DNA from: Syntrophomonadaceae bacterium
Lineage (GTDB): Bacteria; Bacillota; Dethiobacteria; DTU022
DNA length: 38,299 nt
NCBI GenBank assembly: GCA_003553895.1
Contig: PWFM01000039.1
Coordinates: forward strand, 1-38,299
Direction: 5' to 3'
Of this stretch, positions 1 to 38,299 are shown piece after piece. Made by a program: the position numbers and the translations under genes. Under the pieces are notes generated by a model. The model was not told the DNA's origin. It made no database searches and saw nothing but the letters and a program-made list of their open reading frames with translations. Numbering within the stretch: position 1 is the first letter of the stretch; each line of letters begins with the position of its first letter.

Positions 1-1
1 A

Positions 2-559
2 CTCCGCAAGGAGATCATAAAGTTTAGAGACCGCTTTACCGGGGCAGAAATTGCTGAAAAAAGCGCCCGCATTGCCCAAAACCTCTATTCGGTTCCGGCT
101 TACCGGGAGGCAAATGCGGTGATGTTCTTTATCTCTTTTGGCAGCGAAGTTGATACCGGTCCGATGATTAAAGAAACGATGAAACGGGGCAAGCAGGCGC
201 TTGCCCCTAAAGCTGTCCCTGAAACGAAAGAGCTGATTCCCTCGGAAATTTTTGACCCGGATCGGGATCTGGTTCCCGGGGCCTACAATATCCCGGAACC
301 GGGCCCGGAAACCCTGCGCCCCCGGGATCCCGAGATCATCGATCTATTAATAGTCCCCGGGGTGGGTTTTGATCTCGAAGGAGGCAGGCTGGGCTATGGA
401 GGCGGTTATTACGATCGCTTTTTTGAACGCCTCAGGCCCGGTGTCCCTCTGGTGGCCCTGGCCTTTGAAATGCAGATCAGGCCATATGTTCCTCTTGATC
501 AATGGGACCGGCGGGTTGACCTTATAATTACAGAAAAAAGAATCATTGCCGGAACTTGA
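2..559 (+). CDS. 5-formyltetrahydrofolate cyclo-ligase, 5' end truncated by window start
   Basis: Frame is open from position 2 upstream of the listed ORF (LRKEIIKFRDRFTGAEIAEKSARIAQNLYSVPAYREANAVMFFISFGSEVDT...). C-terminal motif DLLIVPGVGFDLEGGRLGYGGGYYDRFFERL is typical of the 5-FCL family. Confidence 0.93.
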   Translation, partial: LRKEIIKFRDRFTGAEIAEKSARIAQNLYSVPAYREANAVMFFISFGSEVDTGPMIKETMKRGKQALAPKAVPETKELIPSEIFDPDRDLVPGAYNIPEPGPETLRPRDPEIIDLLIVPGVGFDLEGGRLGYGGGYYDRFFERLRPGVPLVALAFEMQIRPYVPLDQWDRRVDLIITEKRIIAGT

Positions 560-594
560 TGAACTCTGAGCCGGCCTGCGCCCCCGGATAGTTC

Positions 595-1293
595 TTAACC
601 TTTTTTGCTTTTAGGCTGGTTCTTGAAGAACCCGTGAAATAGCATGTCGATGATTATATTAGCAATTCTATCCAGGTCCTGCTCTCTTTCATTAACCACT
701 TCCCAGATAAAACGATCGACCAGCAGTATATAGGCCTTTGCTCCCAGTTGAACATCGAATTCCTGGGCCAGACCTTTTTCCTGGGCATAAGTAAAGGAGC
801 GGGCGGAGCTTTCTATAAAATGGGCCTTTACTCCGTACCAGTGCCCGGATATTGAATCAGACTGGCCCAGCGCTTGCTGGTAGACTTTCATGATCGGACG
901 ATGCTGTTCCGCAAGGCGGAAAGAGGTTAAAATTAATTCGTAATAAGCGCTGCGGGCATCTTCCAGGGTTTTGGGGGCAAATGGTACTTCGAGCAGGTTG
1001 TAAAACTCAACCAGCACGTTGTCGACGACTTTGTTCAAAATATCGTCTTTGCCTTTAAAATGGCTGTATACTGTGCCGTAGCCCACCTTGGCCTGATCGC
1101 TGATTTTGGCTATCGTAGTTTTGGCATAGCCTTCTGTAAGGAATACATCCAGGGCAGTGTCCAGGATTAGCTTCCGCGTGATGCGGCTGCGTAAATAACG
1201 ACGTGGCCTCCTACTATTGTTTTTTTCCAAGGTCAAAGGAACCTCCTTCATCTTGTTAGAATAGCAATGCAACTTGCAACGATATTTTATCAT
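595..1293 (-). CDS. TetR/AcrR family transcriptional regulator; true start probably downstream of the ORF start, near the AAGGAGG motif
   Basis: N-terminal HTH: RKLILDTALDVFLTEGYAKTTIAKISDQAKVGYGTVYSHFKGKDDIL. Minus-strand ATGAAGGAGGTTCCTTTGACCTTGG suggests a TTG start after the SD. Confidence 0.9.
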   Translation of the reverse strand: MIKYRCKLHCYSNKMKEVPLTLEKNNSRRPRRYLRSRITRKLILDTALDVFLTEGYAKTTIAKISDQAKVGYGTVYSHFKGKDDILNKVVDNVLVEFYNLLEVPFAPKTLEDARSAYYELILTSFRLAEQHRPIMKVYQQALGQSDSISGHWYGVKAHFIESSARSFTYAQEKGLAQEFDVQLGAKAYILLVDRFIWEVVNEREQDLDRIANIIIDMLFHGFFKNQPKSKKG

Positions 1294-1423
1294 TTTATAA
1301 AAATATTTGCAAAGCTTAATTTTAGATAAAATTAGTTTTAATGGGCAGAAAAAAGTTACTTTTGCTTTTCACCCTTTGATTTAGTAAGATTGAAAAGGCA
1401 AATATTCCAGGCGGGGTAAAAAA

Positions 1424-2116
1424 ATGGCTATTTATGCGCTCGGCGATCTGCACCTTTCCCACGAAAAGGATAAACCGATGGACATATTTGGTCCTGAGTG
1501 GGAGAATCATACAGAAAAGATCAGAGAAAACTGGAACAGCCAGGTTGGCCGGGAAGACCTGGTTATTGTGCCGGGTGATATATCCTGGGCCATGCGCCTG
1601 CCGGAAGCTCTCCCGGATTTGCATTGGTTGTCGGGTTTGCCGGGGACAAAGCTTTTAATCAGGGGCAACCACGATTACTGGTGGTCTTCCATCGGCAAGG
1701 TCAGAGCCCGCCTTCCAGCCACTGTCTTTGCCCTGCAAAATGATCATTTTGCCTGGGAAGGGTGGGCCATATGCGGCACCAGGGGCTGGATCTGCCCCGG
1801 CGAAGAAGGATTTGACAATGACCAGGATCAAAAAATATATCTCAGGGAAGCCCAGCGCCTTCAGATGTCTCTCGACAGCGCCCGGGAAAAATCATTTCAA
1901 GATCTTATCTGCGCCCTGCATTTTCCGCCTTTTAACCGCAAAGGCCATGATAGCGCTTTTACTGACCTCCTGGAAGAATACGGTGTAAGGATCTGCGTCT
2001 TCGGCCATATCCATGACGAAGGCAGGAACCATATTTACCAGGGCCAAAGAAACGGGGTCGAATACCGTTTTGTGGCTGCGGACGGCAATAATTTTGCGCC
2101 GGTGCTATTGGTTTAG
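1424..2116 (+). CDS. Calcineurin-like metallophosphoesterase
   Basis: Motifs GDLHLS, VPGDISWA, IRGNHDYWW, ALHFPPF, FGHIHDEG. Confidence 0.9.
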   Translation: MAIYALGDLHLSHEKDKPMDIFGPEWENHTEKIRENWNSQVGREDLVIVPGDISWAMRLPEALPDLHWLSGLPGTKLLIRGNHDYWWSSIGKVRARLPATVFALQNDHFAWEGWAICGTRGWICPGEEGFDNDQDQKIYLREAQRLQMSLDSAREKSFQDLICALHFPPFNRKGHDSAFTDLLEEYGVRICVFGHIHDEGRNHIYQGQRNGVEYRFVAADGNNFAPVLLV

Positions 2117-2248
2117 AATGATGATTATGTTCTATTTTTCTCAAATTCCCGATTTATGAGCAGGATTTATCTATGATAACGAGAATAAATAAAGCAGGTA
2201 AAAACTAAGTTTTATACTTAGATAAGAAACAATAAGGAGGTAAGTGAT

Positions 2249-2740
2249 TTGAGCAGTGAGGCTGAGGTTGCGGCCGTCAACCAGGACATCGATTTGAGCC
2301 AGGTCGATTCGATTATCGAACCGTACCTGGGAAGGAAAGAAATGGTCATCCCAATTTTGCAAAAAGTGCAGGAACATTTCGGCTACCTGCCGCGCCCGGC
2401 AATGGAACATGTATCCCGCCGGATGCGTATCCCTCTTAGCCGTCTTTACGGTGTTACCACGTTTTATGCCCAGTTTAAATTAAAGCCCCGGGGGCGAAAC
2501 ATTATCAGGGTCTGTAAAGGCACGGCCTGCCACATCCAGGGCAGCCCGAAGATATCCGAAAGGATCGAGGAAATCCTGGATGTAGAAAGCGGCGACACTA
2601 CCGAGGACTTGAGGTTTACCCTGGAAGAAGTAGCCTGTATCGGGTGCTGCGCGCTGGCGCCGGTTATCATGATCAATGACGACCCGCATGGACGGTTAAC
2701 GCCGGACAAGGTTAAAGATATTCTGGAAAGTTATGAATAA
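2249..2740 (+). CDS. NuoE/HydC-like [2Fe-2S] subunit (NADH-dependent oxidoreductase 24 kDa-type)
   Basis: Thioredoxin-like [2Fe-2S] Cys pattern: VCKGTACHIQG...VACIGCCALAPVIMIND; RBS aaggagg upstream. Confidence 0.93.
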   Translation: MSSEAEVAAVNQDIDLSQVDSIIEPYLGRKEMVIPILQKVQEHFGYLPRPAMEHVSRRMRIPLSRLYGVTTFYAQFKLKPRGRNIIRVCKGTACHIQGSPKISERIEEILDVESGDTTEDLRFTLEEVACIGCCALAPVIMINDDPHGRLTPDKVKDILESYE

Positions 2741-2757
2741 AAATAGGAGGTATCCCG

Positions 2758-2937
2758 ATGGAGAAGTTTCTTGATCCTTGTTGTGAAAAATGCACCCATA
2801 GCAAGGACACTCCTTGTAAAGATTTTGTGGACTGCTGCGTGGAAGGTCCCATCTGCCATGAAAATCAAGAATGTGCCGATAAACGCAAAGCTATTATTGA
2901 AAAAGTAGCCCTGGACGAAAAATTTGTAATCAGTTAA
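2758..2937 (+). CDS. Small cysteine-rich protein (59 aa, 8 Cys); not in the supplied ORF track
   Basis: ATG 2758 to TAA 2935-2937, preceded by aataggaggtatcccg. Translation MEKFLDPCCEKCTHSKDTPCKDFVDCCVEGPICHENQECADKRKAIIEKVALDEKFVIS. Lies between the NuoE-like and NuoF-like genes. Confidence 0.8.
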   Translation: MEKFLDPCCEKCTHSKDTPCKDFVDCCVEGPICHENQECADKRKAIIEKVALDEKFVIS

Positions 2938-2971
2938 CGGACTTGACCAGGGAAAGGGAGGTTAGAGGCTA

Positions 2972-4789
2972 TTGTACGAGAAACACATAATGATTTGCGG
3001 AGCTACGGGCTGTCTGTCTTCGGGTTCAAACCAGATCGCGGAAGCTTTGACTGAAGAACTTGAAAGCCGGGGAATTAGAGATAAATACCGCCTGGTCATG
3101 GGAGGGTGCCCCGGATTCTGCGAGGTTGGCCCCATCATCGTGATTTACCCTGATGAAGTTTTCTACTGCCGCCTGAAGACAAAAGATATGGCCGAGCTGG
3201 TAGAACAGCACCTGATCGGTGGAGAAATAGTTGAACGCCTGCTTTACAAGGGCCCGGATGTGGACGCGCCGGCCCGTTTTTACGACACCATCCCCTTTTA
3301 TTCCAAGCAGAAATTTAATGTTCTGCGCAACAGCGGGGTTATTGACCCGGAGAGCATCGACGAGTATATTATGCGCGGCGGATACCGGGCCCTGAGACGC
3401 GCCCTCCAGATGGATTCTCAGGCCATCTGCGACGAAGTCAAGGATGCCGGTTTGCGCGGCCGCGGCGGCGCCGGTTTCCCGACCGGCATTAAGTGGGGTT
3501 TTACCAATAAAGCCCCCGGTCCCAAGAAGTATATCGTTTGCAACGCCGACGAAGGCGACCCCGGGGCCTTCATGGACCGCAGTATCCTCGAAGGCGATCC
3601 TCATGCCATCATTGAAGGGATGCTGATTGCCGGAAAAGCCTGCGGGGCCGATGAAGGATATATTTACTGCCGGGCTGAATACCCGTTAGCGATTAAAAGA
3701 CTCAGGGACGCCATCAAGCAGGCGGAAGATTACGGCCTGCTGGGCAGCAACATTCTTGACTCCGGCTTTAATTTTAAAATGAATATTAAAGAAGGGGCGG
3801 GAGCTTTTGTCTGCGGCGAAGAGACGGCGCTCCTGGCTTCCATTGAAGGGAAGAGGGGCATGCCCCGTCCCCGGCCGCCCTTCCCGGCCCAGGTGGGCGT
3901 ATTTGGCAAACCGACCACCATCAACAACGTGGAAACCTTTGCCAACGTTCCCCTGATTGTAAAAGAAGGGGGAGCAGAGGAATTTAAGAAAGTCGGGACT
4001 GAAGGCAGCAAGGGGACCAAGGTATTTGCCCTGGCCGGCAAAGTTCGCAATACCGGTCTGGTCGAAGTCCCCATGGGCATCACCATCGAAGAAATTATAT
4101 TCGATGTCGGCGGCGGTATCCAGGGCGGCCGGGAATTTAAGGCAGTCCAGGCCGGCGGGCCTTCAGGGGGATGTATTCCCCAGGACCTGATCAACCTGCC
4201 CATTGACTACGATTCCCTGACCCAGGCCGGAGCAATCATGGGATCCGGCGGCCTGGTGGTCATGGACGACCGGACCTGTATGGTCGACCTGGCCAACTAC
4301 TTCTTGAGTTTTACCCAGAAAGAATCCTGTGGCAAGTGCACCCCCTGCCGGGAAGGGACCAAGCGGATGCTTGAGATTCTCGACCGGATCACCGAGGGGG
4401 AAGGAAAGCCGGAAGACCTCGATACGCTGGACAGCCTGGCCCACAGTATCAAGGACAGCGCCCTCTGCGGCCTGGGGCAGACCTGCCCCAACCCGGTTTT
4501 AACCACGATTCGCTACTTCCGCCATGAATATGAAGAGCATATTAATGAAGGTTACTGCCGTTCCGGGATCTGCAAACCCCTGTTCCAGTACTTGATCGAC
4601 CAGGAGAATTGTACCGGCTGCCGGGCCTGCGTCAGGGTTTGCCCGGTGGAAGCGATCAAGGGCGAAAAGAAAGAGCCCCATGAAATCATCCAGGACCTGT
4701 GCACCCGCTGCGGCAGTTGTATAGAAAAATGCCGCCAGGATTGCATTATGATTACTCGTGTAGGGAGTGAAGCTGATGTCGGCAATTAA
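2972..4789 (+). CDS. NuoF/HydB-like flavoprotein subunit with N-terminal [2Fe-2S] domain and C-terminal 2x[4Fe-4S] ferredoxin domain
   Basis: TTG start after ggagg; GLRGRGGAGFPTGIKWGF (FMN site), ESCGKCTPCREG, and C-terminal CTGCRACVRVCPVEAIKG...CTRCGSCIEKCRQDCI. Confidence 0.94.
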   Translation: MYEKHIMICGATGCLSSGSNQIAEALTEELESRGIRDKYRLVMGGCPGFCEVGPIIVIYPDEVFYCRLKTKDMAELVEQHLIGGEIVERLLYKGPDVDAPARFYDTIPFYSKQKFNVLRNSGVIDPESIDEYIMRGGYRALRRALQMDSQAICDEVKDAGLRGRGGAGFPTGIKWGFTNKAPGPKKYIVCNADEGDPGAFMDRSILEGDPHAIIEGMLIAGKACGADEGYIYCRAEYPLAIKRLRDAIKQAEDYGLLGSNILDSGFNFKMNIKEGAGAFVCGEETALLASIEGKRGMPRPRPPFPAQVGVFGKPTTINNVETFANVPLIVKEGGAEEFKKVGTEGSKGTKVFALAGKVRNTGLVEVPMGITIEEIIFDVGGGIQGGREFKAVQAGGPSGGCIPQDLINLPIDYDSLTQAGAIMGSGGLVVMDDRTCMVDLANYFLSFTQKESCGKCTPCREGTKRMLEILDRITEGEGKPEDLDTLDSLAHSIKDSALCGLGQTCPNPVLTTIRYFRHEYEEHINEGYCRSGICKPLFQYLIDQENCTGCRACVRVCPVEAIKGEKKEPHEIIQDLCTRCGSCIEKCRQDCIMITRVGSEADVGN

Positions 4790-7223
4790 ATTAACCATAG
4801 ACGGACAAGAGATCGAGGTGGCTCCCGGTACGACGATTCTCGAAGCCGCCCGGCAGCTCGGGATCGACATTCCGACTTTTTGCCACGACCCCGAACTGCC
4901 CCCCAACGGGGCCTGCCGCATTTGCGTGGTCGAAGTGGAAAAAGCCCGGGCCCTGGTGGCTTCCTGTGTGGCTCCTGTCGGCCCGGACATGGTCGTCCAT
5001 ACCGAATCGGAGCGGGGGGTTAAGGCCCGGAAAAACAACCTGAGCCTGATGCTGGCCAATCACCCCCTGGATTGCATTACCTGCGAAAAAACTGGTGAAT
5101 GCAAGCTTCAGGATTATTGCTATCGTTACGGGGTAGCCAGCACCGAGTTTGAGGGTGAGGTTAAAAACCTGCCCTATGACGATACCAACGAATTTTTCCT
5201 GCGCGATATGAACAAATGTATCCTCTGCGGTATCTGTGTCGGTAAAGACCAGCTGGTAGTGGGGGCCGGCGCGATCGATTTTTCGAAGCGCGGGTTTACT
5301 ACCAATGTCAGCCCCGGATTTGAAGATCCGATCGAAGAATCATCCTGCGTTTTCTGCGGGATGTGCATAGACAACTGCCCGGTAGGGGCCCTGATTCCCA
5401 AGTATGTGACCGGCAAGGGGCGTCCCTGGCAGACCGAAAGCGTGCCTGCAGTATGCCCTTACTGCAGCCTTGGTTGTAATATAAACCTGCACGTCAAGGA
5501 CAATGAAGTAATCGGGGTCAGCCCCGTTATGGAAAGCCCGGTTAACCGCGGCCATCTCTGCGTGCAGGGCAAATTCGGCTGGGACTTCGTTCACAGCGGC
5601 GACAGGGTTACCGCGCCGATGGTGAAAACTAACGGGGTTTTCGTCGAAGTCAGCTGGGAAGAAGCGCTCGATTACATTGTTGACAATATTAAGGAAATCC
5701 AGTCCCGTTACGGGGCCGATGCCCTGATGGGCCTGAGTTCACCCAAGATCAGCAATGAAGAGAGCTACCTCTTCCAGAAGCTGGTCCGATCCCTGGGCAC
5801 CAACAACGTGGACAGCTACAGCAAACACTGCCACGCCTCTGCGGTGGACGGGATGATGGACGCTTTTGGCAATGCCGCCACCACCAACAGCATTAACGAA
5901 GTAGCGGCTACAGGTGCGGTCCTGGTCATCGGGTCCAACCCGGCGGAAAGCCATCCGATCCTTGACTACCGGGTTCGCGAAGCGGCCCGTAACGGCGCCG
6001 AACTTATCATTGCCACTCCCGACACGATCGGGCTGGTAGATGTATCAACGGCGTACCTGCCCCTTAAAGAAGGCACGGAAGTGGCCCTGCTGAATGCTAT
6101 GGCCAATGTTATTATCAGCGAAGGTCTGCATGACCAGGACTTTGTTGATAAGAGGACCGAAGGCTTTGCAGAGCTTAAAAAAGCAGTCGATCAATACAGC
6201 CCCGCTTACGCCGCCGGGATCACCGGGCTGGGCGAAGAAGAAATCCGTTCTGCCGCCCGGGCTTACGCTTCCGCTGAAAAAGCGGTAATAGTTAGTGATG
6301 CCTGCGCTGGTGAATATATCGGTGGCGCCGATTTTGTCCGGGCCCTGGCCAACCTGGCCATGCTGACCGGCAACGTGGGCAAAGAAGCGACCGGCGTCTA
6401 CGTGCCCTACGGGGAAAACAACCTCCAGGGTATGACCGACATGGGCGTGCTGCCCAACATCGCGACCGGTTACCAGCACCTCAAGGAGAAAGCGGTCCGG
6501 GATAAGTTTTCCAAAGCCTGGGGCGTTGAAATCAGCGAAACCCCCGGTATGACCGTTGCGGAAGCCTTTGCCGGAGGAAAGAATACCTCGATTAAGGCCA
6601 TGTATATCATGGGTGAAAATCCGGTAACCTGCGGAGGAGGAAGTCCGGAGGTGGTTGATTACCTGAATAACCTTGAATTCCTGGTAGTTCAGGACATCTT
6701 TATGACCGAAACGGCCGCTCTTGCCGATGTAGTGCTCCCGCAAGCGGCATTTGCTGAAAAGCTGGGCACCTATACCAACACCGAACGAAGGGTGCAGCTC
6801 AGCCAGCCCGCCCTGGAACCCCCGGGAGAAGTTTTTCCCGATTGGGCCGTCCTGGTCGAACTGGCCGAATGGCTGGGGTTTGAATGGGACTATGCCGGGC
6901 CGGAGGAAATATTTGAGGAAATAGCCTCCCTGACGCCCGACTACAGCGGGATCTCCTATCAACGTCTGGCCGAGGAGGGTCTGCAGTGGCCCTGTCCGGA
7001 CGCAGACCATCCGGGTACAAAGTTCCTGCACGAAGAGGAATTCAGCCGCGGCAAAGGACTCTTAAGCGCAGTGGCTTACAAGCCGGAAGCGCTGCCGGTC
7101 AAAGGCGGGCATGCCGCTGTTTCTACTACCGGCGCTTATCCCGTATGCCAGTGCTTGAGCGAGAGCCTGAGCAAGCGCTCTGTGATCAAGGCTTTTAAAC
7201 AGGCTGCCCTTTCCGGCAGTTAA
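4776..7223 (+). CDS. NuoG/FdhA-like molybdopterin oxidoreductase (formate dehydrogenase alpha-like; substrate uncertain)
   Basis: [2Fe-2S] CHDPELPPNGACRICVVEV; NHPLDCITCEKTGECKLQDYC; ferredoxin-like region; VCPYCSLGCNINL cluster motif; KHCHASA at the Cys/Sec site; GENNLQGMTDMG. ORF track start is 4767; an internal ATG (MSAIKL) lies at 4776. Confidence 0.9.
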   Translation: MSAIKLTIDGQEIEVAPGTTILEAARQLGIDIPTFCHDPELPPNGACRICVVEVEKARALVASCVAPVGPDMVVHTESERGVKARKNNLSLMLANHPLDCITCEKTGECKLQDYCYRYGVASTEFEGEVKNLPYDDTNEFFLRDMNKCILCGICVGKDQLVVGAGAIDFSKRGFTTNVSPGFEDPIEESSCVFCGMCIDNCPVGALIPKYVTGKGRPWQTESVPAVCPYCSLGCNINLHVKDNEVIGVSPVMESPVNRGHLCVQGKFGWDFVHSGDRVTAPMVKTNGVFVEVSWEEALDYIVDNIKEIQSRYGADALMGLSSPKISNEESYLFQKLVRSLGTNNVDSYSKHCHASAVDGMMDAFGNAATTNSINEVAATGAVLVIGSNPAESHPILDYRVREAARNGAELIIATPDTIGLVDVSTAYLPLKEGTEVALLNAMANVIISEGLHDQDFVDKRTEGFAELKKAVDQYSPAYAAGITGLGEEEIRSAARAYASAEKAVIVSDACAGEYIGGADFVRALANLAMLTGNVGKEATGVYVPYGENNLQGMTDMGVLPNIATGYQHLKEKAVRDKFSKAWGVEISETPGMTVAEAFAGGKNTSIKAMYIMGENPVTCGGGSPEVVDYLNNLEFLVVQDIFMTETAALADVVLPQAAFAEKLGTYTNTERRVQLSQPALEPPGEVFPDWAVLVELAEWLGFEWDYAGPEEIFEEIASLTPDYSGISYQRLAEEGLQWPCPDADHPGTKFLHEEEFSRGKGLLSAVAYKPEALPVKGGHAAVSTTGAYPVCQCLSESLSKRSVIKAFKQAALSGS

Positions 7224-7249
7224 AAGAGCGTTTTTAAATGGATCTGTGA

Positions 7250-7279
7250 ACAGCGCCCCCTTGAAGAAGGGGGCGCTGT
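7250..7279 (+). terminator. Perfect 13-bp stem / GAAG-loop hairpin after the NuoG/FdhA-like gene; no U-tract
   Basis: acagcgccccctt-gaag-aagggggcgctgt, exact inverted repeat. Confidence 0.6.
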
Positions 7280-7361
7280 CTGCAGGAAACCGTCCTCACC
7301 GCGCAGAATAAAACATACAACCAAACGCTTAGCATACTTGCGCCGGCAGGAGGGGGCTAAT

Positions 7362-8714
7362 ATGTCAAGATATCATTTTCCCGATCATTTCATCTGGGGA
7401 GCGGCCACTTCATCTTATCAAATCGAAGGGGCTCCCGAAGCTGACGGCAAGGGTGAATCAATCTGGGATCGGTTTACCCGGTCCGGTGGCAATATCCTGG
7501 ATAACGCCACCGGAGATATTGCCTGTGACCATTACCGGCGCTATGAAGAAGACGGGCAATTGATGGCCGGACTGGGCCTCCAGGCCTACCGTTTCTCTAT
7601 TTCCTGGCCGCGCCTCTTCCCGGAAGGCGGCGGCAGGCCGAACAAAAAGGGCCTCGATTTTTACCGGCGGCTGGTTGATCAACTGCAGGGCTTCAATATT
7701 GCCCCTTTCGCAACCCTGTATCACTGGGATTTACCGCAGGCCCTGCAGGACAAAGGCGGCTGGACCAACCGGGATACGGCCAAATATTTTGCTGAATATG
7801 CCGCTTTTACATTTGAAAACCTTGATCTGCCGGTCCGGGGTTGGATTACTATCAATGAACCGTGGGTTGCCGCCTTTCTGGGCCACGCCATGGGCCTCCA
7901 TGCTCCCGGCTGGACCGACTTCAACCTGGCCCTGGCCGCTGCTCATAACCTGCTGCTCGGCCACGGATTGGCGGCGCAAAGATTCAGGGAGCAGGGGCGT
8001 AAAGACGAAGAAATCGGGATAGCCCTTAACCTCGCGCCCATTCCCCCCTTTTCTGAATCTGAAGAAGACCGGGCTGCAGCCAGGCGGACGGACGGCTTTA
8101 TGAATCGCTGGTTTCTAGATCCCCTCCTGGAAGGCGCCTACCCCCAGGATATGGTCGACCTCTACAGGCGTCATTTTACACTGCCCCCGGTGGAGGAAGG
8201 GGACATGGAAATAATTGGCGGCCCGCTCGATTTTTTGGGGATCAATAACTATACCAGGCATGTAGTAAGGGCCGGCGATTCAGAAAGCGACTTGACCGGC
8301 AATTTTGTCAACCCTCCAGAAAGTGAATATACGGAGATGGGTTGGGAAGTATATCCGCGGGGCCTTTATGAGCTTCTAAGCAGGATTGGGCGGGACTACG
8401 GGCCTATTCCTCTTTACATAACCGAAAACGGGGCCTCCTTTCCGGATCAGCTGGAAGAGGACGGAACCGTAAATGACCAGGCCAGGATTAACTACCTGCA
8501 AAGTTATATTTTTGAAGCATGGCAGGCGCTCGAAGAAGGAGCCCCTCTCAAGGGCTACTTTGTCTGGTCGCTTATGGATAATTTTGAATGGACTTTTGGC
8601 TACAGCAAGCGTTTTGGCCTCATTTATATTGATTACCAAACCCTGGAACGGCGCTGGAAAAATAGCGCTTACTGGTACAGAAAGGGGATCAGCCGAAACG
8701 GCCTTGACTTATAA
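7362..8714 (+). CDS. Beta-glucosidase, glycoside hydrolase family 1
   Basis: MSRYHFPDHFIWGAATSSYQIEGA; TINEPW (acid/base) and YITENGASF (nucleophile) motifs; RBS aggaggggg before ATG 7362. Confidence 0.96.
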   Translation: MSRYHFPDHFIWGAATSSYQIEGAPEADGKGESIWDRFTRSGGNILDNATGDIACDHYRRYEEDGQLMAGLGLQAYRFSISWPRLFPEGGGRPNKKGLDFYRRLVDQLQGFNIAPFATLYHWDLPQALQDKGGWTNRDTAKYFAEYAAFTFENLDLPVRGWITINEPWVAAFLGHAMGLHAPGWTDFNLALAAAHNLLLGHGLAAQRFREQGRKDEEIGIALNLAPIPPFSESEEDRAAARRTDGFMNRWFLDPLLEGAYPQDMVDLYRRHFTLPPVEEGDMEIIGGPLDFLGINNYTRHVVRAGDSESDLTGNFVNPPESEYTEMGWEVYPRGLYELLSRIGRDYGPIPLYITENGASFPDQLEEDGTVNDQARINYLQSYIFEAWQALEEGAPLKGYFVWSLMDNFEWTFGYSKRFGLIYIDYQTLERRWKNSAYWYRKGISRNGLDL

Positions 8715-8754
8715 AAGAGTTTTGCAATCAAGCTGAAAACAGGAGGAAAAATAA

Positions 8755-9540
8755 GTGGACCGGAACCGAACCGCGCCGGTGGAAATCATTAGAATCCGCC
8801 AGGGGGAGCATGAAAAAGTAGATGACCTGGTAACGATTGAAGCGCCGGTTACTATCTACCTGAATGGCGCTGAACTGGTTACCCTTCTCTGCACACCGGA
8901 AAAACTGGAGTTCCTGGCCCTCGGCTTCCTGCGTTCCGAAGGGCTCCTTTCCGAAATGGCGGACCTGGAATCGATCCGGGTCAGGGAAGAAGAAGGCCTG
9001 ATTGAGGTTGATTTGAAAAAAGGGGCCGGTCTTGCTGAAAAGCTCTATGGCAAAAGGACTGTGACTTCAGGCTGCGGCAAGGGCACGGTTTTCTTCAACG
9101 CCCTTGATTCCCTGCGCAGCAACCCCCTGACCGGAAAACTGCAGGTCAGCGCCGAAACAGCAATCGGATTGATGAGCTCTTTGCAGGAAAAAGCGGAATT
9201 GTATAAAGCTACCGGCGGGGTCCACAGCGCCGCTTTGGCCGACCAGGATCAGATCCTCTATTTTTGCGAAGATATCGGCCGCCACAATGCCATCGATAAA
9301 ATAGTGGGCCAGTGCCTGCGGGAAGGCATATCTACCGAAGATAAAATTATCGTCTCCAGCGGACGCCTCAGTTCGGAAATCCTGCTCAAATCGGCCAAGT
9401 TGAAAATTCAACTGCTCATCTCCCGGGCAGCGCCCACTTCGCTGTGCTTAGAACTGGCCCGAAACTTAAACATCACCCTGATCGGCTTTGCCCGGGGCAA
9501 ACGCTTAAACATCTATACCCACAGCTGGAGAATACTCTAG
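8755..9540 (+). CDS. fdhD: FdhD, sulfurtransferase required for formate dehydrogenase maturation
   Basis: VTSGCGKGTVFF, ATGGVHSAALA, CEDIGRHNAIDKIVG, SSGRLSSEILLKSAKLKIQLLISRAAPTSL. Confidence 0.94.
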   Translation: MDRNRTAPVEIIRIRQGEHEKVDDLVTIEAPVTIYLNGAELVTLLCTPEKLEFLALGFLRSEGLLSEMADLESIRVREEEGLIEVDLKKGAGLAEKLYGKRTVTSGCGKGTVFFNALDSLRSNPLTGKLQVSAETAIGLMSSLQEKAELYKATGGVHSAALADQDQILYFCEDIGRHNAIDKIVGQCLREGISTEDKIIVSSGRLSSEILLKSAKLKIQLLISRAAPTSLCLELARNLNITLIGFARGKRLNIYTHSWRIL

Positions 9541-9546
9541 CAAAAT

Positions 9547-9613
9547 TGGAATATCGGGGACGGTTCTAATTATTCCAGGGTGGGATGGAATATCGGGGAC
9601 GGTTCTAATTATT
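9547..9613. repeat. 28-bp perfect direct repeat TGGAATATCGGGGACGGTTCTAATTATT (copies at 9547-9574 and 9586-9613)
   Basis: Two identical 28-mers separated by 11 nt (ccagggtggga), between fdhD and the next gene. Confidence 0.9.
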
Positions 9614-9633
9614 TTGAACGAGGAGGAAAGCCA

Positions 9634-10605
9634 GTGAAAAAAGTGTATGTGACCCGTAGAATACCCCAGAAAGCGTTGGATTTAATTGAAGCGGAGTGCC
9701 GGCTGGAAGTCAATCCCCACGACCGGGTTCTGAGCAGCGAAGAGCTGGCCGCAGCGGTCGGCGATGCCGAGGGCCTGTTGTGCCTGTTGACCGATCATAT
9801 TGACGCAAGCCTGCTCGATCAAGCGCCCCGGCTTAAAGTTGTCGCCAACTGCGCCGTCGGCTATGACAATATTGATGTCCAGGCCTGCACGGAAAGAAAG
9901 GTGGCAGTTTCCAATACCCCTGGTGTGCTGACAGAAACCACGGCCGATATGGCCTGGGCCCTGCTAATGGCCGCGGCGAGGCGGGTGGTCGAGGCTGATC
10001 GCTATGTCCGGGAAGGAAAGTTTAAGGCCTGGGAGCCAATGCTTTTTCTGGGCGAGGAAGTTAACAACAAGGTGCTTGGTCTGGTGGGGATGGGCCGGAT
10101 CGCCGCTGCGATGGCCAGGCGGGCTGCCGGCTTTAATATGACGGTGTTTTATTACGATGCCACCAGGAAAAGCCCGGAAGAAGAACAAGACCTGGGCGTG
10201 GAATATCGAAACCTCGAAGATCTGCTGCAGGAAGCCGACTATATATCCCTGCATGTTCCTTTGAATGATCAGACCAGGCATATGATTGGCGAGCGGGAAT
10301 TGAAACTAATGAAGGATACTGCTTACCTGGTCAATACCTCACGGGGTCCGGTAATCGATGAGGCAGCGCTGGTCCGGGCTTTAAAGAACAATAAGCCGGC
10401 CGGGGCGGCCCTGGATGTTTATGAACACGAACCTGAACTGGCCCCGGGTTTGGCCGAACTGGAAAATGTAACCCTGGCTCCCCATATTGCCAGCGCCACC
10501 GTGCAAACCAGGACCAGGATGGCGGTTATGGCCGCAGAGAACCTGCTGGCCGGTTTAAAAGGGGAGAAGATGCCCAATCTTGTCAACAAGGAACTGGAAC
10601 TATAA
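9634..10605 (+). CDS. D-isomer-specific 2-hydroxyacid dehydrogenase (glyoxylate/hydroxypyruvate reductase-like)
   Basis: VVANCAVGYDNIDV, GLVGMGRIAAAMARRAAGF, LVNTSRGPVIDEAAL, APHIASAT. GTG start 9634 after aggaggaaag; the upstream ORF extension is the repeat element. Confidence 0.93.
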   Translation: MKKVYVTRRIPQKALDLIEAECRLEVNPHDRVLSSEELAAAVGDAEGLLCLLTDHIDASLLDQAPRLKVVANCAVGYDNIDVQACTERKVAVSNTPGVLTETTADMAWALLMAAARRVVEADRYVREGKFKAWEPMLFLGEEVNNKVLGLVGMGRIAAAMARRAAGFNMTVFYYDATRKSPEEEQDLGVEYRNLEDLLQEADYISLHVPLNDQTRHMIGERELKLMKDTAYLVNTSRGPVIDEAALVRALKNNKPAGAALDVYEHEPELAPGLAELENVTLAPHIASATVQTRTRMAVMAAENLLAGLKGEKMPNLVNKELEL

Positions 10606-10622
10606 CAGGTGACCGGGTAAAT

Positions 10623-11516
10623 TTACTTTTTTATTAACCCGGCAGTGGCCAACTTTCGAATCGTTTCTTTATCCCTGATCAGGTTCTCATCCATGTGCAG
10701 TTTTTTGGCATGGACGTTAACCTCGTCAAGATAGAAACCGGTCCGGTACTCGACCTCTTCCTTAAGTGTTCGCTGGACTTCGTGGAGCAGTTTATCAAGC
10801 CGCAACTCCGGTAAACGGGCCAGGTCGATAGCCAGTTCTATCTCTAAAACCACCCTGGATCTCCCGTTTTCCAGATCAAGGGAGAGTACTTTATAAATGC
10901 CGGGGAGTTCTGAAATCAGGTGCCGGGCCAGATCGGTAATGACATGCTCGGCAATGTAAAAATTACCCAGGTTGCTAAAAATCGGCCTGATTACGGAACG
11001 TTCCGGGGGGACATCACCTGTTTTGGCGGAAGGAAGGTTGAAAAAAGAACGGACCGGATCGATAATATAACCGGGGAATTCTTTTTTGATGGCAAATGTA
11101 GGCAGCGGTATGACATGGCGGTTATCCCTGGCTCTTATGGCCATGGCTTTTTTAATTGAATCTCTATCTGATACTTCCTCGATGTTGTAGATGAAAGTTG
11201 GCCTGGGCAGGCCCAGGTTTTCGGCAATTACTTCGGACATCCGCCTGGAAGTGCCCAGAATCAAGATTTTTGGGGGTTTGATTTCTTCAATTTTTTCCCT
11301 TACCTGCCGGGCATGTTCAGGATCTTTAAACACAGCCCGTTTTATAGCTCCATAGCGGGTGCTTTCCCTTTTTGCCGAACGTCCGGCCAGGTTGTGATGG
11401 CCCTTAATCAACAAGCCGTCGTCCACAATATATTCTATATCATGCTTCTTCGCCAGCAGCGGGGCATGATGGCTTTTTCCGGTTCCACTATGTCCGATTA
11501 AAGCGTATACTTCCAT
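10623..11516 (-). CDS. P-loop NTPase/kinase-like domain fused to a C-terminal Asp23/Gls24-like domain
   Basis: MEVYALIGHSGTGKSHHAPLLAKK (Walker A). C-terminal half SNLGNFYIAEHVITDLARHLISELPGIYKV...LLHEVQRTLKEEVEYRTGFYLDEVNVHAKKL resembles Asp23/Gls24. Confidence 0.7.
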   Translation of the reverse strand: MEVYALIGHSGTGKSHHAPLLAKKHDIEYIVDDGLLIKGHHNLAGRSAKRESTRYGAIKRAVFKDPEHARQVREKIEEIKPPKILILGTSRRMSEVIAENLGLPRPTFIYNIEEVSDRDSIKKAMAIRARDNRHVIPLPTFAIKKEFPGYIIDPVRSFFNLPSAKTGDVPPERSVIRPIFSNLGNFYIAEHVITDLARHLISELPGIYKVLSLDLENGRSRVVLEIELAIDLARLPELRLDKLLHEVQRTLKEEVEYRTGFYLDEVNVHAKKLHMDENLIRDKETIRKLATAGLIKK

Positions 11517-11741
11517 AAAGGACCCTTTCAGGGCTGATAATTTAGCAGACTTTGTTTGCTGCTACTTGCGCCGCTTTTAAAAACTGTTTATTATTATAAC
11601 ATATAAATACCAGATCTTCAGGCGGGACCCCGGCCTCCCGGTTTTATTTGTCGAAGAGCTCCAGTGTTAGTCCCATCAAACCAGGGGTCCGGTAAACCTG
11701 TCAATATAAACTACAGACATAAAGATTAAGGAGAAAAGGCC

Positions 11742-13022
11742 ATGATCATCATAACCTCACCCCGGGAAAAACTGGCAGGAGAGCTAACGATACCGGGTGA
11801 CAAGTCGATCACGCACCGGGCGATCATGCTTGGCGCCCTGGCCCGTGGAGTGACCGAGATCAGGGGGTTTCTCGACGCCGAGGACTGCTGGTCTACGGTG
11901 AACTGCCTGAGGGCCCTGGGAGTGAAGATTACTTTAAAAGGCAGGCGCCTACTGGTCGAAGGGCGTAACAAAAAACTGACCGAACCGGCCGGTAAACTAG
12001 ATGCCGGCAATTCCGGCACGACGGCCCGTCTCCTTTTGGGAATCCTGGCCGGACAGGATTTCCGGGCCACACTTTCCGGAGACCGCTCTTTACAGCAAAG
12101 GCCGATGAAAAGAATAATTGATCCGCTCCGGCAGATGGGTGCTGATTTTGAAGATAACGAAGGAACCCTGCCTATATCGATCAGGGGCGGAAAGCTGCAG
12201 CCAATCAGCTTTAAATCACCCCGGGCCAGCGCCCAGGTCAAATCGGCTGTTCTGCTGGCCGGGCTTTTTGCCGACGGGGCGACAGTTGTCGAAGAACCAT
12301 CCCGGAGCCGGAACCACACCGAGCTGATGCTTTCTCGATTCGGAGCCGGGATCAGGGTTGACGACAACCGGATTACCTTGCAGGGCAGGACTGTTTTAAA
12401 AGGCGGCCCGGTCCGGATCCCGGGTGATATCTCAGCCGCCGCTTTTTTAATGGTCGCCGCGGCGATTACCCCTGGTTCGGAGCTGCTGCTTAAAGATGTG
12501 GGTGTTAATCCGACCAGGAGCGGTGTTATCGATGTTCTGCTTGAGATGGGCGCCTCGCTGGAGCTGCAGCAAGAAAAAACCTGGGGCCGGGAACCGGTCG
12601 CTGATATTATGGTTAAAGGCAATACCGGTTTAAAAGGAGTTAAAATCGGTGGCGAAATGATTCCCCGCCTGATTGATGAGATACCGGTCCTGGCCGTGGC
12701 TGCTGCTGTGGCCGAGGGAAAAACCATAATCAGCGATGCTTCGGAACTGAGAGTTAAAGAATCGGACCGGATTTCTGCTTTGGCCGGAGAGCTAAAAAAA
12801 ATGGGCGTTCGTATCGAAGAAACAGATGACGGCCTGGTTATAGAAGGCGGGGAAAAATTGCAGGGAGCCGATGTGCAAAGCTGTGGAGATCACCGTGTTG
12901 CCATGGCCCTGGCTGTAGCCGGCCTGGCGGCGGAAGGAGAAACCGCTGTTAGCGATGCCGAAGTGATTAACATCTCCTTCCCCGGTTTCATGCAGGCGCT
13001 GCGCTCCGTAATTGATAATTAA
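11742..13022 (+). CDS. aroA: 3-phosphoshikimate 1-carboxyvinyltransferase (EPSP synthase)
   Basis: GDKSITHRAIMLGALA, LDAGNSGTTARLLLGIL, RVKESDRISALAGEL, GDHRVAMALAVAGL. Confidence 0.97.
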   Translation: MIIITSPREKLAGELTIPGDKSITHRAIMLGALARGVTEIRGFLDAEDCWSTVNCLRALGVKITLKGRRLLVEGRNKKLTEPAGKLDAGNSGTTARLLLGILAGQDFRATLSGDRSLQQRPMKRIIDPLRQMGADFEDNEGTLPISIRGGKLQPISFKSPRASAQVKSAVLLAGLFADGATVVEEPSRSRNHTELMLSRFGAGIRVDDNRITLQGRTVLKGGPVRIPGDISAAAFLMVAAAITPGSELLLKDVGVNPTRSGVIDVLLEMGASLELQQEKTWGREPVADIMVKGNTGLKGVKIGGEMIPRLIDEIPVLAVAAAVAEGKTIISDASELRVKESDRISALAGELKKMGVRIEETDDGLVIEGGEKLQGADVQSCGDHRVAMALAVAGLAAEGETAVSDAEVINISFPGFMQALRSVIDN

Positions 13023-13028
13023 GCTTAA

Positions 13029-13057
13029 TTGACGCTGATGGTTACTTATGTTAATAT
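13029..13057 (+). promoter_or_regulatory. Candidate sigma-A-type promoter upstream of hisD
   Basis: TTGACG (13029-13034), 17-nt spacer, TAATAT (13052-13057). Confidence 0.55.
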
Positions 13058-13128
13058 ATGGTTGTTGTTTCCAGTAGTTAACATCCTATTACCCGTTCAT
13101 CATTACACCCAGGTTAGGAGCGCCACTG

Positions 13129-14427
13129 ATGCTACCCCTATATTCATATAAGCAGTACAAGCAGAATCGACCGGATCCTTCGCCCCTGGATTATGCTAAT
13201 GAGCGCGAACAGGTAGCCGAGATTATTGAAACAGTAAGGCGCAGCGGCGATTCGGCTCTGAAAGCATATACCCTCCGTTTTGACCAGGCCGACCTGCGGG
13301 AGTTGAAAGCAGCGGACCGGGAAATTGAGCAGGCAACAGGGGAAGTGGATCCCTTGTTGCTTGCGGCTATCCGGGAAGCGAAAGGCAATATTGAAAGGTA
13401 CCACCGCCACCAGCTGGCCCAGAACTGGTGGGAAAGCGGGCCCGGCTGGACCGCCGGTCAGCGTTATATACCCCTGCAGTCGGTCGGCGCTTATATCCCC
13501 GGCGGGACTGCCGCCTATCCTTCTTCCGTGCTCATGACTGTAGTGCCGGCGAAAGTGGCCGGGGTAAAAGAAATCTATATCTGCACTCCCCCCGACAGTT
13601 CCGGGAGGATTAATCCGCTGACCCTTGCCGCTGCCCGGGAAGCGGGGGTCTCGGCCGTGTTTAAAATAGGAGGGGCCCAGGCTGTTGCCGCCATGGCTTA
13701 CGGGACGGAAACAATTCCGGCCGCGCAAAAGATTGTCGGTCCCGGCAATATTTATGTCACCCTGGCTAAAAAAGAAGTTTTCGGCCAGGTCGGGATAGAC
13801 ATGCTGGCCGGGCCCAGCGAAATAGTGATCGTGGCCGGAGCGGAGGCCAGGGCTGATTATATTGCCGCGGACCTGCTTTCCCAGGCCGAGCACGATCCCC
13901 TGTCCCGTTCACTGCTGGTTACTCCATCGGAAAATCTGGCTGCGGAGGTAAAAAATCACCTGGCGGAACAAATAATTTCCCTGCCCAGGAGGAGAATAGC
14001 CGAGCAATCGCTAACAGAACAAGGAGCGGTTATAATGGTCCCCGGCCTGGAAGAAGCCTGGCCGGTGGTAAACGACCTCGCTCCCGAGCACCTTGAGTTG
14101 CACCTGGATGAAGCCTGGCAGTACCTGGACCGCATAACCAGCGCCGGGGCGGTCTTTATCGGCCCCTATACGCCGGAATCCCTGGGCGATTACTGGGCCG
14201 GCTCCAACCACGTTTTGCCTACTTCGCGGGCGGCGCGCTACGCCTCCGCCCTCGGGGTTGCTGACTTTATAAAAAGGTCACAGGTGATCTGCTATACTAA
14301 AGAAGCGCTGCAGGAATCGGCAAGCCGGATTGCCGCCCTGGCCCGGGCGGAGGGACTGGAAGCCCATGCCCGTTCAGTGCTGATGAGGAGGCATAAAAAT
14401 GACCCGCAGGGCCAAGATAGAACGTAA
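13129..14427 (+). CDS. hisD: Histidinol dehydrogenase
   Basis: SVGAYIPGGTAAYPSSVLMTVVPAKVAG, KIVGPGNIYVTLAK, GPSEIVIVAG, SAGAVFIGPYTPESLGDYWAGSNHVLPT. Confidence 0.97.
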   Translation: MLPLYSYKQYKQNRPDPSPLDYANEREQVAEIIETVRRSGDSALKAYTLRFDQADLRELKAADREIEQATGEVDPLLLAAIREAKGNIERYHRHQLAQNWWESGPGWTAGQRYIPLQSVGAYIPGGTAAYPSSVLMTVVPAKVAGVKEIYICTPPDSSGRINPLTLAAAREAGVSAVFKIGGAQAVAAMAYGTETIPAAQKIVGPGNIYVTLAKKEVFGQVGIDMLAGPSEIVIVAGAEARADYIAADLLSQAEHDPLSRSLLVTPSENLAAEVKNHLAEQIISLPRRRIAEQSLTEQGAVIMVPGLEEAWPVVNDLAPEHLELHLDEAWQYLDRITSAGAVFIGPYTPESLGDYWAGSNHVLPTSRAARYASALGVADFIKRSQVICYTKEALQESASRIAALARAEGLEAHARSVLMRRHKNDPQGQDRT

Positions 14428-14989
14428 AACCAGGGAAACCTCAATATTCCTGGACTTAAATATTGACGGCAGTGGCGAAGCCGATTTAAAAACGGGCCTG
14501 CCTTTCCTGGAGCACATGCTTAACCTGTGGTGCCGCCACGGTTTTTTTGACCTGGTTATCAGGGCTGAAGGAGATCTTGAGGTTGATCCCCACCACCTGG
14601 TGGAAGACCTTGGTATCTGCCTGGGCCGCAGCTGGCAGCAGGCCCTGGGAGATAAGAGGGGGATCAGGCGTTACGGTTTTACGATGACTCCTATGGATGA
14701 AGCGCTGGTAACTGCTGCCGCCGATCTTTCCGGCCGCTCCTGGCTGCATTATGATCTGAAGACGCCTCCGGGCGAAGTTGGTTCTATGGACACAGAACTT
14801 TTTGCGGTCTTCTGGCAGGCCTTTGCCGATGAAGGGCGGTTTAACCTGCACCTGGTTTTAAACCACGGCCAAAACAAGCACCATATAATTGAAGCCTCTT
14901 TCAAGGCCGCCGCCCGGGCTTTAAACGAAGCCGCCACCCTGCTTAAGGGCTACGATGAAATTTTATCCACCAAGGGTAGACTGGAATGA
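14399..14989 (+). CDS. hisB: Imidazoleglycerol-phosphate dehydratase
   Basis: TGLPFLEHMLNLWCRHGFFDL, DPHHLVEDLGICLG, NKHHIIEASFKAAARAL. Overlaps the hisD 3' end by 29 bp. Confidence 0.97.
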   Translation: MTRRAKIERKTRETSIFLDLNIDGSGEADLKTGLPFLEHMLNLWCRHGFFDLVIRAEGDLEVDPHHLVEDLGICLGRSWQQALGDKRGIRRYGFTMTPMDEALVTAAADLSGRSWLHYDLKTPPGEVGSMDTELFAVFWQAFADEGRFNLHLVLNHGQNKHHIIEASFKAAARALNEAATLLKGYDEILSTKGRLE

Positions 14990-14999
14990 GGTGACCGCT

Positions 15000-15719
15000 A
15001 TGCTGGTAATTCCCGCCATTGATTTAAGGAAAGGCCGCTGTGTCAGGCTCTACCAGGGCGATCCCGAAAGAGAAACCGTCTACGGTGATAATCCTGTGGA
15101 AGTTGCCCGCCAGTGGGAACAGCTGGGGGCAAAAATGCTGCACCTGGTCGATCTGGACGGCGCTTTTACCGGCATGTCCCAGAATGCGAAGGTGATCAGC
15201 GCGATCGGTGAAGAAGTCAGGATCCCGCTTCAGCTGGGCGGGGGGATAAGATCCCGGGAAGCGGTAGAAAAAGCAATTTCCTTCGGTATTTCCAGGGTTA
15301 TCATTGGCACTATCGGTATAGAAGAACCCGACCTGGCCCGGGAGCTGATTAAAGATTTCGGCGCAAGTATCCTGGTCGGCATTGACGCTCGGGACGGAAA
15401 GGTGGCCGTCAAAGGCTGGACCGAGTCTTCGGCGGTGGAAACCGTGGAGCTGGCCAGGCAGGTTGAGCAGTGGGGAGTGAAAGAAATAATATATACCGAT
15501 ATTAAAAAGGACGGGACCATGCAGGGTCCTTCGCTGGAGGGCTTAGAAGAAATTATTGAGAAGACCTCGCTGCAGGTGATCGTCTCAGGCGGAATATCCT
15601 CGAAAGAAGACCTGGCTTTGCTCAAACCGTTCAGCAGCCGCGTCAGGGGCGTGATCATCGGTAAAGCCCTTTACACCAATCAGCTCACTCTGCCCGATGC
15701 CATGGCCGTATTTGAATAA
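15000..15719 (+). CDS. hisA: Phosphoribosylformimino-5-aminoimidazole carboxamide ribotide isomerase
   Basis: MLVIPAIDLRKGRCVRLYQGDPERETVYGDNPVEVARQWEQLGAKMLHLVDLDGAF; IYTDIKKDGTMQGPSLEG. ATG at 15000 after gaggtg. Confidence 0.95.
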   Translation: MLVIPAIDLRKGRCVRLYQGDPERETVYGDNPVEVARQWEQLGAKMLHLVDLDGAFTGMSQNAKVISAIGEEVRIPLQLGGGIRSREAVEKAISFGISRVIIGTIGIEEPDLARELIKDFGASILVGIDARDGKVAVKGWTESSAVETVELARQVEQWGVKEIIYTDIKKDGTMQGPSLEGLEEIIEKTSLQVIVSGGISSKEDLALLKPFSSRVRGVIIGKALYTNQLTLPDAMAVFE

Positions 15720-15764
15720 ATTTTTATTAAGCAATCAAAACAATACCCGGACGGAGGTTTAAGC

Positions 15765-16154
15765 GTGGGAGATTTTAAAAGTGATCAAGAATTGCATCCC
15801 CTGGAGTTGGGAGAATTAAAATACGACCGGGACGGCCTGGTCCCGGCGGTGATCCAGGATCACCGCAATAACAGCGTCCTCATGGTCGGCTACATGGATA
15901 AAGAAGCCATCAGGCGCACTTTAGATAGTGGCAGAGTTTGCTTCTGGAGCCGCAGCCGCCGGGAGTACTGGGTCAAAGGCGAGAGTTCGGGCAACTTCTT
16001 CGAGGTAAAAAGTATACATGCCGATTGCGATGCCGATACCCTGCTGGTTAAGGTTATTCCTCTAGGGCCGGGCCTGGCCTGCCATACCGGGCGCTATTCA
16101 TGCTTTTTTAATACCCTGACCGGTTTTGATCAAGGGGAGCAAGGAAATGATTGA
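15765..16154 (+). CDS. hisI: Phosphoribosyl-AMP cyclohydrolase (HisI only, no HisE domain)
   Basis: LVPAVIQDHRNNSVLMVGYMDKEAIRRTLDSGRVCFWSRSRREYWVKGESSGN, DCDADTLLVKV, CHTGRYSCFF. Confidence 0.95.
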   Translation: MGDFKSDQELHPLELGELKYDRDGLVPAVIQDHRNNSVLMVGYMDKEAIRRTLDSGRVCFWSRSRREYWVKGESSGNFFEVKSIHADCDADTLLVKVIPLGPGLACHTGRYSCFFNTLTGFDQGEQGND

Positions 16155-16944
16155 TTACCACCTTCACACTGCGCGCTGCTGCCATGCAACCGGCGCCCTC
16201 GATCAATACGTGGCTGAGGCGGAGAAGAAAAAGCTGGCCGAAATCGGCTTTGCCGACCACTTTCCGCTGGCCCTGCTGGGCTTTGCACCCCGCAACCAGG
16301 TGACAATGAACCCCGGAGAGCTGGATGAATACATGGAGCAGGTGCATGCCCTGAAAAAGAGCTCCGGTCCGGTTAAGGTCAAGGTGGGAATAGAAGTTGA
16401 CTACCTGCCCGGGACAGAAGAAAGAGTGGCGGAACTGCTGGGCCAGTGGAATTTTGACTATGTTATCGGTTCGATCCATTTTCTTGGCGACTGGGACTTT
16501 ACCCACCCCGTATATGCTGATGATTATAAAAATAAAGATATGGCCGCCCTTTATCGCCGCTACTATGCCCTGGTGAACCGGGTTTGTGAATGCCGGCTTT
16601 TTGATATTATCGGCCACATCGACGTGGTCAAGAAGTTCGGTTACCGCCCGCAGGAGGACCTGGAGGCGATCCGGCTCGAAACGGCCCGCCTGCTCCATAA
16701 AACGGGCACCTGTCTGGAGCTTAATACCGCCGGCAGGGATGCCCCGGTGGGCGAGTTTTATCCCGACCGGCAATTCTTGGCCATGTGCCGCTCCGAGGGA
16801 GTCGAGGTCACCCTGGGCTCAGATGCCCATGCCCCGGATCAGGTGGGACGCTATTTTCCGGAAGCCATAGAACTGTTAAAAAAAACCGGATACCAGGAAC
16901 TGACCGTATTCGAGGGCCGTAAAAAAAGCAAACAACCTCTATAA
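16147..16944 (+). CDS. hisJ: Histidinol-phosphatase, PHP family
   Basis: MIDYHLHTARCCHA, EIGFADHFPL, GIEVDYLPG, SIHFLGDWDFTHP, GHIDVVKKFG, LGSDAHAPDQVGRYF. Confidence 0.92.
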   Translation: MIDYHLHTARCCHATGALDQYVAEAEKKKLAEIGFADHFPLALLGFAPRNQVTMNPGELDEYMEQVHALKKSSGPVKVKVGIEVDYLPGTEERVAELLGQWNFDYVIGSIHFLGDWDFTHPVYADDYKNKDMAALYRRYYALVNRVCECRLFDIIGHIDVVKKFGYRPQEDLEAIRLETARLLHKTGTCLELNTAGRDAPVGEFYPDRQFLAMCRSEGVEVTLGSDAHAPDQVGRYFPEAIELLKKTGYQELTVFEGRKKSKQPL

Positions 16945-16978
16945 AAGAGAGACTTTTAAGGGAAAAGGAGAGCAGGCC

Positions 16979-17464
16979 GTGCCCGATCTGTATTGTGATC
17001 GTATCGATACGCCAAAAGGCGTTTTTTTGCTTTTATTTCACCCCGGCGGCATCTACAGGATCTATTTTCCCGGCCGGGAACCGGCACAAGCTTATCCGGA
17101 GGGCAAGTTGCCCTGGAGCGGGCTGGTTGAAGATTTTAACCGGTACCTGGCCGGCGAAGTGGTGGACTGGTCGCATTATCCCCTCGATACTTCCGGCTAT
17201 CGTTCTTTTACCAGAAGGCTCCTCGATCAGGTCCGCCAGATCCCCTTTGGCCGGGTGTGCACATACCGGGAAGCCGCCGAAAAAGCCGGATCTCCCCGGG
17301 CCTGGCGGGCGGCCGGGCAGGCTTTAAAAGCCAACCGCCATCCGGTCCTGGTGCCCTGCCACCGGGTAATTGCCAGCGGAGGCAAACCGGGTGGTTTCAG
17401 CGGGCCGCCCGGCTGGAAACAGATGCTGCTGGATATTGAAGCAGGGCGGGACAGGAGGCGGTAA
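16979..17464 (+). CDS. Methylated-DNA--[protein]-cysteine S-methyltransferase
   Basis: IPFGRVCTYREAAEKAGSPRAWRAAGQALKANRHPVLVPCHRVIASGGKPGGFSGPPGWKQMLL; active-site PCHRV. Confidence 0.94.
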   Translation: MPDLYCDRIDTPKGVFLLLFHPGGIYRIYFPGREPAQAYPEGKLPWSGLVEDFNRYLAGEVVDWSHYPLDTSGYRSFTRRLLDQVRQIPFGRVCTYREAAEKAGSPRAWRAAGQALKANRHPVLVPCHRVIASGGKPGGFSGPPGWKQMLLDIEAGRDRRR

Positions 17465-17466
17465 AT

Positions 17467-18633
17467 ATGCGTTTTTTAACCGGCGGCGAATCTCACGGCC
17501 CCTGCCTGACCGGGATTATAGAAGGATTGCCGGCCAACCTTGAGTTGGACAGCAGGACCATAAACAAGCAGCTGGCCCGTCGTCAACAGGGATATGGACG
17601 CGGCGGAAGGATGGAAATTGAAAAAGACCGGGTCGAGTTCTTATCCGGACTGCGTTTTAACCGGACTACCGGCAGCCCCCTTACCCTGCAGATCAAAAAC
17701 CGCGATTGGGAGAACTGGCGCCAGGTTATGGCGCCGGAAGGTGCCCCGCCGCCAGAAGTGAAAACTTTGACCCGGCCCCGACCCGGTCATGCCGACCTGG
17801 CCGGCGCATTGAAGTACAATCACCGGGATCTGCGCCAGGTTCTCGAACGTTCCAGCGCCAGGGAAACGGCGATGCGGGTGGCGGTGGGCACCGTGGGCAG
17901 GGTGTTGATGGAGTGGTTTAGCCTCCAATTTTTCAGCCACGTGATCAGGATTGGATCCGCCACCTCTCCGGTCTGCGCTTCAACCCTGCCTGAGCTTGCC
18001 GACAGGGTTGAAGAGTCATCTCTGCGCTGCGCCGATTCCCGGGCGGAACAGGCCATGCGCAAGGAAATAGACCGGGCCGGCCTGGAAGGCGACACCCTGG
18101 GCGGAGTGATCGAACTGGTGATCACCGGCGCGCCTCCCGGGCTGGGCAGCCACGTCCACTGGGACCGCCGCCTGGACGGCCGCCTGGCCGGAGCGCTTAT
18201 GAGTATTCAGGCCATAAAAGGTGTGGAAATTGGAGCAGGCTTTTCTTCGGCCGGCCGGCCTGGTTCACAAATCCATGATCCGGTAGCCGCCGATCCTGAA
18301 GAAGGGATTAGCCGGACCACTAACCGGGCCGGCGGCATAGAAGGCGGTATTAGCAACGGGGAAAATATCTTAATCCGGCTGGCTATGAAACCCATTCCCA
18401 CCCTGGCCAATCCCCTTTCCAGCGTTGACTTAGAGACAGGGTTGGGCGCCCCGGGGACGGTGGAAAGGTCCGATGTCTGCGCAGTGCCTTCGGCCGCTGT
18501 AGTGGCCGAAGCGGTGGCAGCCTGGGAACTGGCTGCCGCCTTCCTGGAGAAATTCAGCGGCGATTCTATTGAAGAAACAGAGGCCTCCTACAATTACTAT
18601 ATGGAGGCCGTAAAGAGGCGTTTACGGCGGTAA
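17467..18633 (+). CDS. aroC: Chorismate synthase
   Basis: MRFLTGGESHGPCLTGIIEGLPANLEL, RPGHADLAGALKYNHRDLRQVLERSSARETAMRVAVG, GGIEGGISNGENILIRLAMKPI. Confidence 0.97.
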   Translation: MRFLTGGESHGPCLTGIIEGLPANLELDSRTINKQLARRQQGYGRGGRMEIEKDRVEFLSGLRFNRTTGSPLTLQIKNRDWENWRQVMAPEGAPPPEVKTLTRPRPGHADLAGALKYNHRDLRQVLERSSARETAMRVAVGTVGRVLMEWFSLQFFSHVIRIGSATSPVCASTLPELADRVEESSLRCADSRAEQAMRKEIDRAGLEGDTLGGVIELVITGAPPGLGSHVHWDRRLDGRLAGALMSIQAIKGVEIGAGFSSAGRPGSQIHDPVAADPEEGISRTTNRAGGIEGGISNGENILIRLAMKPIPTLANPLSSVDLETGLGAPGTVERSDVCAVPSAAVVAEAVAAWELAAAFLEKFSGDSIEETEASYNYYMEAVKRRLRR

Positions 18634-18661
18634 AGGCCGGCCTAAAAAGCCGGGGCCGGTT

Positions 18662-19813
18662 GTGACCGCCCCGCATAACCAGGGCCTTAAAAGAAGGGAG
18701 ATGGGGCCACCTTTGAAGGGACGGGAAATAGAGGTAACAACCGGGACTTTTGCTTACCGGGTCCTGATCGAAGAAGATCTGCTGGCTGAAACGGGACGGC
18801 TGCTCCGGCTGGCATTACCGCCCGGTCGCGCCCTTTTGATCAGCGACCACAATGTTTTTTCCCGCTACGGCAATGCGGTCCTGCAATCCCTGGCTGCTGA
18901 AAAATGGCAGGTAAAAACCGCCCTCATAAAACCGGGTGAAGGTTCTAAAACAGTGACCGGCGCAAAACGCCTTTATGAAGCCTGCATTGATGCCGGGCTT
19001 GATCGCACTTCGCCTGTCATCGCCCTGGGGGGCGGCGTGATAGGGGACCTGGCCGGGTTTGTGGCCGCTACTTTCATGCGGGGCGTGCCCCTGATTATGC
19101 TGCCCACTTCCCTGCTGGCCCAGGTGGATAGCAGTGTGGGCGGCAAAGTGGCCGTTAACCATCCCCGCGGGAAAAATATGATCGGGGCCATCTACCCGCC
19201 CCGCCTGGTCCTGATTGATCCGCTGGTTTTAAAGACCCTGAACAACAGGCAGTTCAGGGCCGGAGCCGCCGAAGTTATAAAATACGGCATTATTGAAGAC
19301 GAAACTTTTTTCACCCGGCTGGAGGAAAAAAGCGATCGGCTCCTGGCCCGGGACTCCGGTTTTTTGGCGGAAGCGGTAGCCGCTTCAGTCCGCTCCAAGG
19401 CCAGGGTGGTTGAAAAAGACGAATATGAGCAAGATTACAGGCGCATCTTAAATTTTGGACATACCATCGGCCATGCTCTGGAAGCGGCCACCGCATACCG
19501 TTATTACCTGCACGGCGAAGCGGTCCTGGTGGGCATGGTCCTCGCCGTTAAACTGGCTCAAAAACTTTCCTGCCTCGATGCGGGAACAGCCGGGCGGATC
19601 AACAGCCTCCTGGGCCGGTTGAGAATGAAAAAGCCGCCGCAAGGCTTGACGGCTGGAAAAGTAATCGATAAACTGGAGCATGATAAAAAACGCCTGAGAG
19701 GCGATCTGATCTTTGTCCTCCCGGACCGGATCGGTTCCGCCATGATGGTTCCTGTAAAAGATATGGAAATGATTGCCGGGGTTATTGAAACCTACCTTGA
19801 ACCGGGCGGCTGA
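18662..19813 (+). CDS. aroB: 3-dehydroquinate synthase (start uncertain; ATG 18701 or TTG 18713 possible)
   Basis: ALGGGVIGDLAGFVAATFMRGVPLIMLPTSLLAQVDSSVGGKVAVNHPRGKNMIGAIYPP; LNFGHTIGHALEA; LHGEAVLVGMVLA. Confidence 0.96.
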   Translation: MTAPHNQGLKRREMGPPLKGREIEVTTGTFAYRVLIEEDLLAETGRLLRLALPPGRALLISDHNVFSRYGNAVLQSLAAEKWQVKTALIKPGEGSKTVTGAKRLYEACIDAGLDRTSPVIALGGGVIGDLAGFVAATFMRGVPLIMLPTSLLAQVDSSVGGKVAVNHPRGKNMIGAIYPPRLVLIDPLVLKTLNNRQFRAGAAEVIKYGIIEDETFFTRLEEKSDRLLARDSGFLAEAVAASVRSKARVVEKDEYEQDYRRILNFGHTIGHALEAATAYRYYLHGEAVLVGMVLAVKLAQKLSCLDAGTAGRINSLLGRLRMKKPPQGLTAGKVIDKLEHDKKRLRGDLIFVLPDRIGSAMMVPVKDMEMIAGVIETYLEPGG

Positions 19814-19830
19814 ATGTAAGCAAAAAGGTA

Positions 19831-19859
19831 CTGACATTTTCGACTTTCTCAGCTATACT
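19831..19859 (+). promoter_or_regulatory. Candidate sigma-A-type promoter upstream of secDF
   Basis: CTGACA (19831-19836), 17-nt spacer, TATACT (19854-19859). Confidence 0.5.
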
Positions 19860-20055
19860 GGACAGAGTCATATTTTAGATGCAACTTGCGAGTGGCGGCC
19901 TGCCGCTTTAACTGCCGCCTCTTCAAAGCAGGCGCAGTTAAGATCATAAAAAAATTACTTTAATAACCGGCGGGATGCTGCAACGGGAGGAGACAACCGG
20001 CCCGGCACCGGGCGCAGCCGGCCGGCCTTTTTGATGTGAATGGAGAGTGATGTGA

Positions 20056-21297
20056 TTGAAAACAAATTTTAAACCGGGCCGCTTTTTAATCCTGGTTCTA
20101 CTATGTTTGTTAATTATCTACTCCGGCTTCCACGCTTTTCAGAATGCAGCGGACAGGGAAGAGGGGATCAGGCGCGGCCTGGATATCGCCGGAGGGCTCT
20201 ATGTGCTCATGGAAGCGGTCGAAACCGAAGGTCGCGAAGTTGATGACGATACCATCGACCGGGCTATCGCCGTGATCAGGAACAGGATTGATGAGCTGGG
20301 AGTGGCAGAACCGGTTATCGCCCCCCAGGGTGATGACCGGATCAGGATTGAACTGCCCGACCTGGATGATGTCGAAGAGGCCCGCGAGATTATTGGGAGA
20401 ACGGCCATGCTGACTTTTGTTGGCCCCGACGGCGAAGAAATAGTGACCGGCGCCAACCTGGAAAGGGCCCGGGCTGAAAGGCAGCCGGAAGTTTCGCCCA
20501 ATCCTTTTGTCAGCCTGGAGTTTGACAGAGAAGGAACCCGGCTTTTTGCCGAAGCTACCCAGAAATATTATGGAGAACCGATAGCGATCTACCTGGACGA
20601 TGAAATAATATCCGAACCCGTAGTGAGGGCAATAATTACCGAAGGGCATGCAACCATTGAGGGCAACTTTGATTTTGAAGAAGCGTCGCAGCTGGCCCTG
20701 CTTTTGCGCAGCGGTTCCCTGCCCGTGGAATTGCGGGAACTTGAATCCCGCCTGGTTGGGCCAACTTTGGGCCAGAGAACGGAAGAAATTGCCGCTTATG
20801 CGGCGGCAGTGGGCCTGGCCCTGGTTTTCCTGTTCATGATTGCCTACTACCGCCTGGCCGGGATAATCGCCGGGATGGCCCTCATTTTTTACCTGTCCCT
20901 GGTTTTGTGGGCCCTGACTTACCTGCCTGCGACCCTGACATTGCCCGGTATTGCCGGTTTGATCCTTTCCATCGGTATGGCGGTTGACGCCAATGTGATT
21001 ATTTTTGAAAGAATTAAAGACGAGTTGCGTTCCGGGCGGACTATGCGCAGCGCCATGGAAAGCGGCTTCAAGCGCGCCTTCCGGGCTATCCTCGATGCCA
21101 ATGTAACCACCTTGATTGTTACCGTAGTCCTCTTTATGCTGGCCAGCGGCCCGGTCAGGGGATTTGCTGTAACCCTCTTCATCGGCATCATCTGCAGTAT
21201 GTTTACGGCCATAGTGCTGACCCGGATTCTGATGCGCCTCGCTTTTAAATCCGGCCTGATCCAGAGCGGGGCTTACGTGGGGGTGAAGCTGTCATGA
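20056..21297 (+). CDS. secD: Protein translocase subunit SecD
   Basis: RRGLDIAGGLYVLMEA, IRNRIDELGVAEPVIAPQGDDRIRIELPDLDD, LRSGSLPVELRELESRLVGPTLG, LPGIAGLILSIGMAVDANVIIFERIKDEL. Confidence 0.96.
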   Translation: MKTNFKPGRFLILVLLCLLIIYSGFHAFQNAADREEGIRRGLDIAGGLYVLMEAVETEGREVDDDTIDRAIAVIRNRIDELGVAEPVIAPQGDDRIRIELPDLDDVEEAREIIGRTAMLTFVGPDGEEIVTGANLERARAERQPEVSPNPFVSLEFDREGTRLFAEATQKYYGEPIAIYLDDEIISEPVVRAIITEGHATIEGNFDFEEASQLALLLRSGSLPVELRELESRLVGPTLGQRTEEIAAYAAAVGLALVFLFMIAYYRLAGIIAGMALIFYLSLVLWALTYLPATLTLPGIAGLILSIGMAVDANVIIFERIKDELRSGRTMRSAMESGFKRAFRAILDANVTTLIVTVVLFMLASGPVRGFAVTLFIGIICSMFTAIVLTRILMRLAFKSGLIQSGAYVGVKLS

Positions 21298-22220
21298 TTG
21301 AATTTATCGGCAACCGCCGTAAGGCCTACCTGCTGTCGGCAGCGCTGATCCTGGCCGGTTTGTTTTCCCTGGCCATCTTTGGTTTAAACCTGGGCATCGA
21401 TTTTACCGGTGGCACCGTGCTGCAGTTTACCCTGGGAGAAGATGTTTCTATGGATGAGGTAGATGAGGCCCTGGAACCCTTTGACGAACTGGAAGGCGCG
21501 GCCGTGCAGATGATCCAGGGCCGCGACCTGGCCGGTGACCCGACGGACGAAGGCTTGATCATCAGGGGACCTGTCATGTCCGAAGAACGGCGCGATGCCT
21601 TGATTAATGAATTCAGGGACCGTTTTCCGGAAATGACCGCCGACGATTTGCGGGTGGAAAGCGTCGGGGCGGTGATCGGGGCTGAGCTGACCCGCCAGGC
21701 TCTGTTATCGCTTTTTGTGGCCATTGTGGCTATGATCGCCTATATAACCTTCCGCTTTGAGTTCAAGTTTGCCCTGGCCACCATAACCGCCCTTTTGCAT
21801 AATGTGCTTATTGTGGTGGGCATTTTTTCCATCCTCCAGATGGAGATTAATGTTCCTTTTGTGGCGGCTATTCTCACTGTTTTTGGCTACTCCGTCAATG
21901 ATACTATTGTGATCATGGACCGGATCCGCGAAAATATTAAATACAGGAAAAAAGACGAGTATGTCGAAGTAGTCAACGAGAGCATCAACCAGAACCTGGT
22001 CAGGTCGATCAATACCTCCCTGACCACCCTGCTCGTGCTCGTTTCCCTGCTGTTTGGCTTTAATTACTATATCGGCAGCCTGGACTTGATCGTCTTTGTG
22101 GTAGCCCTGATCCTGGGAGTATTAGTCGGCACTTATTCATCGATATTTATCGCCAGCCCCCTGTGGCTGAACCTGCAGGATGTTAATTTAAGTTTAAACC
22201 GCCGCCGGAAAGCGGCATAA
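21294..22220 (+). CDS. secF: Protein translocase subunit SecF
   Basis: LNLGIDFTGGTVLQ, FGYSVNDTIVIMDRIRENIKY, NQNLVRSINTSLTTLL; overlaps secD. Confidence 0.96.
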   Translation: MIEFIGNRRKAYLLSAALILAGLFSLAIFGLNLGIDFTGGTVLQFTLGEDVSMDEVDEALEPFDELEGAAVQMIQGRDLAGDPTDEGLIIRGPVMSEERRDALINEFRDRFPEMTADDLRVESVGAVIGAELTRQALLSLFVAIVAMIAYITFRFEFKFALATITALLHNVLIVVGIFSILQMEINVPFVAAILTVFGYSVNDTIVIMDRIRENIKYRKKDEYVEVVNESINQNLVRSINTSLTTLLVLVSLLFGFNYYIGSLDLIVFVVALILGVLVGTYSSIFIASPLWLNLQDVNLSLNRRRKAA

Positions 22221-22332
22221 ATTCAATAGTTCAGGGATCCGGCCCTTTCTTCAGGGACCGCCTGCCGGGCCTGCCTGGAAGGGCCGGACCTATAATAATG
22301 CTCTGTAAGCCGCCGGCGGAAGGGATAAGCTG

Positions 22333-22749
22333 ATGAGTTCTTTCTATTTAATCTTGGCCCTGGTTTTCAGTTTGATCATTGCCGTCGTGGCTGTAGCCAA
22401 TACGGAACCGGTGACTGTAAATTACCTTTTTGGCCGGGCTAACGTTTCCTTGATCATACTAATTCTTGGTTCGGCTTTTACCGGGGCCCTGGTTATGGGT
22501 CTGATCAGCCTTTTTCGCAGCATCCGCTCTGCCCTGGCATTCCGCCAGGTAAAACATGAAAAACAAGCCCTGCAGAAACAGATCAAGGAGCTCGAGGAAG
22601 AAAAGGTTTTCCTGGAAGCTGAACTGAACAAGGCCCTCTCCGTTCCGGCAGAGCCTGAAGAAAAAAGATTGCAGTTAGAAGAAGAAGCGGAAGAAGAGCA
22701 AGGTGGCGATCAGGAAGTGGATGAGGATTTTAATGAGCCTGAACGGTAA
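22333..22749 (+). CDS. LapA-domain (DUF1049) membrane protein with acidic coiled-coil tail
   Basis: LILALVFSLIIAVVAVANTEPVTVNYLFGRANVSLIILILGSAFTGALVMGLISLFRSIR. Confidence 0.85.
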   Translation: MSSFYLILALVFSLIIAVVAVANTEPVTVNYLFGRANVSLIILILGSAFTGALVMGLISLFRSIRSALAFRQVKHEKQALQKQIKELEEEKVFLEAELNKALSVPAEPEEKRLQLEEEAEEEQGGDQEVDEDFNEPER

Positions 22750-25159
22750 ACAGTGGGTATTCCCGGAGCATGACCGCGAGACTGTAAATAAAATAGCGAC
22801 AACCCCTGGTTTTAGCCCTGCCCTGGCAAGCCTGCTTGTCAACCGCGGCATTACCGATCCCGGAGAGGCCCGGGCTTTTTTATGCCCTTCACTGGACCAG
22901 CTTCATTCCCCCTGGGAAATGGCGGGGATGCAAAGCGCAATCGATCGCCTTCTCAAAGCCCTGGAAGACAAAGAGAAAATAATCATTCACGGCGATTATG
23001 ATGCCGACGGGATTGCCGCTTCGGCGATCATGGTCGAGGGTCTGCGCCGCCTGGGCGGCGATGTAGGCTATTATCTGCCCAGCCGTTTTGGCGAGGGTTA
23101 CGGCCTGCATATTGAACCGCTGATGCAGTTCAAAGCAGAAGGGGCAGGCCTGGTGGTTACCGTTGATTGCGGCATAAATGCGGTGGAAGAACTGCAGTGG
23201 GCCGCGGAAAACGGGCTTGATATCATTGTTACCGATCATCACCAGCCTCTTGCCGCCATTGGGGGTGCGGTGGCCGCCGTCAATCCTCTCCAGGAAGGCT
23301 GCCCCTATCCCTTCAAAGAACTATCCGGGGCCGGTATCGCCTTCAAAGTAGTAACCGCCCTGATGGAAAAACTTGATCAGCCTTTTCCCGAAGATCTGCT
23401 CGATCTGGCGGCCCTGGGCACCGTGGCTGATGTGGTTCCCCTGCTCGGGGAAAACAGGGTTATAGTCTATTATGGCCTGCAGGTACTGCGCCGTATGCGC
23501 AGAGTGGGTTTTAAAGCCCTGAGTGAAGCGGTCAACCTGGACGAGCAAAAAATAACCAGCACCGCCCTCTCGTTTGTCCTGGCCCCGGCCATTAATGCAG
23601 CCGGAAGGATGGGAGAGGCCCTACCGGCTGCGGAGCTGCTGCTGGAAGAGGAACCTTCCCGGGCTCAAACCCTGGCCGAAACCCTGCACCGGGCCAACCA
23701 GCTCCGGCGCAGCACGGAACAGAATATCCTCCTGGAAGCGGAAGAAGCGGCAATCAAGATGATTTCTGAAGGCAACCAGAAGATAATCACCCTGGCCGGG
23801 GCGGGCTGGCACCATGGTGTAATCGGCATCGTCGCTTCCAGGCTGGTAGAGAAGTATAACCGCCCCTTTTGCCTGATTGCCCTGGAAGGCGAGGAAGGAC
23901 GGGGTTCGGCCCGCAGCGTGCCCGGTTTTGATATAACGGCGGCCCTTGCGGACTGCTCTTCAAACCTGGAAAGGTTTGGCGGCCATGAACAGGCAGCGGG
24001 CTTTACAGTCCGGGCCGACCGGGTTGAGGCCCTCAGGGAATGCCTGAATCGCTTTGCCGGCCTTAACCTGGAGGACAGCGACCTGAAACCGCGCCTCTTG
24101 ATCGAAGCCGAACTGGATGACAGGGAAATACATTTTGATTTGACCGCCCGCCTGGAACAACTGCAGCCTTTCGGCACCGCCAATCCTGCCCCGCTTTTTG
24201 CCAGCAGTAACTGGGAAATCCAGTCCTGGCGCCTGGTGGGGGCCGATCGGAAGCATCTAAAGTTGTGGCTTAAAAAAGACAGTCGCAGCCTTGATCCAAT
24301 TGTATTTGGAGGATCGTCACTCGAAGCGAAGCTGGAAAAAGGGCGCCGGGTCGATCTGGCTCTTAAATTAAAAGAGGGTTATTTCAGGGAACAGAAAACC
24401 CTCGAAGCGGAGGTAAAAGATCTCCGCTACAATGACAGTTATAAATCGGGTTGCCTGGAAGTAATCGATCAGCGCGGCTGCAAAGACCGGCTGACCATTG
24501 CCGGCGAAATCCTGGACCGGCAGGGAAATAACAGTATTGTATTTGCTTCCACTGCGGCCCGCTCGGAAAAACTGAAGAAAGCCGCTTTTCTGCAGGCCCC
24601 ACCCCACTTTATTACCAGCGGGTCTTTTAACGGCCCCGCCAACCCGCCGGCTGCCGGCGGTCCGATCCTGCTTTATGACCTGCCTTTGCATGAAGATATC
24701 CTGCGGCATGTATTCAGCAGGGCTGCCAGGGGAAAACCGGTCCCGGTCTATCTTTTATACAACCGTGAAGATTTAAAGCGTAACCGGCAGCTGCTTGACC
24801 TGTCCCTGCCCTCGGCGCAGGACCTGGAGCAGATTGCCCGGGCGATAATTGATAACCCCGGGGCGGTTAACAGCGCGAATTTCCCCGCTCCGTACGCCGG
24901 CAAGCTTGGTTTTAAGCCCGCCCCCAGCTACTGGGAGAGGACCGCCAGGATTATGAATGAAATCGGTCTCATTGCTGATGATGCTCTGACCAGGCAGGGT
25001 CCGGAGTTAATGGCTGTCTGGCCCTCCTGCCTGAATGATTCGCCCACCTACTGCTCTGCCATGGAGCTGCGTGAGCAGTGCGAAACCTTTCAAAGAAAAC
25101 TGCTTGAAGCAGCGCCGGAGGAAATAGCTTCTATTTTAGGTGATCTTGCCGCCGATTAA
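22733..25159 (+). CDS. recJ: Single-stranded-DNA-specific exonuclease RecJ
   Basis: HGDYDADGIAASAIMVEGLRRLGGDVGYYLPSRFGEGYGL, VTVDCGINAVEEL, VTDHHQP, GHEQAAGFTV. ATG 22733 overlaps the upstream gene. Confidence 0.95.
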   Translation: MSLNGKQWVFPEHDRETVNKIATTPGFSPALASLLVNRGITDPGEARAFLCPSLDQLHSPWEMAGMQSAIDRLLKALEDKEKIIIHGDYDADGIAASAIMVEGLRRLGGDVGYYLPSRFGEGYGLHIEPLMQFKAEGAGLVVTVDCGINAVEELQWAAENGLDIIVTDHHQPLAAIGGAVAAVNPLQEGCPYPFKELSGAGIAFKVVTALMEKLDQPFPEDLLDLAALGTVADVVPLLGENRVIVYYGLQVLRRMRRVGFKALSEAVNLDEQKITSTALSFVLAPAINAAGRMGEALPAAELLLEEEPSRAQTLAETLHRANQLRRSTEQNILLEAEEAAIKMISEGNQKIITLAGAGWHHGVIGIVASRLVEKYNRPFCLIALEGEEGRGSARSVPGFDITAALADCSSNLERFGGHEQAAGFTVRADRVEALRECLNRFAGLNLEDSDLKPRLLIEAELDDREIHFDLTARLEQLQPFGTANPAPLFASSNWEIQSWRLVGADRKHLKLWLKKDSRSLDPIVFGGSSLEAKLEKGRRVDLALKLKEGYFREQKTLEAEVKDLRYNDSYKSGCLEVIDQRGCKDRLTIAGEILDRQGNNSIVFASTAARSEKLKKAAFLQAPPHFITSGSFNGPANPPAAGGPILLYDLPLHEDILRHVFSRAARGKPVPVYLLYNREDLKRNRQLLDLSLPSAQDLEQIARAIIDNPGAVNSANFPAPYAGKLGFKPAPSYWERTARIMNEIGLIADDALTRQGPELMAVWPSCLNDSPTYCSAMELREQCETFQRKLLEAAPEEIASILGDLAAD

Positions 25160-25202
25160 AGCCACCCTGTAGAAATTAAAGCCTTTTTTTAGTATTATAG
25201 AC

Positions 25203-27425
25203 ATGATTACCAAAAACATTTCCCGGGGAATGGATCCTATGGCGGTTAAAGAGAAAAAGCTCAATGAATTGAAAAAAAGAATCCAGCGCTACTATCCGGA
25301 CCTGGAGGACTGGGAACTGGTCGAACAGGCTTATAACTTTTCGGTGCAGGCCCATTCCGGCCAGCTTCGCGAATCGGGCGAATCTTATATCACCCATCCG
25401 CTGGGGGTAGCGCTGATCCTGACCGAACTGGAACTGGACCTGGTTACAATAGTGGCCGGGCTGCTCCATGATGTGGTCGAAGATACTCCGGTCACCCTGG
25501 ATCAGATCCAGGATCAATTCGGAGAAGAAGTAGCCGCCCTGGTGGACGGGGTAACCAAGCTGAGCCGCCTCGATTTCACCTCCAAGGAAGAGCAGCAGGC
25601 GGAAACCCTGCGCAAGATGTTTATCGCCATGGCCCAGGATATCCGGGTGGTTCTGATCAAGCTGGCCGACCGGACCCATAACCTGAGGACGCTCCGCTAC
25701 CTGAATACCCACAAGCAAAAAGAAATCGCCCGGGAAACTATAGAAATATATTCGCCCCTGGCTCATCGGCTGGGAATTTACATGATCAAATGGGAGCTCG
25801 AAGACCTCGCCTTTCGCTACCTTCAGCCCGATGATTATTTCGAGCTGGTGGATAAGCTGGCCAAGAAGAGGCGGGAGCGCGAAAAATTTATTAACCGGAT
25901 CATCTGGATTCTGCAGGATTACATCTCTGAGGCCAATATCGAAGCGGAAATACAGGGCCGTCCCAAGCACCTCTACAGCATTTATAACAAGATGAAGTCC
26001 CAGGGTAAGGACCTGAGCGAGATTTACGACCTGACCGCGATCCGGATAATTGTGGACACCGTCAAGGATTGCTATCATACTTTAGGCATTGTCCACACCA
26101 TCTGGAAGCCCATTCCGGGCCGTTTCAAAGACTTTATCGCCATGCCCAAGCCCAACATGTACCAATCATTGCATACCACCGTTTTTGCCGCTGAGAACGA
26201 ACTGGCCGAGATCCAGATCAGGACCTGGGACATGCACCGCACCGCCGAATACGGAATCGCCGCCCACTGGCGCTACAAAGAAAATGTAAGAGAAACAGAA
26301 ACACCGGACGAAAAGCTGACCTGGCTGCGCCAGCTTCTGGAGTGGCAGCATGATTACCGCGATGCCCGCGATTTTATCAAAGACCTGAAAGGAGAGCTGT
26401 TCACCGATGAGGGCTTTGTCTTTACTCCCAAGGGAGATGTAATCGATCTCCCGGCCGGGTCGGTTACCTTGGATTTTGCCTATAAAATCCATACCGATGT
26501 TGGCAACCACTGCACCGGAGCCAAGGTCAACGGGCGCCTGGTGCCCCTGGATTACCAGCTAAAAACCGGGGATATGGTCGAAGTAGTTACCTCGAAACAG
26601 GGATCGCCAAGCCGGGACTGGCTCAAGTTTGTCAAAACCTCCCACGCCAAGAACAAGATCCGCAACTGGTTTAAAAAAGAACGGCGGGAAGAGAATATCG
26701 AGAAGGGCCGGGAGATGCTGGAAAGAGAGATCCGGCGTATCAATGTAGAGCAGCGAATTTCTTTAAAAAGCGACCTGCTTGAAGAAGCCGGGCGGAGTTT
26801 CAATATCCTGACCGTGGAAGACCTCTACGCTGCCATCGGCTACGGGGGCATTTCAGTCAACCAGGTTATCAGCCGCCTGCGGGAAGAATACAAGCGCAAG
26901 TACGGGGAAGAAGAGAAAGAAAAATCAACGCCTGACGTCAAGCCGGTCAAGCGGCCCAAGCATCAATCGGTGGGCATATCAATCCAGGGCATGGAAGGCC
27001 TCCTGGTCCGGGTGGCCCGCTGCTGCAATCCGGTGCCGGGCGATGATATTATCGGCTTTATTACCCGCGGCCGCGGCGTGTCGGTGCACAGGCGGGACTG
27101 CCCCAACCTGGCCCAGAAAACGTCCGAAAAAGGCCGGTTCCTGGAGGCTTCATGGGCAGGAGAACCGGAGGCGTCATACCCGGTGGAGGTTGAAATCACT
27201 GCTGAAGATCGTAAAAACCTCCTGGCCGACATCATGTCTTCAGTAAACGAAAGTAAAGTCGACATTACGGCGGTCAATGCCAGGGCCGATAAAAATAACC
27301 TGGCTACTATTTACCTGACCATGGTGGTAAGAGATCAGGCCCACCTGGATCAAATCATGGCAAAAATAAAGAAGATTAAAGAAGTATACGAAGTTCGTCG
27401 TTATGTGTACGGATCAAACAATTAA
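25203..27425 (+). CDS. relA: Bifunctional (p)ppGpp synthetase/hydrolase, RelA/SpoT family (start may be 25230 or 25239)
   Basis: HD domain GLLHDVVEDTPVT, ADRTHNLRTL; synthetase region YDLTAIRIIVDTVKDCYHTLGIVH; TGS VFTPKGDVIDLPAGSVTLDFAYKIHTDVG; C-terminal ACT. Confidence 0.96.
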   Translation: MITKNISRGMDPMAVKEKKLNELKKRIQRYYPDLEDWELVEQAYNFSVQAHSGQLRESGESYITHPLGVALILTELELDLVTIVAGLLHDVVEDTPVTLDQIQDQFGEEVAALVDGVTKLSRLDFTSKEEQQAETLRKMFIAMAQDIRVVLIKLADRTHNLRTLRYLNTHKQKEIARETIEIYSPLAHRLGIYMIKWELEDLAFRYLQPDDYFELVDKLAKKRREREKFINRIIWILQDYISEANIEAEIQGRPKHLYSIYNKMKSQGKDLSEIYDLTAIRIIVDTVKDCYHTLGIVHTIWKPIPGRFKDFIAMPKPNMYQSLHTTVFAAENELAEIQIRTWDMHRTAEYGIAAHWRYKENVRETETPDEKLTWLRQLLEWQHDYRDARDFIKDLKGELFTDEGFVFTPKGDVIDLPAGSVTLDFAYKIHTDVGNHCTGAKVNGRLVPLDYQLKTGDMVEVVTSKQGSPSRDWLKFVKTSHAKNKIRNWFKKERREENIEKGREMLEREIRRINVEQRISLKSDLLEEAGRSFNILTVEDLYAAIGYGGISVNQVISRLREEYKRKYGEEEKEKSTPDVKPVKRPKHQSVGISIQGMEGLLVRVARCCNPVPGDDIIGFITRGRGVSVHRRDCPNLAQKTSEKGRFLEASWAGEPEASYPVEVEITAEDRKNLLADIMSSVNESKVDITAVNARADKNNLATIYLTMVVRDQAHLDQIMAKIKKIKEVYEVRRYVYGSNN

Positions 27426-27532
27426 GGACCGGTTTTTCAGGCGCCGCCTTTTGCTCTCGTTTAAACAATTAAGCGAGCATAGTGAAGCTGTTCATGAAAA
27501 AGCCAGTCTGGACAAATCAGGGGAGGTGCCAG

Positions 27533-27982
27533 ATGAGGGCAGTGGTTCAAAGAGTGCGCCGGGCGCACGTAGAAGTGGGTGGCGAAAAAGTGGGGGAAAT
27601 AGGGCCCGGCATGGTGGTTTTTTTGGGAGTCGGCCGCGAAGACTCCGAAAAAGACAATGACTACCTGGCTTCCAAAATAGCCGGCCTGCGGATTTTTGAA
27701 GATAATGAGGGCTTGATGAACCTTTCGGTCCGGGAATGCGGTGGAGGGGTTCTGTGTATCTCCCAGTTTACCCTTTACGGCGATTGCCGCAAGGGACGCC
27801 GTCCCGGTTTTTCAGCAGCAGCGCCTCCGGAGCAGGCGCAGCGATTATACAATGATTTTTGTGACCGCCTCAGGGGCTTCGGCCTCAAGGTTGCTACAGG
27901 GCAGTTCCAGGAACATATGCGCATCCTGGTCGATAATGACGGTCCGGTAACGATGCTCCTTGACAGCAAGAAGCAATTTTAG
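27533..27982 (+). CDS. dtd: D-aminoacyl-tRNA deacylase
   Basis: [81 protein letters not shown] ggggaggtgcc. Confidence 0.95.
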
Positions 27983-28110
27983 GAAAATTACCAGGTAGGC
28001 CTGGTCCGCTCTTGAAGCGCTGCAGCAACAGTGCCAGGGTAGCTGAAGAGCCAGGCCGTGATTTTAAAACAGGCAATTACATTTATTTATTGGTGGAGAG
28101 GAGCTAGAGA

Positions 28111-31100
28111 ATGAAATATAAGGCACCGCGCGGGACACGAGATATATTACCGGAAGAAGCAAAAAAGTGGCATTACCTCGAATCAATGTTTATGAAGTTT
28201 TGCGACCTTTATGGCTTCGGTGAAATCAGGACACCCATGTTTGAACAAACCGAGCTATTTGCCCGCAGTGTTGGCGAAGACAGCGATATTGTTTCCAAGG
28301 AAATGTATACCTTTAAGGATCGCAGCGGGCGCGATCTGACCCTGCGCCCGGAGCTGACCGCTGCCGTGGCCAGGGCTTACCTGGAGCACAACCTGGGGGA
28401 AAAACCCCAGCCGATCAAGCTCTATTACAGCGGCCCCATGTTTCGTTATGATCGTCCCCAGGCCGGCCGTTATCGCCAGTTTAACCAGTTTGGCCTGGAA
28501 ATTTTCGGATCTGAACATGCCGCTGCCGATGTGGAAGTAATATCGTTTTGCTACAATTTTTTCAGAGCCCTGCATATTGAAAATATCTCTATCGAAATCA
28601 ACAGCGTCGGTTGTCCGGCCTGTCGGCCCCGGTACAGGGAGAACCTGGTGCCGTACCTGGAAAACCTGGAAAACGGCCTCTGCGATGACTGCCGCAACCG
28701 CTATAAAAACAATCCCCTGAGGGTCCTGGATTGCAAGCAAGAAAGCTGCCGGGAACAGGTTAAAGATGCGCCCCGCCTGGTCGATCACCTCTGCCCGGAT
28801 TGCGCCACTAATTTTGAAACCGTAATAAGTCTGCTTACCAGGTTGAATATACCTTATAACCTTAACCCCAACCTGGTCCGGGGTCTTGATTATTACACCC
28901 GCACAGCATTTGAAATCAGCGCCGGAGGCGCCGGGGCCCAGGCCTCGTTATGCGGCGGGGGGCGTTATGATCACCTGGTTGAGCATATCGGCGGGCCCCA
29001 GGTGCCCGGTGTAGGAGTAGCTTTTGGCGTGGAGCGGATTATGCTGGCCATGGAGTGGGATAAAATCAAAGCCGAGCCCGGTTTGCCCGTATTCATTGCC
29101 ACTGCCGGCAGCGGGCTGGAAGGAGAAGCCCTGGCCCTGGCGGCCGAACTGCGCAGCGGGGATGTGCCCGCAGAAACCGATTTGCTTGCAAGAAGCCTGA
29201 AAGGGCAGATGAAGTACTCCGGGCGGCGGGGTTTCAGCCGGGTGGTAATTATTGGGGAAAAAGAAATAGAACAGGGCCTTGTAACCCTGCGGGATATGGA
29301 AAGCGGGGAGCAAAAAGAAATGCCCCGCCGGTCTCTTCTGGATCAACTAACCGGCAAAGCCCCGGTGCCGGGTCCGGCCGAAGAAGAGGGCGGGCCGCTG
29401 GACGAGGCGGAAGTGATTATGCCCGGGCGGCCGGGCAGCCATATAGAGGAGGCCCAAAAAACGCATTACTGCGGCAAACTGGACGCCGGACATGTAAATA
29501 AAGAAGTGGCCCTTGCCGGCTGGGTAGGTAAGCGCCGCGATCACGGCGGTTTGATTTTTATCGACCTGCGCGATCGCAGCGGCCAGGTGCAGCTGGTTTT
29601 TGATCAGCGCCAGGGAAAAGGCCTTTTTCAGCAGGCCGAAAGCCTGCGCAGCGAGTATGTGGTGGCTGTAAAAGGAGAGGTCCTGCGCCGGTCTCCCGAG
29701 ACCGTTAACCCTTCCCTGCCTACCGGTGAAATTGAAGTCCGGGTTACGGCAATGGAGATTTTAAACAGTTCGAGAACCCCTCCTTTCTATATCGAAGATA
29801 ATCTTAATGTAGATGAAAACCTGCGCCTGCGTTACCGCTACCTCGATTTAAGGCGACCGGAAATGTTGAAGCGCCTTCAACTGCGCCACCGGGCAGTAAA
29901 AATGATCCGCGATTACATGGATCGCTACGATTTCCTGGAAGTGGAGACCCCGGTGCTGACCCGCAGCACCCCCGAAGGGGCCAGGGACTTTTTAGTCCCG
30001 AGCAGGGTGCAGGGTGGCGAGTTTTATGCCCTGCCTCAGTCGCCCCAGCTTTTCAAGCAGCTGCTCATGGTCAGCGGAATTGAACGCTATTTCCAGATCG
30101 TGCGCTGTTTCCGGGATGAAGATTTAAGGGCCGATCGGCAGCCCGAATTTACCCAGGTTGATATTGAAACCTCTTTTTTCAGCGCCGAAAACCTTTTTGC
30201 CCTTACCGAAGGTTTGGTGGCCGAGCTCTGGGAAAAAATCCACGGGCGGGAAATTAAGCGTCCCTTTGTCCGTATTCCTTACCGGGAAGCGATGAACCGG
30301 TTTGGCACTGACAAGCCCGATCTGCGATATACAATGGAACTGGCAGACCTGGAGGAGCCGGCCGGAAAAAGCGAGTTTAAAGTTTTTAAAACGGCCCTGG
30401 AAGACGGTGGAGCAGTCAAGGGCCTGCGCATCCCGGGCGGAAAACGTCTCAGCCGTAAAGACCTGGATGATCTGACCCTGCAGGCCCGCCAGCTGGGGGC
30501 CAGAGGCCTGGCCTGGGCTTATGTAGAAGAGGAAGGCTGGCGTTCACCGATCAGCAAATTTTTTAGTGAAGAGCTGATCGAAGAGATTAATATAAAGATG
30601 AGGGCTGAACCCGGCGATGTCCTGCTTTTTGTAGCCGACCGGTGGCATACAGCCTGCACTGTCCTGGGGCACCTGCGCTCTAAGTTTGCCCCGGCCGATC
30701 TTCCTGAAGAGCCGCACTTCTTGTGGGTGGTTGATTTCCCCCTCTTTCACTATAATGAAGAGGAACAGCGTTATGATTCTGATCATCACCCCTTTACAGC
30801 CCCCCGGCCTGAAGACATGGACCTCCTGGAAAAAGAGCCCCTTTCCGTCCGGGCCCGCGCTTACGACCTGGTCCTCAACGGTGTGGAAATTGGAGGCGGC
30901 AGCATGCGTATTCACGATGCCGCCACCCAGGCTAAGATATTTGGCCTGCTGGGGCTTTCAGAAGAGGAGAGCAGGGAGAAATTTGGCTTCTTATTGGAGG
31001 CCCTGTCATATGGCGCTCCGCCGCATGGCGGGATAGCGCTGGGCCTGGATCGCCTGGCCGCCCTTTTAAGCGGTGACGATTCAATCCGCCAGGTAATCCC

Positions 31101-31215
31101 CTTTCCAAAAACAGCTACCGCCAGCTGCCTGATGACCGGGGCCCCTTCCCTTGTTTCCGAAAAACAGCTGGAGGAGTTGGGAATAAAAATGGCGCCGGAA
31201 AAAGAAGATAAGTGA
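28111..31215 (+). CDS. In-frame fusion: histidyl-tRNA synthetase (about residues 1-415) and aspartyl-tRNA synthetase (about residues 450-1034)
   Basis: HisRS: MKYKAPRGTRDILPEE, motif 2 FRYDRPQAGRYRQFNQFGLEIFG, RGLDYYTRTAFEI, motif 3 GVAFGVERIMLAME. AspRS: THYCGKLDAGHVNKEVALAGWVGKRRDHGGLIFIDLRDRSG, motif 2 RCFRDEDLRADRQPEFTQVDIE, motif 3 GLDRLAALLSGDDSIRQVIPFPKT. Codons read by hand across the junction (29281-29520) show no stop. Confidence 0.95.
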   Translation: MKYKAPRGTRDILPEEAKKWHYLESMFMKFCDLYGFGEIRTPMFEQTELFARSVGEDSDIVSKEMYTFKDRSGRDLTLRPELTAAVARAYLEHNLGEKPQPIKLYYSGPMFRYDRPQAGRYRQFNQFGLEIFGSEHAAADVEVISFCYNFFRALHIENISIEINSVGCPACRPRYRENLVPYLENLENGLCDDCRNRYKNNPLRVLDCKQESCREQVKDAPRLVDHLCPDCATNFETVISLLTRLNIPYNLNPNLVRGLDYYTRTAFEISAGGAGAQASLCGGGRYDHLVEHIGGPQVPGVGVAFGVERIMLAMEWDKIKAEPGLPVFIATAGSGLEGEALALAAELRSGDVPAETDLLARSLKGQMKYSGRRGFSRVVIIGEKEIEQGLVTLRDMESGEQKEMPRRSLLDQLTGKAPVPGPAEEEGGPLDEAEVIMPGRPGSHIEEAQKTHYCGKLDAGHVNKEVALAGWVGKRRDHGGLIFIDLRDRSGQVQLVFDQRQGKGLFQQAESLRSEYVVAVKGEVLRRSPETVNPSLPTGEIEVRVTAMEILNSSRTPPFYIEDNLNVDENLRLRYRYLDLRRPEMLKRLQLRHRAVKMIRDYMDRYDFLEVETPVLTRSTPEGARDFLVPSRVQGGEFYALPQSPQLFKQLLMVSGIERYFQIVRCFRDEDLRADRQPEFTQVDIETSFFSAENLFALTEGLVAELWEKIHGREIKRPFVRIPYREAMNRFGTDKPDLRYTMELADLEEPAGKSEFKVFKTALEDGGAVKGLRIPGGKRLSRKDLDDLTLQARQLGARGLAWAYVEEEGWRSPISKFFSEELIEEINIKMRAEPGDVLLFVADRWHTACTVLGHLRSKFAPADLPEEPHFLWVVDFPLFHYNEEEQRYDSDHHPFTAPRPEDMDLLEKEPLSVRARAYDLVLNGVEIGGGSMRIHDAATQAKIFGLLGLSEEESREKFGFLLEALSYGAPPHGGIALGLDRLAALLSGDDSIRQVIPFPKTATASCLMTGAPSLVSEKQLEELGIKMAPEKEDK

Positions 31216-31288
31216 ATAAAAATTCAAACCGGGGAGATTTACGGGCCGGTTTTGCCTGCAGAATAATCAACTGCCGGTTTTGAGCGTC

Positions 31289-31317
31289 TTGCCAGTTGAC
31301 CGTTTTTGTGCTATGAT
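31289..31317 (+). promoter_or_regulatory. Candidate sigma-A-type promoter for the downstream ncRNA
   Basis: TTGCCA (31289-31294), 17-nt spacer, TATGAT (31312-31317). Confidence 0.55.
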
Positions 31318-31323
31318 TCAATT

Positions 31324-31530
31324 GCAAAAAGCAAGTATACATGGGCGTGACCCTGCTGTGTTCGTGACAGCCGATTAAGTTTTGAGCCAACATTGATCAG
31401 ACGGGAGCCCGGCCTTCAGTTGTGGCGCAGATGCCTTTGCAAAGAGGACCTGTAAAGCAGCTGAGAGGGCACCCACCTTTTGGGGGAACTGTTCAAAACC
31501 AACGGCCCACGGCATGGCGGGGTTTTTTTA
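31324..31530 (+). ncRNA. ssrS: Probable 6S RNA
   Basis: 5' accctgctgtgttcgtgacagccgattaagttttgagccaaca; 3' gagggcacccacctttTGGGGGAACTGTTCAAAACCaacggcccacggcatggcgggg then T7 (31523-31529). 5' ACCC-TGCTGTG pairs with 3' CACGGCA-GGGGT (one G-U pair, small bulge). About 205 nt, promoter upstream, located after aspS as in other Firmicutes. Confidence 0.78.
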
Positions 31531-31545
31531 TGCCTTTCTAAGTGC

Positions 31546-31551
31546 TATAAT
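31546..31551 (+). promoter_or_regulatory. Candidate -10 element (TATAAT) for mgtE, just after the ncRNA T-tract
   Basis: agtgcTATAATaaaa; -35 is weak (T-rich). Confidence 0.35.
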
Positions 31552-31597
31552 AAAATTTGTTTGGCCGTTGATTACATGCTGCGGGGAGTTGGGAGCA

Positions 31598-32920
31598 TTG
31601 ACCATACAAGAATTGACCCGTTCGATCAGCAGAGAACTGGCAGCCGGGGTCCATCCCGGCGACCTGCTGGATCAAATCGAAGACCTGGAAATCGAAGAAA
31701 AAGTTGGTCTGATGCAGGAATTATCCAGCGAAGACGCCTCCCTGATCCTGCAGGAGATGGAGGATTTTGAACAGGCAGAAATCATCCGGCACCTGGACCG
31801 GGACCGGGTCAGGGAAATCCTGACCAACCTCGCTTCCGATGATGCTGCCGATGTTCTTGGAAAGTTAACGCCGGAAGAAACAGAAGAAATGCTCCAGCTG
31901 ATTGATGAGGAAGAACCGGCCGATTTTGGCAGCCTGTTAAAATATCCTGAAGATAGCGCCGGCGGTATTATGACTACCGAGTTTATATCCCTGCCGGCCG
32001 ATATTCCTGTTGAAGACGCTATCCAGCGCTTAAGAGAGATTGCCCCCGAGGCCGAAACGATTTATTATGTCTATGTCGTCGACCAGGAGGGGCAGCTGAT
32101 CGGGGTCCTCTCCTTAAGGGACTTGATCGCCGCCTCGGACGGCACCCTGCTAAAATCAATCATGCGCAGCAATGTCATTAACGTCAATGCCGCCCTGGAC
32201 CAGGAAGAGGTAGCCCGGATTGTTTCTAAATACGACCTGCTTGCCGTTCCGGTGGTAGATGATCGGAACCGGCTGCTCGGTATTATCACGGTTGACGATG
32301 TTATCGATGTTATGGAGCAGGAGGCCACAGAAGACATTTACCGTCTGGCCGGGGCCAGTAAGGTAGTGGATATGGAGCTCACAGAAGCTCCCGTCAGCAA
32401 GGTTGTCCGCCTCCGCCTGCCCTGGCTTTTTATCAGCATGGTCGGCGGTTTCATTTCCGGCAGCGTAATCGGGGGCTATGAAAGCACCCTGGAAGCGATC
32501 GTGGTCCTGGCGGTATTTATCCCCGTGATCATGGACATGGGGGGCAATGTAGGGACCCAGTCTTCCACCATATTTGTTCGCGGTATTGCCACCGGGGAAA
32601 TAGACCAGGCTGAAATGTGGCCCTATTTTTTCCGGGAAATCAGGATCGGCCTGACCCTGGGGATAATATGCGGGGCTATTATATCAGTAGCCGCCTTTAT
32701 ATGGCAGGGCAACCCCTACCTGGGCCTGGTTGTGGGCATTTCCATGTTGGGCACGATCAGCGTGGCCGCTTTAATCGGAACCCTGGTTCCCCTGATCTGC
32801 AGTAAAAACAACATTGATCCGGCTATTACAGCCGGCCCCTTTGTTACCACCATCAAAGATGTTACCGGCCTGATGATCTATTTCGTTATCGCCACTACTT
32901 TCCTTGAATACCTGCGTTAG
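31598..32920 (+). CDS. mgtE: Magnesium transporter MgtE (MgtE-N, CBS pair, membrane domain)
   Basis: SDDAADVLGKLTPEETEEML, EDSAGGIMTTEFISLP, LLGIITVDDVIDVMEQEATEDIYRLAG, VIMDMGGNVGTQSSTIFVRGIATGEI. Proposed TTG start (TIQELTRSISREL); the ORF-track start 31514 overlaps the ncRNA 3' end. Confidence 0.93.
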   Translation: MTIQELTRSISRELAAGVHPGDLLDQIEDLEIEEKVGLMQELSSEDASLILQEMEDFEQAEIIRHLDRDRVREILTNLASDDAADVLGKLTPEETEEMLQLIDEEEPADFGSLLKYPEDSAGGIMTTEFISLPADIPVEDAIQRLREIAPEAETIYYVYVVDQEGQLIGVLSLRDLIAASDGTLLKSIMRSNVINVNAALDQEEVARIVSKYDLLAVPVVDDRNRLLGIITVDDVIDVMEQEATEDIYRLAGASKVVDMELTEAPVSKVVRLRLPWLFISMVGGFISGSVIGGYESTLEAIVVLAVFIPVIMDMGGNVGTQSSTIFVRGIATGEIDQAEMWPYFFREIRIGLTLGIICGAIISVAAFIWQGNPYLGLVVGISMLGTISVAALIGTLVPLICSKNNIDPAITAGPFVTTIKDVTGLMIYFVIATTFLEYLR

Positions 32921-32984
32921 CTGCTTTTTATTAAACGTGCACCACTGTCTCTGCCGTTCAGCTTATCTTCCGTGCAAATTTTGC

Positions 32985-33140
32985 TTACTGCGCACGATGT
33001 TCCTTTCTTCTATGATCCGCTTCATCAAAGTATTTGTTATATTTGTAGTTTTGCATGTACTCCCAATAAGCTCCTTCAGTATTTATTTTCTTTGTTTGCA
33101 ACCAGGCCACTTCATCTCTAGCCTCGTTGCTGTTCTTGCT
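32985..33140 (-). pseudogene. Possible remnant of a minus-strand protein gene (51 open codons, no good start)
   Basis: Minus-strand frame reads SKNSNEARDEVAWLQTKKINTEGAYWEYMQNYKYNKYFDEADHRRKEHRAQ*, preceded in frame by a TAG and LQQTAWFDKYI. Confidence 0.35.
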
Positions 33141-33322
33141 CTAAATATATTTATCAAACCACGCTGTTTGCTGGAGTTATGGGCGGCGAAAACTGCGGGC
33201 TGATGAAGATCCTGCTGTCAACCATATAATGGAAATATGGGCCCCTGCTTGGCTAAAATTACTATCAATTTCCTCTTTTTTTTATTTTTTTTGCTTTTTT
33301 AGCAGGAGAATGCAAATAAGGG

Positions 33323-33351
33323 TTGAAATATAGAGGAAAGTGGTGTAAAGT
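33323..33351 (+). promoter_or_regulatory. Candidate promoter of mraZ operon overlapping MraZ boxes
   Basis: TTGAAA (33323-33328), 17-nt spacer, TAAAGT (33346-33351). Confidence 0.4.
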
Positions 33352-33367
33352 GGTGTAAAGTGGTTGT
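33338..33367 (+). promoter_or_regulatory. Three tandem 10-bp MraZ-box-like repeats (AAAGTGGTGT AAAGTGGTGT AAAGTGGTTG)
   Basis: Exact 10-bp periodicity immediately upstream of mraZ; matches the AAAGTGNNNN-type direct repeats known for MraZ. Confidence 0.8.
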
Positions 33368-33392
33368 AAATCTCCCAGATGGGGGCGAACAC

Positions 33393-33824
33393 ATGTTCAC
33401 AGGCGAATTTCACCATACGCTGGATGGAAAGGGGAGAGTGATTATCCCTTCTCGCTTGAGGGAAGGTCTTGGTGAGCGCTTTGTGATTACCCGCGGACTG
33501 GATCATTGTCTTTTTGTCTACCCCAACTCCGAATGGGTGCGCCTGGAACAGAAACTGAAGCAGCTGCCTTTTACCAGGAAAGATTCAAGGGCTTTTACGC
33601 GACTGTTTTTTTCCGGGGCTATGGAAGTGGAGGCCGACAGGCAGGGACGGGTCTTGATACCACAAAACCTGCGGGAATACGCCGGTATTGATAAAGAGGT
33701 TATGGTTATCGGCGTATCAAACCGGGTCGAAATCTGGAGTGAACCGGCCTGGAGGGAATACTTTGGCCAGGCGGATGAAAACTATGAAGAGCTGGCCGAG
33801 AAAATGGGCGATTTTGACCTTTAA
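33393..33824 (+). CDS. mraZ: Transcriptional regulator MraZ
   Basis: [48 protein letters not shown]; second repeat [35 protein letters not shown]. Confidence 0.96.
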
Positions 33825-33856
33825 GAGGGCTTTTTAATAGAAAGTGGTGCTTAAAG

Positions 33857-34819
33857 ATGGTTGAACTGCACCTGCCGGTTATGGAAAAAGAAGTGCTTGC
33901 CCACCTGGTCCACCACCGTGATGGGGTCTATGTTGACGCCACTGTAGGCGACGGAGGCCATGCGGAAGCAATCTGCCGCAGCATTGCCCCGGAAGGGCAG
34001 TTAGTCGGGCTGGACTGGGACGAAGCGGCCCTGGAACGGGCCCGGGAAAGACTGGCCGGGTCTTCCGGACAGGTGAAGCTGGTTCACGCCGATTATACAG
34101 ACATTGAAACTGTGCTGGGCGAAGCAGGGTTTTCCGGGGTTGACGGTATCCTGATCGATCTCGGGGCGTCGACCTTGCAGTTAATGGATCCGGAAAGAGG
34201 TTTTTCTTTTCACCAGGGCGGAGACCTGGATATGCGCATGGATCGCCGCCTGCCGGTTACAGCAAAAGAGATAATCAACACATACAGCGCCGCCGACCTG
34301 GCCGGGATATTTTATAAATTCGGCGAAGAGCGCTGGTCAAAACGGATTGCGGCCCGGATCCTGCAGGAACGGGAGCAGGCCGGCCCCATTACCGACAGCG
34401 CCCAACTGGCCGAAGTGGTTAAAGAAGCGATTCCCGCCCGCTACCGGCGCAGCGGAGGCCATCCTGCCCGCAGGGTGTTCCAGGCTTTGCGCCTTGCCGT
34501 TAACCGGGAGCTGGATAACCTGGAGCAGGTTTTGCCCCAGGCAGTGAGATGCCTGGCCCCTGGCGGGCGCCTTTGCATCATAGCCTATCATTCGCTGGAA
34601 GACCGGCTGGTAAAAAATTATTTTCGGAGCCGGACCGGACAGTGCAGCTGCCCGCCCGGAAAACCGTGTGTATGCGATAAGAAAGCAGAGTTAAAAATTC
34701 TCACCTCAAAAGCGGTTAAGCCTTCAAAAGAAGAGGTAACCGCCAATCCACGGGCCCGCAGCGCCCGCCTGAGAGCCGCAGAACGCCTGGCTAACCAGGG
34801 ACGGAAAGAAGGTGAATAA
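33857..34819 (+). CDS. rsmH: 16S rRNA (cytosine(1402)-N(4))-methyltransferase
   Basis: HLPVMEKEVLAHL, GVYVDATVGDGGHAEAIC, ILIDLGASTLQLMDPERGFSFHQGGDLDMRMD, ARRVFQALRLAVNRELDNLE. Confidence 0.97.
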   Translation: MVELHLPVMEKEVLAHLVHHRDGVYVDATVGDGGHAEAICRSIAPEGQLVGLDWDEAALERARERLAGSSGQVKLVHADYTDIETVLGEAGFSGVDGILIDLGASTLQLMDPERGFSFHQGGDLDMRMDRRLPVTAKEIINTYSAADLAGIFYKFGEERWSKRIAARILQEREQAGPITDSAQLAEVVKEAIPARYRRSGGHPARRVFQALRLAVNRELDNLEQVLPQAVRCLAPGGRLCIIAYHSLEDRLVKNYFRSRTGQCSCPPGKPCVCDKKAELKILTSKAVKPSKEEVTANPRARSARLRAAERLANQGRKEGE

Positions 34820-34821
34820 AG

Positions 34822-35262
34822 ATGCAGCAGGCCACAAAAGTATCTAAAGTTAACCGGCCGGTTTCTCCCCCTCAACCTACCAGGGAACATATCCCGGGAG
34901 CACAGCCGGCCCGCTGGCTAAAAAAGGTCAAACTGCTCGCCATTGCCCTGACCTGTTTTATGCTCAGCCTGGTCGTAATAGCGCAGTATTCATCACTGGT
35001 GATCATGAACCACCACCTGGGGAGCGCCCGGTCCGAACTGGCAGAGGCCAGGGAATCTGTCCGGTCCCTGGAGCTGGAAGCAGCCCGGCTTGGTTCGATC
35101 AGCCGGATCGATGAAATCGCCAGGGAAGAGCTGGGGATGATTGAACCGGAAGCGGCCCAGCTCCAGGTTATAAGCGCTTCGCAGAGGGAAAGATCTCAGC
35201 CGGGGGAGGGAGCTGAATGGCTAATTTTACCGTTAAACGGACCACAATCAGGCGAAGGCTGA
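34822..35262 (+). CDS. ftsL: FtsL-like septum formation protein
   Basis: Single TM (LLAIALTCFMLSLVVIAQYSSLVIM) then coiled-coil and IARE-ELGMIEPE; position between rsmH and ftsI. Confidence 0.75.
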   Translation: MQQATKVSKVNRPVSPPQPTREHIPGAQPARWLKKVKLLAIALTCFMLSLVVIAQYSSLVIMNHHLGSARSELAEARESVRSLELEAARLGSISRIDEIAREELGMIEPEAAQLQVISASQRERSQPGEGAEWLILPLNGPQSGEG

Positions 35263-36953
35263 TCCTGGTTTTTGTCCTGACTGTCCTTGCCACCTTGCTT
35301 TTAATTAGCCGTTTGGCCTGGATCCAGATAGTCCAGGCGGACCAGTTATATGAACAGGCCTGGGAGCAGTGGAATCATATTGTGCCGGTGCAGACCGCCC
35401 GCGGTTCCATCTATGATCGCCATGGGAACCTGCTGGCCGGAAGCGTTACCGCAGATACGATTGCCGCTATTCCAAACCAGATCGACAACCCGGAGGAAGT
35501 GGCCGGGGCGCTGGCCCCGATCCTGGAGATGGATGAAGCCAGAATCAGGGAGCTCATAACCATGGATTACAGTTCAATTTATATCAAGCGGCGGGTTCCC
35601 GCCGATATGTCCAAGATGATCCGGGAAATGAATATTCCGGGAATAGTCTTTTTTCCCGAGGAAAAAAGAAATTATCCGGGCGAACAGCTGGCCTCGCAAC
35701 TACTCGGCTTTGTCGGAATGGACCAGGGCCTGGCCGGGCTGGAGCACTACTATGAAGAATACCTGAGGGGGGCGGAAAGTAACCTGCTCTACCCGGCCGA
35801 TGAAAGAGGCCGGCAGCTGCCGCATCACTTTAACCGCTTTGCGCCCCTGCCGGAAAACTATGATCTGCGCCTGACTATTGATGAAAGTATCCAGCATATT
35901 GTCGAAAAGGAGCTGGCCGTAATCATGGAGCAGGCAGCTCCCCGGCAGGCCGTGGCGGTGGCCGTAGACCCCCATAGCGGGGCGGTGCTGGCCGCGGCTT
36001 CCAAGCCGGATTATAACCCGGGAGAATATGATAGTTTTGATCCCGATAGCTGGTCTTTACCTGTTTTCAGCTCTTCCTTTGAACCGGGATCAACTTTTAA
36101 AATGGTGACCCTGGCGGCCCTGGTTGAAGAGGGGCTTTTCGAACCCGACCAGGAATTCCACTGCCCCGGTTACGCCACCGTGGGGGGACGGAGAATTAAT
36201 TGTTGGACTTCAAGCCGCGGCGGGCACGGGGATATCAGCTATTATGAGGCCGTAGGCGGATCCTGTAACCCGGCTTTTATCGAACTTGGTGAAACCCTGG
36301 GCAAAGAAAAATTGTTTCATTATATAGAAGGCTTTGGTTTTGGCCGTCAAACCGGGGTTGATTACCCCGGCGAAAGCAGCGGTGTTATTTTTGAGCTTGA
36401 TCAGATCGGGCCCCAGGAGCTGGCCACCTCTTCTTTCGGGCAGGGCATCTCGGTTACGCCTATTCAGCAGGCTATGTCCACTGCGGCCATGGTCAACGGC
36501 GGCTACCTGTTTAAGCCCTACCTGGTGGAAGAAATAGTTGACCAGGACGGAGAAACTTACATTAAAAGGGAACCGGAAATGATCAGGCAGGTTGTCTCGG
36601 AAGAAACCTCTGCCCAGTTGATCGATTTGATGGAAAGCGTGATTTTGGAGGGCACCGGGACGACGGCCGCCCTGGAAAACTACCGGGTAGCCGGCAAAAC
36701 GGGGACGGCAGAAAAAATTGACGACGAGGGTACTTACCGGTCTGATGAATTTATTTATTCCCTGGCCGGTTTTGCCCCGGTTGAAGACCCGAAAATTGTG
36801 CTTTACGTGGCTGTTGACGGGGTAACCAGGGGGCCGCGTTTTGGATCGCAGACCAGCGCGCCCCTGTTCAGGAGAATCATGGAAGACACCTTAAACTACC
36901 TGCAGGTTTCTCCATCGAAACAACCGCCGGAAGAGGTAGACCCGGAAGAGTAA
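35217..36953 (+). CDS. ftsI: Peptidoglycan D,D-transpeptidase FtsI-type penicillin-binding protein (no PASTA domain)
   Basis: ARGSIYDRHGNLLAGS, SSFEPGSTFKMVTLAAL (SxxK), VAGKTGTAEKI (KTG). Confidence 0.93.
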   Translation: MANFTVKRTTIRRRLILVFVLTVLATLLLISRLAWIQIVQADQLYEQAWEQWNHIVPVQTARGSIYDRHGNLLAGSVTADTIAAIPNQIDNPEEVAGALAPILEMDEARIRELITMDYSSIYIKRRVPADMSKMIREMNIPGIVFFPEEKRNYPGEQLASQLLGFVGMDQGLAGLEHYYEEYLRGAESNLLYPADERGRQLPHHFNRFAPLPENYDLRLTIDESIQHIVEKELAVIMEQAAPRQAVAVAVDPHSGAVLAAASKPDYNPGEYDSFDPDSWSLPVFSSSFEPGSTFKMVTLAALVEEGLFEPDQEFHCPGYATVGGRRINCWTSSRGGHGDISYYEAVGGSCNPAFIELGETLGKEKLFHYIEGFGFGRQTGVDYPGESSGVIFELDQIGPQELATSSFGQGISVTPIQQAMSTAAMVNGGYLFKPYLVEEIVDQDGETYIKREPEMIRQVVSEETSAQLIDLMESVILEGTGTTAALENYRVAGKTGTAEKIDDEGTYRSDEFIYSLAGFAPVEDPKIVLYVAVDGVTRGPRFGSQTSAPLFRRIMEDTLNYLQVSPSKQPPEEVDPEE

Positions 36954-36983
36954 GCGGGCGCGGTTTGGAAGGAGTTGCAAGCG

Positions 36984-38299
36984 ATGAAGTTCAGGGCATC
37001 TGAAATAATTGAAGCCTGCCGGGGCCGGCTGCTCCGGGGCAGCCCCGGACAACCTGTGTATGGCGCGGCCATCGATTCCAGGGAAGTTAAAAAGGGCGAC
37101 CTGTTTATTCCCTTTGCCGGAGAGCGGACTGATGGGCACATGTTTATAAAACAGGCCGCCGAAAAAGGCGCAGCCGGCGCTTTCCACCTCCTCGACCGGA
37201 AGCCCGATCCCACCCTGCCGGAAGATTTTCTGCTGATCGGGGTGGAAGACACTTTGGATGCCCTGCAGCAGCTGGCTGCAGTTTACCGCAAACGTTTTTC
37301 ATTGACTGTGGTTGGCATTACCGGCAGCAGCGGTAAGACCACTACCAAAGATTTTATAGCCGGAGTCCTCTCCGCCAAATACAATACCCTGAAAACAACA
37401 GGCAACCTGAACAATGAAATTGGTTTGCCTTTAACCATATTGCAGCTGGAAGAAAGCCACCAGGTGGCGGTCCTGGAAATGGGCATGAGCGCCGGTGGCG
37501 AAATCAGGACCTTATGTGAAATTGGCGATCCTTCAATTGGCGTTTTGACCAACATAGGGGAGGCCCATATTGAACTGCTTGGCTCCATTGAAGCCATAGC
37601 GGCAGCGAAAGGAGAATTGCTAGATTACCTCGGCTCAGGCGGGGTAGCCGTTTTAAACGGCGATGATCCCCGCCTCCTAAGTTTGGGAAAACGCTTCCCG
37701 GGAAAAGCACATTACTATGGCTTTAACCAGGGCGATATAAAAGGCTTGCAGTTGTCTCAAAGGGGAGAGAAAAGCTTTTTCCGGGCGCGTTTTCCCAATA
37801 ATAAAGAGGAGTGGTTTGAATCACCACTACCTGGACGGGAGTCGGTCAGTAATGCCCTGGCGGCTCTTACCGTCGGATATATCCTTGAACTGAGCCTGCC
37901 GGAAATGCAAAAAGGGCTTAAAGCAGCCCGGTTAACGGCGGGCCGGTTCCAGGTTCTGCGCAACCGGCACGGAACCGGGATTATTGATGACTCATATAAT
38001 GCCAATCCCAGTTCGGTCAGGGCAGCTTTACGGCTGCTCTCTGAACTTGGAGGAGAGAAAACCTTGGCCGTGCTTGGTGATATGCTTGAACTGGGCCCCG
38101 GCGCCGGGGAAGCCCACTTTTCCTGCGGCCGGTATGCCGCCGAATGCGGTGTTGACTGTCTTGTTACCGTTGGCGAACTGGCCCGCGGATTTGCCGAAGG
38201 GGCCCGCAGCGCCGGTTTAGAGGCCCGGACCTGTGAAGATCACGATCAGGCCCTGGCGGTCCTGGCCGGGATGGATCTCGATGAAAACTGGTTTGTCCT
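36984..38299 (+). CDS. murF: UDP-N-acetylmuramoyl-tripeptide--D-alanyl-D-alanine ligase, 3' end beyond window
   Basis: ATG 36984: MKFRASEIIEACRGRLLRGSPGQPVYGAAIDSREVKKGDLFIPFAGERTDGHMFI...TVVGITGSSGKTTTKDFIAGVL...TTGNLNNEIGLPLTIL...LEMGMSAGGEI...TNIGEAHIELLGS. Open to the window end, so absent from the ORF track. Confidence 0.94.
   Translation, partial: MKFRASEIIEACRGRLLRGSPGQPVYGAAIDSREVKKGDLFIPFAGERTDGHMFIKQAAEKGAAGAFHLLDRKPDPTLPEDFLLIGVEDTLDALQQLAAVYRKRFSLTVVGITGSSGKTTTKDFIAGVLSAKYNTLKTTGNLNNEIGLPLTILQLEESHQVAVLEMGMSAGGEIRTLCEIGDPSIGVLTNIGEAHIELLGSIEAIAAAKGELLDYLGSGGVAVLNGDDPRLLSLGKRFPGKAHYYGFNQGDIKGLQLSQRGEKSFFRARFPNNKEEWFESPLPGRESVSNALAALTVGYILELSLPEMQKGLKAARLTAGRFQVLRNRHGTGIIDDSYNANPSSVRAALRLLSELGGEKTLAVLGDMLELGPGAGEAHFSCGRYAAECGVDCLVTVGELARGFAEGARSAGLEARTCEDHDQALAVLAGMDLDENWFV

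Follow-up and report, generated by a model that had tools for sequence, protein, structure and literature searches.

The window, the whole 38,299-nt stretch of Syntrophomonadaceae bacterium DNA that was analysed, carries on its forward strand an operon in which a short gene lies between nuoE and nuoF. The first of these flanking genes, at 2249..2740, encodes a 163-aa NuoE/BfuC-like subunit (PF01257, E = 5.5e-53; NCBIfam NuoE), and the second, at 2972..4789, encodes a 605-aa NuoF/BfuB-like subunit from a TTG start, as judged from Pfam and NCBIfam matches and from ligand conservation over 73 proteins. The short gene occupies 2758..2937 on the same strand, 17 nt from nuoE and 34 nt from nuoF, and encodes a separate 59-aa polypeptide with an ATG start and its own stop at 2935–2937. 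A ribosome-binding site, AGGAGG (2745..2750, +), lies 7 nt 5′ of this ATG and another, AGGGAGG (2955..2961, +), precedes nuoF, both being read directly from the sequence. An earlier note on this DNA had reported the peptide, the AGGAGG, a layout of eight cysteines and the nuoE and nuoF flanks exactly as they were found here. That layout (CC-x2-C, C-x5-CC, C-x5-C) was found a single time in the window, and 100 dinucleotide shuffles gave no instance of it.

The operon continues with a gene at 4767..7223 (+) for an 818-aa protein in which a BfuA-like subunit is joined to an FDH-like molybdopterin domain, identified with Pfam and NCBIfam and by alignment with Sec-FDH paralogues. A GH1 β-glucosidase gene (7338–8714) separates the operon from fdhD (8755..9540, +; PF02634, E = 1.1e-84), which encodes a sulfurtransferase for FDH-type Mo/W enzymes. 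The β-glucosidase gene is also found between the FDH-like gene and fdhD at four other loci (L179, L183, L185 and L187), an arrangement that is conserved and functionally odd.

The ORF at 2758–2937 is a genuine gene under selection and not a chance frame. Homologues were found in 44 of 60 related genomes and, within the window's class, in 54 of 98, where the matched frames are short. Stand-alone homologues in the extracted set measure 59 codons from start to stop and begin with ATG, GTG or TTG; one longer homologue of about 61 codons was noticed (L289 of genome G382). Purine-rich sites comparable to AGGAGG precede the homologues, and in many relatives a GGGAGGT site similar to that of the window lies just 5′ of nuoF. 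Comparison with congeners gave dN/dS values of 0.05–0.13, synonymous changes being far in excess, and the gene is thus under purifying selection. Shortness of the frame and the lack of a Pfam match are what would be expected of a spurious small ORF, but homologues of constant length with their own starts and ribosome-binding sites, these dN/dS values and the NCBIfam match described below led us to reject a chance ORF, a reading that now has almost no probability. Syntenic conservation in relatives, which had been named beforehand as a refuting test, was examined and the locus proved to be conserved, with the order nuoE–prefix–nuoF–fdhA-like in all 20 relatives examined. A programmed frameshift or read-through joining the short gene to nuoF was also considered and found no support, because each gene has a start and a ribosome-binding site of its own and the distance between the two varies among loci.

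For assignment to a family, the match to a profile was considered together with conservation, length, dN/dS and an AF2 model, and together these point to a stand-alone CCxxC NuoF-prefix gene. By hmmscan, the protein matches NCBIfam NF040902 (NuoF_pre_CCxxC, 'CCxxC motif-containing NuoF prefix domain') with 69.8 bits (E = 1.3e-19, positions 1–52 of 53) against a curated cut-off of 45 bits, and the same match is present in fused relatives. The earlier note's description of the protein as unannotated does not hold at the level of the family, which is already curated, though with no function assigned to it. The protein resembles other members in having the same domain above the cut-off, the CCxxC motif and all invariant residues, and in adjoining NuoF, but the family takes its name from a position at the front of NuoF, whereas in the window a distinct gene, with a ribosome-binding site of its own, encodes the 59-aa form. 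Score and CCxxC motif thus place it in NF040902, while location on the same polypeptide as NuoF does not apply. The window protein is a member of the NF040902 domain family with a split architecture.

In the 56 homologues that similarity or HMM searches recovered, C8, C9, C12, C20, C26, C33, H34 and C39 are invariant, and G30 and P31 are likewise listed among the invariant residues of the prefix protein. H14 is present in 53 of the 56; position 27 is variable (Cys in 31, Arg in 20, Ala in 3 and Leu in 2). The CCxxC residues C8, C9 and C12 are also invariant in 30 and in 80 aligned sequences, the larger alignment being partly pattern-selected; the pattern-based set could not be used for counting residue invariance because the pattern itself required those residues. 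All eight cysteines of the layout described earlier are therefore present in the window, but C27 is not conserved and the other seven are. Seven cysteines and one histidine provide eight candidate ligands, enough for two four-coordinate sites, in line with the metal binding that had been suggested for this peptide; judged from this conservation, it is very likely that the protein binds metal, with these residues as candidate ligands only.

Searches for other relatives returned little. Pfam gave no match for the prefix protein or for 30 members, the PDB gave none to the prefix protein by sequence or by profile, and Foldseek with the 59-aa model found no PDB fold match. A weak PDB match to 8SEM (E = 0.18), which might have pointed to a toxin- or venom-like peptide, was rejected as a chance match of cysteines. 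No matches to the prefix protein were seen among viral contigs or among plasmids, and no papers were found that name NF040902, 'NuoF prefix domain' or CCxxC together with NuoF.

Elsewhere, the domain forms the N terminus of a NuoF/HydB-type protein of ∼650 aa in 18 or more phyla, some of them archaeal. When the cysteine layout was searched as a DNA pattern, at least 118 loci matched; they span at least 18 phyla, Thermoproteota and other archaea among them, and in the pattern matches listed the domain is fused everywhere except in the window's Bacillota lineage. In 300 genomes of the phylum, NF040902 was found above its cut-off in 28, and outside the window's order nearly all of these matches lay at the N terminus of a NuoF-like protein of ∼650 aa; Clostridia outside the window's class have the fused form. 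Among the matches listed, the stand-alone form was confined to the window's class, in soda-lake MAGs labelled 'Syntrophomonadaceae' and in a relative of Dethiobacter, and it always lay between nuoE and nuoF. NuoE precedes the prefix in 108 of 109 loci among those listed, and BfuB follows it in 97 of 98 untruncated ones, the sole exception (L117) having a BfuB broken by a frame disruption. From C39 to the first cysteine of the thioredoxin-like B5 domain there are 24–25 residues in fused proteins and, over the two proteins of the window, 20 + 9 = 29; the split therefore falls in the short linker between prefix and B5. The gene accordingly encodes, as a separate polypeptide, the BfuB (NuoF) prefix domain that elsewhere makes up BfuB residues 1–56.

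Apparent NuoE–prefix–NuoF triple fusions of ∼800 aa were rejected because their extra N-terminal sequence is off-frame nuoE DNA. At two further loci (L278 and L281, in genomes G236 and G260), prefix and NuoF lie in a frame of 1086–1128 aa, followed by a BfuA-like frame of ∼1080 aa that contains an apparent NuoE match, an unusual rearranged complex.

As most other microbes fuse the domain to the front of the subunit, it is probably a built-in part of the enzyme rather than a new system. An accessory subunit, as the earlier note had proposed, agrees well with a gene that always sits between nuoE and nuoF and with a domain that, in organisms beyond the window's class, belongs to the NuoF chain itself; with this arrangement the prefix protein is very probably a subunit of the complex. 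Its small size, its many cysteines, its position between both subunit genes and its lack in some close relatives would also suit a small chaperone that loads clusters or joins NuoE to NuoF and then leaves. However, a domain permanently fused to BfuB in no fewer than 18 phyla is what one would expect of a stoichiometric part, hence of a 1:1 structural component and not of a transient helper, so that an assembly or maturation factor, which had been another of the suggestions made for this gene, is highly improbable.

The complex itself was next assigned from the ligands of its subunits. In the window, NuoF comprises a thioredoxin-like [2Fe-2S] domain (B5; C9/C14/C46/C50), an FMN domain, B1 (C453/C456/C459/C499), B2 (C436, H523, C529 and C534) and two C-terminal [4Fe-4S] sites (B3 and B4; two Fer4), and NuoE has the C1 [2Fe-2S] site of BfuC, with its C-x4-C and C-x3-C pairs (2Fe-2S_thioredx, E = 5.5e-53). 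Across 73 aligned prefix-bearing NuoF proteins, one of which is incomplete, the B1–B4 ligands, including the B2 histidine, are kept apart from occasional gaps or single substitutions, and the second cysteine pair of B5 is invariant. In L065, L090, L137 and other fused BfuB proteins, many of them non-clostridial, GMGTCG replaces C-x4-C in B5, which there consequently is without its usual four cysteine ligands. In the passages of PMC9304861 on the family, the B2 histidine and the B2–B5 set separate bifurcating from non-bifurcating homologues, and the Type 1 Fdh-Bfu enzymes of the Bfu (BfuABC/HydABC) family resemble the window in BfuC, in BfuB with B1–B5 ligands including the B2 histidine, in BfuA fused to a molybdopterin domain and in the operon order C–B–A. 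In those passages of the Bfu papers that deal with the family, no mention of the prefix was found. For the complex, which had been proposed to be NuoEFG/FdhA-like, a Bfu-type (HydABC-like), predicted bifurcating assignment fits better than plain NuoEFG. The window differs from Type 1 Fdh-Bfu in a Mo domain without the FDH catalytic Arg motif, and its bifurcation is a prediction.

The FDH-like partner has KHCHAS at the active-site Sec/Cys and His. In many relatives, fdhA has a single TGA in DHCARL-U-HAPTVAGL, marking a selenocysteine FDH. The window protein and four orthologues instead have Cys in the place of Sec, and they read PYGENNLQG against the canonical NPLRGQNNVQG, with Tyr in the column of the catalytic Arg (NPxRGQNNVQG), which corresponds to R333 of E. 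coli FdhF. The partner is FDH-like, but formate is a doubtful substrate because this Arg is absent, and the substrate of the protein encoded at 4767–7223 may not be formate. In the same protein, residues CILCGICVGKDQ have Asp in place of one [4Fe-4S]-motif Cys, where four orthologues have CVGKCQ; this is either a sequencing or assembly error or a true loss of the ligand. A second operon, for a canonical selenocysteine FDH, is present in several of the relatives. A comparable cluster, HUE98_04875–04895 of 'Ca. Contubernalis alkaliaceticus' (PMC10608574), has three NAD(P)H dehydrogenase subunit tags, an FDH and FdhD in an order that matches nuoE–prefix–nuoF–fdhA–fdhD of genome G382, but the small gene was not singled out there.

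The distribution of the prefix was examined on an unrooted tree of 81 BfuB proteins, obtained with a quick search and with two long-branch paralogues left out. The stand-alone form occupies one side of a single branch (100% SH-aLRT) and has a single origin, in the window's class. The split may have arisen by fission, given that the fused form is so much more widespread, on a tree that is unrooted and quickly searched. Along this tree, at least six changes between having and lacking the prefix are counted, and a constraint that placed the prefix-less proteins in one clade was rejected (p-AU = 0.015). Close BfuB relatives, 61–66% identical to that of the window, have no prefix, several of them with FDH partners, and the prefix is thus dispensable for the basic reaction. 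In the window genome, a single prefix gene stands against five BfuB-like genes besides the nuoF described here. Repeated gain or loss, prefix-less FDH operons and this single prefix gene together indicate an optional module.

Within the same genome, the selenocysteine-FDH operon L210 (G000:C174) has a NuoF that lacks the prefix and gives no recognisable match to a Trx domain, while relatives retain a 59-aa prefix gene at that place. Among prefix-less Clostridia (L249–L264), 9 of 20 operons have, ahead of nuoF, an additional small gene for a thioredoxin-like [2Fe-2S] protein, which was seen in none of the prefix loci examined; this may reflect shared ancestry, as all nine carriers fall in one clade of the tree.

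Such patchiness, together with the variety of partners of prefix-bearing BfuB (FDH-like, [FeFe]-hydrogenase and NiFe), could suggest a docking or regulatory module that, in certain organisms only, binds a specific ferredoxin or other partner or acts as a sensor of redox or metal state. However, the prefix showed no link to any single partner type or neighbouring gene, and it lies at the B5 end, away from the B3/B4 domain at the C terminus, for which a role in serving ferredoxin has been proposed; we consider a docking or regulatory role improbable. A role specific to FDH was rejected because prefix-bearing BfuB proteins have hydrogenase partners and prefix-less ones have FDH.

For structural comparison, AF2 models were obtained for the 59-aa protein (pLDDT 85; helices at 23–29 and 37–53) and for a natural fusion from Desulfofundulus australicus (pLDDT 91.4, pTM 0.90; prefix 93–95), in which the prefix has the same helices. 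The best solved relative of a fused representative is Acetomicrobium mobile HydB (7T2R, 978 bits), aligned from residue 57 on. This NiFe-HydB (7T2R/7T30) is the closest solved relative of the BfuB part, to which the BfuB chains of 7Q4V, 8A6T, 9BP5, 8OH5, 9N5U, 7P5H and 9MQX are also related; residues 1–56 have no counterpart in any of these chains. In the A. mobile enzyme, as described in the relevant passages of PMC8880783, the N-terminal (B5) domain of HydB contacts and stabilises the C-terminal domain of HydC, binding of FMN/NADH releases the HydB domain so that both turn flexible, and movement of the HydC domain was proposed as a gate for electrons to ferredoxin. Whether B5 lies on the electron path or is a dead end is disputed, according to passages of PMC11406978.

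Taking these observations together, our preferred explanation, with a probability of about 0.7, is that the split-off prefix is a metal-binding clamp subunit of the predicted bifurcating complex. The peptide would fold around one or two metal ions through C8, C9, C12, C20, C26, C33, H34 and C39 and would bind 1:1 to the N-terminal B5 domain of BfuB, beside BfuC. If, as in the A. mobile structure, B5 steadies the mobile cluster-bearing domain of BfuC, and if movement of that domain gates electron flow between FMN and the ferredoxin branch, a structural metal-knuckle clamp could position or stiffen the B5–BfuC gate of what is predicted to be an electron-bifurcating, NADH- and ferredoxin-linked FDH-like complex. 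A metal-held clamp is proposed because the prefix is attached to exactly the B5 domain implicated in gating; the specific role at B5–BfuC is tentative, its chances falling slightly short of even.

The main rival, close to the electron carrier that the earlier note had listed as an option, is a redox relay, in which the prefix would carry an extra Fe-S cluster near B5/C1 and so extend or tune the electron chain. Seven invariant cysteines in a subunit of an Fe-S-rich anaerobic enzyme, covalently adjoining the B5 [2Fe-2S] domain in fused forms, are consistent with a relay, although no Fe-S motif is recognised, Pfam and PDB give no match, and the adjacent C33–H34 and single CxxC would be unusual for a [4Fe-4S] site. 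The first B5 cysteine pair is replaced in 49 of the 73 prefix-bearing BfuB proteins, for which another centre could compensate, but in the window's class the prefix occurs together with an intact B5, and making up for a lost B5 ligand is therefore not its general purpose. On balance, a relay appears unlikely. A more far-reaching idea, which we also rate as unlikely, is that the bifurcating core has in the prefix a metal or redox module not recognised before; this module, possibly a Cys7-His1 site for two metals or an additional Fe-S centre at the B5–C1 gate, would tune or gate bifurcation.

Novelty is limited, as the domain is already curated; of interest are the split, stand-alone version and the breadth of a structurally unseen module on bifurcating enzymes. 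The case also suggests that small Cys-rich genes inside such operons can be real subunits that ORF cut-offs overlook. How Bfu enzymes split electrons at a single FMN, and whether B5 is a gate or a dead end, is debated, and a widespread, optional and probably metal-binding module on B5, absent from every solved structure found, offers a new handle on this. Being a small separate protein in the window's class, it could be removed, re-added or labelled without cutting NuoF. If the module reading is true, bifurcation would be tuned or gated in a large part of the Bfu family, in bacteria and archaea, and the window's class would represent a natural two-piece version.
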